The notes under the pieces: generated by a model
The model's database searches: none
Told to the model about the DNA's origin: nothing
What the model saw: the letters and a program-made list of their open reading frames with translations, nothing else
DNA from: Acidaminococcaceae bacterium
GTDB taxonomy: Bacteria; Bacillota; Negativicutes; Acidaminococcales; Acidaminococcaceae
Assembly (NCBI GenBank): GCA_017554485.1
Contig: JAFZIG010000042.1
Location: 1-61,479 of the forward strand
Reading direction: 5' to 3'
DNA length: 61,479 nt
In this document: positions 1 through 61,479 of the stretch, piece after piece
Numbering within the stretch: position 1 is the stretch's first letter
Layout: each line of letters starts with the position of its first letter
Made by a program: the position numbers and the translations under genes

Positions 1-278
1 CACAAATTGATGTGGATATGCAGATACACTTCGCCGTCCTTGCGGGATACGTTACCGGTGAGCGCCGTGATTTCCATCGGCCCGTTGAATTCCGTCTTGT
101 GATATTCCTTCTTGCCTACATTGTACAGACCCACGACCACATGGTCCGCCGCACCTAATCCCTCGATGGAGCCCAGCACGATGTTTTCCTTTGCACAAAG
201 TTCCGTCAGGCTGGCAATGACCTCCTCGCCCCGGTCAAGGCGCACGACATAGGTGTCACCGAATTTTCTGAATTCCAT
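1..278 (-). CDS. PPC/DUF296-domain putative DNA-binding protein (3' end beyond window)
   Basis: The first 92 codons of a minus-strand gene run off the left edge of the window. The translation opens MEFRKFGDTYVVRLDRGEEV and contains the PPC-type core GSIEGLGAADHVVVGLYN followed by a stretch ending in LHIHI, which would supply metal-binding histidines. PPC (DUF296) domains form trimers. They occur as stand-alone bacterial proteins of about 140 residues and are also fused to AT-hooks in plants; the bacterial function is poorly defined. The ATG at 278 has an AGGAG nine bases upstream, which supports the start. The C-terminal third is not visible, so completeness cannot be judged. Confidence 0.8.
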   Translation of the reverse strand, partial: MEFRKFGDTYVVRLDRGEEVIASLTELCAKENIVLGSIEGLGAADHVVVGLYNVGKKEYHKTEFNGPMEITALTGNVSRKDGEVYLHIHINL

Positions 279-350
279 TCTTATCAACTCCTAACAGATT
301 TACTCCAACTAACCAATTAACTTCTCATCACCAGAATTTACTTATACTAT

Positions 351-1073
351 TTACTTCTGTTCCTTCTTATTCTGCACGGATTCTTTGGCTGCCTTTTTCA
401 CTGCTTCCTTCATGGCGTCATTCATTTCCGTCAGCACGTCAACAAAGTTCGTAATCTCTTTTATCTGCCATATGTCGCCTGCCTGCTTTTCCATGCGCAG
501 GTTGACAGTAAAATCTTTATTCAGTTCTTCATCATGCAAAATGACAGCAATCGCAGCTGAATTGTTTTCTGTTTTGACCACAGAACCGTCCTTGATTTTC
601 AGATTGGATACATCCAGCATCTTCTTCAGTTTCTGCAAAAGCGGGATGGAGTTTTCAATTTTGTTTTTCTGTTTCTTCAACGCTTCTTTTTCCGTCTGGG
701 CAGGCTGACCGTTGTTGTCCGGGGCTGGGGCCTGTTTACTCTTAACTTTTCTTACAGAATCCAGCGTAGCGTCTTTCATGGCGCTGACTACCATCGGTTT
801 CATGGCTTTAATGATGCCGGCGGCAAAGAGGTCCACGCCGATATTCTTCTTCCCCTTCAGCCCGGAAGAAATCAAATCGTTGAGACCCTTGCTGTACATG
901 GTATCCAGATCCACATGACGCTCAAACAAAACCGTATCATGGGTCTGCACCGCTTTATGGATTTGGTACAGGGAATAGTGCGGCGTCTTCACCACATACA
1001 AAAAGAAGAACGCAGCGCACAGCACCAGAAGAATCAGCAAACCAATAAAAAGTTTCTTAAAAATACCTACCAT
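351..1073 (-). CDS. DUF2939-like membrane-anchored protein
   Basis: 240 residues. One N-terminal transmembrane helix (about residues 8-27) is followed by the segment YSLYQIHKAVQTHDTVLFER and HVDLD, which is the usual opening of DUF2939 proteins (tyrosine-rich start, then a small alpha-beta domain). Residues about 115-150 are Lys/Gln/Glu-rich and probably form a linker or coiled coil. The C-terminal half carries a beta-strand domain (IKDGSVVKTENNSAAIAVIL) and ends in a highly charged Lys-rich tail. The protein is predicted to sit in the inner membrane with its bulk outside the cytoplasm. Function is unknown. It lies 72 bases before the PPC gene on the same strand. Confidence 0.6.
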   Translation of the reverse strand: MVGIFKKLFIGLLILLVLCAAFFFLYVVKTPHYSLYQIHKAVQTHDTVLFERHVDLDTMYSKGLNDLISSGLKGKKNIGVDLFAAGIIKAMKPMVVSAMKDATLDSVRKVKSKQAPAPDNNGQPAQTEKEALKKQKNKIENSIPLLQKLKKMLDVSNLKIKDGSVVKTENNSAAIAVILHDEELNKDFTVNLRMEKQAGDIWQIKEITNFVDVLTEMNDAMKEAVKKAAKESVQNKKEQK

Positions 1074-1111
1074 ATGCTTAACCTCGTTTTTCTTTGTTAA
1101 TTATTATTTTA

Positions 1112-1867
1112 TCATATTTTTCTTGCCCTGACACGGATCCGCACATAATCTATGATCCATTTGCCATCCCTGCAGAGTTTTGGCTGCAAGAGGTTTTCCG
1201 CTTCCTGCAAAATTTCAGCCTTCTGCTTCTCCTCCATTCCACGGAAAGGAACCCTGACAAACATCTCTATCCAGTCCACAACAGTCTTGCCCGGGCTTTG
1301 CGGTGTGGGACGGTCAAACAGCACGGCGTAATCCGGACGCAGCCCGTTACGTTCTAAAACGGCAGTGTATTCGGCAATGGTGGGGAAATAATTAAACCGT
1401 TGATACAGTAAACCTCGCTTTGCGAAGCACTGCTCCAGTGTAGCATGGACGGACTCCGCGCAATCCTTGCCGCCAAATTCGCAGACGAGTGCGCCACCGG
1501 GCTTCAACGCGTTTGCGATATGCGCCGTCAACGCATCCTGCCTTTCCGCATCGATCCAATGAAACACCGCATTGGAAAAGATAACATCTACCGTTTCAGG
1601 CAACGTAAACTGCGTGGCGTCACCATACTCAAACCTGATGTCCGGATAATTCTGCCGCGCAATGGTCAGCATGTCCTCCGAAGAATCCATGCCCTGCACC
1701 TGAAAGCCAAGCTCCTGAAGCTTTTTGGTCAGAGCCCCGTTGCCACAGCCAAGATCCAAAACTCTGGACCCGGCGGGAGCATCTATGAGCTTCAGCACAT
1801 CTTCTCCATACTGATGGACGAAAGAAAAATTGTTTGTATAATTCTTTGCATTCCAGTCATTGTTCAT
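1112..1867 (-). CDS. SAM-dependent class I methyltransferase
   Basis: 251 residues with a Rossmann methyltransferase core. Motif I is VLDLGCGNGALT near residue 36, the acidic loop at the end of beta-2 is GMDSSEDML, motif post-II is EYGDATQFTLP and motif IV is VIFSNAVFHWI. The layout resembles the trans-aconitate 2-methyltransferase/UbiE-like group, which methylates small molecules, but the acceptor cannot be read from the sequence. The start ATG overlaps the stop of the upstream DUF3781 gene by 4 bases (ATGA), so the two are translationally coupled. An AAAGGAG lies about 14 bases upstream. Confidence is high for the fold and low for the substrate. Confidence 0.9.
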   Translation of the reverse strand: MNNDWNAKNYTNNFSFVHQYGEDVLKLIDAPAGSRVLDLGCGNGALTKKLQELGFQVQGMDSSEDMLTIARQNYPDIRFEYGDATQFTLPETVDVIFSNAVFHWIDAERQDALTAHIANALKPGGALVCEFGGKDCAESVHATLEQCFAKRGLLYQRFNYFPTIAEYTAVLERNGLRPDYAVLFDRPTPQSPGKTVVDWIEMFVRVPFRGMEEKQKAEILQEAENLLQPKLCRDGKWIIDYVRIRVRARKI

Positions 1868-2151
1868 AACTCGTCCGGTACTCCTTTTACAAACTGCTTA
1901 TCCGTAGTGATTTTATGTGCTGTAATTATTGTATAACTGTTTGCATGAATCGTAAACCTGATATCGTCAATCAGGCAATAATAATTTTTCCCTTCTTTAT
2001 AAACAAAACAGTCAGTCGCGTATATTTTATTCTTGCAAAACGCAACCACATCGTCGGTATCTAAGTTAAGATTCTTCTTTATCCTGGCGATGCCCAGTTT
2101 TGTTGTATGGATCTTAGTAAGGTTAGCAACTAAAATATGTTTTTCGTTCAT
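1864..2151 (-). CDS. DUF3781 family protein
   Basis: 95 residues. It matches the DUF3781 pattern in order: a start with LVANLTKIHTTKLGIARIKK, then DDVVAFCKNKI, then an aromatic strand KNYYCLIDD, and a C-terminal TIITAHKI. The family is widespread in Bacillota and has no assigned function. It is a small soluble protein with no signal peptide. Its last codon overlaps the methyltransferase start, and it begins 11 bases after the SH3 protein gene ends, so it may be co-transcribed with both. The Shine-Dalgarno sequence is weak. Confidence 0.7.
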   Translation of the reverse strand: MNEKHILVANLTKIHTTKLGIARIKKNLNLDTDDVVAFCKNKIYATDCFVYKEGKNYYCLIDDIRFTIHANSYTIITAHKITTDKQFVKGVPDEL

Positions 2152-2162
2152 TGGATTTTATA

Positions 2163-3446
2163 TTAATTAAACGGCGTGTCTACCCCGCTGATAAATTTCC
2201 CGTATACATAACCGGTGGTACCGTTGTCCAAGCGAACCTTTGCCCAGGGAAAAGTATACGAATGATCGCCGGTCTGTTCAGCAAAGCCCAGTACAGTCAG
2301 GGGGTAGCCCGTATTCAATTCGACCAGGATCTTACCGTTGGTATCGGGTGTCTGTCGAACCCGCACAGCTTCGCCTTTGATGGCTCCGCGACCCATTCCC
2401 TTGCGCATGCGAATTTTGCCATCATCACTGACCAGCGCGCTTCCCAGCTGCATCAGCGTATAGTTATGCATCGACCACACTGCAAACGAATTGGTTGTGA
2501 CACGTTTCCCGTCGGGTCCATTCCCACTGTAGAAATCCATCCTGCGGAGAAAGACGTAGGGGTCTTTCACCATCTCCGGCGCATGGAGTGTCATATAACG
2601 ATGCAGGTACAACGCGTTGACCGTTGTATCGGCTGTGCCGGTAAATTCACCCCATGCATTCTCCACCCAGGAAGGATTTCCATGATAATTCTTTTTTACA
2701 AACAGGAAATAATAATTATGCTCACGGTTCAACATGACAATACGCAAATTCTTTTCTGCTGTCACATTCCCCATATTCATCTGACCCTCTAAGGATACAC
2801 TCAGGTTGTAATACTTGCCGTGATACGGCTCCCTTTGCTCCTCCCGCAGCTGGTAAGTGTAGGAAGGATTATTTTTAGATTTTAAAAAACTGTTAAAGTT
2901 GTAGGCATGTTCATAGGCATATACCACAGCCGAAATCGGATAACAATCGGTCGCGTCAGGATTCAGCACATATTCACCGTCCAGGGCTTCGCCACAATGA
3001 TGGGCAGTGGCTTTTCCCGGATCCCGAAATGTAAACTCAACCTGCTGGCCAAAGGAAGTGCTGAACTTTTCCGGAGTGAACTTCTTATAAAAATCATGAG
3101 AGTTACGGACATTTTCCCCTGTCAGCCGGATGCCGCTCTCCCCTGCGCCGGCTATTGGGGTCTTTTGAGAATAGTTAGCAGCCAGTTCTTCCGTCACATC
3201 GCCCTCTTCGTCCAGCGCCTGCAGCGCAATAATATACCCGGTGGAAGACATATTCATCGACCCGAAAATCTGCGCTTTTGTAGCATAACCTGACATAACA
3301 ATAACAAACATTCTTGCCGTGATCCTGCCGTCAGCGTCTCTTTTTTCGTAAATACCTTCCTCCGGACGCATGGCCCAGGCCGAAACGGAAACCAACAGAA
3401 GCATTACCGTCATTAGCATGGTTAGACATGTACGCACGCGTTTCAT
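2163..3446 (-). CDS. Exported SH3-domain protein
   Basis: 427 residues. The start is set at the ATG at 3446 because GGAGGA lies 8 bases upstream of it; the in-frame ATG two codons earlier is too close. A signal peptide (hydrophobic MLMTVMLLLVSVSAWA) is followed by a long beta-rich domain of about 320 residues that I cannot assign. The last 75 residues form a bacterial SH3 domain: RGAIKGEAVRVRQTPDTNGK, then PLTVLGF, W-K-V and the closing GYVYGKFISG. Such domains usually bind peptidoglycan or protein ligands outside the cytoplasm. It is probably a periplasmic or surface protein of unknown role. Confidence 0.8.
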   Translation of the reverse strand: MKRVRTCLTMLMTVMLLLVSVSAWAMRPEEGIYEKRDADGRITARMFVIVMSGYATKAQIFGSMNMSSTGYIIALQALDEEGDVTEELAANYSQKTPIAGAGESGIRLTGENVRNSHDFYKKFTPEKFSTSFGQQVEFTFRDPGKATAHHCGEALDGEYVLNPDATDCYPISAVVYAYEHAYNFNSFLKSKNNPSYTYQLREEQREPYHGKYYNLSVSLEGQMNMGNVTAEKNLRIVMLNREHNYYFLFVKKNYHGNPSWVENAWGEFTGTADTTVNALYLHRYMTLHAPEMVKDPYVFLRRMDFYSGNGPDGKRVTTNSFAVWSMHNYTLMQLGSALVSDDGKIRMRKGMGRGAIKGEAVRVRQTPDTNGKILVELNTGYPLTVLGFAEQTGDHSYTFPWAKVRLDNGTTGYVYGKFISGVDTPFN

Positions 3447-3536
3447 CTGCATTCCTCCGTAAAATGATTCTGGTTTGCCGCATTAATCATTACTTAATTC
3501 CAGTACTTCAAAACGCTATTTCTGCTTCACCAACAA

Positions 3537-3983
3537 TTAAAATTGTTCAAGCAGCCCTTTGCACCCCATCAGTACATCCTCATAGGTTTCATCAAAATTA
3601 CCTGTGTACCAGGGATCTGCTACTTCCCGCTTTAAACTGGCGAATTCCAGAAGCATATGTATCTTCTTCTCCGGATCACCGCCGAACAGGCGAAGCATGT
3701 CTGAAACATTCTCCCTGTCCATAGCGATGAGGTAATCATAGGCATCATAATCTGATTTTGACAGAAGCGCGGCTTTCCGTTTTTCAAAAGGAACGCCCAT
3801 CTGCCGGAGCTTTGCCTTAGTGCCATAGTGGGTATCGTGCCCCAGTTCGTCCCGCCGCGCCGCTTTGGAAGCAATGATAAACTGCTCTTCCCGCCCGGCC
3901 TTGCGCACCAGGTCTTTCATCACAAACTCCGCCATGGGGGAACGGCAGATGTTCCCGTGGCAAACAAATAATATCTTTATCAT
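3537..3983 (-). CDS. Low-molecular-weight protein-tyrosine phosphatase
   Basis: 148 residues, the normal length for this family. The P-loop VCHGNICRSPMAE at residues 7-19 contains the CX5R catalytic motif (nucleophilic Cys8, Arg14). The general acid is the Asp in VADPWYTGNFDETYEDV near residue 121. The middle segment has the AMDREN turn. It would remove phosphate from protein tyrosine, possibly arginine, in the cytoplasm; targets are often BY-kinases or small-molecule pathways, and no kinase is adjacent here. The ATG at 3983 follows AAAAGG by 7 bases. Confidence 0.95.
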   Translation of the reverse strand: MIKILFVCHGNICRSPMAEFVMKDLVRKAGREEQFIIASKAARRDELGHDTHYGTKAKLRQMGVPFEKRKAALLSKSDYDAYDYLIAMDRENVSDMLRLFGGDPEKKIHMLLEFASLKREVADPWYTGNFDETYEDVLMGCKGLLEQF

Positions 3984-4002
3984 GACTCAACCTTTTAAGA
4001 AA

Positions 4003-4227
4003 TTACTCTTTCCCGGTTACATAAATTGCAAATTTATTGTTCAAAACAACAGTGCTTCCCGGTCTCACCTTTTTTCGTTTTTCTTTTAATACGATTCCGT
4101 CCATGGTTACGTGTCCCTGCTCTATCTCATAAGAAGCCTGGCCACCACTCTCCACAACGCCCGCCAATTTCAACAGCGAAACAGCCGGAATAAATTCTGT
4201 ATCAATTTCTATTGTTATTTTTTTCAT
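4003..4227 (-). CDS. Small S4-domain RNA-binding protein
   Basis: 74 residues forming one S4 domain: an opening strand MKKITIEIDTEFI, the helix LLKLAGVVESGGQAS, then GHVTMDG and the closing basic LKEKRKKVRPGSTVV. Stand-alone S4 proteins of this size (YbcJ/YaaA/RqcP relatives) bind structured RNA, ribosomal RNA or tRNA-peptide complexes. The pattern is closer to the YbcJ/YaaA group than to RqcP, but I cannot separate them firmly by eye. The start follows TTAGGTGA. It lies 19 bases upstream of the phosphatase gene on the same strand. Confidence 0.85.
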   Translation of the reverse strand: MKKITIEIDTEFIPAVSLLKLAGVVESGGQASYEIEQGHVTMDGIVLKEKRKKVRPGSTVVLNNKFAIYVTGKE

Positions 4228-4254
4228 TTTGTCACCTAACGGCCACAGCCTTCC

Positions 4255-4575
4255 TCACAGTTTGTCATACTTGTCCGCCTTACCCTTTGCTTTCTCCACA
4301 GGGTACTTTGCTTCATTCTTGCTCATCTTCGCATTTACAATCTCATCTTCATCAAGGCCCAGCTCATCCAGCATGTTTCTGCAATACACCAGCACATCTG
4401 CCAGCTCTTCACGGACGTGGGCGATATCATAATCCGTATCGCTCCACTGAAAACACTCCAACAGTTCATTAGCCTCAATGGAGATGGACTTTGCCAGATT
4501 AGCCGGCGTATGGAACTGCTCCCAATCCCGGTCTTCCGTAAATTTTCTAATCCTGTCTATGGTTTCCTGTTTCAT
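4255..4575 (-). CDS. MazG-like nucleotide pyrophosphohydrolase
   Basis: 106 residues. It has the all-alpha NTP-pyrophosphatase pattern: RKFTEDRDWEQFHTPANLAK, then EANELLECFQW and EELADVLVYC. These give the ExxE(12-28)ExxD metal-binding residues. The family (iMazG/RS21-C6-like, also annotated YpjD) cleaves NTPs or dNTPs to the monophosphate and pyrophosphate, acting as house-cleaning enzymes in the cytoplasm. Length matches the single-domain form. AAGGGAG lies upstream of the ATG. Twenty-seven bases separate it from the S4 gene; co-transcription is likely. Confidence 0.9.
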   Translation of the reverse strand: MKQETIDRIRKFTEDRDWEQFHTPANLAKSISIEANELLECFQWSDTDYDIAHVREELADVLVYCRNMLDELGLDEDEIVNAKMSKNEAKYPVEKAKGKADKYDKL

Positions 4576-4624
4576 GGTTTGTGACTCCCTTACAGAGTAT
4601 TAAAACTCTTAATTGTGATTTGTT

Positions 4625-4969
4625 TCATTTATTTTCATTAACCCCGGCAGTAATTTTGCTTTTGATATTTTGGTATTCATTGGCAAAATCCGCGAAGTCA
4701 TTTTTAACAAAAAGATCAATAATCCTATCAATCTCCTCAACTAATTTATTAATGGAAATGCTGTCGCAATAATTGCTGTCCTCATAAAAATCATCTTCAC
4801 ACCACCGGTAACGTTCATAGGCCTGTTTCTCAGCGTTCATGCCCCATTCATATATCTCAGCAGGAGCAACAGAAGATTTATGTATAATTACAATATTCCC
4901 TTCTTGGTTTGGGCGTAATTCCGGCTGTAAATAGTGCCAGCGTCCTATCGTAACAATACGGTTATCCAT
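4625..4969 (-). CDS. Hypothetical protein
   Basis: 114 residues from the ATG at 4969. A TTG ten codons upstream is an alternative start, with AGAGG near it. The protein is soluble and acidic and rich in Tyr, Asp and Asn. A segment EQEGN-like (RPNQEGNIVIIHKSS) precedes YEWGMNAEKQAYERYRW, and the C-terminal half looks helical (LVEEIDRIIDLFVKNDFADF). I recognise no family. It lies at the edge of the accessory region, downstream of the AbiEi/DUF3791 genes, and could be a small associated protein. There is no evidence for that beyond position. Confidence 0.5.
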   Translation of the reverse strand: MDNRIVTIGRWHYLQPELRPNQEGNIVIIHKSSVAPAEIYEWGMNAEKQAYERYRWCEDDFYEDSNYCDSISINKLVEEIDRIIDLFVKNDFADFANEYQNIKSKITAGVNENK

Positions 4970-5072
4970 GTCATAAATCGCTCGCCTCTTGTTGTTCAAT
5001 CGCTACATTCTTTACTGAATCGTCACTGCTGCTGCCCAATTGCCAAATTCTTATCTGAATAAAGCTTGTGAT

Positions 5073-5294
5073 TTACTGTTCAATACTTACCACTCTCACA
5101 TCCAAGTATGTTCTAATATCATCGACAAGATAATCAGTTCCTTGTGTATGAAGAATCTCATAGTGCGGAGCCAGATATCCTTTGATACAACCAGCTTCTT
5201 CTAATTTCCGGTAAACTTGTTTCGGTGTCATGTGCCAGCGGTCAGCACAGGCGTGGATAAGATACACTACAAATTCCATTGAGTCTTTAGTCAT
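5073..5294 (-). CDS. DUF3791 family small protein
   Basis: 73 residues from the ATG at 5294 (AGGAAGGA upstream); in-frame codons before it look like leader. It carries the DUF3791 pattern: MEFVVYLIHACADRW, then TPKQVYRKLEEAGCI, Y-L-x-P-x-Y-E-ILHTQGTDYLVDDI. DUF3791 proteins are often found next to DUF3990 proteins, which are thought to be ADP-ribosyltransferase-like toxins. No DUF3990 partner lies here. Instead the gene sits 105 bases downstream of an AbiEi-type antitoxin gene, in the position where the AbiEii toxin is expected. Confidence 0.7.
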   Translation of the reverse strand: MTKDSMEFVVYLIHACADRWHMTPKQVYRKLEEAGCIKGYLAPHYEILHTQGTDYLVDDIRTYLDVRVVSIEQ

Positions 5295-5399
5295 AGTTAT
5301 GATTTTCCTTCCTGACAAAAAAGTTGTAAACAAAGCTGGTAGCTTCTGCCGCTTTCTTTTGTTTTATTTCTCAGTTTTGCTAATACGGAGGCTGCCATG

Positions 5400-6005
5400 T
5401 CAGACACTCAGCATTACCTCCATCAAATCCATGACACGTTTATAAAGTCCCAGCTCTTTCGCGTAACTGGAAAGATTGTTCAGGTTTTTCTTACCATCTG
5501 CAACATAAGCGTTAATTGCTTTGTTGAATGTTTCGTTGTCTAGCTTTGTCCGATACTTGAAGCAATCGCAAATCGTTCGCTCTCGGTCATAGATAAAAAG
5601 AGTTGTTCCATCAAAAGAACCTTTGGTTTTTCCGATTTCAAAAACATCTTTTTGAACGAAATATGCTTTTACCGGAACTACATCAAATTTTAATCTCGTC
5701 AGCGAAATGGAACGCGGCACCGCTATCGTCCATACGCGTGGTGCAAAGTCACTGTATCCGTAATAAAACAGTGCGGATTCCACGCAGACGATTCCGTCCG
5801 GAAGAAGCGCAGAAAGATATTGCGCTTCTGTTATTGTTATATCATTCGCAAGCTGATAAAAGCCTTGCCGAATCCGTTCAAGAACTCCTTTGTTGCAAAG
5901 TTCACTGATATCCGGTTTCGACAGACCCGCCGCAAGAAAATCTGCGGTTTTCGCAATGCTTCCAATATTCTTTATGACTGATTTTGCAATTTCATTTTTC
6001 TTCAT
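5400..6005 (-). CDS. AbiEi-family antitoxin/transcriptional regulator
   Basis: 201 residues. The N-terminal 55 residues form a winged helix of the AbiEi_4 type: SIAKTADFLAAGLSKPDISE then VLERIRQGFYQLA. The following domain has CVESALFYYGYSDFAP, then VWTIAVPRSIS and DRERTICDCFKYR, all usual for AbiEi antitoxins. In type IV AbiE systems AbiEi represses its own operon and AbiEii is a nucleotidyltransferase toxin that modifies tRNA. No AbiEii-like gene follows. A clear promoter with a near-palindrome at the start site lies upstream (6036-6082), consistent with autoregulation. Confidence 0.85.
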   Translation of the reverse strand: MKKNEIAKSVIKNIGSIAKTADFLAAGLSKPDISELCNKGVLERIRQGFYQLANDITITEAQYLSALLPDGIVCVESALFYYGYSDFAPRVWTIAVPRSISLTRLKFDVVPVKAYFVQKDVFEIGKTKGSFDGTTLFIYDRERTICDCFKYRTKLDNETFNKAINAYVADGKKNLNNLSSYAKELGLYKRVMDLMEVMLSV

Positions 6006-6035
6006 ATTTTAAAACTTTCCACATACAAATTTTAC

Positions 6036-6050
6036 AATCAGTATCCGATT
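6036..6050. promoter_or_regulatory. Imperfect palindrome, candidate AbiEi operator
   Basis: AATCAG-TAT-CCGATT is a 15-bp near-palindrome (arms differ at one position) placed just downstream of the -10 box of the AbiEi promoter, where a repressor would block initiation. AbiEi proteins are known to bind inverted repeats in their own promoters. Assignment here is inference from position. Confidence 0.4.
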
Positions 6051-6053
6051 AGT

Positions 6054-6082
6054 ATTATATCAGAAGCGGTCTTTATATGCAA
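6054..6082 (-). promoter_or_regulatory. Promoter of the AbiEi gene
   Basis: On the minus strand: TTGCAT, a 17-base spacer, then TATAAT with an upstream TG (extended -10). Initiation would fall near 6047, giving a leader of about 40 bases to the ATG at 6005. This is one of the best sigma-70-type promoters in the window. Confidence 0.65.
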
Positions 6083-6180
6083 AACATTTATTAATTTATT
6101 GTTATTAAACACCGAATCCGGCAGACCCACTGCTACCAGCTTCCCTGCACATACAATCAACAAGCTTGTTATGCCAGCCT

Positions 6181-6196
6181 GGTCGTAATTACGACC
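6181..6196. promoter_or_regulatory. Perfect 16-bp palindrome
   Basis: GGTCGTAATTACGACC is a perfect inverted repeat with no spacer, typical of a dimeric regulator site. It lies about 120 bases upstream of the AbiEi promoter and 190 bases past the end of res. Which protein uses it is unknown. Confidence 0.4.
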
Positions 6197-6206
6197 AACT
6201 TTGAAA

Positions 6207-6236
6207 CGCCAACCCGCTTGTGGTGCGGGGTTTGGT
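6207..6236 (-). terminator. Possible terminator hairpin after res
   Basis: On the minus strand a GC-rich stem (CCCCGC paired with GCGGG, extended by CCAA/TTGG with small bulges, loop ACCACAA) is followed by GGCGTTTC. The U-tract is poor. It is the only stable hairpin between the res stop codon and the AbiEi gene. Confidence 0.35.
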
Positions 6237-6388
6237 TTCCTTAACTCTTATGTTTTTAAAGGTAGAACCTTATTTGAAGCTTTGATAGCAATAACAGTAC
6301 GATAGTAAATTCAAACTTCCTGAGAGTGGAAGCTTTGGGTTTAGGCAAAAAAACGCATGAATGGAACTTGCATTAAAGCCTGTCATAC

Positions 6389-9300
6389 TTACCCCTTTAT
6401 CAACTCTTTTAGTGTTTCATAATTATCCACCACATGGTACATCACATTATTTCCACTTATCGCCTTAAAGTGTTCCGTAGCGCAATGGATCTTGGATTTT
6501 TCAATTTCACGCAATTGCATAGAAGACATGGAACCTTTTGTCTCCGCCACAAAGTAAATGTGTTTGACGTTGCCTTCATAAAATGCAATGGCCCAGTCCG
6601 GATTGTATTTGCCAACCGGAGTTGAAATGTAAAAGCCGCCAGGGAGTTTCACATACACAGCCACATCCTTGTCCACGTCCAGCTGTTCCGCAAAGTTTTT
6701 CTCATTGGTTGAATCATAAATCAGATGGTCATACAAATGTTTTTGGGTCTTTATGGCGTTATGGTCAAGCTTGCCTTTGAGAGTCGGTTCTGTGAAAATA
6801 TCAGTATCATGTTTTTCATTCAGCTTGTTGTATGTGATGTGCTGCACAATCACTGTAGCCTTTTCTTCGTTAATCAGGCGCGCAGCTTTTATCATAAAAT
6901 CTTCCGGGTTATCTTTAAACTGCATAAATGTTTTTTCATCAATGCCCTTCAAAATGGCTACGATATCTTTGCGCGTAAGACCCGTGTCCTCTACCAGTTT
7001 GCCAATCAAATCATACTTCACGCTGCTGTTGGCCGCGATACTGGTTTTCGCATTATAATTGTTTTTATCTTCGCGAGACTCAACAACAAAAGAATCTCCG
7101 TGCTGCAACGCCTCTCTTGATTCAATCTGGGTCATGGAACCGGTTACAACCTTAAAGTAAATTTTAGCAACCCGAAGTTCCCTATCCAGCCTGGCAATTG
7201 CTTTTTGAATCAGTTCTGCAGAATCAAAGTCAACCACATAGGCACTCTTGGCATTGATGCGGTTCCATAATTCCTTAAACTCCGCCATTTCCAGCTTATC
7301 CTGACTAAGTTTGGCTTCCACATTGTTCGCGCGGGCATCTTCCGGCATCGTGGCGCGGCTGTCGTAAACGGAATCCAGAATCTCTATAATGGAAGCTACG
7401 CAATCCTTAACCTTATCCGCAACCTTGACCGCATTATTCTTTTTATCTTCGTAATAGGTATCTGTCAAAATACCGTCGTCGTCAATGTAATCGTTTCTGA
7501 TCAAACTGCGATAAATCGCATTGGCCAGTTCCATATCCACAACCTGGGTATTGCCTTCACTGTCTTGAATCGTTTTGCCCTGGAACAATTCAGCCGTAAC
7601 AGAACGCGGCCTGTCGGAAACGGCTTCCGCAATTTCATTCTGCAGGCCTCTGGCAAAACTTTCATAACTCTCGCTGGCAATAACCGTCAGTACGTTAATC
7701 TTATGTACATCGCTGCCCAGCACGTTACTGTCCATGCGTTCCCCGTCCTGGTTCACGCACAGGCGCAGTCCGCGACCCACTTCCTGGCGTTTGCGCACTT
7801 CGCTGCTGCTTTGCTTTAGCGTGCAGATTTGGAACACATTGGGATTATCCCACCCTTCCCGCAAAGCTGAATGGGAAAAGATAAACCGCACCGGGGATTT
7901 TTTCGGGTCCCGCTCCAGCAGCAGCTCCTTATTTTTCATAATCAGATCATAGGCATCAATATCGTCAGAGGTTCTTTCCTTTTTATCATTCAGTTTGCTG
8001 TTGGTGAGATGTCCTTTCTTGTCAATGGAAAAATAACCGGCATGAGTGTCCTGCGCTTTGATTGCGCCAAGATATTTTATATATTCTTCTTCCCCAAGCC
8101 GCAACTGCAAATGATTGATTACGTCATTGTATTCTTCCTCAAACATGTTGGCGAAGCTGCCATTTTGCGGTTGCCCGGCTGCATCATATTCCTTGTAATG
8201 CGCTACTTCATCAATAAAGAATAAGGACAGTACCTTAATACCTTTATAAAACAGTTCTCGTTCCCGTTCGATATGCGACAGAATTGTTTCCCGGATCTGG
8301 ATGCGCCGCAACTGCTCTTCACTCACTTTTCCAGTCACATCACCGGAAAACAGCTTCACTCCATTTAAAAACGAAACAGAATTATCCCGTCCGTCAATGA
8401 AACTTACCACAAAACCGTTTTTGTATTCATCCAATCCGTTGGAATGGTCATACAGGTTATAACCCTGGCCAACCGTTTTCGTTACCTGTTTAATACCGCT
8501 TTTCGTTTTGCAGTCAAACTGGATGGTAGCCGTGGGCGCTGCTTTATCGGAAACATTAACACCCTGCAGATATACATAGCTTTCTGTTGCCGTAGTGCCG
8601 GAAGCCGTAACTGCTTTCACCGATATTTTCTTTACCAGCTGCTTGTTGTACGCTTCAATGGCATCCAAACGGTAAATCATGTTATAGATACTGTCCAGTT
8701 TATGGGTTGCGGAATACCGCAGCGTCAGCAGCGGGCAAAACTGTTTCAGGTTTTCCTTTGTCTGCTTGCCTTCTACGGACTGCGGTTCGTCGATAATCAG
8801 GATCGGATTGGTCTTGGCCAGAATATCAATGGGACGCCGGGAACGGAATTCATCCAGCTTCATGTAAATGCGCCGGGCATCCTTGCCCTTGGCATTAAAC
8901 GCCTGGGAGTTGATGATCATCACATTGATGGAATTATCTGAAGCAAACCGGTCAATTTCCGTCAGCTGGGCAGAATTGTAAATGAAATAGCGAATCTTCT
9001 TTCCGTACTCTTCCGCAAAATGTTCTTCCGTTGTCTGGAACGATTTATATACACCCTCGCGGATGGCGATGCTGGGCACCACGATGATGAACTTGCTCCA
9101 GCCGTAATGCTTGTTCAGTTCATACATTGTCTTGATGTACGTATAGGTTTTGCCAACGCCGGTTTCCATTTCAATGGTCAGGTTGTATCCGTTGGCGCGG
9201 CCTTCCAGCTGTTCCGAAGGCTTCAGGAGATTTGCTCGCTGTATCTTCTGTACCCGATCCAGAATGATATTATCCGTAAGACCGGGGACAATAGGCTCAT

Positions 9301-9466
9301 TCTTCCAGCCGGTAAAAATCTCGTCTTCCATTAAACCCATCTGTAACTGTTCCGCGCCGCGGTCAATCATATAAGACGGCGTCAAATACGGCTGCCCGGC
9401 AAACACATCCACCACAGCCCTAGCGGCATCCGCCTGAAACTTTTGGTGCTTATATTGCAGTTTCAT
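6389..9466 (-). CDS. res: Type III restriction enzyme, Res subunit (helicase-nuclease)
   Basis: 1025 residues, usual for Res. The superfamily 2 helicase/translocase has Walker A METGVGKTYTY (residues 102-108), motif II IDEPQS (226-229), and motif VI QEVGRGLRL in the C-terminal RecA half, preceded by SALREGWDNPNV. The C-terminus carries a PD-(D/E)XK endonuclease: NPDWAIAF (PD at 956-957) and FVAETKGS (E975-x-K977). Res cuts DNA after two Mod-bound, head-to-head unmethylated sites communicate through ATP hydrolysis. It starts 16 bases after the Mod stop codon; AAGGGAG lies upstream. All catalytic motifs are intact, so the enzyme is probably active. Confidence 0.95.
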   Translation of the reverse strand: MKLQYKHQKFQADAARAVVDVFAGQPYLTPSYMIDRGAEQLQMGLMEDEIFTGWKNEPIVPGLTDNIILDRVQKIQRANLLKPSEQLEGRANGYNLTIEMETGVGKTYTYIKTMYELNKHYGWSKFIIVVPSIAIREGVYKSFQTTEEHFAEEYGKKIRYFIYNSAQLTEIDRFASDNSINVMIINSQAFNAKGKDARRIYMKLDEFRSRRPIDILAKTNPILIIDEPQSVEGKQTKENLKQFCPLLTLRYSATHKLDSIYNMIYRLDAIEAYNKQLVKKISVKAVTASGTTATESYVYLQGVNVSDKAAPTATIQFDCKTKSGIKQVTKTVGQGYNLYDHSNGLDEYKNGFVVSFIDGRDNSVSFLNGVKLFSGDVTGKVSEEQLRRIQIRETILSHIERERELFYKGIKVLSLFFIDEVAHYKEYDAAGQPQNGSFANMFEEEYNDVINHLQLRLGEEEYIKYLGAIKAQDTHAGYFSIDKKGHLTNSKLNDKKERTSDDIDAYDLIMKNKELLLERDPKKSPVRFIFSHSALREGWDNPNVFQICTLKQSSSEVRKRQEVGRGLRLCVNQDGERMDSNVLGSDVHKINVLTVIASESYESFARGLQNEIAEAVSDRPRSVTAELFQGKTIQDSEGNTQVVDMELANAIYRSLIRNDYIDDDGILTDTYYEDKKNNAVKVADKVKDCVASIIEILDSVYDSRATMPEDARANNVEAKLSQDKLEMAEFKELWNRINAKSAYVVDFDSAELIQKAIARLDRELRVAKIYFKVVTGSMTQIESREALQHGDSFVVESREDKNNYNAKTSIAANSSVKYDLIGKLVEDTGLTRKDIVAILKGIDEKTFMQFKDNPEDFMIKAARLINEEKATVIVQHITYNKLNEKHDTDIFTEPTLKGKLDHNAIKTQKHLYDHLIYDSTNEKNFAEQLDVDKDVAVYVKLPGGFYISTPVGKYNPDWAIAFYEGNVKHIYFVAETKGSMSSMQLREIEKSKIHCATEHFKAISGNNVMYHVVDNYETLKELIKG

Positions 9467-9482
9467 TTCGCAACTGTCTCCC

Positions 9483-11426
9483 TTAAATTACTTTGACTCT
9501 CGTATCCGGCGCTAACATCTTGAAAATTTCAGTGAGGTTGATTTTAGAGGGACTGCTTTCAAAACTGGAATCACGGAACACAGCACGCAGCGGTTTCCGT
9601 TTTGCAATCGTTTTGATAACAGACTCCGGAACATTTTCATCAAAGCAGGCAATCAAGTCACCGTCGTTATATGTATGTACCGTACAATTCTCAATCTTTT
9701 CAGATGTGTAAGGCAAAGAAAGCGGCAGCCCCCACTCCAACAGGCAACCAAAAAGCAAATCCAAATCCGCCCGGTCTTCTTTCACATTGGATTCCATCAG
9801 CGAAAGCATATCCTGTTTATATTCGTTGGCAGAATAATAAACATCATTCATATTACTGTCGTCAAGTTTGAAAACACGGAAACCCACATCCAAATCTTGC
9901 GTGATTAACGGTTTTTCTTCTTTGATTTTTGCTCCGGCACGACGGATACGTTCTTTGCCAATTTCACATATATTATTAAAGCCCGCCTTAAAAGCGTCAC
10001 TATTTTCATCACACCGTTCAGGTAACTGTACCATTATGAATTTTCTTTTTATTCCATCTTCAACATTCTGTTGTATAACTGCATGTGCAGTGGTGGCAGA
10101 ACCAGAAAAGAAATCCATAACAATATCATCATTGTCCATGCCAACCATTTCGATTGCTTTTTTTAAAAGAAATACAGGTTTTGAATAATCAAATACACTA
10201 CATCTAAAAAGACTTTTAATCTCTGCCGTTCCATTTTGATAATTAATTTCAGCATCTTCCCAAATTGATTTTGCTTTTGTTCTTCGTTCACCTTCACGTT
10301 CAAGGTAATCTTTTTGGAAAACATCCCAAACATCTTTTCCATTTCTATTAACTTTTTTTCCTAAAAGCAGTTGATAATTTGATTCGACTTTTTCTTTCGA
10401 CCATCTCCAAGTACCATCTTCCATAGTAGTCGGCTGAACTGGGAGTGCTTTTTCAGTATATGTTTTATTATGTTCGAGTGAAATAAGCCCGGTTTTAGGA
10501 TTAATAAAAATAGGGAAATATAAATTTGGTCTTTCAGATCTACGCCAAAACCCACCTCTCATTCTTAAGCCCAAAAGGCGATAACTGCCAAATTCATCTT
10601 TAAATTTGTATTCATCGGTCATCGATTCAGTTAATTTATGTCCTATTATTTTCCCGTTTAGAGCTTCTTTACAGTAAACAATTAAGTATTCATGTAGATT
10701 AGCTAGTTCGCCAATTGACATTGAGCCACGAGGGTTACTTTTAATTATAATTACACCGACACGATTAGTCCTTCCAAAAACTTCATCAAGTATTTTTAAA
10801 CAATTATCAACTTCATGCTCATCAATACTGACAAATATAACTCCATTTTCGCTTAATATATTTCTCGCAATCATTAATCTTGCAAACAGCATCGAACACC
10901 AATCAGAATGAAATCTTCCATTTGAATCACTGTTTTTAAAAAGATGTTCACCTTCTTCACCAATATTACCTGTCTGCTCGTCATAATCATCCTGATCCAT
11001 TTTAAAATCATCACGGTAAATAAAATCATTCCCCGTATTATACGGCGGATCAATATAAATCATCTTTACTTTTCCAAGATAGCTTTCCTGCAAAAGTTTC
11101 AGTACTTCAAGGTTATCGCCTTCAATATAAAGATTTTCTGTTTTATCCCAGTTTACACTTTCCTCCAGGCAAGGACGTAGCGTTTTACGGATTGGTTTGT
11201 TCGCTTCCACAATGGCAGCTTTTTTACCAACCCAGGTAAATTCATAGGCTTCGTTGCCTTCAATTACATCACTTGAAAGCATCTGGCGTAGCAATTCAAA
11301 GTTAATGGCTTTCTTTGGCTTGCCATTCTCATCAACAGTTTCCGTAATGCAATTCGGGAACAGGTTTTCAATCTTTTTAATATTTTCAGAAACCATGTCA
11401 AGCGTTTCCATCCGCATTTTTTCCAT
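9483..11426 (-). CDS. mod: Type III DNA methyltransferase, Mod subunit
   Basis: 647 residues from the ATG at 11426, chosen because AAGGGGG lies just upstream; an in-frame TTG at 11441 is less likely. It is a beta-class N6-adenine methyltransferase: motif IV MIYIDPPYNTGNDF (DPPY at 126-129) comes before motif I MDFFSGSATTAHA (440-445). The residues between them form the target recognition domain, and that stretch of DNA (about 10200-10950) is visibly more AT-rich than the ends of the gene, which suggests allele exchange. Mod methylates one strand of an asymmetric site and gives Res its specificity. No simple repeat for phase variation was seen. Confidence 0.95.
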   Translation of the reverse strand: MEKMRMETLDMVSENIKKIENLFPNCITETVDENGKPKKAINFELLRQMLSSDVIEGNEAYEFTWVGKKAAIVEANKPIRKTLRPCLEESVNWDKTENLYIEGDNLEVLKLLQESYLGKVKMIYIDPPYNTGNDFIYRDDFKMDQDDYDEQTGNIGEEGEHLFKNSDSNGRFHSDWCSMLFARLMIARNILSENGVIFVSIDEHEVDNCLKILDEVFGRTNRVGVIIIKSNPRGSMSIGELANLHEYLIVYCKEALNGKIIGHKLTESMTDEYKFKDEFGSYRLLGLRMRGGFWRRSERPNLYFPIFINPKTGLISLEHNKTYTEKALPVQPTTMEDGTWRWSKEKVESNYQLLLGKKVNRNGKDVWDVFQKDYLEREGERRTKAKSIWEDAEINYQNGTAEIKSLFRCSVFDYSKPVFLLKKAIEMVGMDNDDIVMDFFSGSATTAHAVIQQNVEDGIKRKFIMVQLPERCDENSDAFKAGFNNICEIGKERIRRAGAKIKEEKPLITQDLDVGFRVFKLDDSNMNDVYYSANEYKQDMLSLMESNVKEDRADLDLLFGCLLEWGLPLSLPYTSEKIENCTVHTYNDGDLIACFDENVPESVIKTIAKRKPLRAVFRDSSFESSPSKINLTEIFKMLAPDTRVKVI

Positions 11427-11437
11427 TTTTTCCCCCT

Positions 11438-12841
11438 TCAAGATTCAAATGCAGCTATATCAGATAACATGCTTACAACATCAAGTAACTGTGTTTTTGT
11501 ATATCTGCTAAAGCGAAGACTGCCAACAACTTTTTCTTCTTGAAAATATTCATTTGTATCTTTAAAAATAGCTTCATATACCGATTGTAATTTATCCTCT
11601 AATTTAACAGTTGTTTTACCTTCAGTATTTTGATAATATGCTTCTCCCTTTGATAACAATCTTGAAAAAGCCGACGTTCTTATTACTTCGCTTGTCAATA
11701 TATCAATCATTGGTTTACAATTTTTCCCATTTATGAACTCATAGTAGAGATTTATATCACACATTAGTAACCCAATCATTATAGGCACTATATAAACCAA
11801 TCCAAATTGGAATGCAAAACCGTCCATTGTATAGATTCGGTTCTCGCTATAATCAATCTTATTGCCAACTGTTAACCTAGCAATACGGTAATACTTTTCT
11901 GTTTCCCTTACACTGAAATTAAAATGCTTCCACACTTCTTGGCATACCAATTCAAAGTAATTCATGGTTTCTTTCAAGCCAATTGACTGGTAGTATTTTT
12001 TCATATCAGCAGGTGGAAGTTCAATACGAAAATCAAAAAATCTATCTAAATACCGGATTGCATCAAAATCGTTTCCGTAACATTTTTTAATAGTATGTTG
12101 TAATTCTTCAAGATTAACTGAAAATACAAACGTAATTCTATCATTGGAAAAATAGTGTTTAATTCTTTCAAGCAGCTTAACAGCATAGTTGGGTTTACAT
12201 CTATCAAGTTCATCAACAAATATAATTAAGCGTTCACCTTTTTCTGGTAACAATGAATTAAAAAAATCTGCTATTTTATTATGAATCTCCTTCTGTGCTT
12301 TTATTTCAGCTAATGGCTCCTTTGTTTCTAACAATTTAATCAGACCTTCACCGTTAAAGCCTGTAAAAAAGGAAACTATGGGAGCAGCAAATTCTAATAC
12401 TTTTTTTAAATCAAAATTTTCTCCAAAAGAATATTCTGAAGCCGTACTTCTTATGATTTCATTTGTTAGTGAAAGAATTGGATCTGAATCATTATCATTT
12501 GCCCAGGCATCATAATAAACACAGACTTGTGGTTTTAAAATTGAATCACCGCTTGCTTGGTCCACAAAGTCCCCAAACCTCTTTTTCACGGTTTCTTTGT
12601 CTTCGTCAGTCAATTCTTTGATATAGGGGTTATATGTATCAAGCACTATTTTAGTTTGTTTTACAAAAAATGTTTTTCCGTTGCCCCAGCGTGCATCTAT
12701 TGCAATTGAGCATTTATTATCTAAAGCATTACAAAGACGAACAAAGTGATAAATGAATTGGTTACGTCCTATCGTATCATTCTTTAATGTTTCCAGAAGA
12801 TTTTCTTTTGTCGGTTCCAGTTCAAATGATTTAATTCCCAT
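11438..12841 (-). CDS. KAP-family P-loop NTPase
   Basis: 467 residues from the ATG at 12841 (GAAAGGA nine bases upstream). Walker A is DARWGNGKTFFV (residues 50-57) and Walker B is LIIFVDELDRCKP (205-214), both diagnostic of KAP NTPases. The insertion between them has hydrophobic stretches (ILEFAAP-IVSFFTGF) and a later one near residue 345 (FGLVYIVPIMIGLLM) that could be the membrane-inserted helices typical of the family. KAP proteins are signalling or scaffold STAND-like NTPases, several of which act in phage defence. The gene is very AT-rich and stands 11 bases before mod. A KAP gene is not part of a standard type III system. Confidence 0.9.
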   Translation of the reverse strand: MGIKSFELEPTKENLLETLKNDTIGRNQFIYHFVRLCNALDNKCSIAIDARWGNGKTFFVKQTKIVLDTYNPYIKELTDEDKETVKKRFGDFVDQASGDSILKPQVCVYYDAWANDNDSDPILSLTNEIIRSTASEYSFGENFDLKKVLEFAAPIVSFFTGFNGEGLIKLLETKEPLAEIKAQKEIHNKIADFFNSLLPEKGERLIIFVDELDRCKPNYAVKLLERIKHYFSNDRITFVFSVNLEELQHTIKKCYGNDFDAIRYLDRFFDFRIELPPADMKKYYQSIGLKETMNYFELVCQEVWKHFNFSVRETEKYYRIARLTVGNKIDYSENRIYTMDGFAFQFGLVYIVPIMIGLLMCDINLYYEFINGKNCKPMIDILTSEVIRTSAFSRLLSKGEAYYQNTEGKTTVKLEDKLQSVYEAIFKDTNEYFQEEKVVGSLRFSRYTKTQLLDVVSMLSDIAAFES

Positions 12842-12981
12842 AGTATTATATCCTTTCAACCAGCTTTCATTTTCTAAATAAACGGTATTCTTCTTTTCCT
12901 AAAACGGAATTTCCTCGTCAAAAAACTTCTGTTGTTCAGAATGTTTTTGACATTTTCTAACGTTGCAATAGAAAAACCCTT

Positions 12982-13038
12982 TTAGAACGGTTCTGGATTC
13001 GGGTACAGTTTCGCAATCAATTCATCTAACTTGCTCAT
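12982..13038 (-). pseudogene. 18-codon remnant resembling HsdS N-terminus
   Basis: The ATG overlaps the stop of the DUF1016 gene (ATGA), and the reading frame gives MSKLDELIAKLYPNPEPF then TAA. The opening MSKLDELIA.L.P is the usual start of type I specificity subunits (HsdS). The frame then closes, leaving about 140 bases of non-coding sequence before the KAP gene. I read it as the stump of a lost hsdS gene. The similarity covers only about a dozen residues, so it remains tentative. Confidence 0.4.
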
Positions 13039-14135
13039 GTAACTTGCCCTACGGCTAACTCTGCCTCAATCTCTTCTATCGTGGGAAGAGAACTGCGATA
13101 ATTTTCTGGCATGAAGTGGCTGATATCATATTCCGAAATTCCCATTGGCTGGCTGCTTGCTTCCAACGCGTATTTAGCCTTGACATTATCTTTGGAACGG
13201 CAAATCAGCAGCCCCAACGTCGGAGTATCCTTTTCCCCTTTCAGCTGATGATTCACCGCCACCATATATGTGCCAAGCTGTCCCATATCGCCGGATTCGA
13301 ATTCTCTCACCTTAACTTCTACCACAACATAGCAATGAAGTTTTATGTTATAGAAGAGCATGTCAACAAAGTTTTCTGTTTCACCTATTTCAAGCCGTAC
13401 CTCACGTCCAACAAACGCAAATCCGTTACCAAGTTCCAGCAATAATTTTTCAATATTATCCATCAATGCGTCTTTCAATTCTTTTTCATCATATTTTTCA
13501 CGAATGGTAAGGAAATCAAAATTGTAAGGATCGCGCGTAACAGCCTGTGCCAAATCGCTCTGCGGTGCAGGCAGCGTTAATGCAAAGTTGGTCACTGCCT
13601 TTCCCTGTCGTTCATAAAGGTCGGTATCAAGGAAATTTAACAAGACTGCTCTGGACCAATTGTTTTCAATGGTTTTATGCACATAGAACAACGCTCTTTC
13701 CTGATTACCTTTGCATTTATCTAAAATTACCTTTATATGACCCCATGGAATCGCAAACACAATTCCGTTATCTAATTGCGCCTCAGCCTGGGGCGTAATT
13801 AATCCATCTTTTAATTGCGCCTCAGCTTGATGCGTAATTAATACATCAGGAAACGCTTTATAGAATTGGTGCATATATAATAAATTTCTCGGTGAAAAAG
13901 ATTTTACATCAGGCAACTCATCACTAAGATCTTTGCTAACCTGATTATAAAACCTGCTTCCCCACGCATAGGACGCTTTCTTTGCATCCATATCGCACCC
14001 TAATATCCAGTAAAAGCGTAACATTTCGCTGTTAACTTTCGCAGCAGCTTTTAACTGGCTTTGCCGGAATCTCTTGCTGACTTCCTGTATCCAATTCCGA
14101 TATGAATCATCTTGTTTTATCAGTTTACTACTCAT
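13035..14135 (-). CDS. DUF1016 (YhcG-type) PD-(D/E)XK nuclease domain protein
   Basis: 366 residues. The N-terminal DUF1016_N domain begins YRNWIQEVSKRFRQSQLKAA and includes RFYWILGCDM and SPRNLLYMHQFYKAFP. The C-terminal PDDEXK domain has the metal site spread over ENFVDMLFYN (Asp) and CYVVVEVKV (E-x-K). YhcG proteins are common passengers of type I restriction loci, usually between hsdM and hsdS. The start overlaps a 34-codon HsdM-like tail (ATGA) and the stop overlaps an HsdS-like head, as expected if it came from such a locus. Residues about 120-145 contain an imperfect repeat (LITHQAEAQL / LITPQAEAQL). Confidence 0.9.
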   Translation of the reverse strand: MSSKLIKQDDSYRNWIQEVSKRFRQSQLKAAAKVNSEMLRFYWILGCDMDAKKASYAWGSRFYNQVSKDLSDELPDVKSFSPRNLLYMHQFYKAFPDVLITHQAEAQLKDGLITPQAEAQLDNGIVFAIPWGHIKVILDKCKGNQERALFYVHKTIENNWSRAVLLNFLDTDLYERQGKAVTNFALTLPAPQSDLAQAVTRDPYNFDFLTIREKYDEKELKDALMDNIEKLLLELGNGFAFVGREVRLEIGETENFVDMLFYNIKLHCYVVVEVKVREFESGDMGQLGTYMVAVNHQLKGEKDTPTLGLLICRSKDNVKAKYALEASSQPMGISEYDISHFMPENYRSSLPTIEEIEAELAVGQVT

Positions 14136-14236
14136 ACCTCTTGCTCTCCTTCAATCTCCGCAATGATTTTGTCAATTTCATCGCGCAGTACCTGCTCCCG
14201 GGCAACGATTTCTATTATCTCCGCATTGAGCTTCAC
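14132..14236 (-). pseudogene. 34-codon remnant resembling HsdM C-terminus
   Basis: From a GTG that overlaps the DUF4391 stop, the frame gives VKLNAEIIEIVAREQVLRDE then IDKIIAEIEGEQEV and a TGA that overlaps the start of the DUF1016 gene. The pattern (...EL..EQ..LR..ID.IIAEIEG) is typical of the coiled C-terminal tail of type I DNA methyltransferases. No upstream hsdM sequence is left. The frame also contains the AAGGAG that serves the DUF1016 gene, which may be why it was kept. Confidence 0.45.
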
Positions 14237-14883
14237 ACGCTATCCAACATTTTCTGCAGCTTTTTCACTTCTGCATTCAGCTCTACCTGCCGGTTAAACT
14301 GTACTTCTTTCCTTATTTTTGCCAGCAGGTCATCAATCTGTTTTTGTAATATCCGTTTGCGTTCGCTGCGCTCCACATCGTTTTGCAAATTGCCTTTTGA
14401 GTTTGTTTCAATATTATTTCCGGCAATTTGCCGCACATAGTTTTCATACACAGCATCAAGGCTGCGCCCGGCAAATGCTAATTGCATTTTGTCTGTCGGC
14501 AACCAGTCAGTATAATAGTATTTCTGCACTTTAAAAGCATAGCCGCCGGAAGCTGTGGCTTTTTTATAAGCGATGCAGGCTCGCTGCTTATCGTCATATG
14601 TCAGCACAAACAAAATATGATACGGCAGCGTCCGGTCAATTTGTGTCAGTACGGCTTCATCCAGTTCCGTCTGGTTCAGCAAAATTTCAAACACCTGCAA
14701 CTCTTTTACGTTTTCTCCCACCACAAGGTTTACGGTTGATGTTGCTATTTTGTTCCGCCAGTATATGATACGAATCTGTTCCGCAAAGTGTTTCTTCACT
14801 ACAGGTGAAAGGGAAAGGTTGCCGTAAAATTTCTGTTTGGGTATGCGTTTATTAAATTCGGTAGTTTTCGGAAGTCCCAGCAT
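14233..14883 (-). CDS. DUF4391 family protein
   Basis: 216 residues. The start MLGLPKTTEFNKRIPKQKFY, the central ELQVFEILLNQTELDEAVL and YHILFV...ACIAYKK, and WLPTDKMQLAF with SLDAVYENYVRQI follow the DUF4391 pattern. The C-terminal 50 residues form a charged coiled coil (QKQIDDLLAKIRKEVQFNRQ). DUF4391 genes occur next to SNF2 helicases and type III-like mod/res genes in many bacterial genomes (family-level recollection); biochemical function is unknown. The ATG follows GAGGTG and lies 4 bases after the helicase stop. Co-translation with the helicase is likely. Confidence 0.85.
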   Translation of the reverse strand: MLGLPKTTEFNKRIPKQKFYGNLSLSPVVKKHFAEQIRIIYWRNKIATSTVNLVVGENVKELQVFEILLNQTELDEAVLTQIDRTLPYHILFVLTYDDKQRACIAYKKATASGGYAFKVQKYYYTDWLPTDKMQLAFAGRSLDAVYENYVRQIAGNNIETNSKGNLQNDVERSERKRILQKQIDDLLAKIRKEVQFNRQVELNAEVKKLQKMLDSV

Positions 14884-14887
14884 GTAG

Positions 14888-17800
14888 TCACCTCACTACA
14901 AGGAAACAAATTAATTCGAAATCATCCAGCCCGGAAACATCGGAAACCAAAGCAGAGGTTCCTCCTGCTTTAAACAAACTGTCAATGTCACTTTCTTCTT
15001 TCACATCCATAATAGAGCTTATGGATTCGGAAAGCAGTTCGGAAACCTCGCTCATGTCCCGTCCGTCTTTCGTTTCTTTGTTAAAGACGCTGCACAGGGT
15101 AATGTTTGGTTCACTTTTGCCTTTGCATAAAAAGCGGAATGTGTCCAGCAGCTTTTTCGGGTCAAGGTAATCGCGCACAATCTCGCCTTCGCTGCTGATA
15201 TAAACCATATAAAATGGATGCACCCGGTTGCGGTGGTCTATATTGATGCTTTCATTGATATTTTTCAATACGAACAGCACGCCCGGCGGCGCGTCCGTAC
15301 CGCTTGCAACTACGGCATGGATGCCTTTCGGCGCGTTTTCAATTTCTTCGTGCCGTTTCAGGTATTCCAGCAGGTCAAGGCGGAACTCATTCAGCCCCAA
15401 ATCCATAATGCAAATGCCGTTGGACATATCTTCCAGGTCAACTACTTCTTCCCGCAGCCGTTTCAGCTGCTCCCTGCGGTATTCCAAATCGCCTTTTTCT
15501 TCCGCGTTAATCAGGTCGTCGTCCCCGGTGGAAGTCATAACGGAAATTTTCATGCGGGTTTCCACACGGCTTTTCAGATTGATGTATTCGTCCAGGTCCA
15601 TATCCGGCCAGAAGTTTACAAGCTGTATGTACTGGTTTTGGCTGCCGATACGATCAATGCGGCCAAAGCGCTGGATGATCCGCACCGGGTTCCAGTGAAT
15701 ATCGTAATTGATAAGGTAATCACAATCCTGTAGATTCTGCCCTTCGGAAATACAGTCTGTTGCAATCAGCACATCAATATTTGCATTGCTTTCCGGCATT
15801 AGGATATCTTTGCGTTTTGATATGGGTGAAAAGGCAGTAAGCACGGTGTTCAAATCACTTTTCAATTTGGGAATGGTTGTTTTACCGTCAACAGAGCCAG
15901 TGATTTCTGCTGTGTCCAAGCCAAAGTTTTTCTTTACAAAGCTGCTCACATTTTTGTAAAGGTAATCTGCCGTATCAGAAAACGCAGTAAAGATGATAAT
16001 CTTTTTGTTGTCTTTATTAATGGGTTTTTCTAACTTCTGCCGGATCAGTTTGTAAAGTGTCTGCAATTTTTCATCGTGTACAGGCGTTATGTCTGCAACC
16101 AGACCCTGCAGTGTTTCCAGTTGCGTTGCGTCATTGGTTAAATCATGCAGCCAGCTTTGCAGATCCATATCCGCCAGATCAATTCTCACCTTTTTGCCAA
16201 CAGTAAAGTAATCCGTGTTCTGGTCGTCACCGTCAAAGTCACGGGCATCAGAATACTCTGTCAGTTCCACTACTTTGCTTCCGGATTTAAAAGCATGGAT
16301 CAGTTCAATGGTGCTGTTGATTAACTGCTGGATTCGTTTCAGGGTCAGCCGGAATGAATAGACAGAGCTTTCCAGCCGTTTCAGCAGGTTGATGCTCATC
16401 AGGCGGCGGATGCCTTCTTCACGCCCGCGCTGGGACAGGTTATCTAAACTGCTGTCGGTTTGTTCAATATATTTATCTAAGCGGGAATCAAAAATGAAGT
16501 TTGAAGGTGTGTAAACGGTAAGGTTCAGCGTCATAAGCAGTTCATAAATCTGGGTGTAATTGATTTCCTTGTCGCTACTGGTGAGGCTGGGAAATACGGA
16601 AACAGGTTTCAACCGTTCCGGGAATTTGCCAATCTCTTCCGTATTGTAATATTTTTCAATATGTTTCCGGGACCTGGCAATGGTTACGCTATCCAGTATT
16701 TCAAAGAAGTCAAAATCCAGCGCACGCAACAGGTTCTGGGTGGTGCGCTTCTCTGCAGGCAGTTTGCTCCACTCGTTGAAGGTACGCTGTGCGTTACGGA
16801 ATATATCTTCGATAGATTTATTTGTTTTCAGTTTGGCTTCAAACTGTTCCGGCTCCCCTTCATAGGCAAGTGCCAGCTGGTTGCGCAAATCGGTGAAGCG
16901 GTTGTTCACCGGCGTTGCGGAAAGCATCAGCACTTTCGTCCGCACACCGGCCCGGACGATACGGTCCATCAACCTCTGGTAACGGTTTTCCTTTGTGTTG
17001 CTATGAGTTCCAATGCCATTACGGAAATTGTGAGATTCATCAATTACGCATAAATCATAATTGCCCCAGTTAATCAAGCTCAAGTCTATGCCGTTGGATT
17101 TTCCGCCATTACGGGAAAGGTCTGTGTGGTACAGCACATCATAACGCAGGCGGTCTTCCACGATGGGATTGTTTTTATAATTGCTTTTGTAGGTGCTCCA
17201 GTTCTCTGAAAGCTTTTTGGGGCAAAGCACCAGCACGGATTTATTGCGGTTTTCATAATATTTGATTACAGACAAAGCCGTAAAGGTTTTGCCCAGGCCC
17301 ACGCTGTCAGCCAAAATGCAGCCATTGTATTTTTCCAGTTTGTTGATAATCCCCAGCGCTGCATCTTTCTGAAAATCGTATAACAGATTCCAGATTTTGC
17401 TGCTCTTAAAACCAGTCGCGTCATTTGGCAGCACGTCTTCGGAAATATCTTCCAGAAATTCGTTGAACAGGTTATATAGCATAAAGAAATAGATAAAGTC
17501 CGGTGCGTTTTCGTTATACGCGGCAGAAATGCTTTCAACCACAAGGTCAGTCACGTCCTGGAGCTTTTTGTTGTCATTCCATATTTCTTCAAAGGTGTTA
17601 AGGAGCTGCCGGACGATAATCGGTTCATTGGACTTCTGAACAAAATAATATGCGTTGTTGCCCCGCTCGCAACCCAGGTCTACCGTAGTGAACGCGTTAA
17701 AAGGCATATAAGAAGTTTCATCCACCGTCATGAAGCCCATCATCTGTTCCCCTGTGGTGTTGGATTTGAATTTAACCTTTTTGCGGATCCATTCGGCGCA

Positions 17801-18109
17801 TTCTTTCGCAATGGCTTTTTGTGTCAGCTCATTGCGCAACTTCACTTCAAACTCGGTTCCGTAAATGCTGCGTTCCCGGTTCAAACGGGAAATATAAAAT
17901 TCCCGGCTTGCTTTGGGAGTTTTTTCTTTTAAAAATGTTGGCGATGTAAAAATGAAGCGAAGTTCTTCTACAGACTCCAATTGCTTTTTCAGTTCCTTAA
18001 ACGCATAAATGGAAAAACAGGCTGCCGCCACAGACATCTTGCTGCCTTTTTTGATGGTAACCTGCAAATCTTCTTTTACCGTGTTACGAACATTATCAAG
18101 AATCTGCAT
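14888..18109 (-). CDS. SNF2/DEAD-type helicase with N-terminal PLD-like domain
   Basis: 1073 residues from the ATG at 18109, where AAGGAG lies 8 bases upstream; an in-frame ATG 16 codons earlier has no such site. Residues 1-140 look like the phospholipase D-like N-terminal domain of such helicases (KGSKMSVAAACFSIYAFKEL, then LRFIFTSPTFL), but I see no HxK(x)4D catalytic motif. Helicase motifs: I LADSVGLGKTFTA (about 268-275), II CVIDESHNFRN, III LMLSATPVNN, V-VI ATDCISEGQNLQDCD and IQRFGRIDRIG. It is an SNF2-class translocase, expected to move on duplex DNA. It is the first gene of the defence cassette. Confidence 0.9.
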   Translation of the reverse strand: MQILDNVRNTVKEDLQVTIKKGSKMSVAAACFSIYAFKELKKQLESVEELRFIFTSPTFLKEKTPKASREFYISRLNRERSIYGTEFEVKLRNELTQKAIAKECAEWIRKKVKFKSNTTGEQMMGFMTVDETSYMPFNAFTTVDLGCERGNNAYYFVQKSNEPIIVRQLLNTFEEIWNDNKKLQDVTDLVVESISAAYNENAPDFIYFFMLYNLFNEFLEDISEDVLPNDATGFKSSKIWNLLYDFQKDAALGIINKLEKYNGCILADSVGLGKTFTALSVIKYYENRNKSVLVLCPKKLSENWSTYKSNYKNNPIVEDRLRYDVLYHTDLSRNGGKSNGIDLSLINWGNYDLCVIDESHNFRNGIGTHSNTKENRYQRLMDRIVRAGVRTKVLMLSATPVNNRFTDLRNQLALAYEGEPEQFEAKLKTNKSIEDIFRNAQRTFNEWSKLPAEKRTTQNLLRALDFDFFEILDSVTIARSRKHIEKYYNTEEIGKFPERLKPVSVFPSLTSSDKEINYTQIYELLMTLNLTVYTPSNFIFDSRLDKYIEQTDSSLDNLSQRGREEGIRRLMSINLLKRLESSVYSFRLTLKRIQQLINSTIELIHAFKSGSKVVELTEYSDARDFDGDDQNTDYFTVGKKVRIDLADMDLQSWLHDLTNDATQLETLQGLVADITPVHDEKLQTLYKLIRQKLEKPINKDNKKIIIFTAFSDTADYLYKNVSSFVKKNFGLDTAEITGSVDGKTTIPKLKSDLNTVLTAFSPISKRKDILMPESNANIDVLIATDCISEGQNLQDCDYLINYDIHWNPVRIIQRFGRIDRIGSQNQYIQLVNFWPDMDLDEYINLKSRVETRMKISVMTSTGDDDLINAEEKGDLEYRREQLKRLREEVVDLEDMSNGICIMDLGLNEFRLDLLEYLKRHEEIENAPKGIHAVVASGTDAPPGVLFVLKNINESINIDHRNRVHPFYMVYISSEGEIVRDYLDPKKLLDTFRFLCKGKSEPNITLCSVFNKETKDGRDMSEVSELLSESISSIMDVKEESDIDSLFKAGGTSALVSDVSGLDDFELICFLVVR

Positions 18110-18231
18110 AACTTCGCTCCTTAAAAAATGCAATTTACACAGTGTTCTATAGTCCAAATTTGAATAATTTGTTTATCATATGCAAAAGTTTTTATATTTT
18201 TGGAATCTACTTCCCCCCTTTTATTCTTATT

Positions 18232-18237
18232 ATTATA
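18232..18237 (-). promoter_or_regulatory. -10 box, candidate promoter of the defence cassette
   Basis: Minus strand TGATATAAT (extended -10). No good -35 is present (TATTTT at 17 bases). The leader to the helicase ATG at 18109 would be about 115 bases. It lies immediately downstream of a perfect AT-only 20-bp palindrome (18241-18260). Confidence 0.4.
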
Positions 18238-18254
18238 TCATATTTTTATATATA

Positions 18255-18304
18255 AAAATAGACACAGCTTGAATTAATCATAAAACAAGCTGTGTCTGTG
18301 TGCT
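18255..18304 (-). repeat. 50-bp direct repeat, copy 1 (hairpin/terminator downstream of rpn)
   Basis: Identical to copy 2 (19391-19440) at 49 of 50 positions. It holds a perfect 12-bp stem, AGACACAGCTTG / CAAGCTGTGTCT, around a 14-base AT-rich loop. On the minus strand the stem is followed by ATTTTTA, so it could end the rpn transcript, which stops 72 bases upstream. The two copies bracket the Rpn nuclease gene. Confidence 0.85.
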
Positions 18305-18376
18305 TTTTCAATTACAGAGGCTATCGTTTTATATTATAAAATGTATTCCCACGACATTTCGTAATTTGCAGAAACA

Positions 18377-19270
18377 TTACTTGGACTTCAGTTTCTGGCA
18401 GATTTCGGCAATCTCCTCTTCACTTTTTCCGCTAGCTCGGAGGGCAGCAATGAAGTCTTTCAGCGCTTCAGCTTTACCTTCGGCTATTCCTTCTGCTTTT
18501 CCCTTTTCAAAACCTTCTTTACGCACAAAATCTTCCCGCGCCCGTTTGTCCCAAAGGTATTTCTGATGCTGTTCATAAGCGGTAATGCAAAGAGGATCTT
18601 TTACAAAATCTTTCTCAGCTTCCATTGCTGTACGGATATCGGCGTCTTCCATGGCAAGCTGCCTCCTTTCCTCCATCGTTGTCTTTGAAGATAAATACGC
18701 AAGCCAGCGTTCCAGCCGTTTCATTTTCCGGCTTCCATCGTGTTGCCATTTCGGCAATTCTACAAAATGAATCTCCAAATCCTTCGTCAGTGCGTGTTGC
18801 AAATCTTTTGTGTTCAGCACTGCAAAGCAACTGTGGTACTCAGGCCATTCTTCATCAGTAAACAACCGGTAGTCCAAAATATTGATGGTTACCGTACGGG
18901 CCAGGCTGTGGAAGTCTTCCCCTTTTTGCAGTCGACGATGATACAGCTGCGCCCAATAATGCAGGGTACGCCGATCCATAAAGTCATATTGCTGTAACTG
19001 GATTTCTACATTAACCAGCGTTCCGTCACTGCTTTTGCCTACCACATCAAGAACCACGCCTTTGCCTTGTTCCCTGTCCGGGTCAAGTTCCCTGTCAACA
19101 AATTCGAAATCTTTAATCTCTGCAGTCCCTTCAAATTCAAAGAAACTGTTGACTAACCCCAGTGTCAGCTGCTTCCGTTTTTCGTTTGCAAAAATATATT
19201 TGGCAAACGCGTCGTTCATGCGGTTCAAATCTTCAATTTTTAAAAATGCATTTTTCAAAACTTTGCTCAT
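18377..19270 (-). CDS. Rpn-family PD-(D/E)XK nuclease / transposase-like protein
   Basis: 297 residues from the ATG at 19270 (AAGGAAAG upstream), 14 codons inside the longest frame. The N-terminal segment MNDAFAKYIFANEKRKQLTL and LVNSFFEF are typical of the PD-(D/E)XK transposase (Rpn/DUF4351-type) family. The active site reads VVLDVVGKSSDG then VNVEIQLQ (D...E-x-Q). The helical C-terminus ends in a charged repeat (EKGKAEGIAEGKAEALKDF) that often varies in length. Rpn proteins promote RecA-independent recombination and some act in phage defence. The gene is bracketed by two 50-bp direct repeats, and stands upstream of the defence cassette. Confidence 0.9.
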   Translation of the reverse strand: MSKVLKNAFLKIEDLNRMNDAFAKYIFANEKRKQLTLGLVNSFFEFEGTAEIKDFEFVDRELDPDREQGKGVVLDVVGKSSDGTLVNVEIQLQQYDFMDRRTLHYWAQLYHRRLQKGEDFHSLARTVTINILDYRLFTDEEWPEYHSCFAVLNTKDLQHALTKDLEIHFVELPKWQHDGSRKMKRLERWLAYLSSKTTMEERRQLAMEDADIRTAMEAEKDFVKDPLCITAYEQHQKYLWDKRAREDFVRKEGFEKGKAEGIAEGKAEALKDFIAALRASGKSEEEIAEICQKLKSK

Positions 19271-19390
19271 GCAATCTTTCCTTTCTTTTCGGAACGATTG
19301 CCTCCGGCACAAAGCTTTTTACAATCCTGCTGCACACAAAACAGGAAAAAACTCTGCGCATATATAGTTTAGCACATTTTGAGCTATAAT

Positions 19391-19440
19391 AAAATAGACA
19401 CAGCCTGAATTAATCATAAAACAAGCTGTGTCTGTGTGCT
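19391..19440 (-). repeat. 50-bp direct repeat, copy 2 (hairpin/terminator downstream of LD-carboxypeptidase)
   Basis: Differs from copy 1 by a single base inside the stem (AGACACAGCCTG instead of ...CTTG). In an RNA made from the minus strand this change gives a G-U pair and keeps the stem; in plus-strand RNA it gives a C-A mismatch. That favours minus-strand function. It lies 80 bases past the carboxypeptidase stop and 121 bases before the rpn start. Confidence 0.85.
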
Positions 19441-19519
19441 AAAATTTCCAAATACAATTGTCCTGATAATCTTAAACTTTTTCTAAAATACTCCCTCTGC
19501 CACTTAGTATAAATTGATT

Positions 19520-20590
19520 TTAATCCTGCCTGTTCCATTCAATCCTGAATTGTTTCTGGTTTACCGTAAGACGGATCTTCTCACCCATGAGCAGCGGATA
19601 ATTGACTTTGCCATGGCCGGCGGGGAATCCGAACGCAACAGGGATAACCAGTCCCTGCGTGAACTCCCTGACAATCATATCCGCGACAGATTGATATATA
19701 CCGCCGCGGGAACTGCCGCTATAATCACCCTCCTCAAACCCCGGCATGTCGACCCACTCCCCGCAGATGATCCCAGACGCGCGCTCCAGTACGCCGCAAT
19801 GCTTCAGGATCGTCAGATACCTGTGAATATGCTGCAGGTCTTCACTTTCTTCCTCGATAAAGAGGATATACGGGACTTGCCTGGCCGTCGCGTCATAGGC
19901 CGTATTCAGAACGGAGGTAAAGGTTGAAAGATTCCCGCCGATCAGGATTCCTTCCGCTTCACCTTCACGGTAACGCGGACCGTTTTTACATTCATAGGCT
20001 GGAATGATTCCCCTCAGCATCTGTTTTTCCACGCTGGCATTCTTTTTCGGAAGGTCCGTAAAAGTCGCGCTCATGGAACAGTGGACCGACGGAAGGCCGG
20101 CGCTCGTCCACGCGGAATGAAAGACGGTAATATCGCTGTATCCGATGATGAGTTTCCGGGAAGAATTTATCAGTCCCGGGGCGCGCAAAGTCATCTCATC
20201 CATAACTTCCGATGCTCCGTACCCGCCGCGAACACAAAATACAGCCTTTATGGACGGATCTTCCAATGCCCACCGCAGATCTTCCAGACAGTCCTCTTTT
20301 GAACGCACCTTATCACAAACATGCTTCCCTTCCACGGGGATATACCCCCAGGAACGAAGACCGTTAACGGTGGCGTCGACCTGCTCACGGCTTGGCAGTG
20401 CAGAGGGGGAAATCACCGCAATCCTGTCGCCTTCAGACAGAAACATATCACGGTGAGGACCGGCGTAAGGGGCAAAACGGACTTTGCAGGATGTGTCGAC
20501 GCCCTCAGAATAACTCTGGGAATCCGCCAAAGCGGCCGTCTGTGCGCCAAGTAACAGCAGCATAAAAACAAAAGATATTATTTTCTTCAT
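19520..20590 (-). CDS. Exported S66-family LD-carboxypeptidase
   Basis: 356 residues from the ATG at 20590 (AAGGAAGG upstream). A signal peptide (MKKIISFVFMLLLLGAQTA) precedes the S66 fold: GDRIAVISPSALPSREQV, VFCVRGGYGASEVMDEM, the nucleophile elbow IIGYSDITVFHSAW, the acidic ILFIEEESEDL and the histidine segment PVAFGFPAGHGK. These supply the Ser-Glu-His triad. S66 enzymes cleave the L-Lys/mDAP-D-Ala bond of murein tetrapeptides or, in the MccF branch, detoxify microcin C. LdcA used in murein recycling is cytoplasmic, so the signal peptide is unusual and suggests action outside the inner membrane. Confidence 0.9.
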   Translation of the reverse strand: MKKIISFVFMLLLLGAQTAALADSQSYSEGVDTSCKVRFAPYAGPHRDMFLSEGDRIAVISPSALPSREQVDATVNGLRSWGYIPVEGKHVCDKVRSKEDCLEDLRWALEDPSIKAVFCVRGGYGASEVMDEMTLRAPGLINSSRKLIIGYSDITVFHSAWTSAGLPSVHCSMSATFTDLPKKNASVEKQMLRGIIPAYECKNGPRYREGEAEGILIGGNLSTFTSVLNTAYDATARQVPYILFIEEESEDLQHIHRYLTILKHCGVLERASGIICGEWVDMPGFEEGDYSGSSRGGIYQSVADMIVREFTQGLVIPVAFGFPAGHGKVNYPLLMGEKIRLTVNQKQFRIEWNRQD

Positions 20591-20670
20591 ACAATACCCT
20601 TCCTTAAACAAATCAGCATGGATTGAACTTCTTCTTGAACCCGTAGCTGGACAGCAGCAACGATAACTTT

Positions 20671-22506
20671 CTATACTCCGTGTTTCTTCTTTTTATTATC
20701 GTACATGTTCTGGTCAGACCGCAGGTACAAGGTCTCGAAAGTGTCATTGTTTTCCGCACTGTAATCTGACGTCCCAACGCTGACGCTTATCTTGCTGTCC
20801 ATCATTTCAGGAATGCTGATACAGCTGATCTCATGATGCAGCCGCAGAATGAGTCTGTGCTTAGCGTCTTCTTGTTCTATACCGGGAACAAAGACCGCGA
20901 ACTCATCTCCTCCCAGACGGAATACAATATCGCTGTCCCTGAAGGTTTTACGAAGAGCATTTGCAAGCGCAACGATGGCAGCATCCCCGACTGCATGACC
21001 GAACCTGTCATTAACTAACTTAAAATCATCAATGTCCAATAGAACAAACATTCCCTTTGATATTGATGCAAGCATGGTACGGATTCGCGCTTCCCCGGTT
21101 CTCCTGTTATACAGCCCGCTTAATGCATCTGTTTCCGCAAGCTTTCTCAAATGTTCCTGTTGCTTCCGTTCCCTGTCTATTGACTCAACAGCCCAAATGA
21201 TATGCCACAGTTTGCCTTGGGCGTCGCGGTCAACCATAATCAGCTGGTTACGCAGCCAGCATCCTTCATTATTCAGGAAATCATAAGAAACAGCACGAGC
21301 GTCTTGCAGCCGTTCTTCATACGTAGCAGGATCCATGAACTGAATCAGCATATCCCGCGATTCAGCCGAAGACATCCTTTCAGCCAAATGCACAATCCTT
21401 TTGCTGTAGTCGGCAAAATTACCTTCCAACAGCCAGTCGTGCTTATCGTTGCTCGTAAGTACCGTCATTTGATCTGTCTTTAAGTCTACCAGTGTCATGG
21501 AGTCATAAATATCTGCCACTGCATGTATTTCCTGGTAAAGACGTTCCGCTTCCCGATATTTGCGATTGATACTTTTTGTAATCCCGTACCATACGGAAAA
21601 TAACAAAACAAGGATCAAAAACAAAATGCTATTTAAATACCTGACAGAACTTAGCAAATTTACTTCATTTAAAATCAGCGCGGCGCACCAGGTATTGTTG
21701 ATCCGCTCAGCAAAAATAATCTCCCCTTCCGACGGGCCGGCATCATAAAAATTCTTTCTCTCTGCAATATATCTTACGCGTTCTGCCAGTTCTTTCTGGT
21801 AGCTGTTCCCATCCTGCAGATAGTTCTTTCCCATCTCTTCGTGCCGGGAATGTACTACTACGTTTCCGCTGCTGTCCAAAATTAACGCAGCCTTAACACC
21901 CTCTTCCAGGGCAAGTTCGTCCAATGTTTTCTGCAAACCGTCCATAAAGATATCTATGGATAAAACGCTTTCACCGTCACGGAGGAGTTTGCTGATGGAC
22001 ATCATCATAGTTTTCGTCTGTAGATTTAAAAACGGCGAAACCAGTGTGACTTTGCCTTTGTTAGCCTTTGCGGCAATATACCATGGTCTTTGGGTAGGCT
22101 CATAATCTTTATCGGGAACCCATCCTGAAGCATCCAGATAATCGCCTCTGCAGTAACCGTACACGCCGGTATAATTGTTTTCCACAAGAGAAGCGACGTT
22201 GGCCATTTCCCTTATAAAATGTTCACCGATTTCCTTGTTCGACCTGCCTTCCGCTATCATGTCCTCCACATGGACCGCGCTGAATTCAACAGCATCTGCC
22301 GGCCGGGCCAGATAGTATTCCGTACTTTTCGCCAGTTGTATAACATTGTTCTCCCAAACATTCAGAATCTTTTGTTTCGCGACAGTATACATGATACGGA
22401 AGAAAGCCATAATGATAATAGCTATGACAGACAGGATTATAACAGACACAATGAGGTGTCTGTTTCTGAATTTCTTATAATCTTTTAACTGTTTAATCTT
22501 CATCAT
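20671..22506 (-). CDS. Cache-domain diguanylate cyclase
   Basis: 611 residues from the first of two adjacent ATGs (22506/22503; GGAGAG upstream). Order: transmembrane helix (about 22-45), extracytoplasmic Cache sensor with the RPWYIAA motif near residue 150, second helix (about 295-315), a PAS-like segment (YDSMTLVDLKTDQM), then a GGDEF domain. The active site is intact (FRLGGDEFAVFVPG, residue 532 on). An RxxD product-inhibition site lies five residues before it (RDSD). It should make cyclic di-GMP from two GTP in response to an external small molecule and be feedback-limited. A single-gene unit. Confidence 0.95.
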   Translation of the reverse strand: MMKIKQLKDYKKFRNRHLIVSVIILSVIAIIIMAFFRIMYTVAKQKILNVWENNVIQLAKSTEYYLARPADAVEFSAVHVEDMIAEGRSNKEIGEHFIREMANVASLVENNYTGVYGYCRGDYLDASGWVPDKDYEPTQRPWYIAAKANKGKVTLVSPFLNLQTKTMMMSISKLLRDGESVLSIDIFMDGLQKTLDELALEEGVKAALILDSSGNVVVHSRHEEMGKNYLQDGNSYQKELAERVRYIAERKNFYDAGPSEGEIIFAERINNTWCAALILNEVNLLSSVRYLNSILFLILVLLFSVWYGITKSINRKYREAERLYQEIHAVADIYDSMTLVDLKTDQMTVLTSNDKHDWLLEGNFADYSKRIVHLAERMSSAESRDMLIQFMDPATYEERLQDARAVSYDFLNNEGCWLRNQLIMVDRDAQGKLWHIIWAVESIDRERKQQEHLRKLAETDALSGLYNRRTGEARIRTMLASISKGMFVLLDIDDFKLVNDRFGHAVGDAAIVALANALRKTFRDSDIVFRLGGDEFAVFVPGIEQEDAKHRLILRLHHEISCISIPEMMDSKISVSVGTSDYSAENNDTFETLYLRSDQNMYDNKKKKHGV

Positions 22507-22550
22507 TATCGGCTTCTCTCCGGCAACCCTGATGTGCATATTGTGAATCG

Positions 22551-22556
22551 ATTATA
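22551..22556 (-). promoter_or_regulatory. -10 box, candidate promoter of the diguanylate cyclase gene
   Basis: Minus strand CTATAAT, about 45 bases before the start codon. The -35 is poor. GAATCG and CGATTC arms (22546-22595 region) flank it. Confidence 0.35.
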
Positions 22557-22597
22557 GTAGAATAAAATTTAACGATTCATTCTCTTTTAAAACCGGT

Positions 22598-23437
22598 TTA
22601 CCAGTTCTTGCGCATCTCTTCAAAGTCAATCGTCTTACCGACTTTTTTCCATATCCTCCAAGCGATCAGTCCGGTGATCAAAATAGTGATTGGGTAAACA
22701 TAATGAATATTTAACATGCTTCCAGCCTTATCCGGTCTTATATAAGTACCGTAGCTGAGCTTCGGTGAACTTATGAAGATCGACGAGCTGAAGGAAACAA
22801 AATAATCATACAAAGTGTGTACGATCCCGCAGGCCAATATATTGCGTGTTTTCCAGTACAGAACCAGCAATGCAAAGCCGAAGACCGCGCATGACAACGT
22901 TTTCAAGACAGCCTGCGCCCATGCCAGGCCGCTGGTCAGACTGGATCCCAAACAATGCGCAGCTCCGAAAATCAGCGTAGAGATCAACGCGCTCATAAGA
23001 AAAACATGCTTTGAATTCCTGAACTGATAGACAATGGCATCATTCAGAACTCCCCGGAAGCAGAGTTCCTCAAACAGGCAAATGAAAAAGTACATAAAGA
23101 AAATGATGATTGCCCGCGACTGCCATCCTGCCGGCATCCCGCCGGCACGCGTCAGATGTCCGTAAAAGGCGAATAAGCCTACAAACAGGGCGATAATCCA
23201 GAGCCCTGCTCCTTTTTTGATCACATACCCGGTCTGGTTATTGATCTGGGACAGTGTCTTATTTCCCGAAATCAGCCAGAGGAAAAACAACATGATCACG
23301 CACAGCACGACTCGCACTTCTAATATCTTCAAAAAGGTTTCATGGGGAGAGTACAGGACTCCTGTTATAGCCAACACAAACGCAATCAAAGCAATAATTA
23401 TCGGATACCTTTTTAAAAAACCCTGAGACGTTGTCAT
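22598..23437 (-). CDS. CPBP-family intramembrane metalloprotease
   Basis: 279 residues with about seven or eight hydrophobic helices. The family motifs are present: FEELCFRGVL (EExxxR, near residue 143), FGAAHCLGS (first His) and CGIVHTLYDYF (second His). CPBP (CAAX/Abi) proteases cleave within or next to membrane helices. Bacterial members often process or protect against bacteriocins and signal peptides, but the substrate is unknown. GAGGAGGG lies 7 bases before the ATG. No bacteriocin gene is adjacent. Confidence 0.92.
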   Translation of the reverse strand: MTTSQGFLKRYPIIIALIAFVLAITGVLYSPHETFLKILEVRVVLCVIMLFFLWLISGNKTLSQINNQTGYVIKKGAGLWIIALFVGLFAFYGHLTRAGGMPAGWQSRAIIIFFMYFFICLFEELCFRGVLNDAIVYQFRNSKHVFLMSALISTLIFGAAHCLGSSLTSGLAWAQAVLKTLSCAVFGFALLVLYWKTRNILACGIVHTLYDYFVSFSSSIFISSPKLSYGTYIRPDKAGSMLNIHYVYPITILITGLIAWRIWKKVGKTIDFEEMRKNW

Positions 23438-23476
23438 GAAATATCCCTCCTCATTAAAACATTTACAATATAATAT

Positions 23477-23959
23477 TTACCCTACCACCAGGTCATCTAC
23501 CGTCGCCTTGGTAGCCTTTACCAGATCATCCGGGGCAGCCATGATTTGCATTCCCCGCATGCCGGCGCTGATGGCGATAACGTCAAACAGCTGGCACGTC
23601 TCATCCATAAACACCGGGTAATCTTTTTTGGCGCCCAACGGCGAACAGCCGCCCCGGATATATCCGGTCAGCGGCAGGACTTCTTTCAGATGTACCAGTT
23701 CGCACCGTTTATTATCGCTCACCCTGGCCAGCTTCTTTAAATCGAGTTCGCCGTTCCCCGGTATTACGGCAAAGACAACTCCCGTTTTATCGCCGCGTAC
23801 ACACAGGGTTTTAAAGACCTGTTCCGGCGGCATGCCAACTTCTTTAGCTACATGGACGGCATCCAGATGTTCCTCATCTACTGGATAGGTTTTCAACTCA
23901 TACTGAATATGCAGCTCGTCCAATATACGGGCTGCGTTTGTTTTCTTAATCTTTTTCAT
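23477..23959 (-). CDS. ybaK: Cys-tRNA(Pro) deacylase, YbaK/EbsC family
   Basis: 160 residues, the family length. It has the YbaK pattern: [34 protein letters not shown] (the Lys of VFKTL is the catalytic one), [19 protein letters not shown], then [19 protein letters not shown] and the closing [15 protein letters not shown]. The enzyme hydrolyses Cys-tRNA(Pro) formed by misacylation, acting in trans after prolyl-tRNA synthetase. It is cytoplasmic. No translation genes are adjacent. Confidence 0.95.
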
Positions 23960-23983
23960 GAAGGATATTCACTTTACACATTC

Positions 23984-24244
23984 CTACTCGCAAATCTCTG
24001 CCAGGTTCAGCTGTTTGCCGTTTTGCAGCAACTCATATGCTTTTGTAGCCGGGAGAGCCGAAATGATTTTTAACGCGCCGTTTTCTTTGTCGATCCAGAA
24101 GGAAGCCTGATCCGTCAACAGTTTCCCCCTGTTGTGTCTCCGAAGAAAAACAAAATGGGTTTCAATTTCATAACAGGCAATTATCTCCGCAAAGGGTCCC
24201 ATCCATTCTTTGGCGATCGCATACGCCTGCCTGGCCGTAATCAT
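23984..24244 (-). CDS. Small hypothetical protein (YrhB/Imm35-like layout)
   Basis: 86 residues. It starts MITARQAYAIAKEWM with GAGAGGTGAAGCT upstream. The layout is a helix, then three beta-strands with a W-I-D segment (ASFWIDKENGALKIISALP), then a short helix. That resembles small YrhB or immunity-35-type proteins in which a conserved 'D...G' follows an aromatic strand, but identity is not firm. It starts downstream of a lipoprotein cluster and ends 24 bases before the YbaK gene. Confidence 0.55.
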   Translation of the reverse strand: MITARQAYAIAKEWMGPFAEIIACYEIETHFVFLRRHNRGKLLTDQASFWIDKENGALKIISALPATKAYELLQNGKQLNLAEICE

Positions 24245-24342
24245 AGCTTCACCTCTCCTCTCTAATTAAACATTTGGGAAATACGGATTAATAATTTGTT
24301 TGCATGACAGTGTGTGATGAATTGATCAGTAGTTCATGAAAA

Positions 24343-24726
24343 CTATTTATTATATTCTATCAGATTATCAAGGCTGTCTTCCTTCCAGTTGAATTTAATA
24401 GATTCGCTTTTCACCCAGCCCTGCACCCAGCCGCTCTCTTCTTTCCGCTTGATTTCAATCCAGATGCCTTCCGTCTCTGTTGTCTTCTTGTGCTTTAAAA
24501 TCACGCTTGTCCCTTCGGGAAATGTACCCACGGTTTTCGCTTTGACGGAAGGTTCTGCGTACAGTGTCACCGTTTTACCGATGGTTTGGCCGGTGCCGCC
24601 CGGGTTTTTACCGCGGCTTTCGCTTGCTGAGTTCTTCGGCAGTATATTCAATCCGTTTCCCTTTCCTTCACATCCTGCTACAACAAAAAGCAGTATCACG
24701 GCAATGAGCAATAAAACAAATTTCAT
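24343..24726 (-). CDS. SH3-domain lipoprotein
   Basis: 127 residues from the ATG at 24726. Residues 1-19 form a lipoprotein signal peptide (FVLLLIAVILLFVVAGC) with Cys at the lipobox. After a Gly/Ser-rich linker comes a bacterial SH3 domain: GKTVTLYAEPSVKAKTVGTF, then GTSVIL and GWVQGWVKSESI. It should be anchored to a membrane on the outer face. It lies 35 bases after another lipoprotein gene on the same strand. Role unknown. Confidence 0.8.
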   Translation of the reverse strand: MKFVLLLIAVILLFVVAGCEGKGNGLNILPKNSASESRGKNPGGTGQTIGKTVTLYAEPSVKAKTVGTFPEGTSVILKHKKTTETEGIWIEIKRKEESGWVQGWVKSESIKFNWKEDSLDNLIEYNK

Positions 24727-24760
24727 AATAAAGCCCTTTCCCCGCACACGAGCGTTCATT

Positions 24761-25297
24761 CTATTTTCCTATTTGTTCCTCTTTCAACTTAATACAAAAC
24801 TTTTCAAAGGAAACCTGTTTCCCATAATTTGCGAAGGAATACTCCTGGATTTTGGACTTGTCCCCTTTCCAGTATAAAAACAGCCAGGGACCTCTTCCAC
24901 CGGATTCAGTATGCTCTTTTCTCTTTTCCACTTTTCCGTCTTTTAAATAGTCAAAAAAGGTTTTCCACTCTTCCGGCGAGAGATCCTTTGTGCCGGAAAC
25001 GGTGATGTCTTTTTCTCTCAGCGGCCAATGGTTGCCTTCCCGCTTTTCGTGGTAAAACAGATAGGCCCCGTCTTTCACAGAAAAACGATAGCGCTGGAAT
25101 TGCGGCGGGTTCGTTGAAGAGTCGTAAGTGAAATAAAATTCTGTAATGTCATCTATTTTAACGTCAGTTCCTACTATCTTCGGGCCATTGCCCGGCAGGA
25201 TATCCGAGAAACTCCAGCTGGCTCCGGCGCATCCCATCAACAGGAAAAAGGGAACGACTAGCGCAACTGCGATTGTACTGTATTTGATTAATTTCAT
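24761..25297 (-). CDS. Lipoprotein of unknown function
   Basis: 178 residues. AGGAGG is 7 bases before the ATG at 25297, which is preferred over the adjacent ATG at 25300. The lipobox is LLMGC near residue 24. The mature part looks beta-rich: DDITEFYFTYDSSTNPP, DGAYLFYHEKREGNHW, PEEWKTFFDYLKDG and KIQEYSFANYGKQVSFEKF. I do not recognise the family, although the layout (response of a read-out to 'EW..FF.YL') recalls small stress lipoproteins in Bacillota. Part of a run of four small genes. Confidence 0.7.
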   Translation of the reverse strand: MKLIKYSTIAVALVVPFFLLMGCAGASWSFSDILPGNGPKIVGTDVKIDDITEFYFTYDSSTNPPQFQRYRFSVKDGAYLFYHEKREGNHWPLREKDITVSGTKDLSPEEWKTFFDYLKDGKVEKRKEHTESGGRGPWLFLYWKGDKSKIQEYSFANYGKQVSFEKFCIKLKEEQIGK

Positions 25298-25314
25298 CAT
25301 ACCGCCTCCTAACA

Positions 25315-25755
25315 TTATTTATTATCTTTTTTAGTTCTTGCCAGACAGCTATATACGTTCTCCAAAATCATGGAACAGCCGCTCACTTCTGCAGAACTCA
25401 TCACCTTTTTATGGTAGATCCGGCCGTTGTCGTGCAAAAAATCCCATATAGACCAAATGACATGTTCTTCTTCCTCGCGCCATGGCGAAAACGACCTTTC
25501 AATCATCCGGTATTGCCGGTATGAGAGGGGCCGCATCAGTTCCTGCCTGATTTCTTCCTCTTCTTCCAAAAATTCCCGTGCATTGCTTTCCGCAATCTGC
25601 TTCCAGTAATATTGATTCAGTTTGAAAATGAATTGGAACTCTTTCAGCAAAAACTGATAAATCTTCGGTCTGTCTTCGTCTTCAAGCAGAGTTTTTAATT
25701 CTTCAAACTTTTTGATGAATTCGCTGTCGTAATAGATGATTTTATCTAATGCCAT
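25315..25755 (-). CDS. Hypothetical cytoplasmic helical protein
   Basis: 146 residues from the ATG at 25755 (GGAG upstream). No signal peptide. The sequence is acidic and helical, with KIIYYDSEFIKKFEELKTLL, an aromatic IYQFLLKEFQFIFKLNQYYW and a run of five glutamates (LEEEEEIRQELM). The C-terminal segment EEHVIWSIWDFLHDNGR is followed by a Ser/Cys-containing helix. I recognise no family. It is placed between two exported proteins, 2 and 17 bases from its neighbours, and may be co-expressed with them. Confidence 0.6.
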   Translation of the reverse strand: MALDKIIYYDSEFIKKFEELKTLLEDEDRPKIYQFLLKEFQFIFKLNQYYWKQIAESNAREFLEEEEEIRQELMRPLSYRQYRMIERSFSPWREEEEHVIWSIWDFLHDNGRIYHKKVMSSAEVSGCSMILENVYSCLARTKKDNK

Positions 25756-25756
25756 G

Positions 25757-26185
25757 TTATTTTTTGCTCCGTTCCTCATAAATAGTAACTGGTTCTATGG
25801 TCACATTCAGATTCTTATCTACCGTCACTTTGTATTTCCTGTCCTGGCTGTCCGTTTCCCTGATCGGCGACCGTTTCTGTACCGTAAGGACGGTTTCCCC
25901 TGCCTTCAGGCCCGTAAACGTAAAGATCACGTCATACCCTGCCCCTTTCAGCCGTTTATGGTCCGGTTTATTATAGCGTCTCTCGCTTTTGTAAGAAACA
26001 ATATCCGAATCAAGCACAATACTGTACTGCGGTCCGCCGCCATCGAACGAATGAAACGAAAGTGTGGCCGGTTTCTTTCCTGTCAGCATCATCATAATTT
26101 TGTCACCTGCGCTTACTAATTGTCCGTTAAACAAAAAACCTGCAAGCAGTAGGATACACACAAAGACTAATACAAACCGTTTCAT
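25757..26185 (-). CDS. Exported chagasin-like (I42-type) protein
   Basis: 142 residues with a signal peptide (VFVCILLLAGFLFNGQLVSA). The mature part has the layout of chagasin-type cysteine protease inhibitors: GGGPQYSIVLDSD, a basic loop ERRYNKPDHKRLKGAG and the strand pair FTFTGLKAGETVLTVQKRSP, where the family has conserved Gly and an R-P/S turn. The match is partial and the usual N-P-T-T-G loop is not evident. If correct it would inhibit papain-like proteases in the envelope. Otherwise it is an unassigned Ig-like protein. Confidence 0.5.
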   Translation of the reverse strand: MKRFVLVFVCILLLAGFLFNGQLVSAGDKIMMMLTGKKPATLSFHSFDGGGPQYSIVLDSDIVSYKSERRYNKPDHKRLKGAGYDVIFTFTGLKAGETVLTVQKRSPIRETDSQDRKYKVTVDKNLNVTIEPVTIYEERSKK

Positions 26186-26227
26186 AATTTCAGTTCCTCA
26201 CAAGCTGACATTGGCAGAAATACTTAT

Positions 26228-27100
26228 CTAACGCAAAGACTCTATATGCTTCGCCCATTCCCTGGGGCCAATAAATTTTACGCTTTCCGCAGCAATTTTT
26301 GACGCAAATGAAAGGGCTGTTTTAAATTCATTGTGCTTATGATAATATGCAAAACAAAACGCTCCGTGGAAAATGTCCCCGGCAGCCAGGCTATCTGCGC
26401 AAGCTACGGGTTCTACCGGGATTTCACCGTCTGCAAGAAGAATCGGTTTTCCCCCCCTGGTTATCGCTTTCTTTGCGTTTACACACTCTTTTATTGCAAA
26501 GATATCATGTCCCAACGGATCCCTGAAATTTTCTGAGGCAATTACAATGCTTGCCTTTTTAAGAAATTCAGAGGTTTCCCCTTTCCAGGAGCCGGCATCT
26601 ACTACAATTTCACCTTCACAATTCATAACTATTCCAAGGGAAAGCTCCTGCTGGTTCAGGTCAAACAGGCAGAAGTCCGGTTTGTCAAGCTTAGGGACAT
26701 TAATTTTGTTAAATTGGTTTTGGCCGCTGAAAACCTTCCTGTCGCCGTTTTGATCTACAGCGATGGCAGCAATATTAGGCATCGCGTCATCATCTGAACA
26801 ATTTAAAACCGTCACACCATATTCATTCAGGATTTTTTGAATATAATCTGATTCAACAGTATTACCGAGGCAAGTTACTAACGAAGCATTTCCACCCAGC
26901 AATGAATACGTGATTGCTGCGTTGGCAGCCGGTCCTCCTACGAACCTTTTGTAACTATTTGTTTTTGTTTTTGCATTCTTCTGAGGATGGGAATCGACAT
27001 AAAAAACATAATCAAGCGTTGTCAATCCCACAAAATAGCCTTTAGGATTTTTTGTGCCTGTTATAATGACTACTCTGTCCTTTAAACCATAATCCACCAT
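26228..27100 (-). CDS. PfkB-family carbohydrate/nucleoside kinase
   Basis: 290 residues. The PfkB signatures are clear: the glycine-rich N-terminal stretch RFVGGPAANAAITYSLLGG (residues 50-70) and the C-terminal signature ACADSLAAGDIFHGAFCFAY, where the Asp of AAGD is the catalytic base. The family phosphorylates sugars or nucleosides (ribokinase, fructokinase, adenosine kinase). This one begins GTKNPKGYFVGLTTLDYVFY, so it may recognise a sugar, but substrate cannot be read. GGAGG lies before the ATG. No transporter is adjacent. Confidence 0.9.
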   Translation of the reverse strand: MVDYGLKDRVVIITGTKNPKGYFVGLTTLDYVFYVDSHPQKNAKTKTNSYKRFVGGPAANAAITYSLLGGNASLVTCLGNTVESDYIQKILNEYGVTVLNCSDDDAMPNIAAIAVDQNGDRKVFSGQNQFNKINVPKLDKPDFCLFDLNQQELSLGIVMNCEGEIVVDAGSWKGETSEFLKKASIVIASENFRDPLGHDIFAIKECVNAKKAITRGGKPILLADGEIPVEPVACADSLAAGDIFHGAFCFAYYHKHNEFKTALSFASKIAAESVKFIGPREWAKHIESLR

Positions 27101-27155
27101 ATTAGCCTCCGCAAGTCCCGGTCTGCGTAAACTGTAGCCCTCTTATACCTGTCTT

Positions 27156-28235
27156 TTAATACGACCACTCTCTGTCAGTGCCTGCACCGAAACGAATTGT
27201 ATTGATTTTTCTGCTTCGCGGCCTGATAACCAGCACATCCCACAAATCTTCTGAGGCGGTATTCAGTTTTCGCTCGTGAGCAGATGCGTCACCCTTATTG
27301 CCTTTGATATTTTGGCACTTCTGCGCCCCTGTCGAAAACTCTAAAAACGGTTTGCTGTTACTGTAATCCCTGTGAATATGGCCATAAACGGTAGCAATAT
27401 AACTGCCTCCGTCAGCAATGAAGCTCTCCACTGTCTCCACCATTTTTAACTGGTTGTAAATCCAGTTCTTTCCCGGATTTTTGTTCTGGACAAATCGCCT
27501 GTGGGTCAATACCAGTACGCCCCATTCTTTCGGGATTTCTTTAAGCTGGTTCTTAAACCATGCAACGGTGCTGTCCGCAAACCCGTAACTCCAATGAAAA
27601 TTATCCTTGGGATTCTGATAATTTGAATCCAAGACAAAGACCCTTATTTTACACCGGTCATAGTCAACATAGTAATTTAACCCGTGCATGGAAGGATCAG
27701 TGACTTTATCCGGGAGGGTGTAACTCATATACATGGAACTTAATTGCTGCGGGGTAAAAAGCGATGCGTCCTTGCGTGAAACATAACGGTTATCATCATG
27801 ATTTCCTATGCAGTAAAGCAGCGGTAAACCTACTCCCTGCAGCCGCTTCATGACATATCCAACTTGTTGCTTTGTTTCTTCCGTTTTCAACGGCGGTTTC
27901 GCGTCCACCACATCCCCGAGACAGATCAGGCCGTCAACTTTGATTTGTTCTTTTAACGCTGCCATGTTCACAGTCATATCTGTGACACTGTCCAGTTTTA
28001 ACCGATTGTCTGTCTTGATAGTATTATAATGGATGTCGGTACAAAGGAAAAATACCAATGCTGGCTCTTTCGTCAGGGAGTTGACTTTTTGAGCTGTATC
28101 TTTTATCTCATCGAGATAATATGCTTTGGGTGATTCTGTTGCTTTCCTCAATAAAGTAAATTCTTGTGAGAAAACCGCAGTACTCAAAAATGCCAGGGCT
28201 ATGATAAAAAGAATTATTTTTGCTGTTTTCTGCAT
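27156..28235 (-). CDS. Exported calcineurin-like metallophosphoesterase
   Basis: 359 residues. A signal peptide (IILFIIALAFLSTAVFS) precedes the binuclear metal site: FFLCTDIHYN (D-x-H), LGDVVDAKP (GDxxD), YCIGNHDDNRY (GNHD), VLVLTHRRFV and VYGHIHRDYS (GHxH). Such enzymes hydrolyse phosphomono- or diesters. With a signal peptide it probably works in the periplasm or outside the cell on nucleotides or phosphorylated sugars. GAGAG lies before the ATG. Confidence 0.93.
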   Translation of the reverse strand: MQKTAKIILFIIALAFLSTAVFSQEFTLLRKATESPKAYYLDEIKDTAQKVNSLTKEPALVFFLCTDIHYNTIKTDNRLKLDSVTDMTVNMAALKEQIKVDGLICLGDVVDAKPPLKTEETKQQVGYVMKRLQGVGLPLLYCIGNHDDNRYVSRKDASLFTPQQLSSMYMSYTLPDKVTDPSMHGLNYYVDYDRCKIRVFVLDSNYQNPKDNFHWSYGFADSTVAWFKNQLKEIPKEWGVLVLTHRRFVQNKNPGKNWIYNQLKMVETVESFIADGGSYIATVYGHIHRDYSNSKPFLEFSTGAQKCQNIKGNKGDASAHERKLNTASEDLWDVLVIRPRSRKINTIRFGAGTDREWSY

Positions 28236-28323
28236 GACACAACTCTCTGCTGATATCTAATGAATCCATTGCAGTTTTGTAACTCATATCAACTAAATTC
28301 TGATAATTACAATAGTCTGGTCG

Positions 28324-28980
28324 TCATTTTCCAAATCCGAAAAACTCCTTCAGCCCTTCCTTCTTCATTAACATTTCAGCTGTAAATCCATAGTGGGACG
28401 CCGCCGCAAGAGTCACCACATTACAGAGAAATTCCTCGTAGGGCAGTTCAAACCACTCCTCCGGTATTTCACGGCGCATGGTGCCGCCGTCGTTATGGCC
28501 GCCTCCCCACCACCAGGCTTCGTCCAGTTCTGCTTCATAGGTACCGTCGTCCATTTTATTGAAAGCGTACCAGGAAGCCCATTCGCGCATCCCTTCCGGG
28601 GTATTGGGACCTTCATAATGAGGAGCGTCGTGACGCAGCGGTGAATAATCCGGATTCCCTTTTTCTGCATTGCGCCGGTAAACCGAAAACCGCACGCCCG
28701 TCTCCCGGGGCTCCCGTTCCAGCCTCAAAGGATCTTTCTGATAGATGATGCGTTTTTTTCCGGGCACGCGGTTCGCAGCATTTATCAGTTCGGAAAACAG
28801 TTTGACGGATTTTGCCTCTTCAATTTCTTTGTCGAGCCCTAGTTCTTTCAGGTTGTCTTCCAAATCCCAGGGGCAGCCCCACGCTGTGCGGTAGTCTACC
28901 GAACGGTCGCTGAAAATATAGTAGTAACCGATAATTTTGTCATTATAATAAACCGTGTATTCGTCCGTAATATATCTCAT
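28324..28980 (-). CDS. Hypothetical Trp/Tyr-rich protein
   Basis: 218 residues; the ATG follows AAGGAGCGCC. No signal peptide. The protein is rich in aromatic residues, with YTVYYNDKIIGYYYIFSDRS near the start and EAWWWGGGHNDGGTM near residue 155. The N-terminal third has strands, the centre a charged region (EREPRETGVRFSVYRR) and the C-terminus a helix (MLMKKEGLKEFFGF). The 'WWWGGGHNDGG' stretch is an odd loop that could bind a ligand. I recognise no family. Confidence 0.6.
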   Translation of the reverse strand: MRYITDEYTVYYNDKIIGYYYIFSDRSVDYRTAWGCPWDLEDNLKELGLDKEIEEAKSVKLFSELINAANRVPGKKRIIYQKDPLRLEREPRETGVRFSVYRRNAEKGNPDYSPLRHDAPHYEGPNTPEGMREWASWYAFNKMDDGTYEAELDEAWWWGGGHNDGGTMRREIPEEWFELPYEEFLCNVVTLAAASHYGFTAEMLMKKEGLKEFFGFGK

Positions 28981-29064
28981 GGCGCTCCTTCAAAACTCCC
29001 CTTTTCCATCCGCCTTTGTCTCCGTTTTGTCATACAGGCGATCCTTTTATCTTTTCAGATATCA

Positions 29065-30810
29065 TTATTTATCACGGTAAACACGTGCTTCCAAAGGCCT
29101 AAGAACCGTTGCATCTCCGCCTGGTTCACTGCTCATAAGAATCGATTTGCCTTTCATGAAACCGTCAGGAAGCTTTGCTTCCCGGAGAGAAAAGTTAGCA
29201 ACTGTTACCAAACGTCTTTTACCTGAAGTACGGGCAAAAGCAAAGACCTGCTCATCTTCCGGCAACAGCTCTTCGTAACTGCCTTCTGTCAGTTCTTTAT
29301 GGGAACGGCGGAACTCCGCCATTGTTTTGTACCAGGAAAGTACGGAACCGGGATCTTCGGATTCCGTCAGGGTATTTACCGCAAGGTAATCGTCGTGCAC
29401 CGGCAGCCAGGGTTTTCCGCTGCTGAACCCGGCGTTCAAGCCCGTGTTCCACTGCATGGGGGTGCGAGCGTTATCGCGGCTGAAGTAGTGAACAAATTTC
29501 ATCGCCTGTTCCGGCGTAAACCCTTCTTCCAACGCAATCTTGTACTGCCCGTGAGAAGAAATATCATTGTAGTTGTCAATAGAAGGCCAGGCAACATTGG
29601 TATAACCCAGCTCCTGCCCTTCATAGATAAACGGCGTTCCCCGCAGGGTAAGAAGAACCGTTGCTATCACTTTAGCTGCTTTTCTGGTATCTGCCCCTTG
29701 CGGAAAGAAGTGATTTACACAGCGTGGCTGGTCATGATTCTCGAAAAAGACAGGGCACCAGCCGTTGTTAGCCGTCATTTTCTGGCTGGCAGTGAGCGCG
29801 TTTTTCAATTCCGGCAGCTTCCATTTGGTATAGCGGCACCAGATTTCCCCGTTCTTGAGGGCAAGGTTCATATGGCTGAACTCAAACACCATATCGAATA
29901 CGCCCTGCGACCCTACCCACTTGGGCAGGTCTTCCGGCGCAACACCGTTGGCCTCGCCTACCGTGAAAATATCTTTTCCCTCGTACACTTCCCGCTTGAA
30001 TTCATGTAGAAAATCCAGAATGCCAGGCGTATTTGCCGTCATAAAATGAATGGAACTCATTCCATCCTCACCGTCCGGCTTCCCGTCGCGGAATTCCGGC
30101 TTCTTGATATACGTGATGGCATCAATGCGGAAACCGCCTACGCCTTTGTTCAGCCAGAAAAGGGCCGCGTCGTAAAGCGCTTTTCTCACTTCCGGGTTCT
30201 CCCAGTTAAGATCCGGCTGCTGCGAGGCAAACGTATGCAGGTAATATTGCTGCCGTTCTTCGCACCAGGTCCAGGCGGACCCACCGAAAATGCCGCGCCA
30301 GTTTGTGGGCGCGCTGCCATCCGGTTTGGCATCCCGCCAGATGTACCAATCTGCTTTGGGATTAGTACGGCTTTGCTTCGATTCCCTGAACCAGGCATGC
30401 TGGTCGGAACTGTGATTGAACACGAGATCCATGACAATGCGAATATTTCGTTTGCCTGCCTCCGCTACAAGCTTGTCAAAATCTTTCATCGTGCCGTAGG
30501 AAGGATCGATGCCCTTGTAGTCTGCGATATCATATCCGTTGTCTACCATAGGAGAAGGATACACCGGTGTGATCCAGATGGCGCCGCAGCCAAGGTCTTT
30601 AATATGATCCAGATGTTCTGTAATACCCTGAAGGTCGCTGATGCCATCACCATTGATGTCTGCAAAGCTCTTAGGATAAATCTGGTATACGGAAGTTTTC
30701 TGCCACCACTTTAACGATGCGTCTGACTCTGCTGCCAAAACGGCTGATGCGGAAACAAACACCATCATCCCGGCTAATACAGAAATTAATTTCTTTGCAA
30801 ACGATAACAT
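29065..30810 (-). CDS. Exported GH13 alpha-glucosidase (oligo-1,6-glucosidase type)
   Basis: 581 residues from the ATG at 30810; AAGGAG lies 9 bases upstream. A signal peptide (VLAGMMVFVSASAVLA) precedes the TIM barrel. GH13 conserved regions: DLVFNHSSDQH (I), GGFRIDAITYIKK with the catalytic Asp (II), FTVGEANGV with the acid/base Glu (III), FFENHDQPR with the transition-state Asp (IV). QIYPKSFADINGDGI near the N-terminus is typical of the subfamily that cleaves alpha-1,6 and alpha-1,4 glucosides at the non-reducing end. Relatives are normally cytoplasmic; export is unusual. No sugar transporter is adjacent. Confidence 0.95.
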   Translation of the reverse strand: MLSFAKKLISVLAGMMVFVSASAVLAAESDASLKWWQKTSVYQIYPKSFADINGDGISDLQGITEHLDHIKDLGCGAIWITPVYPSPMVDNGYDIADYKGIDPSYGTMKDFDKLVAEAGKRNIRIVMDLVFNHSSDQHAWFRESKQSRTNPKADWYIWRDAKPDGSAPTNWRGIFGGSAWTWCEERQQYYLHTFASQQPDLNWENPEVRKALYDAALFWLNKGVGGFRIDAITYIKKPEFRDGKPDGEDGMSSIHFMTANTPGILDFLHEFKREVYEGKDIFTVGEANGVAPEDLPKWVGSQGVFDMVFEFSHMNLALKNGEIWCRYTKWKLPELKNALTASQKMTANNGWCPVFFENHDQPRCVNHFFPQGADTRKAAKVIATVLLTLRGTPFIYEGQELGYTNVAWPSIDNYNDISSHGQYKIALEEGFTPEQAMKFVHYFSRDNARTPMQWNTGLNAGFSSGKPWLPVHDDYLAVNTLTESEDPGSVLSWYKTMAEFRRSHKELTEGSYEELLPEDEQVFAFARTSGKRRLVTVANFSLREAKLPDGFMKGKSILMSSEPGGDATVLRPLEARVYRDK

Positions 30811-30859
30811 CAAAACCCGCTCCTTACTATTTTCTATAAACTGTTCTCGTACACAAAAG

Positions 30860-31069
30860 TTACTTTTCTCTTACAATGATCATTTCTGTCGATCCATCTT
30901 CCAGAGAATTATAATCGTCATAATGGATATGTTGTCCCGGCACGGCTTCTGCCAGCGCAGTAAGTTGCTTTGCCAGGGAAAGCATCCCCTCTTTATTGGC
31001 AGCTATTACCACAGCGTCATGATCGACTTTCACGCGGATTTCGAATCCGTCTACCCATTCAATTTTCAT
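30860..31069 (-). CDS. Imm32-like small protein
   Basis: 69 residues from the ATG at 31069 (AAGGTG upstream). The middle AVVIAANKEGMLSLAKQLTA and the close PGQHIHYDDYNSLEDGSTEM match the Imm32 pattern ('A.keGL..L...L..La....ghHiHlD...sLe.Gs.ELii'). Imm32 proteins are predicted immunity proteins of polymorphic toxins. No toxin is next to it. It starts 4 bases after a DUF3795 gene, so the two are co-transcribed. The immunity role is inference. Confidence 0.75.
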   Translation of the reverse strand: MKIEWVDGFEIRVKVDHDAVVIAANKEGMLSLAKQLTALAEAVPGQHIHYDDYNSLEDGSTEMIIVREK

Positions 31070-31073
31070 AGCA

Positions 31074-31433
31074 TCACCTTTCGCCGTGTTTCGAAGCCCT
31101 GCCACTTTTCAGATTGTTTAGTGCTTCTTTATTGTTGCTAATGACCATGGAGACTTTTTCGCAGGTTTCCATTTCGCTGCAGTCGCCGCAGATTTCATAA
31201 CCTTTCTTCAGTCCGCACTGACGAATCTGGCAAAGGGAATCGCAGTACGGCGTTTTCGCTCCGTCAATACGACACCCTTCACAATTAATCATTGCAGGAG
31301 TGATTTCAACGTGATTCAGTTCAGACCATTCTTTCGCGATTTTCTTTCGCAGTTCATTGTCGTTATGTATTGTTGCAAGACGAGCCTCGCAGGTTTCGCA
31401 GTCCAGCCCGCAATAAGCAATAAAAGGATTCAT
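31074..31433 (-). CDS. DUF3795 cysteine-rich protein
   Basis: 119 residues from the ATG at 31433 (GGAGG upstream). It follows the DUF3795 pattern: IAYCGLDCETCEARLAT, NCEGCRIDG, CDSLCQIRQCGLKKGYEICGDC with further Cys. There are about twelve cysteines in pairs, suggesting iron-sulfur clusters or zinc. The family is common in anaerobes and has no known role. It precedes the Imm32-like gene. Confidence 0.85.
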   Translation of the reverse strand: MNPFIAYCGLDCETCEARLATIHNDNELRKKIAKEWSELNHVEITPAMINCEGCRIDGAKTPYCDSLCQIRQCGLKKGYEICGDCSEMETCEKVSMVISNNKEALNNLKSGRASKHGER

Positions 31434-31530
31434 GGGACAGCCTCCATAAACACTATAATCTCTTTTCGTTATTATTTTGTTGTTATAAAAGCCAACTGTA
31501 TGATTCACAAATCGTATTGACTGTCAAAAT

Positions 31531-32307
31531 TCACCTGTATTTTTCCAGCGTTGCGTAATGCTTCTGGAAATAAACCATCAAATCAGGCCAGGCTTCGTCC
31601 CGCAAATTGGCAGCCTGTTCCGGGTTGGTAACAAAGCGTCTCTGACATTGAAACATCTCTTCAATCATGTCTACGGCCTTGCACATGTCCTTAATGGCCT
31701 CCGGAGGCAGCTTGCTGGATTCAATGTAATTATACGTTTTGTCGATTACATCCAGATAATGGTCAATCTCCTTCAGTTTCAGTTCCCGGTCCAGCCCTTT
31801 CGTATAAAAGGGCGCCGCCATGTTAAGGCAATCGAGTAACTTGTCGATTTGCATCATACAATCTGAACCCGGAATATATTTTGCTTTTACATCACTCCAG
31901 CTTCCCACAAAATTTTTGTATACGTAGACCGGAATGACGGAACCCCGGCACTCTACTTTGTACCAGTCACCCAGGTCTTCCTTGATTCTTACCGGCTCGC
32001 CAAAACGAAAAAAGCCCTGTGATTCCGAATCGATACTCGGTCCGGAACGCATATTAACGTCCCGTCCGGTGATATAGGTCTCACCGGCCCACAGGTCTTC
32101 CGCCGCGTTGTGGAATTTTGGGTTATCCCATTCTGCCTGGGCGGCTGCGATGCCGGGCTGCAGGAGTGAGACTATTGGATGGCGGAAAGTACCGTCGGAA
32201 TCATGCTTAGTTACAATCGTTCCGTCGGCAATAAAACCCGCGGACAAAATAACAGTTAAAGCACAGGAAATAATCATCGGTGAGAAATGCCTGAAATGAT
32301 GTAACAT
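31531..32307 (-). CDS. Exported SH3-domain protein
   Basis: 258 residues from the ATG at 32307; a weak GGGGTG lies upstream. A signal segment (MIISCALTVILSAGF) is followed by a bacterial SH3 domain around residues 80-145 (TYITGRDVNMRSGPSIDSES, RFGEPVRIKEDLGDWYKVEC and YVYKNFVGSW). The rest is helical with KAVDMIEEMFQCQRRFVTNP. It is probably a periplasmic protein that binds the wall or another protein. It is one of three SH3 proteins in the window. Confidence 0.8.
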   Translation of the reverse strand: MLHHFRHFSPMIISCALTVILSAGFIADGTIVTKHDSDGTFRHPIVSLLQPGIAAAQAEWDNPKFHNAAEDLWAGETYITGRDVNMRSGPSIDSESQGFFRFGEPVRIKEDLGDWYKVECRGSVIPVYVYKNFVGSWSDVKAKYIPGSDCMMQIDKLLDCLNMAAPFYTKGLDRELKLKEIDHYLDVIDKTYNYIESSKLPPEAIKDMCKAVDMIEEMFQCQRRFVTNPEQAANLRDEAWPDLMVYFQKHYATLEKYR

Positions 32308-32360
32308 GCAAATCACCCCTTTATAAAATGTTCTGCTATTGTTCTGAAGGCGATTCTCTA

Positions 32361-32846
32361 TCAGTTCATAACTTCATCCAGACCAAGCCGGATGACTTTT
32401 CCGTTCTTTACTACGAATGAAAGTATCCAGGTGAATTCATTGCTTACCTTACTATTGTAGCTCATGACGTATTCATCGCCAAACTTTTCTTCCACATCAG
32501 GCTTGCCATAAGTCTTCGTTACTTCCTCCGGTGTTGAACCGATTTTGATACCGGAAATAGTCGAAGGGCCGTTAATCTGATTTACTGCCACTTCAGAAAC
32601 TTTATCATTGCAAATACGCACATCAAACGAAGCTCCGTTTTTAGTGAAAGTATACATCATTCCTCTGCCGGCAGGTTCTCTCTCTGCGACAGGCTTACCG
32701 TAAACTGAAATAACTTCAGAAAAGCTCTGCCCGATGTACAGGCCGCCAATAATCATAATTGACGAAGGAATCTGCGCAAAACAAGGAACAGAAACACTGA
32801 TTGCCAACGCGGTCAATGATGCTGCTAACAGTTTTTTCACTTTCAT
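32361..32846 (-). CDS. Exported protein with two BamE/SmpA-like repeats
   Basis: 161 residues from the ATG at 32846 (AGAGGTG upstream). Signal peptide: LLAASLTALAISVSVPCFA. The mature part has two similar units, IGQSFSEVISVYGKP and IGSTPEEVTKTYGKP, each followed by beta-strands. The 'G.s..eV...yGkP' motif is the core of BamE/SmpA-like domains, which bind outer-membrane assembly partners or peptidoglycan. Two units in tandem suggest an internal duplication. Function unknown. Confidence 0.65.
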   Translation of the reverse strand: MKVKKLLAASLTALAISVSVPCFAQIPSSIMIIGGLYIGQSFSEVISVYGKPVAEREPAGRGMMYTFTKNGASFDVRICNDKVSEVAVNQINGPSTISGIKIGSTPEEVTKTYGKPDVEEKFGDEYVMSYNSKVSNEFTWILSFVVKNGKVIRLGLDEVMN

Positions 32847-32897
32847 GATACGCACCTCTTTCTTTAAAATAATTTATTTTAAAAAAGTATTATTGCC

Positions 32898-34103
32898 TTA
32901 CCTGATCGCCTCATACAGAAACCTCGATTTCACATATTTCACTTTTACCGGTTTCGCATGCATGGAGCATTCCCCTGTCATATCGGTAAACTTGCCCGGC
33001 GATAATTCACAACAGCGCTCTTTCCCGTTTACGCTGATAGAAGCTGCCGTCTTGCCGGTCTGCCCGTTGACCATAACATTCAGACAGCGTCGGTTTTGCG
33101 GATCGCGGTATTCCAGATAATAAACCGGCATGGCAATGGTTCCGTTTTTATGCTTGATAAAATCATCGCCCCATTTAAGGATCCGGGGTTCTCTAACATC
33201 ATACGCTTCGCTGATTTCTTCCGTAAGCCGTTTTTTCAGCAAGGCCTGCCGCAGTTCCAGTTCATCGTTGTCGTTGAGGGTGGCCATCAGGCGGACATCC
33301 CCTTCCACATATTCCGGAACCAAAGGCCCTGCCTTCTCAAAATTCCAGGGCTGCAGGCGGTCAAAAGTTTCTGAATCCAGACTGTTGCACAGACTGACCC
33401 AGTTGATCCATTCCACATAAAGTTTGGACAGACTGCCGTTCATGGAAACTTCTAACAGAAACTTCCGGTCCCATAAGCGACCCGGCGCGTAAACCGACAG
33501 CATCTTTTTCTGCCGCAGCAGATTGTTTACGGGGAATCCTTCCTGTTCCAGATTATTTTGTTCAGCAAGTCTGCGAATAAAAACTTCCGCCTGTTCCGGT
33601 GTAACCTCATAAGGAAGACACTGTTTCGGCAGCATCCCCTCGTACCCGATGATCCTTGCAATTTTGATATAGCCGTGTTCCGCTGCATCTTCAAAAGAGT
33701 ATTTTGTTCCGCAATACTGGCATTCAAACATGCTCATGAGGTCGTTGCCCAGTACCGGCGCCTCACAGGCCGGGCAGGCAAACGTAAACTCTTTTCTGTT
33801 TATGTTGGTAACGAAGGCGCGACGGTCAAAAAGCTGCACCAGTTCGTCAAAGGTTCTCCACTTGCGTTTGGCAAGAAGATCATCATCTACAGATGATAAA
33901 GAAGTTAAAACTGCCACCCGCTTCAGGCTGAAATACCCTTCTTCCGTGAATTCCAGTTTTTTGTGTTCGTGTTTCATCCGCGGCAGTTGCGGGCCATAGG
34001 CTGACTCATTACCGCAGAAAGGACAACAAAACGCCTGCCTGGCCGGGTTGGGATACATGGGAGCGCCGCACACATTGCAGCGCAGGATACCGACGGTAAT
34101 CAT
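32898..34103 (-). CDS. Zinc-ribbon protein, soluble paralogue of the 52859-54535 protein
   Basis: 401 residues. The N-terminus has two ribbons (LRCNVCGAPM with CPFCGNES; then CPACEAPV with CQYCGTKYS). The rest is a soluble alpha-beta region with IPV-type strands that contains MPVYYLEYRD and VMVNGQTGKTA. The latter matches MNGQTGRIA in the 558-residue zinc-ribbon membrane protein, so the two are paralogues. This one lacks the transmembrane helices. Role unknown. A good promoter lies 70-95 bases upstream. Confidence 0.75.
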   Translation of the reverse strand: MITVGILRCNVCGAPMYPNPARQAFCCPFCGNESAYGPQLPRMKHEHKKLEFTEEGYFSLKRVAVLTSLSSVDDDLLAKRKWRTFDELVQLFDRRAFVTNINRKEFTFACPACEAPVLGNDLMSMFECQYCGTKYSFEDAAEHGYIKIARIIGYEGMLPKQCLPYEVTPEQAEVFIRRLAEQNNLEQEGFPVNNLLRQKKMLSVYAPGRLWDRKFLLEVSMNGSLSKLYVEWINWVSLCNSLDSETFDRLQPWNFEKAGPLVPEYVEGDVRLMATLNDNDELELRQALLKKRLTEEISEAYDVREPRILKWGDDFIKHKNGTIAMPVYYLEYRDPQNRRCLNVMVNGQTGKTAASISVNGKERCCELSPGKFTDMTGECSMHAKPVKVKYVKSRFLYEAIR

Positions 34104-34170
34104 TTTGTGTAATGCCTCATGCAGATATTCCTATTAAAAACCCGATTCACTTTCTCATAAATTCATTAAT

Positions 34171-34199
34171 ATTATACCATTTATTGCATGTATTGATAA
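34171..34199 (-). promoter_or_regulatory. Promoter of the soluble zinc-ribbon gene
   Basis: Minus strand TTATCA, a 17-base spacer, then TATAAT. Transcription would begin about 60 bases before the start codon at 34103. Confidence 0.6.
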
Positions 34200-34210
34200 A
34201 CAGGTTCCCC

Positions 34211-35518
34211 TTATCTGATTTTGATCGACGGCGCCGCCCAACGGCCATCCAGCACCGAATCCTCCGGACGGTATACCCTCAGGAACAGATGGAATCCGTC
34301 TCCCGATACGGGAAGCCAGTTCGCTTTATGCCCTTCCGGCTCATCCTTTTGAATATAAATATCAACAGATCCGTCTTCGTTATTTTCAAAGGCCGTCCTG
34401 TCACTTACGGCATAACGGTCAATGGGATTCTCAATCAGGAAATCGTCGTCACCGTAAGCCGTAACGGACCAAAATCCCTTCTCCTTGACCGGCGGCATCG
34501 CTCCCGCCTCAATATGCATAACATATTTGTTCCTGCCATTTAATGCCGCGCCCGTATCATCCGCGCCTGATCTCATATACACTGCCACGTCAACCGGATT
34601 GGCTCCGAAGCCCCCTATGGCTGTAAGACATCTGTATTCATACTCCGTCTTAAACCTGCTTATGGGATCACCGAGAAACTGGAACGACCTGTTTTTGACT
34701 AAAAATCCGGCCGTTTTGGCAACAAGCCCCTTCGCCAGTCCTCCGACCATATGCTTCCAATGGTCCGCAGCGTCTTTTCCGAGTATCCGGGGATCGAATG
34801 TCAATCCGGGTCCTACCCCGATCTGCGCGATTTCCTTCAGGATGGGCGCATCCGCTGCATAGGGCGGATTATCGATCATCAGCCTGTTGGCACGGTTGAA
34901 ATATTCCGCCGGTCCCATGGAAAACACCATACGGATGGGAACGCCCTCATTATCCGGGTCATAGCTGCCCTTTGGCAGTTCGCCGCCGGACTTCCATACA
35001 GTCAGCGGTTTTACGTCCATTTCCTTCTGTATCTTATACACATTTCCTATATCATCCGGGCCAAAGCAAATCACCCTTCCGAGAAGCCAGGCAGTACACG
35101 TGGGTATCCGGACCTGCGTCATACCGGCAGGAACCTCCCCGCAAAAATACGGTCCCGTCAGAAGATATGTGCGCTCATCATCCGTATCCCCGCCGGTTCC
35201 CAGGACGGCCACCGTGTCTGACCACGCATCCATGACCTGGAACATAACATAGCGGGAAACCGCCGGCTTGTACAGCACCAGCGCATCCTTGCTCAGATCG
35301 ATAAAGATCTGGGAATAAATGGTGTCGACGTTCGGGGTAACCACCTGCCTGAAGGATGCGGAAGCAAGTTCTTTCGCATGCATCCATCTGTTGGCCGGTG
35401 CTTTCCCCGTACCGCCCGGTTCTACCGTGTTGGTGCTTACCCTCACGGTTGCATCCATGATCATCAGCGGAAATGAAAAAGTGTAAGCTTTATAAATCTT
35501 CTCCCATACTTCGTTCAT
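34211..35518 (-). CDS. DUF1254/DUF1214-type protein
   Basis: 435 residues. The N-terminal domain has the DUF1254 pattern (FSFPLMIMDATVRVSTNTVE, VTPNVDTIYSQIFIDLS, YVMFQVMDAW). The C-terminal third looks like DUF1214 (KYVMHIEAGAMPPVKEKGFW then SVTAYGDDDFLIEN and a late SWLPV-type close). These domains occur together in bacterial proteins with no assigned function. No signal peptide is evident. GGAGGAAAATA precedes the ATG. The gene lies 30 bases after the flavin reductase on the same strand. Confidence 0.85.
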   Translation of the reverse strand: MNEVWEKIYKAYTFSFPLMIMDATVRVSTNTVEPGGTGKAPANRWMHAKELASASFRQVVTPNVDTIYSQIFIDLSKDALVLYKPAVSRYVMFQVMDAWSDTVAVLGTGGDTDDERTYLLTGPYFCGEVPAGMTQVRIPTCTAWLLGRVICFGPDDIGNVYKIQKEMDVKPLTVWKSGGELPKGSYDPDNEGVPIRMVFSMGPAEYFNRANRLMIDNPPYAADAPILKEIAQIGVGPGLTFDPRILGKDAADHWKHMVGGLAKGLVAKTAGFLVKNRSFQFLGDPISRFKTEYEYRCLTAIGGFGANPVDVAVYMRSGADDTGAALNGRNKYVMHIEAGAMPPVKEKGFWSVTAYGDDDFLIENPIDRYAVSDRTAFENNEDGSVDIYIQKDEPEGHKANWLPVSGDGFHLFLRVYRPEDSVLDGRWAAPSIKIR

Positions 35519-35548
35519 TATTTTCCTCCGTTTTTTCTGATCCTGATA

Positions 35549-36028
35549 TTACTTCTTTATAATCTCCACCACTTCACCCACAAACATACGATGCGGTTCT
35601 TCTGTCATATAAAAGCGTTCTACAGCTTCTTCCGGAATATTGTCCCGTACCAGATCCTGCCAATAGATTTTCCGGCAGATGATGGTCACTTCCGCTTCCT
35701 CGTAGGTAACTACCTGGCCTACCGGCTTGACGGTCAGCCCGGATACCTCATCCTTGTTTATGTCCCGACCGGACTTGGTCCCCATAACAGCCATTGCCTT
35801 CTTATACTCTTCCGGGTAAAAACTGACGGTAAAGTACTCGTTATCATTCATAAAACCATAGGTGTAACGACAGGGTTTCACATACACCGTCACCACCGGT
35901 TTTCCCCAGAGCGTACCCATACCGCCCCAGCTGATGGTCATAGTGTTATGTTTTTCTTTCGTCCCGGCGCAAAGCAACGCCCACTTTTGATTAAACTGTG
36001 CAAAAATATCTGTTGTAAACTGTGCCAT
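35549..36028 (-). CDS. Flavin reductase-like FMN-binding protein
   Basis: 159 residues in the size range of the flavin reductase-like family. MAQFTTDIFAQFNQKWALLC, then TMTISWGGMGTLWGKPV (the flavin-contacting S-W-G-G segment), VKPCRYTYGFMNDNEYFTVS, and an AVMGTKSGRDINKDEVSGL stretch fit the pattern. The family binds FMN and transfers electrons from NAD(P)H or simply carries flavin. GAAGGGAG precedes the ATG. No monooxygenase partner is nearby. Confidence 0.9.
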   Translation of the reverse strand: MAQFTTDIFAQFNQKWALLCAGTKEKHNTMTISWGGMGTLWGKPVVTVYVKPCRYTYGFMNDNEYFTVSFYPEEYKKAMAVMGTKSGRDINKDEVSGLTVKPVGQVVTYEEAEVTIICRKIYWQDLVRDNIPEEAVERFYMTEEPHRMFVGEVVEIIKK

Positions 36029-36133
36029 AAGAAATTTCTCCCTTCATAAAGAGTACACATAAAAACGATTTAGTACCTTCGCTCCTGTAATTATAAATAT
36101 TAAGCAATTAAAATATAAAAACATTTCTTTGAT

Positions 36134-36139
36134 ATTATA
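36134..36139 (-). promoter_or_regulatory. -10 box, candidate promoter of the flavin reductase gene
   Basis: Minus strand GTGGTATAAT. It lies about 100 bases before the start at 36028. No clear -35. Confidence 0.35.
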
Positions 36140-36260
36140 CCACAAAATGCCCTCTTGCATTGTTCTCTTCATTATTAACGTTGATACTTACTTAGGGAAA
36201 CACTGATTAAGTGTAATTTACGTCTGTTTTCCTGGCATTTTGCATTAATTCCATCCGTTC

Positions 36261-36282
36261 TTCGGGCGTTCAAACGCCCGAA
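36261..36282. repeat. Perfect 9-bp inverted repeat
   Basis: TTCGGGCGT, loop TCAA, ACGCCCGAA. Neither strand has a U-tract after it, so it is not a typical terminator. Role unknown. Confidence 0.5.
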
Positions 36283-36569
36283 ATCGATTTGCAAAGTCAG
36301 GCGTGGTACTGGCTCTCGCACCTGATCTTTCTTAATAAAGGAGTCTTATTGTTGTTTGTCACATATGGAGGTAATTGAAGCACAGCAATTTCAAACTGCA
36401 GGAAAAGAGCTGGCATAAAGTCTTTCCCCAAAATTGGCCTGTTTTGTCACTTACTTTGTAGCCCCTGGTCATTAATTCATTAAAGATGGTAACCATCTGT
36501 TGGATTTTTGCGGATTTCCGCTTTTTTGTACACATTACAAAAAAAAGTAAAAAGTCTTGCGCTAAACTT

Positions 36570-37478
36570 TCAATGAATCATGTACTTAGCCCCATCGTGA
36601 ATGAGGGTAACCGTTCCCTGCATATCGGTTCTGTAGACTGTTGTATTATTGTTATCCAATACTCTTAATACTCTTTTCGTCGGATGATAATACTTATTGT
36701 CTTTTCCAACGCTGATAAACGCCAGCTTAGGCTTCATAGCTGCAACAAATCCCGGTGAGCTGGAAGAACTGCTTCCGTGATGGCCCACAACATATAAGTC
36801 GCAGGAAAGCTTCTCTCCCATGTCGACTAATTTTGTTTCTGTTTCGGTGGCTGCATCACCGGTAATGATACACGAAAAGTTCTTATATTCAAGTCTAATC
36901 ACAGTTGATTTATTGTTTTCTTTTTCCTCCGTATTATCCGTTGCGTACAGAATCTCAAAATTGGCCTCGCCCACTTTATAACGGTTTCCTGCTTTTGCAT
37001 ACTCAACGAAATCAGCTTTCTTCAACGCAGACTGGAACGCTGCATATATCTTCGTATTCGCCTGATAATCTGGTACTATTGCGGTGTTTACGGACGTGGT
37101 TCTTAACAGGCCGACCAACCCGGCAATATGATCCTCATCATAGTGAGATGAAATCATATATTTTATCTTTTTGATGTGGTTTCTTTTAAAAAACGAAACC
37201 ACATATGACGAACTGTCTCTTCCGCCGCCGTCATAAACCAGATACTCTTCACCCGAACGGACAAGAATACAGAGTCCCTGCCCCACGTCTAACATGGACA
37301 ATGCAAAAGGATATGAGTCATATTGTTTAAAATCATTTTTCTGATTTGCTGTTACAGAGTTACCTGACGGCACCTTCTGCTGATTGGTTATCGTTTCTAT
37401 CTTTGCAGGATTGCATCCCAGCATCATGATAACTACACTTATCATGATACATACTAAAAAATATCTTTTGCTCATCAT
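36570..37478 (-). CDS. ComEC/Rec2-like MBL-fold lipoprotein
   Basis: 302 residues with a lipoprotein signal (VIMMLGC, Cys near residue 22). The metallo-beta-lactamase domain has FALSMLDVGQGLCILV, SSHYDEDHIAGLVGLL (HxxxDH), ITGDAATETE and VVGHHGSSSSS, the pattern of the soluble C-terminal domain of ComEC and its stand-alone relatives. Such domains are proposed to degrade one DNA strand during uptake, or to act as phosphohydrolases. Being lipid-anchored, it should work outside the inner membrane. Two ATGs (37478/37475) are possible starts. Confidence 0.88.
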   Translation of the reverse strand: MMSKRYFLVCIMISVVIMMLGCNPAKIETITNQQKVPSGNSVTANQKNDFKQYDSYPFALSMLDVGQGLCILVRSGEEYLVYDGGGRDSSSYVVSFFKRNHIKKIKYMISSHYDEDHIAGLVGLLRTTSVNTAIVPDYQANTKIYAAFQSALKKADFVEYAKAGNRYKVGEANFEILYATDNTEEKENNKSTVIRLEYKNFSCIITGDAATETETKLVDMGEKLSCDLYVVGHHGSSSSSSPGFVAAMKPKLAFISVGKDNKYYHPTKRVLRVLDNNNTTVYRTDMQGTVTLIHDGAKYMIH

Positions 37479-37523
37479 CTTTTCATGAATTTTGTGAAAT
37501 TAAAGCAGATATTTTATCATTCT

Positions 37524-37618
37524 CAAAAACAAAAACCGCTGTAAGGGTAAGGCACAAATGAGTCCATGGAATAGCAATCGTTGACGTTTTTGCGATGCCT
37601 TGCCCGCTGCAGCGGTTT
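37524..37618 (-). terminator. Long hairpin terminator of the mtnP-ahcY operon
   Basis: After the ahcY stop the minus strand folds as AAACCGCTG paired with CAGCGGTTT, then an internal bulge and an inner stem of ten pairs with one G-U (GGGCAAGGCA region with TGCCTTACCC), 86 bases overall. It is followed by TTGTTTTTG. The stem is far longer than needed for intrinsic termination, and the roughly 41-base apical region may hold further structure. Confidence 0.7.
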
Positions 37619-37638
37619 AGTTTTGAAAATAGATATGA

Positions 37639-38883
37639 TCATGCCTCGTGCAGATACTTCCACTGCTCTTCGCTCAGGGTATCCACGTCAAAGCCCATGG
37701 CATTCAGTTTGATCTTCGCCACTTCCTGGTCCAGTTCTGCCGGCAGCAGGTACAGCTTGTTTTCCAGATTGTCTTTATTCTGCAATACATGACGCATGGC
37801 CAGGAACTGCATGGCAAAACTCAGGTCCATCACTTCCGCGGGATGTCCGTCGCCGCAGGCCAGGTTCACCAGACGTCCCTCGCCTAACAGGTTCAGCTGA
37901 TTACCGTTGGCCAGTGTGTACGCCGTAATATTATTACGTGCTTCAAAAGGCGGTTTCACAGTCAGCGCTTCCAGGTCCGGCTTGCTGATTTCCACATCAA
38001 AATGCCCTGCGTTGGTCAGCAGCACGCCGTCCTTCATCACTTCCATATGTTCTTTGCGGATGACGTCCTTGCAGCCGGTGACGGTGACAAAGATATCCCC
38101 TTTCCTAACTGCTTCCGCCATGGGCAGGGTCTCAAAGCCGTCGAATACCGCTTCGATACCTTTGATGGGATCCACTTCCGTTACGATGACCCGGGCGCCC
38201 ATGCCTTTGGCCCGCATGGCTACGCCTTTTCCGCACCAGCCGTAACCGGCCACCACGACGGTCTTGCCGGCCACGATCAGGTTGCTTGTGCGCATGATGC
38301 CGTCCCACACGCTCTGACCCGTACCGTAGCGGTTATCAAATAGATATTTGCAGTTGCTGTCGTTGACCGCAATCATGGGGAATGCTAATTTTCCTGCTTC
38401 CGCCAGCGCCCGCAGCCGGATTACGCCGGTGGTGGTTTCTTCACTGCCGCCCCACAGTTCCGGAATCAGTTCCCGCCGGGTGGTGTGCAGCTTGTTCACC
38501 AGATCGCCGCCGTCGTCCACGATTAGCTGCGGATGGGTATCCAACGCTTTATCTAAATATAAATCGTACTCTTCGTTAGTACATGCGTGGGTAGCGAACA
38601 CGGTGACGCCCTTAGCCACCAGGGCAGCCGCTACATCGTCCTGCGTGGAAAGCGGGTTGCTGCCGGTCACCGTCACGTTGGCGCCGCAGTTCTTCAGCGT
38701 CAGCGCCAGATAGGCCGTCTTGGCTTCCAGATGGATGGTGACCACCATGTTGATGCCTTTGAACAACTGCGTGGGCGCGTATTTTTCATTGAAATAATTT
38801 AACAAAGGCATGTGGCCTTTCACCCAGTCGATTTTCTTCTGGCCGCTCGCTGCCAGGCCGATGTCGCGAATCATGCTTTCCAT
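37639..38883 (-). CDS. ahcY: Adenosylhomocysteinase
   Basis: 414 residues, the short bacterial form. Catalytic and NAD motifs are present: THACTNEEYDLYLDKALDTH, IVDDGGDLV, VNDSNCKYLFDNRYGTGQS and the Rossmann GYGWCGKGVAMRA, then ALLTNAGHFDVEI-type (VLLTNAGHFDVEI) and the C-terminal GHPAEVMDLSFA. It splits S-adenosylhomocysteine into homocysteine and adenosine, relieving product inhibition of methyltransferases. Its start lies 13 bases inside mtnA, with GGAGG upstream, so translation is coupled. The last gene of a four-gene operon. Confidence 0.97.
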   Translation of the reverse strand: MESMIRDIGLAASGQKKIDWVKGHMPLLNYFNEKYAPTQLFKGINMVVTIHLEAKTAYLALTLKNCGANVTVTGSNPLSTQDDVAAALVAKGVTVFATHACTNEEYDLYLDKALDTHPQLIVDDGGDLVNKLHTTRRELIPELWGGSEETTTGVIRLRALAEAGKLAFPMIAVNDSNCKYLFDNRYGTGQSVWDGIMRTSNLIVAGKTVVVAGYGWCGKGVAMRAKGMGARVIVTEVDPIKGIEAVFDGFETLPMAEAVRKGDIFVTVTGCKDVIRKEHMEVMKDGVLLTNAGHFDVEISKPDLEALTVKPPFEARNNITAYTLANGNQLNLLGEGRLVNLACGDGHPAEVMDLSFAMQFLAMRHVLQNKDNLENKLYLLPAELDQEVAKIKLNAMGFDVDTLSEEQWKYLHEA

Positions 38884-40073
38884 GCAAAGAGTTCCTCCTT
38901 ATGTACTTTGGTTTTTAATTCTTTAATTGCCTTTTTGAAGGGCGGACGAAGCACGCCGTACTCCGTAATGATGCCTGCAATCAGTTTGGCAGGCGTCACA
39001 TCAAAGGCAGGGTTGAATACGTTAACATCCTGAGGCGCGGATACAGCGCCCTGAAAACTTCGCACTTCTTTTGCGTTCCGCTCTTCAATGGGAATCTCTT
39101 CCCCACTTTTGATGGAGAAATCAAACGTGCTGGCAGGGGCCGCGATATAAAACGGAATGCCGTGAGCTTTGGCCGCAAGGGCCACGCCGTAGGTACCGAT
39201 CTTGTTAGCCGTGTCCCCGTTAGCGGCGATGCGGTCTGCCCCGGTGATGACGATGTTGATGCCTTTCGTCTTCATGCTCCAGGCCGCCATGTTGTCGGTA
39301 ATGGTGGTGACAGGAATGTTATCTTCCATCAGTTCCCAGGCAGTAAGACGAGAACCCTGCAGCAACGGACGGGTTTCGTCAGAATACACCATTTTAACTT
39401 TTCCCTGTTCATGAGCAGAGCGTATCACTCCAAGAGCGGTGCCCCAGCCGCAGGTGGCCAGCGCCCCCGCGTTGCAATGTGTGAGGATAACGGCGTTTTG
39501 CGGAACCACTTCTGCGCCGTACTCACCCATCTTTTTGTTTTTAGCAATGTCCTGTTCGTAAATTTTGATAGCAAGTGCTTCCAGCTCGCTGTCAATCTGT
39601 GTCGCATCAAGGCCGGCTTCCGCCATGTGGCAGGCAGCGTCATACATGACTTTTGTCGCCCAGGACAAATTTACGGCTGTAGGTCGTGAAGCATCCAGTT
39701 TCGTGCGGGCCACAGCAAACTTTTTTAATAATTTTGCAAGAGCCGGCTGAATACTCTTTTCATTGCTTTTGTCGCCAAAATCTTTTCCCAAAAGCATGGC
39801 TGCGTAAGTTTGCAGTTTAGTGTCTGTCACAAAAGTATCATCCGCCTGGACCGGTACGGATTCCTTTTGTTTTTCTGCTATCTGCCTCCAGGCAAGCACC
39901 ATGGCGAAAGCAGCCGCCGCGCCGATGGCCGGTGCGCCGCGCACTTCCAACTTTTGTATGGCTTTTCCCACGCGCTGATACGTATTACAGGAAACCCACG
40001 CAACCTTCAGGGGCAGCTTCGTCTGGTCTAATAAGACGAGCTTCCCGTTTTCCCATCTCATTGTTTCAACCAT
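38871..40073 (-). CDS. mtnA: S-methyl-5-thioribose-1-phosphate isomerase
   Basis: 400 residues, longer than the usual ~350. Family motifs: KLEVRGAPAIGAAAAFAM, RPTAVNLSWA, LTHCNAGALATCGWGTALG (catalytic Cys), YSDETRPLLQGSRLTAWEL and VITGADRIAANGDTANKIGT (catalytic Asp). It isomerises MTR-1-P to MTRu-1-P in methionine salvage. Extra residues (about 68-112, rich in Lys, Asp and Thr) separate the first helix from RTKLDASRPTAV; they look like an insertion. AGTAGG lies before the ATG. The stop overlaps ahcY. Confidence 0.95.
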   Translation of the reverse strand: MVETMRWENGKLVLLDQTKLPLKVAWVSCNTYQRVGKAIQKLEVRGAPAIGAAAAFAMVLAWRQIAEKQKESVPVQADDTFVTDTKLQTYAAMLLGKDFGDKSNEKSIQPALAKLLKKFAVARTKLDASRPTAVNLSWATKVMYDAACHMAEAGLDATQIDSELEALAIKIYEQDIAKNKKMGEYGAEVVPQNAVILTHCNAGALATCGWGTALGVIRSAHEQGKVKMVYSDETRPLLQGSRLTAWELMEDNIPVTTITDNMAAWSMKTKGINIVITGADRIAANGDTANKIGTYGVALAAKAHGIPFYIAAPASTFDFSIKSGEEIPIEERNAKEVRSFQGAVSAPQDVNVFNPAFDVTPAKLIAGIITEYGVLRPPFKKAIKELKTKVHKEELFAWKA

Positions 40074-40185
40074 AAAACAACCTACTTCTCTTTCTTACAA
40101 TTTAAAAATCTTATTCTTCTATATCCTATCCTTCGCAACATAGAAATCGCAAAACTTTCACAAGCTTCTTTCAGAAATTTTTAAC

Positions 40186-40548
40186 TTACCGCTCTGGCAG
40201 AATCTCCAGCCAGTAATTATCCGGATCCGTTATGAAATAGATGCCCATCATGGGATTTTCGTAACAGATGCAGCCCATCTTTTTATGCTTTTCATGAAGT
40301 GCATCATAGTCATCTGTAATGAACGCCAAATGAAACTCGTTTTCACCCAGGTTATAGGGCTCCTTGCGATCTTTCAGCCAGGTCAGCTCCAGCAGATGAG
40401 GCGTAACTCCGTTGTCACCCAGATACACCAGCGTAAAATCCGGTTTTTCAACACGCCTTACCTCTTTCAGGTTCAAAGCTTCTTTATAAAATTGCAGGCT
40501 TTTTTCCAAATCCAGTACGTTAAAATTGTTGTGCGCAAATTTAATCAT
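40186..40548 (-). CDS. VOC-superfamily (glyoxalase-like) protein
   Basis: 120 residues from the ATG at 40548; AGGAGG lies 9 bases upstream, which rules out the long in-frame extension. MIKFAHNNFNVLDLEKSLQF is the usual glyoxalase I start; metal-ligand-like residues occur in HLLELTWL (Glu), FHLAFITDD (His) and the closing DPDNYWLEILPE (Glu). It resembles lactoylglutathione lyases. Its place between the phosphorylase and mtnA suggests it handles a reactive aldehyde or keto-sugar of this pathway. That is inference. Confidence 0.85.
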   Translation of the reverse strand: MIKFAHNNFNVLDLEKSLQFYKEALNLKEVRRVEKPDFTLVYLGDNGVTPHLLELTWLKDRKEPYNLGENEFHLAFITDDYDALHEKHKKMGCICYENPMMGIYFITDPDNYWLEILPER

Positions 40549-40580
40549 GGCTGATTTCCTCCTAAAATAACAGTTCGCTC

Positions 40581-41393
40581 TTATTCTTTCTCCGGATACA
40601 GCTTGAAACCGCCAAAATCTTTCATGCAATGCTTGCACAGGCAAATGTCTTTCACACGTTTGTTGTACGCGATATAACCTAAAATCAGCTTCTCCATGTT
40701 CTTGATACTCTTGGCCATGGCCTCCACCACTTCCTTGTGAGACAACGGTGTGGGTGAAATGCCGGCGCCCATGTTGGTTACGATGGCCACGTTGGTATAA
40801 CACAGTTCCGCTTCCCGGGCCAGAGCCGCTTCCTGGGCGTTGGTCATGCCGATGACATCGCCCCCCAGCATGGCGTAAGCGCGGACTTCTGCCGCCGTTT
40901 CAAAACGGGGACCGTCGGTGCAGACATAGCAGCCTTTTTCATGGAAGGTGATGTCCGTCTTCTTCAGTATGGCAATAGCCTTCTGACGCAGGGTTTCACA
41001 GTACGGGTTGGTAAAATCCGCATGGGCTACGCCACGGATGGGATTATCATAAAACGTGCTGATGCGGGCTTTGGTAAAATCCATCAGCTGGTCGCAGACC
41101 ACAAAGTGTCCCGCCTTCATATTGGGATTCAGGGAACCTGTAGCGGAAGTAGCAAACACTTCCGTGATGCCCAGGCTCTTCAGCGCCCAGATGTTGGCCC
41201 GGTAGTTGATCATGTGGGGCGCCACGGAATGATCCACACCGTGACGGGACAGGAACGCTACCATGTTGCCGCTCATCTCGCCGATGTTGCACAGGGCTTT
41301 GCCGTAGGGTGTCTCAATGATTTTTGTCTCAAAGCCTTTCAGGGTATCGGGATTCTCAATGCCGGTGCCGCCTACAATACCAATCTTACGCAT
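40581..41393 (-). CDS. mtnP: MTA/6-oxopurine nucleoside phosphorylase (MtnP family)
   Basis: 270 residues. Family motifs: MRKIGIVGGTGIENPDTLKG (phosphate loop), AFLSRHGVDHSVAPHMINYR, TSATGSLNPNMKAG, YVCTDGPRFETAAEV and VIGMTNAQEAALAREAELCY. It splits a purine nucleoside with phosphate, giving base and sugar-1-phosphate; in this operon MTA to MTR-1-P. The base-site segment reads IVTNMGAGIS, with Asn where MTA-specific enzymes usually have Asp. That favours 6-oxopurines or 5'-methylthioinosine. The C-terminus holds a CxxC (ICLCKHCMKDF). The first gene of the operon; AAAGGTGG precedes the ATG. Confidence 0.88.
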   Translation of the reverse strand: MRKIGIVGGTGIENPDTLKGFETKIIETPYGKALCNIGEMSGNMVAFLSRHGVDHSVAPHMINYRANIWALKSLGITEVFATSATGSLNPNMKAGHFVVCDQLMDFTKARISTFYDNPIRGVAHADFTNPYCETLRQKAIAILKKTDITFHEKGCYVCTDGPRFETAAEVRAYAMLGGDVIGMTNAQEAALAREAELCYTNVAIVTNMGAGISPTPLSHKEVVEAMAKSIKNMEKLILGYIAYNKRVKDICLCKHCMKDFGGFKLYPEKE

Positions 41394-41445
41394 GTTGTTA
41401 CCACCTTTCCGAAATTATTATGTCAGCCCGAAAATACTACTTTAT

Positions 41446-41451
41446 ATTATA
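41446..41451 (-). promoter_or_regulatory. -10 box of the mtnP-VOC-mtnA-ahcY operon
   Basis: Minus strand ATATGATATAAT (extended -10). It lies about 55 bases before the mtnP ATG, directly after the U-tract of the preceding terminator. No SAM or SAH riboswitch pattern was seen in the short leader. Confidence 0.5.
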
Positions 41452-41461
41452 TCATATAAAA

Positions 41462-41496
41462 TTAAAATAAGAAAAGCCGTGGAAAAATCCACGGCT
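41462..41496 (-). terminator. Intrinsic terminator of the lipoprotein gene
   Basis: On the minus strand AGCCGTGGA, loop TTTT, TCCACGGCT, then TTTCTTATTTT. A perfect 9-bp stem with a U-rich tail, 42 bases after the stop at 41538. Confidence 0.9.
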
Positions 41497-41537
41497 GTAA
41501 AAGAAAATATAATTTGTTTCAGCACACTTTGCATTGC

Positions 41538-42164
41538 TTATTTTGTACCGCATTTTTCGTGGGTGACCCACTTCTTGCCATTTTCATCATGGCGCACATA
41601 GGTTTTATCGAACGGAACCAGGACTTTCTTTTCTACGATTGGCTTCTTATAGGATGCGGGATCAAGCTTTTTGGTATGGGTGCTTACAACTTCGATGACG
41701 CAGTTACCTTTGCAGCCGCCCACTAACACTTCAATATCATAATTCTCCTGGCCTTGTACTTCCCTGCCGTCATCCAGCTTGAATTTGGGCCGGGAGTCGC
41801 TGTCCAGAGTCCGATGGAAACCGGCTAACACTTCACCGTAATCCAGCAGGGCATTTTTCGGCCCTTTATAAGTGTAACCGGTACTGCCCCATTTCAGATG
41901 CGGATAAGCATCTTTGGAAATCTTGTCATATTTTGCCACTTCCGGCAGTTTCATCACCTGCTGGGCATGAAGCTTTGCCTGTTCTACTTTTTTAGCCTCA
42001 TCATCCTTCGCGACGTTCGTGGCCTGCTTATCGTCTTTCTTCACGTTAGCAGCCTGTTTGGGAGGGTCAGCCGGTTTGGCAGGTTTCTTATCCCCGCCGC
42101 CGCATCCGGCTACACCGCAGGCTACAAAAACAGCCAGAGATAACGCCAACAATTTTTTGTTCAT
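41538..42164 (-). CDS. Lipoprotein of unknown function
   Basis: 208 residues; AGGAGGAG precedes the ATG. The lipobox is GVAGC (Cys near residue 21). A Lys/Ala/Pro/Asp-rich linker (residues 25-65, with repeats KKDDKQATNV) is followed by a folded domain with HLKWGSTGYTYKGPKNALL, FKLDDGREVQGQENYDIEVL and a Cys pair CKGNC. It is anchored to a membrane and has no known family by eye. It ends at a strong terminator and is followed by the mtnP operon promoter. Confidence 0.7.
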   Translation of the reverse strand: MNKKLLALSLAVFVACGVAGCGGGDKKPAKPADPPKQAANVKKDDKQATNVAKDDEAKKVEQAKLHAQQVMKLPEVAKYDKISKDAYPHLKWGSTGYTYKGPKNALLDYGEVLAGFHRTLDSDSRPKFKLDDGREVQGQENYDIEVLVGGCKGNCVIEVVSTHTKKLDPASYKKPIVEKKVLVPFDKTYVRHDENGKKWVTHEKCGTK

Positions 42165-42194
42165 ACTGAAACTCCTCCTTCTTTAAATTGAAAT

Positions 42195-42222
42195 AATATA
42201 GTAAAACAAATTTTGAAACCAA
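42195..42222 (-). promoter_or_regulatory. Candidate promoter of the lipoprotein gene
   Basis: Minus strand TTGGTT, a 16-base spacer, then TATATT, about 30 bases before the start codon. It lies just beyond the HAD phosphatase stop codon. Confidence 0.4.
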
Positions 42223-42224
42223 TA

Positions 42225-42869
42225 CTATATCTGCTTTAACAGCGGCAACAGCGCCGGGATGTCTTGCAGCCAGTGATCCGGCGAGACCATTGCCTTAAAC
42301 TTTTTCAAATCAAACTGCGTGTACTCAACTGCCGCAGTATGACAGCCAGCAGCCTTCCCGCTTATTATATCATAAGGCGCATCTCCTACACAAAGAGTTT
42401 CCTCAGGTTTTGTTCCTAATTTTTCCAATGCCATCTTTGTCGGTTCCGAATCCGGTTTGGGATGAGTTACCTGCTCCGAGCCGATTACTGCAACAAAATA
42501 ATCTGCTATGCCCAAACACCTTGCGCCACGTAAACATGTTGCTGTACTTTTACTTGTCACAATTGCCATGGGAATACCCATTTGCTGCAACTGTTCCAGT
42601 GTTTCCTTTACACCGGGAAAAGGCTTTATAAGTTCATCGTGATGAATCTCCTGATAAGCTCTGTATTCATCACAGATCCGACTGCCATTTTCTTCGCCAA
42701 AGATACTGGTGAGGCAAATATACAAGGGCTGACCAAACGTTTCAATAAAAGGCGCCCGGTCCGCTTTTTTCCCCAACACTTTTTCCGTACTGTAATCATA
42801 ACAGGCATAAATTACCGGCAGCGTGTTAGCCAGGGTGCCGTCAAAATCAAAAATAAGTCCTTTGATCAT
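42225..42869 (-). CDS. HAD-superfamily hydrolase (phosphoglycolate phosphatase-like)
   Basis: 214 residues. HAD motifs: I LIFDFDGTLANTLPV (nucleophile Asp and second Asp), II AIVTSKSTA (Ser/Thr), III lysine HPKPDSEP, IV CVGDAPYDIISGKAAG. A helical cap occupies residues 15-85 (C1 type). This is the PGPase/GPH/beta-phosphoglucomutase-like group that removes phosphate from small metabolites. AGAAAGA precedes the ATG. It starts 25 bases after the racemase-like gene ends; the two are probably co-transcribed. Confidence 0.93.
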   Translation of the reverse strand: MIKGLIFDFDGTLANTLPVIYACYDYSTEKVLGKKADRAPFIETFGQPLYICLTSIFGEENGSRICDEYRAYQEIHHDELIKPFPGVKETLEQLQQMGIPMAIVTSKSTATCLRGARCLGIADYFVAVIGSEQVTHPKPDSEPTKMALEKLGTKPEETLCVGDAPYDIISGKAAGCHTAAVEYTQFDLKKFKAMVSPDHWLQDIPALLPLLKQI

Positions 42870-42894
42870 TTATACATTCTTTCTGAAGGAAACA

Positions 42895-43956
42895 TTACAC
42901 AATAAATTTCTTGACATATTTGCTGGTGTACAAGTGAAGCAGCGCGTGATACTTCACCTTAAAGGTCAGCACGTCCCCGACTTCATAGCTGTCTGAACCG
43001 TGCAGATTAATTATTGTGTGGTCGCTGCTGGCGCCGATGAATTCAATGTTTTCATCCAGGGGCACCAGATATTCATATTCCACGTCCTGCGTGCCGAACG
43101 CTAACAGGGCGCGCTTCATATTACCTTCGTTTTTATATTCCACATGCTGCCCGTAAGCATTGCCGCCGATAGTCCCGACAGGCTGTGACGGTTTATCTTT
43201 GATCTCGATGATCTGCGCTTTAAACAGAAACACGTCGTCATGCAGATAGTGAAGCCTTCGGTTATCCACTGAATCAAAGCCTAACAGCCAGGCTTCGCCG
43301 AAACGCCCGTGATTGACCTGCAGCGGCATGGTTTGGTTCTCGATCATTTCCATGGCCGCCGTGGACATGCCGGAAATGTAAGGCAGTTTTACGGAAAATT
43401 TTTCCTCAATATGCGATGCAACATCAATTAGTCCCTGCATGTTTTCCAAATCGGTTATTACGCCGCCGAAACACCCCAGGTTCGTTCCCACACCCAGCAG
43501 CTTTAGATTTGGTGATTGGAGGATCAATGCGGCAGCCTCATCAATTTCGTTTAAATTTTTATAAAAGATTCCCTCCCGCAAATCACCCATGTCAATGGCA
43601 AGGAGAATACCGTGTGTCTTATTCTGTTTCTTTGCTTCTTCCTGTAAAAACAAAATCGTTTTGCATTCCGATTCAAAGCTTACTTCTGCCGAAGCAACGA
43701 CCTCTTTCACTTCACAGGGCTGGGATAGACGTATCAACAGTCTTGTTTTTTTTGTATGCAGCTTTGACAGATCCTCGATACGCGAACTGGCCAACCAGTC
43801 GCACTCGCTTTCTTCGAGGATCCGCATTACAGCATCATCCGCACTGAATCCCTTCACAACGGCGCACATGGTTTTATGATTCCTGTGCAGCATCCGGGCA
43901 ACCGTTGAAATGTTCTCCAGTAATTTTTCTTTGTTACATTCAACACACGGGTACAT
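42895..43956 (-). CDS. Ornithine racemase-like PLP-dependent amino-acid racemase
   Basis: 353 residues with an alanine-racemase-type TIM barrel. The PLP lysine lies in AVVKGFSADD near residue 35; LLAIDMGDLREGIF and GVGTNLGCFGGVI are typical of the ornithine racemase/YhfX branch rather than Alr. The C-terminal barrel has INLHGSDSYEVGDVLTF. In amino-acid fermenters this group interconverts ornithine enantiomers for the oxidative branch of the pathway. No ornithine aminomutase genes are in the window. AAAGGTGA lies close to the ATG. Confidence 0.82.
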   Translation of the reverse strand: MYPCVECNKEKLLENISTVARMLHRNHKTMCAVVKGFSADDAVMRILEESECDWLASSRIEDLSKLHTKKTRLLIRLSQPCEVKEVVASAEVSFESECKTILFLQEEAKKQNKTHGILLAIDMGDLREGIFYKNLNEIDEAAALILQSPNLKLLGVGTNLGCFGGVITDLENMQGLIDVASHIEEKFSVKLPYISGMSTAAMEMIENQTMPLQVNHGRFGEAWLLGFDSVDNRRLHYLHDDVFLFKAQIIEIKDKPSQPVGTIGGNAYGQHVEYKNEGNMKRALLAFGTQDVEYEYLVPLDENIEFIGASSDHTIINLHGSDSYEVGDVLTFKVKYHALLHLYTSKYVKKFIV

Positions 43957-44000
43957 GACTCACCTTTGATTGTTTTATAAGATTACCAATGCTTTTTGCG

Positions 44001-44615
44001 TTATTTTACAATCAAATCCCCGGCTTCTACAGGCAAATTCTTATTGGTAAACGCAAACTGGAAAGGATATCCCTCCTGTGCCGTGCCGTCATACTGCCAT
44101 TTGAAAATGAATCTGCGTTCCCTGTCTTTTATATCTTCTGATGTGATGGGAGCTGGAGACGAACTGTTAATTATCTTGCCATAAAGCAGGGAAATCTGTA
44201 TCTGGTTATCTCCGTGGAGCAGTATCGCATCATCCTCCAGGAAAAACGTTCCGTATAGAACGTGTCCGTACACATTCAGGACAGGAGACGCGAACACGCC
44301 GCTGCCCTGTTCGACTTCCACATTGTCTACCACATACACTGCGTTGTATCCGTTATATTTTTCACGGAGCGACTCCCGGTAAGCCCTGGCTTTCTGCAAA
44401 GTTTCTTCATAGTTGTTCACTGCAATGTCCTTCAGGGGATCAACGCATACCGGGTTAGAGCCTTTAACTGTGCTTTTTTCGTAATGAACCGGGAACATCA
44501 CCCGTATTTTTGCAGCGCATTCTGTGCAGATAGTTCCGTCCTTCATTTTTATTACGTTCAGGATCGGCTGGCCGCAAACAGGACAGAAACCGTTATGCAA
44601 TAATTTATTACTCAT
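44001..44615 (-). CDS. Zinc-ribbon protein, DUF4428-like module (short paralogue)
   Basis: 204 residues from the ATG at 44615 (GGAGG six bases upstream). One zinc ribbon (FCPVCGQPI with CTECAAKIR) is followed by RVMFPVHYEK and a beta-rich domain ending EAGDLIVK. The arrangement repeats the third ribbon and C-terminal domain of the 370-residue neighbour (ICAACAEKVRLLYPVKY ... YPGDNLIIV). The two are tandem paralogues and lie 75 bases apart. The protein is cytoplasmic with no signal. Function unknown. Confidence 0.75.
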   Translation of the reverse strand: MSNKLLHNGFCPVCGQPILNVIKMKDGTICTECAAKIRVMFPVHYEKSTVKGSNPVCVDPLKDIAVNNYEETLQKARAYRESLREKYNGYNAVYVVDNVEVEQGSGVFASPVLNVYGHVLYGTFFLEDDAILLHGDNQIQISLLYGKIINSSSPAPITSEDIKDRERRFIFKWQYDGTAQEGYPFQFAFTNKNLPVEAGDLIVK

Positions 44616-44690
44616 ACTAACCTCCATTTTGCCACTGATAGTCCGCGGCATGCATGTAATGAAAGTATTATTTCAAACTTTTTACTCCGC

Positions 44691-45803
44691 CTACACAATA
44701 ATAAGGTTATCGCCCGGATAAATGCAGGAAGTGTCTTCAGCCACCGTCACAATGGCATAATATCCTTCCCCGACGCTGTCAACATTATTTCCGGAGTATT
44801 CTTCAAATCCGGTGATCTGCTGCAGCCGTTCTATACGCATGGTAAAACCGGAATCGTTTCGGTTTACTTGGATCAGATCGCCTTTGGATGCTTTGCCTAA
44901 CAGAATTTTTCCCCTGATACGGTATTCCTTTTTGCCGGGGTTGGTGCGTGCTTTATCAAAATCCCTGGCAACGCTGCCTACGGATATGACCGCTTCGCAG
45001 CTGCCGTACTGCTTCTCCAGCTGTTGCCGTTTTACATTTACATCTTCTAAGGCTTTGCGGAATTCCGGCAGCGTAATAGTATTCAGTGTGTCAAGGTGCG
45101 CGCCCGTGTATTCACCTTCGCTGTCGTATGTCCTCGCATATTTGACCGGATACAGGAGGCGTACTTTTTCCGCGCACGCTGCGCAGATTTTTTGGTTATC
45201 CTTCAACAAAACGAACTTGGGAATTTCATCTTTAACCGACTGCTTGATGTCGCCCCACAAAGAACCGATAGATTTTTCGGATACGTTGGCCCCGCAGATG
45301 GGACAGGCATCCTGTTCTTTACGCTTTTCGTTAGCCGCCTTCTGTTTATCGGCCCTGGTAATCAAAGCGGACAGTTCTTTCAAGGTAATATTTGCAAGTT
45401 CTTTATCGGTTTCACCGTATTTTTCCAGCTCATTAAACTTACTGAAGCAGTCGTCACAGATATATCCGTCCTTTACTTCCATGGTCATGAACTTAGGCAT
45501 TTTGCCGCCGCAGATGGGGCAGACCTCAGGCTTTACGTCTTTGGCCGCCTTGTCGGCAGCCAGCTCGCCCTTTTTGGCAAGCACTGCCGCCTTAATGGGA
45601 GCAATATAAAACTCTTTATCATCGTCCATCCTGCCACTTTCAAAATCATCCAGCACCAGATCCCAACATTCAAAACAGATGGTACCGTCGTGAACATCCA
45701 GGCCTTTTCCGGTAAATTCTTTACCGCAGATCGGACAGACCCGTTTCACTTCCTGTTTCTTTTCCTCTTTCTTCTTGCCGAATAAACTGTCGAAGAATCC
45801 CAT
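44691..45803 (-). CDS. Three-ribbon DUF4428-type zinc-ribbon protein
   Basis: 370 residues from the ATG at 45803 (AAGGAGGTG upstream). MGFFDSLFGKKKEEKK starts a helix shared with the plus-strand protein at 51361 (MGFFDS). Three zinc ribbons follow: RVCPICGKEF/CFECW, EVCPICGGKM/CDDCF and DACPICGANV/CAACA. Between them are Lys/Glu-rich linkers. The C-terminal domain is beta-rich. DUF4428 proteins are found near SPFH-domain and zinc-ribbon membrane proteins in Bacillota; their role is unknown. Confidence 0.8.
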   Translation of the reverse strand: MGFFDSLFGKKKEEKKQEVKRVCPICGKEFTGKGLDVHDGTICFECWDLVLDDFESGRMDDDKEFYIAPIKAAVLAKKGELAADKAAKDVKPEVCPICGGKMPKFMTMEVKDGYICDDCFSKFNELEKYGETDKELANITLKELSALITRADKQKAANEKRKEQDACPICGANVSEKSIGSLWGDIKQSVKDEIPKFVLLKDNQKICAACAEKVRLLYPVKYARTYDSEGEYTGAHLDTLNTITLPEFRKALEDVNVKRQQLEKQYGSCEAVISVGSVARDFDKARTNPGKKEYRIRGKILLGKASKGDLIQVNRNDSGFTMRIERLQQITGFEEYSGNNVDSVGEGYYAIVTVAEDTSCIYPGDNLIIV

Positions 45804-45911
45804 AAGAAGCACCTCCTTAAAACCGTGAAAGTGTTTTGTTGCACGGGTTTCCCACTGTTGCCGATACAGTTAATCAAAGCGTATGCGAACATCATTTACA
45901 TAAATATTGTA

Positions 45912-46850
45912 TCACAGTTCTAACTTAATTACGCGATGGTTCTTCATATCGGGAATATAAAGCGCTTTGTACGTCTGTGTAAGATCCGCAGGAGCCAGAC
46001 CCTCTGCTTCGTAAATCTTAGTCACTTCTTTTGTTCCGATATCAACTGCAAGAATTGCCCCGGTTTTTACCCTGAAGTCTGATACATACAGCGCATATTG
46101 GTCTTCGGAAAGCGTGATGCCATCGTAATATATTGAAGTATTTTTATCAGCGGCCGGATCGCCGGAATATATTTTTCTGCTTATGAACTTTTCTGCTTTC
46201 GGATGACGAAGGTCACTGACCCTGTAAACTACGTTTTCCATATCCGCTTCCGCGATATCCGGGCCGCTTTCGGGAAGCGCCGTGATATACATGACACCTT
46301 TTTCGCTGACGGCCATACACCTGGCGCCCTGCAGTTCAAGCCATTTTACTGGCTTAACCCGGTTCATGTTCTCCGGATGCGTGATATCAAGGGCGAAAAT
46401 CTGCCCCACGTTGTCAGAAGAAACGTATAATGTGTTACCGTCAACAGCAGCTGATTTCAGGTAATACGGCGCCGGAAAGGTTATCGTCTGCAAAACCGTT
46501 TCCGGGCGATCCAGATTATAAACACGAAGGTTTTTGCCGTCGCAGACGAACAGGTAATGATCTTTTACCGCCATGCCCGAAGGATTGTGCAGGATGCCGG
46601 GAGGTATCAGCACGCTTGTCTGTCCGTTTTTGCGGAACAGGATGTATCCTTCCCTGTCATCAATGCCGGGAGGGACGTGTTCAGTTCCGTAATTGGCTAT
46701 CAGCACTCCGCCGTTATACGGCCGCACACATTCTGCGGACCGGATCCCTTCCTGTATCACGGAGGTATCCGGAACTGCAGCCGCATGAGACGGCAACGGA
46801 AGGATTAAACAACAGGCAAAGAGTAAAAACGAAACTAATAATTTTATCAA
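45912..46850 (-). CDS. Exported beta-propeller (NHL-like) protein
   Basis: 312 residues. The start is a TTG at 46850, about 11 bases after GGGAGG; no ATG lies nearby. A signal peptide (FLLFACCLILPLPSHAA) is followed by repeated blades with the pattern 'G.l...D..n.rv': GILHNPSGMAVKDHYLFVCD, ADLTQTYKALYIPDMKNHRV, LALDITH-type segments. These are NHL/YncE-like six-bladed propellers, which bind ligands or metals. It is placed outside the cytoplasm. Function unknown. Confidence 0.75.
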   Translation of the reverse strand: MIKLLVSFLLFACCLILPLPSHAAAVPDTSVIQEGIRSAECVRPYNGGVLIANYGTEHVPPGIDDREGYILFRKNGQTSVLIPPGILHNPSGMAVKDHYLFVCDGKNLRVYNLDRPETVLQTITFPAPYYLKSAAVDGNTLYVSSDNVGQIFALDITHPENMNRVKPVKWLELQGARCMAVSEKGVMYITALPESGPDIAEADMENVVYRVSDLRHPKAEKFISRKIYSGDPAADKNTSIYYDGITLSEDQYALYVSDFRVKTGAILAVDIGTKEVTKIYEAEGLAPADLTQTYKALYIPDMKNHRVIKLEL

Positions 46851-46948
46851 AATTGCAGCGCCTCCCTGTCTGAGTAAATATCTGTTTTACGTTGCAAAAG
46901 AATCATTATACAAATGCAAATATAAAAAAGATCGCTTAGCAATACCGG

Positions 46949-47773
46949 TCAGCCTACTCCGCCCTGGTTGTTAAAAATCAACATGGCTTCGCCATTGGGT
47001 TTGATCCTGTAAATCTGGTTAAAGTCCTGGCTGACTAAAAAAGTCTGTACCAGTTTATTGCCATCATAGGCTTTCAATTCATAATAATCTTTCGGTGCAA
47101 TAGGAGGCCTGATTGCCTGGATACCCGGGTAACTGATCTTCCTCACGTCAGTTATATAATCATCTTCATAACGGTAATCACGGCCCGGTTGAAGCCCGGT
47201 CAGCTTCGGGTTCTGCTGCCGTACCCAGGCGATGGCCATAAACGCGGAAGGAGAAGTATGAACGCCCTCAAACACGTAGGTTCCGGCCAGATCCGGATCG
47301 GTACGCATGGCGCGGGTTGCATCAAACATCTGAGGTGTTAACGTAATCTTTTTATCATCTACGGTTGCATTATATATGACATATGTCATCGGAGGAAGAA
47401 TTTTGGGGTCAGGCTTCGGATTTCGTTTGTCGGTATAACCGTGGGTCAGAACGACCTCTCCGTAATTAAGGCCTACGTCCATGTGACCTGCAATATAAAT
47501 CCGGGGCGCCATGTCAGAACCTTCATAGGAATTGCCTTCGTAGTTACGGCTTTCCACTCCCACAAGAACGGCAGGATTATTATAAAAACCATTAACAACA
47601 ATTACATCGATACGTCCGTTGGGAATCCCGCTTGTTGTTTTACGAACGTAGACACCGGATGCCGGCGGCCATTTCCCGTCGATTGCTTTTGGCTCTGCAT
47701 TGACCAGCCCGCTGCTGAAAATCATTGTCATAAAAAGGCTTGTGCATACTAACAATTTCCAAATCCTGTTCAT
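46949..47773 (-). CDS. Exported protein of unknown function
   Basis: 274 residues; AAGGAGTG precedes the ATG. Signal peptide: LLVCTSLFMTMIFSSGLVNA. The mature part opens DGKWPPASGVYVRKTTSG and has many beta-strands (RIDVIVVNGFYNNPAVLVGV, PRIYIAGHMDVGLNYGEVVL). The late segment DYYELKAYDGNKLVQTFLVS is followed by the closing FNQIYRIKPNGEAMLIF. I recognise no family. It sits in a group of exported proteins between zinc-ribbon genes. Confidence 0.65.
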   Translation of the reverse strand: MNRIWKLLVCTSLFMTMIFSSGLVNAEPKAIDGKWPPASGVYVRKTTSGIPNGRIDVIVVNGFYNNPAVLVGVESRNYEGNSYEGSDMAPRIYIAGHMDVGLNYGEVVLTHGYTDKRNPKPDPKILPPMTYVIYNATVDDKKITLTPQMFDATRAMRTDPDLAGTYVFEGVHTSPSAFMAIAWVRQQNPKLTGLQPGRDYRYEDDYITDVRKISYPGIQAIRPPIAPKDYYELKAYDGNKLVQTFLVSQDFNQIYRIKPNGEAMLIFNNQGGVG

Positions 47774-47827
47774 TGATTTTTCACTCCTTTATATAATTAT
47801 TTTTAATATGTTTTACACTGATTTGTT

Positions 47828-49396
47828 TTACAAAACATTGTAATCGGCAATCACCCAGTCATGTTCCCAAAGATTCAGTTCCGTATCGCAGTATTCACAC
47901 CTGCCCCCGTTCAGAAGTGAGATGCTGGCGCCGCAGTTCCTGCACTTTAAAACAGAAGGACCGCACACGGCCTGGGTTTTGCAGGCTGCGCTTTTTATCA
48001 GCTGCAGTTCCACGGTTTCCGTAGTATCTTTGCAGCGCCCCCCTATTGCATGGGTCAGGTTGGCGATGGCCTTCATGTGGATGTGCTGGGTCGTTTCGTC
48101 GCAGTGAAAATCCAGCAGCGACATCTCGGTCACATCCATATCCACCACGTTGCTGTAAAAATCCAGATGTGGAGAAACATCTGTTAACGTAAATGCGTGG
48201 GCCTGGGAATTATTGGAGGCATAATGGATGGCCGCCAGTTTGTTCTGGATGTTGCTGAAGAAATTTTCCAAAGAAAAACGCTTGTCAAATGACTTGATTT
48301 CTTTTTCAATTGTTTCATTCTTTGACTCGCGCTGTTTGCGTTCTTCCAGTTTTTTCTTAGACCGATAGGTTACAGATTGTTTCAGTTGCAAAAGCGGAAA
48401 GAGAGTTACAAAAAATCCGTATTCTGCAATGTAACCCATCAGAGCCGCGCAAACAGCTGCAGAAAAGAATGTTGCCGTGAATCGCATAAACAGACCGGCG
48501 TCCAGTATTTCCATAAAGAACAGACCGTAGATCATGCAGATGATAAAGATGGGCACCGCCCCTAATAGAAACGCGCGGGTTCCGTAATGTGCCCGGGCAT
48601 CTTTATACTTGGCATAGGCCACATTGTAATCCTGGCGCAGGCCGAAACTGCTGACCCGGTTACCCAGATCCTCTACTGTAAATTTCGTGCCGCAATAATC
48701 ACAGCCGTCAAGAAGGTTTGCACGTGTCGTGGGATTACCGCAATTGGGACAGATGATCTCGTTACCCTTTGCGGCCTGCTTTGCGTTCAGCATGGTGTAA
48801 TGGGCCAGTTCGCTGTCTTTTTTCCTGTAGATCGTTTTATGATCCTTTTGGTAGATACGGGCCGCCTCAATGCGTTCTTTGGCATCCGTGATCATATACT
48901 TGCCGTCAAAATGTTTGTTTTTGGTAACGGAAACCCCGCCGTACCGTTTGCGCACCGCTTCAAAGTCCATAGTGATCCCCAACTGTTCCATGCGGCGTTT
49001 CTGCAGATACAGGATGTGCCAGTAAAGCTGTGTCGCCGTGTTTTGCAAAGGGCTGTTCTCCGGCAGTCCCGGCGCAGCGAAATACTCACGGAAGCTTTTC
49101 CGGAACTCGGTAATCAGACGCTCTGTCGCATCGCTGTCGCTCTTCCCGGTCTGGTCTTCTTTCACAAGATCGGTCAACTCATCCTTTAATGTGTAGCGTT
49201 TATCGGTCCAGGCCGGGAGCACCAGCAAATAAAAGAACACACAGGCTGCGAAAACCAAAAACAGGCCCAGCAGTACACAGGCGATAAAATTAAAGGACGT
49301 GTAGGAAGTAGTATTATCAAAGGCTGTATCAATCAGGCCGCCGCCGATAAAGAATGTGACCAGGAAAATTCCCAGCGATCCTAATCTTGATTCCAT
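47828..49396 (-). CDS. Zinc-ribbon membrane protein with a C-terminal Tim44-like segment
   Basis: 522 residues; AAGGAGG precedes the ATG. Two helices lie near the N-terminus (residues about 8-60) and two in the middle (about 275-330). Zinc ribbons: IICPNCGNPTTRANLLDG with CDYCGTKFT, and at the C-terminus CRNCGASISLLNGGRCEYC. Between the middle helices and the last ribbon is a domain (NIQNKLAAIHYASNN ... MSLLDFHCDETTQHIHMK) that resembles Tim44-like folds. Such proteins are annotated as zinc-ribbon/Tim44-like in Bacillota, with unknown role. Confidence 0.7.
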   Translation of the reverse strand: MESRLGSLGIFLVTFFIGGGLIDTAFDNTTSYTSFNFIACVLLGLFLVFAACVFFYLLVLPAWTDKRYTLKDELTDLVKEDQTGKSDSDATERLITEFRKSFREYFAAPGLPENSPLQNTATQLYWHILYLQKRRMEQLGITMDFEAVRKRYGGVSVTKNKHFDGKYMITDAKERIEAARIYQKDHKTIYRKKDSELAHYTMLNAKQAAKGNEIICPNCGNPTTRANLLDGCDYCGTKFTVEDLGNRVSSFGLRQDYNVAYAKYKDARAHYGTRAFLLGAVPIFIICMIYGLFFMEILDAGLFMRFTATFFSAAVCAALMGYIAEYGFFVTLFPLLQLKQSVTYRSKKKLEERKQRESKNETIEKEIKSFDKRFSLENFFSNIQNKLAAIHYASNNSQAHAFTLTDVSPHLDFYSNVVDMDVTEMSLLDFHCDETTQHIHMKAIANLTHAIGGRCKDTTETVELQLIKSAACKTQAVCGPSVLKCRNCGASISLLNGGRCEYCDTELNLWEHDWVIADYNVL

Positions 49397-49463
49397 GTAT
49401 GTGCCTCCTTACCGTATCTGCCGCAGCTTCGCAGGTTCCGTCCGTTGTTGCACGTCCCTGCTG

Positions 49464-50252
49464 TTATTTCGGAATCTCACCTTCACAGGGTACACCATCC
49501 TTTACAATTTGCCAAAGGCCCATTCCGGTCAGCTTGGAAATATCCCTGCCATTCAGAGCTACCCGGTAACTATAATATTTTCTGTCCTCCGTAAGGATTT
49601 CTATGCTCCAGCATTTTGTATTTTCGAATGCGCCGTCTTCATAGGTATCCATTTTTGTTTCAACGACTTTCCCGGGGTCGAAACCTGCCTGCTTAGCATG
49701 ACCAGGCAGATTTTCCACCCGGTACAGGGCTAACGTCCTGTCAATGACGATAGGCTTGTCAGTCTCTTTAAATTTGTAAATACCTTCCAGTTTAATATAT
49801 TCGGTAAATCCTGTTTTATCCTTTTCTTCCTGGGTAATATGAATCTCATCTCCCACGATGTCCGCATGGTAGATGATCTTGACTTGCGCCCTGTGATGGA
49901 GCATCAGTTCCATGGGATGGGAGAAATCTACAGACCCGGCGTCAAGGATCCCATGGCTGCCTTCCTGTCGGAAAACACCGGCCAACGTGCAGCACTGCCC
50001 TTCCCGGTTATCATAAGTGGCGTATTTGTTTTTTGTATAGCCGTTCCGTCCGTCCAGAGAAAAATAAACGGTTCCATCCGGTTCCCGGAATAACGACAGA
50101 ACCCGGGTCCCGAATCCGGGATAGGAATCACAATGGTACTCCCCTGTTTTTACAGACTGCGTGTTTTCCGGGGCAGCCTGGACTATAAGCGGCAGGAAAA
50201 CCAGTAAAACTAAACCTATTACGAAACTGAAAAACTGCTTCCTCTTGATCAC
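49464..50252 (-). CDS. Exported protein of unknown function
   Basis: 262 residues with a GTG start at 50252 (GGAGGATGCG upstream). Signal peptide: FSFVIGLVLLVFLPLIVQAA. The N-terminal part (TGEYHCDSYPGFGTRVLSLF, GTVYFSLDGRNGYTKNK) looks like a lipocalin-type beta-domain; a second half carries DRTLALYRVENLPGHAKQAG and a pattern YSYRVALNGRDISKLTGMG. I cannot place it in a family. It shares the exported, beta-rich character of its downstream neighbour. Confidence 0.65.
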   Translation of the reverse strand: MIKRKQFFSFVIGLVLLVFLPLIVQAAPENTQSVKTGEYHCDSYPGFGTRVLSLFREPDGTVYFSLDGRNGYTKNKYATYDNREGQCCTLAGVFRQEGSHGILDAGSVDFSHPMELMLHHRAQVKIIYHADIVGDEIHITQEEKDKTGFTEYIKLEGIYKFKETDKPIVIDRTLALYRVENLPGHAKQAGFDPGKVVETKMDTYEDGAFENTKCWSIEILTEDRKYYSYRVALNGRDISKLTGMGLWQIVKDGVPCEGEIPK

Positions 50253-50345
50253 ACCGCATCCTCCTTTCTTATGCTATAAACAGGAATAGGAATCCGTTAT
50301 TGTTTTAATCAGGTGACGCTAAATCAACAGCATTTATAGCTGACA

Positions 50346-51134
50346 TTATTTTTCTTTATAAAACCATGTATCCCGTCCATTGATCGATAATACTTTGCAG
50401 CCTGCATTCGTATCGTTTTCGATGGAAACATACGCATAAAATTTTCCGTCGGCTTCAAACAGTTTAAATGTAGGGTTATTTTTGCCTTCGTGCTGTACTT
50501 TGTAGAAACCTGCCGCTACCTTATACAATGGGCCTTCCTTGTCTGGTTTTGGCTTAGGTTCGGGAACGGTCCATTGGGGAGCATACGCAGCCCAGTAGTT
50601 CCCTTCGGAAAACTCATAGCACACGATAGTTGCATTTACCCAGCTGCGCAATGTCCAGGCGCCAAGGATATCCGTATCGGCAATGGCAGGCTTGCCGCTC
50701 ATCTTTTTATATTCAAACACGTTGCCGGGTTTCAGGTAATTGAAACCGGACTCGGTGACGGTAAAGCGGATACCGTTCTGCGTCCTTTCAAAAATGCCCC
50801 GGAAATTCTGGTCATCGTTAACAGAGCCCTGGTTGATGGACAGTTTATCACCGCTCATGTTGGCATACCCGTCGGCATGGGCCAGGCGGTAAAAGAAAAA
50901 GTCCACATAATAGCCGCCTGTCTGGGGATGGGCTTCTTTGATGGTCAGTTTGGAGTTCATGTCATTAGTGCATTCCCAGGTACCCAGAAAGATTTTATCC
51001 ATTGCGCGGTAGTACGCAGGGTCACGCACATCAGGACCGGCGCCATTGGGACCCATCGAATTATCGGCAAATACCATTCCCTGCAATATTAATGCTGCCA
51101 TGAAGCAAAATGTCAGGATTAATTTTTTTAACAT
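50346..51134 (-). CDS. Exported protein of unknown function (lipocalin-like)
   Basis: 262 residues; AGGAGG seven bases before the ATG. Signal peptide: ILTFCFMAALILQGMVFA. The mature part begins GPDVRDPAYYRAMDKIFLGT, then WECTNDMNSKLTIKEAHPQT, a typical 'GTWe.....l.I' start of small lipocalin-like domains. A second similar domain may start at ILGAWTLRSWVNATIVCYEF. Both halves would be antiparallel barrels. Ligand unknown. The gene is divergent from the plus-strand zinc-ribbon gene. Confidence 0.65.
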   Translation of the reverse strand: MLKKLILTFCFMAALILQGMVFADNSMGPNGAGPDVRDPAYYRAMDKIFLGTWECTNDMNSKLTIKEAHPQTGGYYVDFFFYRLAHADGYANMSGDKLSINQGSVNDDQNFRGIFERTQNGIRFTVTESGFNYLKPGNVFEYKKMSGKPAIADTDILGAWTLRSWVNATIVCYEFSEGNYWAAYAPQWTVPEPKPKPDKEGPLYKVAAGFYKVQHEGKNNPTFKLFEADGKFYAYVSIENDTNAGCKVLSINGRDTWFYKEK

Positions 51135-51157
51135 TTCTTAACACCTCCTGTAAAAGT

Positions 51158-51163
51158 ATTATA
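51158..51163 (-). promoter_or_regulatory. -10 box for the 50346-51134 gene
   Basis: Minus strand GTGATATAATAC, an extended -10, 24 bases before the start codon. The leader would be very short and includes AGGAGG. -35 is poor. Confidence 0.45.
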
Positions 51164-51285
51164 TCACTTACATAACGGTTCCGGATAAATTTATAAAAAA
51201 GTTGTATATCTTTTTAATGTACGGCGCCGAAATAATAATTTTAAAAATTGTAAAAACTCATCTTTATTTACGCAGATAAAATGTG

Positions 51286-51291
51286 TATAAT
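51286..51291 (+). promoter_or_regulatory. -10 box for the plus-strand zinc-ribbon gene
   Basis: TGTGTATAAT with a TG one base too far for a strict extended -10. The leader to the ATG at 51361 is about 65 bases. The intergenic region between the two divergent genes is AT-rich. Confidence 0.45.
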
Positions 51292-51360
51292 AAAAATACA
51301 GAGTATTTAGTTCAGATATTCAAAATACATAATCATATTCTTAATCACAAGGAGGTCACT

Positions 51361-52668
51361 ATGGGATTTTTTGACAGCATAATGAAAAAAAGGCAATGCT
51401 CCATCTGTGGGAAAGAGATGGGTCTGACAGAACGCAAGGAACTATCCGGAGGGAATCTGTGCGATAACTGCGCAAATAAGCTTTCCGACTGGTTTTCTAC
51501 GGACGCCCGTAAACGCTCCACTCCCCAGCAGATTCAGGAACAGCTTGCTTACCGCGAACAAAACAGGCAGGCAGTGGCACAGTTCCGTGCCACACGCACG
51601 ATCGGCAAGAACACAAAGCTTTATCTGGATGAGATGAACCGGAAATTTATGGTTTCCGCCGCAAGCAACCTGCAGGAAGACAATCCGGATGTCATTGATG
51701 CTTCTGCCATTACCAACGTTGCGGTGGATATCGACGAATCCAAGCATGAACTGCGGACCAAGAACGAGGAAGGCCGTAGTGTATCTTACAATCCGCCGCG
51801 TTATGATTACTCTTACGATTTTTATGTAGATATTGATGTCAGTCATCCCTACTGCAGTCACAGGCGCATTAAAGTGAACAGCAGCAGCGTATGGATCAAA
51901 TATGATTACCTGCAGTCCAGAGGTATGACCGGTTTTGGAAGCCGCAGCATGGGAAATTCTTTCAATGCAAGCGGAGATATGAGTTCGGCTGCCGGTATTC
52001 TGGGCGCTGTTATCACCGGCATTCAGAGCAGCATGAACGCAAATAATCCCGCTGCCATGTATCCTCCGGAATATCGCGAGAATATGGCTATTGCAGAGGA
52101 TATGCGCGTTTCGTTACTAAATTTGCGCCAGCCTGGATCAGCAGTTCCGAATACTGGCATGGGTATGGGTATGAACGCAGGCATGGGCACTGTAGGCGGT
52201 GTAGCCGGTATGGCTGCAGGCGCCGGGATGGCCGCCGGTTATCAGCAGGGCTATCCGCAACAGGGAATGCAACAGCAGGGGTACATGCAACAGGGTTATC
52301 CGCAGCAAGGTATGCAGCAAGGATTCCAGCAACAAGGTATGGGTATGCAGCAACAGCAGGGCTTCCAGCAAGGCTACCCGCAACAAGGCTTCCAACAGCA
52401 GGGCTATCCCGGACAGATGCCTCCGCAGGGATATCCGCAGCAGGGCTACCCCGGACAGATGCCTCCGCAGGGATATCCGCAACAGGGTTACCCCGGACAA
52501 ATGCCCCAGCAAGGCTACCCGCAGCAAGGATACCCCGGACAGATGCCTCCGCAAGGTTACCCGCAGCAAGCAACTCAGCCTCAGGCTGACGGCGCCTGGT
52601 TCTGCCCCAATTGCGGAACGCAAAACCAGACTAAGTTCTGCCAAAACTGCGGAGCACCGAAGCCTTAA
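51361..52668 (+). CDS. DUF4428-like zinc-ribbon protein with Q/G/Y/P repeat tail
   Basis: 435 residues; the only gene on the plus strand. The ATG at 51361 follows [19 protein letters not shown] is shared with the three-ribbon protein; the first ribbon is [16 protein letters not shown] beta-rich domain (residues 75-190) holds [12 protein letters not shown] and [20 protein letters not shown] Met/Gly/Ala-rich segment leads into about 110 residues of Gln, Gly, Tyr, Pro and Met. The end is a second ribbon ([18 protein letters not shown]). The tail resembles prion-like or phase-separating sequences. Cytoplasmic, function unknown. Confidence 0.85.
52402..52569 (+). repeat. Four tandem 42-bp repeats in the Q/G/Y/P tail
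   Basis: Four in-frame units encode [14 protein letters not shown] with one residue change (PQQ for PPQ) in the third. Third-position differences between units show they are not freshly copied. Looser Q-G-Y-P-Q-Q repeats precede them from about 52238. Slippage could change the tail length between strains. Confidence 0.9.
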
Positions 52669-52735
52669 ACTCCAAACGCAGAATTAATTTAAGTTCTCTG
52701 TAATCAGTAGCTGACAATTAACCTGATATATTTTA

Positions 52736-52775
52736 AACAGCGCTCTTGCAAGCAAAGCAGGAGCGCTGTTCTTTT
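52736..52775 (+). terminator. Intrinsic terminator of the plus-strand gene
   Basis: AACAGCGCTC, a 15-base loop, GAGCGCTGTT, then CTTTT. A perfect 10-bp stem 67 bases after the stop codon. It also stands before the convergent zinc-ribbon gene. Confidence 0.85.
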
Positions 52776-52858
52776 AAGCAACGTCTAGTAAAATGCTGAT
52801 TAAATGAGTGCATGCAGCAAATATAAGTATGTGTGCTGACAAACGAATCATCAATGGC

Positions 52859-54535
52859 TTAACTCAAAATCGCCGCCACGCAGCCGATAAGTATAAACAG
52901 GAGCGTGCCCCCCAGGAACAGGCCGACACCGCCCAGCATCCACAAATATCTGAACAGTCCGATACGCTTCCCGTTTTCGTCCATCTCCCCTACGCCGAAC
53001 ATGGAAAGCACGCTTAACCTGCGGGAGTCGCTGCTGCCGATGAGCTTCTGCTTCCCGTCTTCCATAATCTGGTAAATGTACGGATGGTCATAGGCATCCG
53101 TACGCACGCCTTTGGCCCAGTACAGAATTGCAAGAAAGGCCGCGAACACATACCAGGCCGCGCCATATTGAGGCGCAAAACCGTCCATGAATTTTTCACC
53201 GGGTCCCATGCTGGCCCAGCGGAAAAAGGCCGCGATAATGGCCGGCAGGAAAATAGTAATCAGCAGATTGATAATAACAGATATCTGCCTGCCTATGGGA
53301 TAAAAACGCAGCCGCACAGGCACCATTTCCCCAGTCTCATTCTTTTCACGAAAAATCGGCGTATTATCATACGGGTTCTCTAAAACGTCCTCGCCTTCTT
53401 CAATGGCAAGTTTTTCCCCCTTACGTTCCGCTTTGGCCACGTCGCTCTTCAGTACAATGCGTCGGACCAGCGCTTCGCGCCCCTGTTCAAAGATTGCGAA
53501 AAAGATGATCCCCAGAACCAGACCGCACATCCCGGCCAGCTCCAGGCTGCCGGAAAAATACCACATCAGGGCGATGCTGAGCAGCGTATACGCTGTGGGC
53601 TCCACCACCCAGGGCAGCGTTTTCTTTTCCCGGCCTGTAGATATGGCTATGCGGCCCGTCTGGCCGTTCATGGCCGCCGTTACCCCTCTGTCTTTATATA
53701 AGCCTTTGATAAAATACACCGGCAGCAGCACGGGAATCGTCATCAGGTTGCCTGACTGCATTTGCAGCGTGACGCCGCTGGTCTGCATGACCCTCTCCAC
53801 TTCCGGCAGAAAATCTTCCTGTACTTCCTGCAGGACACGTTTTTCCGTCTGAGCATCAGAAATATCTGAGAGTTTCACTTTCTGCCCTGCGATAAAACCG
53901 TATTCAAAAGGTTGTGCTTCCGACCAGTCGAATGGTTCCATCTCATTCAGGGTCAGATTGTCCAGCTGTTTGGACGTATTGACTGCCGTGCCGTCCAGGT
54001 ACCCATCACAATAATACTTGCGATAGGTCGCGTCCCGGGAAACAGTAGCCGAAACAGGCCCCTGAACCAGCTGGTACGGCAGGTAATAACCTTTGAACTT
54101 GTCAATATTTTGCAGCACCGCTTCGCCTTCCGGTTGATTTTTATGCTCTTCTGCAAACTGCAGCATCCGTTTTTTTGCCTCTTCCGGCGTAATGAAAAAC
54201 GGGATGATTAGTTCCGGCATCTGTTCCGCACTTACCAGTTCCTTGCGGACCAGCTTGCTGCCGCAGAAATCGCAGGCACCGGTAGCTTCCCCTGCGGGAA
54301 TGGCCACCTCGGCGCCGCAGGTAGGACATGCATGCTTTTCCAGATTCTGACCTGCGGTACGGGCTTTGTTGTCCCGCTTTTTCAGTTCGCGCCACTGCGC
54401 CACATCTTTCTTGACTTCTTCAATGCCGGAAACCTGGCCGCAGTTGGGGCAGCTGTAAGTTTGGCGTATAATATCAAAACCTGCAGGCGCACCGCAGTTT
54501 TTACAGAAAATCCGAAGAGGATTATTTTTAGCCAT
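52859..54535 (-). CDS. TFIIB-type zinc-ribbon membrane protein
   Basis: 558 residues; AAGGAGG precedes the ATG. Two zinc ribbons at the N-terminus: IFCKNCGAPAGF with CPNCGQVS, then HACPTCGAEVAI with CDFCGSKL. The central domain has FKGYYLPYQLVQGPVSATVS and IPVLLPVYFIKGLYK, then MNGQTGRIA. The C-terminus has about five transmembrane helices (starting near 322, 432, 478 and 532). It is paralogous to the soluble protein at 32898-34103. Such proteins are annotated only as zinc-ribbon proteins in Bacillota. Convergent with the plus-strand gene. Confidence 0.8.
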   Translation of the reverse strand: MAKNNPLRIFCKNCGAPAGFDIIRQTYSCPNCGQVSGIEEVKKDVAQWRELKKRDNKARTAGQNLEKHACPTCGAEVAIPAGEATGACDFCGSKLVRKELVSAEQMPELIIPFFITPEEAKKRMLQFAEEHKNQPEGEAVLQNIDKFKGYYLPYQLVQGPVSATVSRDATYRKYYCDGYLDGTAVNTSKQLDNLTLNEMEPFDWSEAQPFEYGFIAGQKVKLSDISDAQTEKRVLQEVQEDFLPEVERVMQTSGVTLQMQSGNLMTIPVLLPVYFIKGLYKDRGVTAAMNGQTGRIAISTGREKKTLPWVVEPTAYTLLSIALMWYFSGSLELAGMCGLVLGIIFFAIFEQGREALVRRIVLKSDVAKAERKGEKLAIEEGEDVLENPYDNTPIFREKNETGEMVPVRLRFYPIGRQISVIINLLITIFLPAIIAAFFRWASMGPGEKFMDGFAPQYGAAWYVFAAFLAILYWAKGVRTDAYDHPYIYQIMEDGKQKLIGSSDSRRLSVLSMFGVGEMDENGKRIGLFRYLWMLGGVGLFLGGTLLFILIGCVAAILS

Positions 54536-54615
54536 ATGACCTGTCCTCCTTAATACTATATATGGGAAATCAATGAAAAATTCTCATCACAAAATCAGAT
54601 ACGTTGCAACCACGT

Positions 54616-57600
54616 TTACTTCCCTTTGTTTTCCCTATCCCAGATCAGCCGTTCCAGGGTATCGAACAGATGCTCCGGATCCGTGGGCTTGCTGAGATGG
54701 ACATTCAGCCCGGCCTGCAGACTCCGCTGCACATCTTCGTCAAAGGCATTGGCGGTCAGTGCGATGATGGGAATCTCTTTGGCATCCGCCCGGTCCATTT
54801 CGCGGATCTTGGAGGTAGCCGTCAGCCCGTCCATCTCCGGCATGCGGATATCCATCAGGATCGCATCGTAATAGTTCTCCGGATGCTCCGCGAACATATC
54901 TACCGCAATTTTGCCGTTGACCGCATGTTCCGTTTCCATCTCCTTCATGCTCAGGAGCATCATCACGATTTCCGCGTTGATAGCTACGTCTTCTGCCAGA
55001 AGGACACGGCGACCCTTCAGTTCCGCCTTGCGTTCTTTCTGTATGGCTACGATGTTTTTCTTTTTAACGGCCTGCCGGAATTCTTCCATTACATTTGAGG
55101 CAAACAGCGGTTTGGCAAGGAAGCTGTCCACTCCGGCAGCCACCGCTTCCTCCGTAATCTCGTCCCAGCGGTACGCCGTCAGGATGATGATGGCTGATTC
55201 GTTGCCCACGATGGAACGGATCTGGCGGGTGGTTTCCACCCCGTCCATATCCGGCATCTGCCAATCCACCAAAATCAAATTGTAGGATTCAAACCGGGCA
55301 TGCCGGAACTTCACCTTCTCCACCGCTTCCGGGCCGGAACTGGCGGTATCCGCCGGGATACCGACCTTTTCCAGCACCAGCCGCGCATGTTCACAGGCAA
55401 CCGGATCGTCGTCTACGATGAGAACTTTCATATCATGAACGCTCATCTCCGCTTCGTCTGCATCGTGTTTGCGCTGGGAATCCTCCAGGGTAACGGACAC
55501 GGTGAATGTCGAGCCTTTTCCCTTTTCACTTTCCGCGGCAATCTTGCCGTTCATCATCTCCACAAGGCTCTTGGTAATAGCCATGCCCAAACCGGAACTT
55601 CCGTATTTAGTGGTGTTGGAAGCATCCTCCTGGGTGAAGGCATCGAAAATCTTGGGCAGGAACTCTTTGTCTATGCCTATACCGGTATCCTTTATCTTAA
55701 AACGCAGGGTCGATTTTTTGTCAAAGCTGGCAACCCGTTCTACCGTAAAATCAACCTTGCCGCCTTTCGGCGTGAACTTGACCGCATTGCTCAGGATGTT
55801 GAGGAGAATCTGCCGCAGCTTCATGTCATCGCCGATGTAATAATCGTCGATATGCCCGTTGATATCACAGCGGTACCCGAGCCCTTTCTCGTTGCACTGA
55901 CTGCTGACCAGGGTATTGATCTGTTCCAGAAGATGGGAAATGGAAAACTCTTCGTTCTTCAAGGTCGTGCGGCCGGATTCGATCCGCGACATATCGAGGA
56001 TATCGTTGATCAGCTGCAGCAGATGACGGGCCGAGCTGCCGATTTTTTCCAGATAATCCTTCGTCGTGGCGGAAATCCCCTTCTCATTGAGAGCGATAGT
56101 ATCCAGGCCGATGATGGCATTCATAGGCGTACGGATCTCGTGGCTCATGTTGGAAAGGAAGGATGTTTTGGCTTTGTTAGCCTCTTCGGCTACGGCCAGC
56201 GCATCGCTGAGGGCCTGGTTCTTCGCCATGGACTTCCGGGTTTCCTGGTCAACGTCCGTGAAGCCTACTCCCACCGCATGGATCATTTGGTCGTTCCGGT
56301 CTTCCGCATGGCGCACACCGGCCATGCGCAGCATCTCATAGGTTTCCTGCCCGTTGCGGTTCATCAGGTAGCGGTAACTGATAACCGCGCTTTGTTCCAG
56401 AGCCGCCCGGATGGATTCCGGTTGAATAAACGCAAGGAAACCTTCCCTGTAACTGTCCGCTACGTATTTCTCCGCATAGGCGGTAAAAATGTCGTGGAAG
56501 GAAAAACGTTCCCCTTCTTTCGGGGCGCCGGGAATGGTCGCCCCAGAACGGATGCACTGGCCCTGGTCGCTGTCCAGATCCACATAATAAACGCTGCGGT
56601 AATCCGAAGCCAGTGCCGTAATCATCTTATCCTGCTGTGCCCTCTGCTTTTCCTGCTCCAGCAGTTGTTCCTGCAATTCTAACCGCTGCTTCTGCAGTTC
56701 CATGCGCTGTTCCAGTTCCTGCTGCTTAACCCGGCTTTCCGTCTCAAAGGTTTCCTTTTCCAGTTCCAGCTTCGCGGAACGGCGCATCTGCCTGAACATG
56801 ATCACAAACATTGCCAACAACACTGCTGCCGTCAAAAGGGTCTGCAGCAGATTGCGTTTCATGATGCCATCGGAAATGGAACTGATCTTCTCGCTGATAA
56901 GGCTTTCCCGGATCAGGTAGGTCAGCATCCAGTTCGTACCCTTTACCGGCACATAATACATGGTTTCCCCGATATTATTATAAGTAAAGGAAATATAACC
57001 CTCCCTGCCCTTTGCAAAATCCTGTTTCATCTTCTCCAAAGAGTTACCGGATATAATACTGGCTTTTCCCATCGCCTGCAGCAGGTTTTCATCAGCAGAC
57101 AGGCCTCCCAGCACCACATTGGTCAGCGGTACCCCGTCTTTAGTGTAAATATTGCAGAATGTAGTTTTGTTATTATCTCCCTGCAGGGAAACGCCTTCCA
57201 GCATACGCTTCATATCGATCTCCATGAAGCATGCTACCAGCGTCTGCCCGTTAAATGGTAGTTTTTTCAAAGGAATCGCGATGATAACCTTTTTATCTTC
57301 TTTTTCTATGTTCTTGACGGAAATCTCCGGGCCTTCCAGGGCGCGGTAATAGAACCTGTAGGAATCAATATCCTGCTGAATTCCCTGGGATGTGTAAATC
57401 AGCCCGTTGCTGTCCACAAAGGCGAATTTTTCCAGCCCGTACAGCTTTTTCATCTTGCGCTGGAAGGCCTGCAGATGCTCTATATCCTGCAGGTCATTGT
57501 CCTCCAACAGACTGGTGGCCGCGTATAAATTATCAATACTGTTTTTGAGATTGGAGGCGACCACCTGCTCCCTCCGTCCCGCCAGCTCATCCAGATACAG

Positions 57601-57735
57601 CAGGCTTACGGAACGGACAGCGTCTTCGGTATCTTTCTTCGCGATCCGCCCCATCCACATGGTTCCGAAAACCAGTATCACAGCTACTATGACCCCGCCT
57701 ATCAGGGCCGCTTTTTTAAAACCCGTCAGTTTCAT
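54616..57735 (-). CDS. Hybrid sensor histidine kinase with two receiver domains
   Basis: 1039 residues. Transmembrane helix at 10-30, a Cache sensor (RFYYRALEGPEISV, about 60-290), a second helix (296-315), a coiled coil rich in Gln/Glu (320-370), a PAS-like segment (SDYRSVYYVDLD), then HisKA with FLSNMSHEIRTPMN (His532), HATPase boxes LNILSNAVKFTPKGG, KDTGIGIDK and GSSGLGMAI. Two receivers follow, ILVDWQMPDMDG (Asp824) and LMDIRMPEMDG (Asp962). There is no output or HPt domain. Its ATG overlaps the stop of the phosphodiesterase gene, so kinase and EAL protein are made together. Confidence 0.95.
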   Translation of the reverse strand: MKLTGFKKAALIGGVIVAVILVFGTMWMGRIAKKDTEDAVRSVSLLYLDELAGRREQVVASNLKNSIDNLYAATSLLEDNDLQDIEHLQAFQRKMKKLYGLEKFAFVDSNGLIYTSQGIQQDIDSYRFYYRALEGPEISVKNIEKEDKKVIIAIPLKKLPFNGQTLVACFMEIDMKRMLEGVSLQGDNNKTTFCNIYTKDGVPLTNVVLGGLSADENLLQAMGKASIISGNSLEKMKQDFAKGREGYISFTYNNIGETMYYVPVKGTNWMLTYLIRESLISEKISSISDGIMKRNLLQTLLTAAVLLAMFVIMFRQMRRSAKLELEKETFETESRVKQQELEQRMELQKQRLELQEQLLEQEKQRAQQDKMITALASDYRSVYYVDLDSDQGQCIRSGATIPGAPKEGERFSFHDIFTAYAEKYVADSYREGFLAFIQPESIRAALEQSAVISYRYLMNRNGQETYEMLRMAGVRHAEDRNDQMIHAVGVGFTDVDQETRKSMAKNQALSDALAVAEEANKAKTSFLSNMSHEIRTPMNAIIGLDTIALNEKGISATTKDYLEKIGSSARHLLQLINDILDMSRIESGRTTLKNEEFSISHLLEQINTLVSSQCNEKGLGYRCDINGHIDDYYIGDDMKLRQILLNILSNAVKFTPKGGKVDFTVERVASFDKKSTLRFKIKDTGIGIDKEFLPKIFDAFTQEDASNTTKYGSSGLGMAITKSLVEMMNGKIAAESEKGKGSTFTVSVTLEDSQRKHDADEAEMSVHDMKVLIVDDDPVACEHARLVLEKVGIPADTASSGPEAVEKVKFRHARFESYNLILVDWQMPDMDGVETTRQIRSIVGNESAIIILTAYRWDEITEEAVAAGVDSFLAKPLFASNVMEEFRQAVKKKNIVAIQKERKAELKGRRVLLAEDVAINAEIVMMLLSMKEMETEHAVNGKIAVDMFAEHPENYYDAILMDIRMPEMDGLTATSKIREMDRADAKEIPIIALTANAFDEDVQRSLQAGLNVHLSKPTDPEHLFDTLERLIWDRENKGK

Positions 57736-60700
57736 TTTTGTATGACCCTTTCGTTTTCCTTCATGGCAATGCAGGCACGTTCGAACACATTTTCCATCGT
57801 ATTTTCCAGATGGGAATCAAAATCCGCGACGCCGCTGACGATCACAGCGCCGCCGGACTCTTTCTTCTCACTGATACCGTGCTGCAGAACTTTTAATATC
57901 TTTTCCCTGTACTTGTAGTCCCTGTCCCGCACCAATACGGCGAATTCCGCCTCGTCAATGCGGTAGACCGGGCTGTGCCGGAAAGTATCGCAGATCAGAT
58001 GGCTGGCGTCAACGATTTCCTCTGAAGTGGCTTTTTTCCCTGCCGTGCCCAACACATTGCAGACCACAACGGCAAAGTGATCGATTTCCCCGTGGCTGAT
58101 GGCTTCATCCATTTCTTTTTCCGTTTTGGTAAAGGCCCGCACGTTTTTCACGCTGGTAAGGCTGTCTTTTTTGGCGATGGCCTGTGCTTCTTCAAATTCC
58201 TGCTCCCGTTTTACCTGGGCGTCCACATTGCTCACGCCTACGACTATGTGACGGCCTGCGTCTTCGGATTCTTCCATCAGGATGATTTTCATATTGACGT
58301 ACACACTCTCACCGCTGATAACCATGCGATAAGTAGTAGATATACTCCCGTTCTCCTCCAACTCCTTCAGCATGTTTTCCTTGTCCAGAATATAAAGTAC
58401 CTTGTTCAGGTCGTCTTCATGAACTGCAAGAGGCGCGTTGTGCAGACAGCTTTCAAAGAAATCAATGCCGTTGCTTTCCATCTGCAGTTCCTTGTATTTA
58501 TCCGCGGAACTGAATTCGATATAGGCGTCTGTATCTATGTTGACATAATAAATGGTATAAAACTCTCTGGCCAGCGCCTGAGCAATGCGGCCATAGGTAA
58601 GGCTGTCCATATGCGCCTTCTGCAGTTTCTGCTGCTGCGCTTCCCGGTAGAGCGTCTGGGTCGTGATATTGCTTATACCGATGACCACGCGGCGGCTGTC
58701 ATCGCCGGGCCGCGCCAGCTTCATGCGGTAGTGTTCCGGGTAACCGTTCACCAGCTGCCGGTAGTCAAGCGTGTATACCGGCGTATTGTCCAGCAGGCTG
58801 ACCATTTCTTTTTTCTGCATGACAGCGAGCACTTTATCCAGATCATCCGGATGGATCACATCTTTCAGGCTGTTTCTGCATTCATGAAAGAAATTGGAAC
58901 CGCTGAGCTCAATATGCAGGTTGGCATGGGCATCTTCCGCTTTCAGCTCCGTATACTCTTCTGTATCCAGATCCACGTAATACACGCTTTCAAAATCACT
59001 GGACAGGGCATGGGCAATGTCATACAATTCAACGATTTTCAGTTTCCGTTCTGCTTCAGAGGATGTGCTATCGATTGTATCTGCATCCTGAGCCTGACCG
59101 CCCTCTTCCGGAACAGCAGCTTCCTGTTCCGGTTTCGCCGGAACTGCCGCTGCGGATATCTTACCGGCCGGTGTTACGGTTGTATTCTGCTTCTTCTCTA
59201 TAATAAATTTAGCAAAATCTTCCGCCGGCACCGGCTTGGAGAAATAATATCCCTGCACGATGTCGCATCCCAGGGTTTTTAACGTGGTAAGCTGTTCTTC
59301 TGTTTCCACACCTTCCGCAATGACAGGCACCTTCAGGTATTCCGCGATGTCTATGATCAGTTCGATCATGCGGGTATCCCGGCGCCCGCTGAAGGCGGTA
59401 CGGACAAATTTCATGTCCAGCTTCAGCGCGTCGATAGGCAGTGTGGACAGCATGTTCAGGGAGGAATAACCGGTCCCGAAATCGTCCATCTCAATGCGGA
59501 AGCCCAATTTGCGCAGCTGCTTTACGGTGTTTACGATCTGGGTAGAATTATCGGTATAGGCGGATTCCGTGATTTCCAGCAGGTATTCCGAGGTGTTCAG
59601 CTCAAATTCTTCAATGATGCCTTTAAAAATGGCAATGAGTTCCGGGTCGTACATATCGATGCGGGATACGTTGACCGATACAGGCAGCGAAACACCGTAG
59701 GTATCTTTCCACCGGCGGATCTGGGCGGCTGCTTCCCGCCACACGTAATGGTCCAGCTGCTGAACCAGGCCGTTGTCTTCCAGCAGGGGAATGAACAGGC
59801 CCGGACTGATCATGCCCAGGCGCGGATGTTTCCAGCGCACCAGCGCTTCCGCGCTGGAAAGGACAGGAGTTTCCTTACGCACGTCAAATTTGGGCTGGTA
59901 ATAAACCTGGAACTGTCCCTGGGCCAGCGATTCCCTGAAGTCATCCAGCAGCTGGTCTTCATACAGTTTAGCTTCGTGCAGCTTATCATCATAATAGGAT
60001 ATGGTCTGTTCATACGTGTTGCGCCCCGTGTCGGCAGCCATCTTCGCCCTGTCGAAGCGACGCTCGATATCGATGCTTTTATCTACATCGGGATATACGC
60101 CCATGCGCAGGTGGATCCGGTTGCCGTATATGCCGGAACTGTCATCGAAACCCGCGGCGGCCTGATCCATCATTTCCTTATAATGCTCGCCGTGACGGCA
60201 ATAGACCAGAAAGTTATCGGCTTCCAGGCGGCAGGCGAAGCCGCCGGATTTGCGGAGCAGCAGACGGATCAGGTCGGCAATGTGGCAAAGGACGGCATTA
60301 CCGTACTCCTTGCCGTGCCGCTCGTTGATGATATGGAAATGGTTGATGTTTACCAGGATGGCGTCCATGGGAATCTCTTTATTACGCAGGTCGAACTGCT
60401 CGGCGTAACGGAAAAAATACTCTCGGTTGTAGAGCCCGGTAAGGGAATCCTTTTCCGTAGACTGGATCAGTTTCCTGTCTTCTGCCAGTTCGATAGTGCG
60501 TTTTACCCGGGCCAGGATGATTTCCGGCAGCGGGTACGGTTTGGGAATGAAATCGCTGGCGCCCAGCTGCAGGCTGGGAACCTCGGATTTATGATCGGAT
60601 GTCAGCACAATGACGGGGATGTGCTTCATAACTTTATTGCTTTTTATAAGCTTCAGCAAATCAAGCCCGTGAATCCCCGGCATAACCAAATCCAACAAGA

Positions 60701-60887
60701 TCAGGGACAGTTCGTTGCGGTTGTCGCGGATGGCGGCCAATCCTTTTTTGCCGTCCTCCGCAAAAATAACTTCATACTCTTCCGAAAGGATCTGCCCGAG
60801 GATCATCCGGTTGATCATTTCATCATCAACCACCAGTACCAGGTGCTTTTTATTTTCGGGATTAAAGGTTTCGTCAATCTGCGGCAT
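57732..60887 (-). CDS. Receiver-GGDEF*-EAL-PAS-GGDEF* c-di-GMP phosphodiesterase
   Basis: 1051 residues. A receiver domain (VVDDEM, LLDLVMPG; phospho-Asp66) leads to a GGDEF domain whose signature is degraded to EADNF (222-226). The EAL domain (about 310-560) is intact: SAEALVRWKHP, VSVNVSRI, LEITES, MDDFGTGYSSL, LKLDMKFV and IAEGVETEE. Two PAS-like repeats (SSDFESVYYVDLD and REFYTIYYVNID) come next. The last domain has DEAEF at 978-982, again not GGDEF. So it should hydrolyse c-di-GMP and not make it. AGAGG precedes the ATG. It overlaps maf by 14 bases and the kinase by 4. Confidence 0.95.
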   Translation of the reverse strand: MPQIDETFNPENKKHLVLVVDDEMINRMILGQILSEEYEVIFAEDGKKGLAAIRDNRNELSLILLDLVMPGIHGLDLLKLIKSNKVMKHIPVIVLTSDHKSEVPSLQLGASDFIPKPYPLPEIILARVKRTIELAEDRKLIQSTEKDSLTGLYNREYFFRYAEQFDLRNKEIPMDAILVNINHFHIINERHGKEYGNAVLCHIADLIRLLLRKSGGFACRLEADNFLVYCRHGEHYKEMMDQAAAGFDDSSGIYGNRIHLRMGVYPDVDKSIDIERRFDRAKMAADTGRNTYEQTISYYDDKLHEAKLYEDQLLDDFRESLAQGQFQVYYQPKFDVRKETPVLSSAEALVRWKHPRLGMISPGLFIPLLEDNGLVQQLDHYVWREAAAQIRRWKDTYGVSLPVSVNVSRIDMYDPELIAIFKGIIEEFELNTSEYLLEITESAYTDNSTQIVNTVKQLRKLGFRIEMDDFGTGYSSLNMLSTLPIDALKLDMKFVRTAFSGRRDTRMIELIIDIAEYLKVPVIAEGVETEEQLTTLKTLGCDIVQGYYFSKPVPAEDFAKFIIEKKQNTTVTPAGKISAAAVPAKPEQEAAVPEEGGQAQDADTIDSTSSEAERKLKIVELYDIAHALSSDFESVYYVDLDTEEYTELKAEDAHANLHIELSGSNFFHECRNSLKDVIHPDDLDKVLAVMQKKEMVSLLDNTPVYTLDYRQLVNGYPEHYRMKLARPGDDSRRVVIGISNITTQTLYREAQQQKLQKAHMDSLTYGRIAQALAREFYTIYYVNIDTDAYIEFSSADKYKELQMESNGIDFFESCLHNAPLAVHEDDLNKVLYILDKENMLKELEENGSISTTYRMVISGESVYVNMKIILMEESEDAGRHIVVGVSNVDAQVKREQEFEEAQAIAKKDSLTSVKNVRAFTKTEKEMDEAISHGEIDHFAVVVCNVLGTAGKKATSEEIVDASHLICDTFRHSPVYRIDEAEFAVLVRDRDYKYREKILKVLQHGISEKKESGGAVIVSGVADFDSHLENTMENVFERACIAMKENERVIQK

Positions 60888-61479
60888 CGCATATACCTCT
60901 TTTCAGTTTATAAGTTACAAAAAAGATATTTGTCAAAATTTCATACACTGCGGTGAGAGGCAGCCCTACTACATTATCGTAACTGCCTTCGATCCTGTCT
61001 GCCAGCACGGCGCCTTTGCCCTGTATTCCGTAGGCACCGGCCTTGTCCAGCGGCTCACCGGTCTGTACGTACCAGTCGATTTCTTTTTCCGTCAGCGTGC
61101 GGAAAAAGACTCTGGTCGTAACGACTTTCAAAACCGTTTTGTCCTGATACAAAACAGCAACCGCAGTTTTTACCTCATGAGCTTTGCCGGACAGTGTGCA
61201 CAGCATTCTTTTGGCATCCTCAGAATCTAACGGTTTGCCCAAAATGGATTCACCCAGTACCACAATGGTATCGGCCGCTATCACCGGCATATCGGTTCCC
61301 ATAACCTTTGCAGCAGCTTTGCCTTTACCCAACGCATTGTATGCACAAACAAGATCCGCGTTCCTGTATGGAGAAAGCAAAACCAGGTCTTTTTCGGAAA
61401 AAGTTACACCGTTTTGCGTTTTCATATTCTCAGCATCTGACGCATTGCGCAGAAACTGATTACGCAAAACCTGCAACTG
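60874..61479 (-). CDS. maf: Maf-family nucleotide pyrophosphatase (5' end beyond window)
   Basis: Open from the right edge of the window; the N-terminal SASPRR-type start is outside. Visible: NALGKGKAAAKVM, VIAADTIVVLGESILGKP (Asp base and the DT-VV strand), MLCTLSGKAHEVKTAVAV, TLTEKEIDWYVQTGEPLDKAGAYGIQGKGA and IEGSYDNVVGLPL, all Maf signatures. Maf removes pyrophosphate from dTTP/UTP or modified nucleotides. The C-terminal Lys-rich tail (YKLKRGICDAAD) runs over the phosphodiesterase start codon by 14 bases. Confidence 0.93.
   Translation of the reverse strand, partial: QLQVLRNQFLRNASDAENMKTQNGVTFSEKDLVLLSPYRNADLVCAYNALGKGKAAAKVMGTDMPVIAADTIVVLGESILGKPLDSEDAKRMLCTLSGKAHEVKTAVAVLYQDKTVLKVVTTRVFFRTLTEKEIDWYVQTGEPLDKAGAYGIQGKGAVLADRIEGSYDNVVGLPLTAVYEILTNIFFVTYKLKRGICDAAD

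What the first reader, a model, noticed from the sequence alone, without database searches (positions are those of the whole stretch)
18255..19440. Rpn nuclease gene flanked by 50-bp direct repeats with a hairpin
49 of 50 bases are shared by 18255-18304 and 19391-19440; the 1136-bp unit between corresponding points contains just the rpn gene and one repeat. The repeat is a 12-bp stem with a U-rich exit on the minus strand. The single difference sits in the stem and becomes a G-U pair in minus-strand RNA, so folding is conserved. Rpn proteins promote recombination. Either the rpn gene plus terminator inserted by homology at an existing terminator, or the repeat is its target.
Basis: partly seen in the sequence, partly recalled or inferred. 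Interest (0 to 1): 0.65.

Follow-up and report, generated by a model that had tools for sequence, protein, structure and literature searches.

The report
Toxin gene whose mRNA ends pair
The repeated 50-letter hairpin is the end signal (terminator) of an Rpn nuclease toxin gene, locally duplicated as often happens around such genes; more surprisingly, in this bacterial genus the two ends of rpn messenger RNAs are built to base-pair with each other, which suggests an extra RNA-level control on a protein toxin.

Summary
In detail: 49 of 50 bases match, the hairpin folds on the minus strand, and the only two copies in the genome flank one rpn gene. The 50-mer is the 3'-UTR tail of the rpn unit: a GCACACA strand plus the terminator hairpin. 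Copy B ends rpn; copy A lies upstream, where the -35 should be. It is not an Rpn target, because no other rpn gene carries it. Locus-specific flanking direct repeats are nevertheless typical of rpn loci (20/56 in this family, 5/308 control genes), usually including the gene's own 3' UTR. That fits local duplication or recombination, as published for rpn arrays. Paralogues revealed something stronger. In this Acidaminococcaceae genus, a 5'-leader segment (S1) pairs with a 3'-UTR segment (S1') just before the terminator, in two rpn subfamilies, with many compensatory changes (12 of 21 and 7 of 18 pairs; 0/500 shuffles). All eight window-type genes keep an internal SD-ATG for a C-terminal RpnS antitoxin, and one relative has a stand-alone rpnS. 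The result is a protein toxin-antitoxin gene with a hok/aapA-like 5'-3' mRNA fold-back. The regulatory effect is inferred.

The parts
18377..19270 (-). rpn gene (RpnL), 297 aa, ATG start, SD AAAGGAAAG at about 19276-19284
   Evidence: PF12784 E=3.3e-49; TIGR01784 E=1.6e-38
18377..18652 (-). predicted internal RpnS (91 aa): AAAGGAGG-cagcttgcc-ATG
   Evidence: internal SD-ATG at the same place in all 8 window-type genes, AGGAGG 6/6 in seven; a stand-alone gene starts exactly there in G055:C75 (L047)
18255..18304 (-). repeat copy B: GCACACA strand plus rpn terminator hairpin and U-rich tail
   Evidence: folding; homologous, diverged tail behind the window-type paralogues
19391..19440 (-). repeat copy A: second copy of the tail, upstream of rpn and downstream of the S66 peptidase gene
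   Evidence: 49/50 to copy B; only two copies in the genome
19307..19357 (-). 5'-UTR hairpin with an exposed GTGTGC loop
   Evidence: hairpin predicted in all seven window-type leaders folded
19330..19341 (-). loop TTTTGTGTGCAG, complementary to GCACACA in the 3' tail
   Evidence: 2 double compensatory changes, 14/500 shuffles
19290..19307 (-). S1, leader strand CCGGAGGCAATCGTTCCG
   Evidence: covariation with S1'; motif search; shuffle test
18315..18329 (-). S1', 3'-UTR strand AAACGATAGCCTCTG
   Evidence: pairs with S1, 0/400 shuffles as stable; 12 S1:S1' pairs in the fold of the whole mRNA
18297..18303 (-). GCACACA strand facing the 5' loop, inside repeat copy B
19366..19371 (-). -10-like TAAACT (TGTGCTAAACT) of rpn; the expected -35 position falls in the end of copy A
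   Evidence: conserved TGCTA(T/A)AAT at the same place in paralogues; not found by the consensus scan

Best explanation
The 50-mer is the end module of an RpnL/RpnS toxin-antitoxin transcription unit. It was duplicated locally by recombination or tandem duplication, so that an orphan tail (copy A) now stands in front of the gene and probably serves as the terminator of the S66 peptidase gene. The unit itself is promoter, leader, ORF, 3' UTR and terminator, and its mRNA is built to fold back end to end. S1 in the leader pairs with S1' in the 3' UTR. In the window subfamily a 5' hairpin loop also pairs with GCACACA next to the terminator. S1 can instead pair locally with the ribosome-binding region, so S1:S1' pairing acts as a switch of RpnL translation tied to the 3' end of the transcript. 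Shown by sequence: repeats, copy number, homology of tails, S1:S1' covariation, conserved internal start. Inferred: transcription, folding in the cell, and regulation. The direction is open; in the window subfamily I favour a ribosome site masked on nascent or 3'-trimmed RNA and freed when the ends pair.
For: Repeat: only two genomic copies; homologous tails in window-type paralogues. Flanking direct repeats at E<1e-5 in 20/56 rpn loci against 5/308 control ORFs from the same genomes (Fisher 6e-14), and in 11/56 with no rpn sequence in the flanks (p=1e-6). In loci drawn from the wider class, 7/26. Fold-back: covariation in subfamily 2 (12 of 21 pairs, 23 cells, 0/500 shuffles, slid controls far lower) and subfamily 1 (7 of 18 pairs, 0/500). 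Cognate ends pair better than swapped ends within subfamilies (0/20,000 permutations). With S1 fixed by leader homology, 20/20 genes reach a shuffle fraction of 0.02 or less, 17 below 0.01. The subfamily-2 leader motif lies only in front of rpn genes or at contig edges; the subfamily-1 motif at 0-1 mismatch only in front of rpn genes. Local pairing of S1 around the SD is predicted in the window-type leaders.
Against: No transcript or protein data. S1' segments were delimited by eye, and the alignments are small (12 and 8 sequences). End-to-end contacts in predicted whole-mRNA folds are common anyway: 58/135 control genes against 18/26. Freeing of the SD by S1:S1' pairing is predicted in 5 of 7 window-type genes, but the effect is mixed in subfamily 2. 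The pairing was not seen in other genera of the family or in 29 rpn loci of the class. How copy A arose is not resolved; that its 3'-UTR flank is an older rpn relic is only suggestive (nominal p 0.005-0.11 against paralogue tails, 0.36 against copy B).
Confidence: 0.72

Rival explanations
1. S1 and S1' are terminal inverted repeats of a mobile element whose transposase is Rpn, acting as DNA rather than RNA.
For: Inverted repeats would also covary; PF12784 is named a transposase; rpn copies sit in different contexts.
Against: Conserved promoter and terminator lie outside the inverted repeats. In subfamily 1 the two paired segments are spaced differently at the two ends. There is no fixed-length target duplication. 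Published work finds no inverted ends or target duplications and argues against transposition (PMC10327210).
Confidence: 0.12
2. The 50-mer is a target or attachment site at which the rpn cassette inserts, or through which it is excised, by homologous recombination between terminators.
For: One copy on each side of an exact 1136-bp unit; 3'-UTR repeats flank many rpn genes, including terminator-hairpin repeats in another family.
Against: Different sequence at every locus; no second genomic target; no empty allele found. The S66 peptidase gene on one flank has no close intact orthologue in relatives, so the empty site could not be tested.
Confidence: 0.25
3. S1:S1' pairing acts in trans: the shorter rpnS transcript carries S1' and binds the leader of rpnL mRNA as an antisense RNA.
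For: Internal start conserved; stand-alone rpnS with S1' in G055:C75, which could pair with a leader of the same genome at -18.8 kcal/mol. E. coli rpn genes have internal transcription starts for abundant short RNA (PMC10327210).
Against: No evidence here that an rpnS transcript starts inside the gene.
Confidence: 0.2
4. The repeat is a chance or assembly artefact.
For: The assembly is fragmented (177 contigs).
Against: Both copies lie inside one contig with different flanks and differ at one base; fold z-scores are below -5.
Confidence: 0.02

Closest known systems
Rpn toxin-antitoxin systems (RpnL/RpnS; E. coli rpnA-E; COG5464)
   Same: Domain family, single-gene unit, internal start for a C-terminal small protein, tandem arrays made by direct duplication (PMC10327210)
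   Different: Covarying complementarity between 5' leader and 3' UTR; the words UTR and untranslated do not occur in that paper
aapA/IsoA and hok/Sok type I toxin mRNAs
   Same: Long-distance pairing of the two mRNA ends and alternative local structures at the ribosome site (PMC6733600)
   Different: Toxin is a nuclease of about 300 aa, not a small peptide; the 3' strand pairs upstream of the SD rather than with it; no antisense RNA gene identified
Insertion sequences
   Same: Single-gene units in variable contexts, with inverted complementary segments near the ends
   Different: Promoter and terminator lie outside the inverted segments; flanking repeats have no fixed length

Membership tests
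Rpn family (PF12784 / TIGR01784) | PD-(D/E)XK Rpn domain above curated cut-offs | tested here: met
   168 bits against a cut-off of 27.4; 133 against 52.1
Rpn family (PF12784 / TIGR01784) | separately translated C-terminal RpnS | tested here: inconclusive
   sequence-level only: conserved internal SD-ATG in 8/8 and a stand-alone gene; translation not measured
Rpn family (PF12784 / TIGR01784) | DNase activity and toxicity | not testable with these tools
   needs protein or growth assays
Type I toxin-antitoxin (hok/aapA kind) | 5'-3' long-distance pairing of the toxin mRNA | tested here: met
   covariation and shuffle tests; prediction only, not probed
Type I toxin-antitoxin (hok/aapA kind) | small hydrophobic peptide toxin | tested here: not met
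   297-aa Rpn nuclease
Type I toxin-antitoxin (hok/aapA kind) | 3' end sequesters the SD itself | tested here: not met
   S1 ends about 20 nt before the start codon, upstream of the SD
Type I toxin-antitoxin (hok/aapA kind) | antisense RNA antitoxin | not testable with these tools
   no transcript data; no Rfam match
Insertion sequence / transposon | terminal inverted repeats at the ends of the mobile unit | tested here: not met
   conserved promoter and terminator lie outside S1 and S1'
Insertion sequence / transposon | short target-site duplication of fixed length | tested here: not met
   flanking repeats range from tens to hundreds of bp at differing distances

The most novel reading that the evidence does not exclude
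Rpn genes of this genus are two-layer toxin-antitoxin systems: the RpnS protein inhibits RpnL, and the 3' UTR shared by the rpnS and rpnL transcripts carries an RNA strand that pairs with the rpnL leader in cis or in trans and sets toxin translation.
Probability: 0.22. Interest if true: 0.82.

Novelty: new variant of a known kind. Interest (0 to 1): 0.6.

Why it matters
Rpn nucleases are widespread anti-phage toxins, and the 2023 study (PMC10327210) says the reasons for their varying RpnL/RpnS expression are not known and suggest additional regulation. A covarying end-to-end mRNA pairing would be a concrete regulator and would bring a hallmark of type I toxin mRNAs to a protein-inhibited nuclease. 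The flanking-repeat statistic gives a testable route, duplication of the 3' UTR followed by recombination, for how single rpn genes are gained and lost without a transposase.

Tried and rejected
Phage and plasmid relatives of the unit: none. Empty site: the S66 peptidase gene has no close intact orthologue in the genus, only a remnant in G044 without an rpn tail. RNAduplex over all 66 x 66 gene pairs timed out. Unanchored complementarity tests per gene are weak: 9/25 genus genes at p<0.05 against 3/43 controls. MFE contact counts were rejected as evidence because controls often show them too. E. coli rpnC showed no single long complementary stretch between its 5' and 3' flanks. The consensus terminator scan does not report the hairpin, whose 14-nt loop exceeds its 8-nt limit. 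No Rfam family matches.

Full report
What was claimed and what is there. The two 50-mers are real: 49/50 identical, 56 bp at 95% with 1136-bp spacing, folding into a 12-bp stem on the minus strand in both copies. The genome has no third copy at up to 3 mismatches, and none of 58 other family genomes has one. The gene between them is an Rpn-family nuclease gene. On its downstream side lies an SNF2 helicase gene, followed by further restriction and defence-type genes; on the other side is an S66 peptidase gene. The closest named record is an Acidaminococcaceae metagenome-assembled genome from roe deer duodenum.

What the 50-mer is. Close rpn relatives (about 57-74% protein identity) occur in the own genome and in the same genus. 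The window-type ones have behind them a homologous but diverged tail: GCACACA, then a terminator hairpin of the type GCAGCTTGC..GCAGGCTGC, then a T-rich stretch. Copy B is that tail for the window gene. Copy A is a second copy of the same lineage-specific tail, in front of the gene, lying where the -35 element of the rpn promoter would be expected. The other same-family rpn of this genome has its own tail and no flanking repeat, so the 50-mer is not a general Rpn signal.

Flanking repeats are a habit of rpn loci. Using 600 bp on each side, 20 of 56 rpn genes in the family have a flanking direct repeat at E<1e-5, against 5 of 308 control ORFs from the same genomes (Fisher 6e-14; genes are not fully independent). 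Eleven of the 20 have no detectable second rpn in the flanks (p=1e-6). Flank pairs taken from different genomes gave 1 of 68 at the laxer E<0.01, against 27 of 68 for true pairs. In rpn loci drawn from the wider class it is 7 of 26, one of them a 116-bp repeat at 99% that begins right after the stop codon. Sequence, length and distance differ from locus to locus, and the downstream copy usually begins within about 110 nt of the stop codon. This agrees with the published view that rpn arrays arise by tandem direct duplication of varying stretches and not by transposition (PMC10327210). Whether copy A is left from an older array or marks a tail-to-tail integration is not decided; its 3'-UTR flank resembles rpn 3' UTRs only weakly.

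The mRNA ends are complementary. In the window subfamily the leader segment S1 (CCGGAGGCAATCGTTCCG, 19290-19307) is complementary to S1' in the 3' UTR (18315-18329), and the loop of a conserved 5' hairpin (GTGTGC) is complementary to the GCACACA that opens the 50-mer. A second rpn subfamily of the same genus has a different leader that starts directly after the -10, yet the same arrangement, for example CTGCGGAAGAATCGTGC against GCACGATTCTTTCGCAG. The pairing covaries. Subfamily 2: 12 of 21 pairs with changes on both sides, 23 such cells, 85% of cells paired against 34-46% when slid, 0/500 shuffles. Subfamily 1: 7 of 18 pairs, 0/500. Loop pairing: 2 double changes, 14/500. Swapping ends among genes of one subfamily always gave weaker duplexes overall (0/20,000 permutations). 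With S1 placed by leader homology alone, all 20 genes have a 3'-UTR partner better than at least 98% of dinucleotide shuffles (17 of them below a fraction of 0.01). In 14 genus genomes the subfamily-2 leader motif gives 12 hits, all in front of rpn genes or at contig edges. The subfamily-1 motif at 0-1 mismatch gives 5 hits, all rpn leaders; four further hits with 3 mismatches were not followed up. Limits: the S1' borders were set by eye, the alignments are small, and predicted whole-mRNA folds join the ends of ordinary genes too (58/135 against 18/26), so that kind of evidence carries little weight here.

How it probably works. In window-type genes S1 can also pair with the SD region (CAATCGTTCC with GGAGTGATTG and variants), so S1 is a shared strand with two partners. 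Blocking S1 raises predicted SD accessibility in 5 of 7 window-type leaders and has mixed effects in subfamily 2. I therefore infer a switch of RpnL translation that depends on the 3' end. In hok and aapA mRNAs the end-to-end pairing shuts translation (PMC6733600); here the geometry suggests the opposite direction is at least as likely. All eight window-type genes also carry an internal SD-ATG at the same codon (AGGAGG in seven, one base off in the eighth), the expected start of an RpnS antitoxin. One relative (G055:C75) has a promoter fused directly in front of this internal start, and it keeps S1' in its 3' UTR. If rpnS has its own transcript, as in E. coli (PMC10327210), S1' could also act in trans.

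Extent. The end complementarity was not seen in the other rpn-bearing genera of the family, in 29 loci drawn from the class or in E. coli rpnC. On present evidence it belongs to this genus.

Verdict. The reported repeat is an explained, fairly ordinary product of rpn locus turnover. The covarying fold-back of rpn mRNAs is, as far as the paper searches show, not described for Rpn systems and is the more interesting result.

Noticed in passing
L047 (G055:C75), minus-strand gene around 1501-1776: Stand-alone rpnS-like gene: a promoter fused directly to the internal SD and ATG of rpn, with the 3' UTR strand S1' and terminator kept.
   Followed up: partly
L038 (G050:C22) and L046 (G048:C16): C-terminal rpn fragments (186 and 154 codons open) with intact S1' and tail; internal-deletion relics or solitary antitoxins.
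   Followed up: partly
G036 contigs C5, C14, C20, C27 (L095, L096, L097, L121): Tandem rpn arrays with about 1.1-kb spacing; up to 19 rpn genes in one genome.
   Followed up: partly
G248:C1:1675118 (L170) and G212:C1:2248393 (L169): In another family of the class, rpn genes flanked by direct copies of a terminator hairpin, the same layout as in the window but with other sequences.
   Followed up: partly
window 5400-18157: Defence-like cluster beside rpn: AbiEi-like protein, type III restriction-modification pair, KAP-type NTPase, PDC-S02 nuclease, DUF4391-like protein, SNF2 helicase matching C3a139 (some names from reading the sequence).
   Followed up: no
L029 (G044:C16) 10040-10180: Remnant of the S66 peptidase gene reduced to a short early piece and its last codons, without an rpn tail.
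   Followed up: no
window 52354-52563: 42-bp tandem repeat coding a Gly-Tyr-Pro-Gln rich stretch.
   Followed up: no
promoters of many genus rpn genes, e.g. upstream of the genes in L034, L104, L108: A shared CTTCATAGAAA or CTTCATGGAAA element sits about 20 nt before TGCTATAAT in both rpn subfamilies; could be a common promoter type or shared regulation.
   Followed up: no
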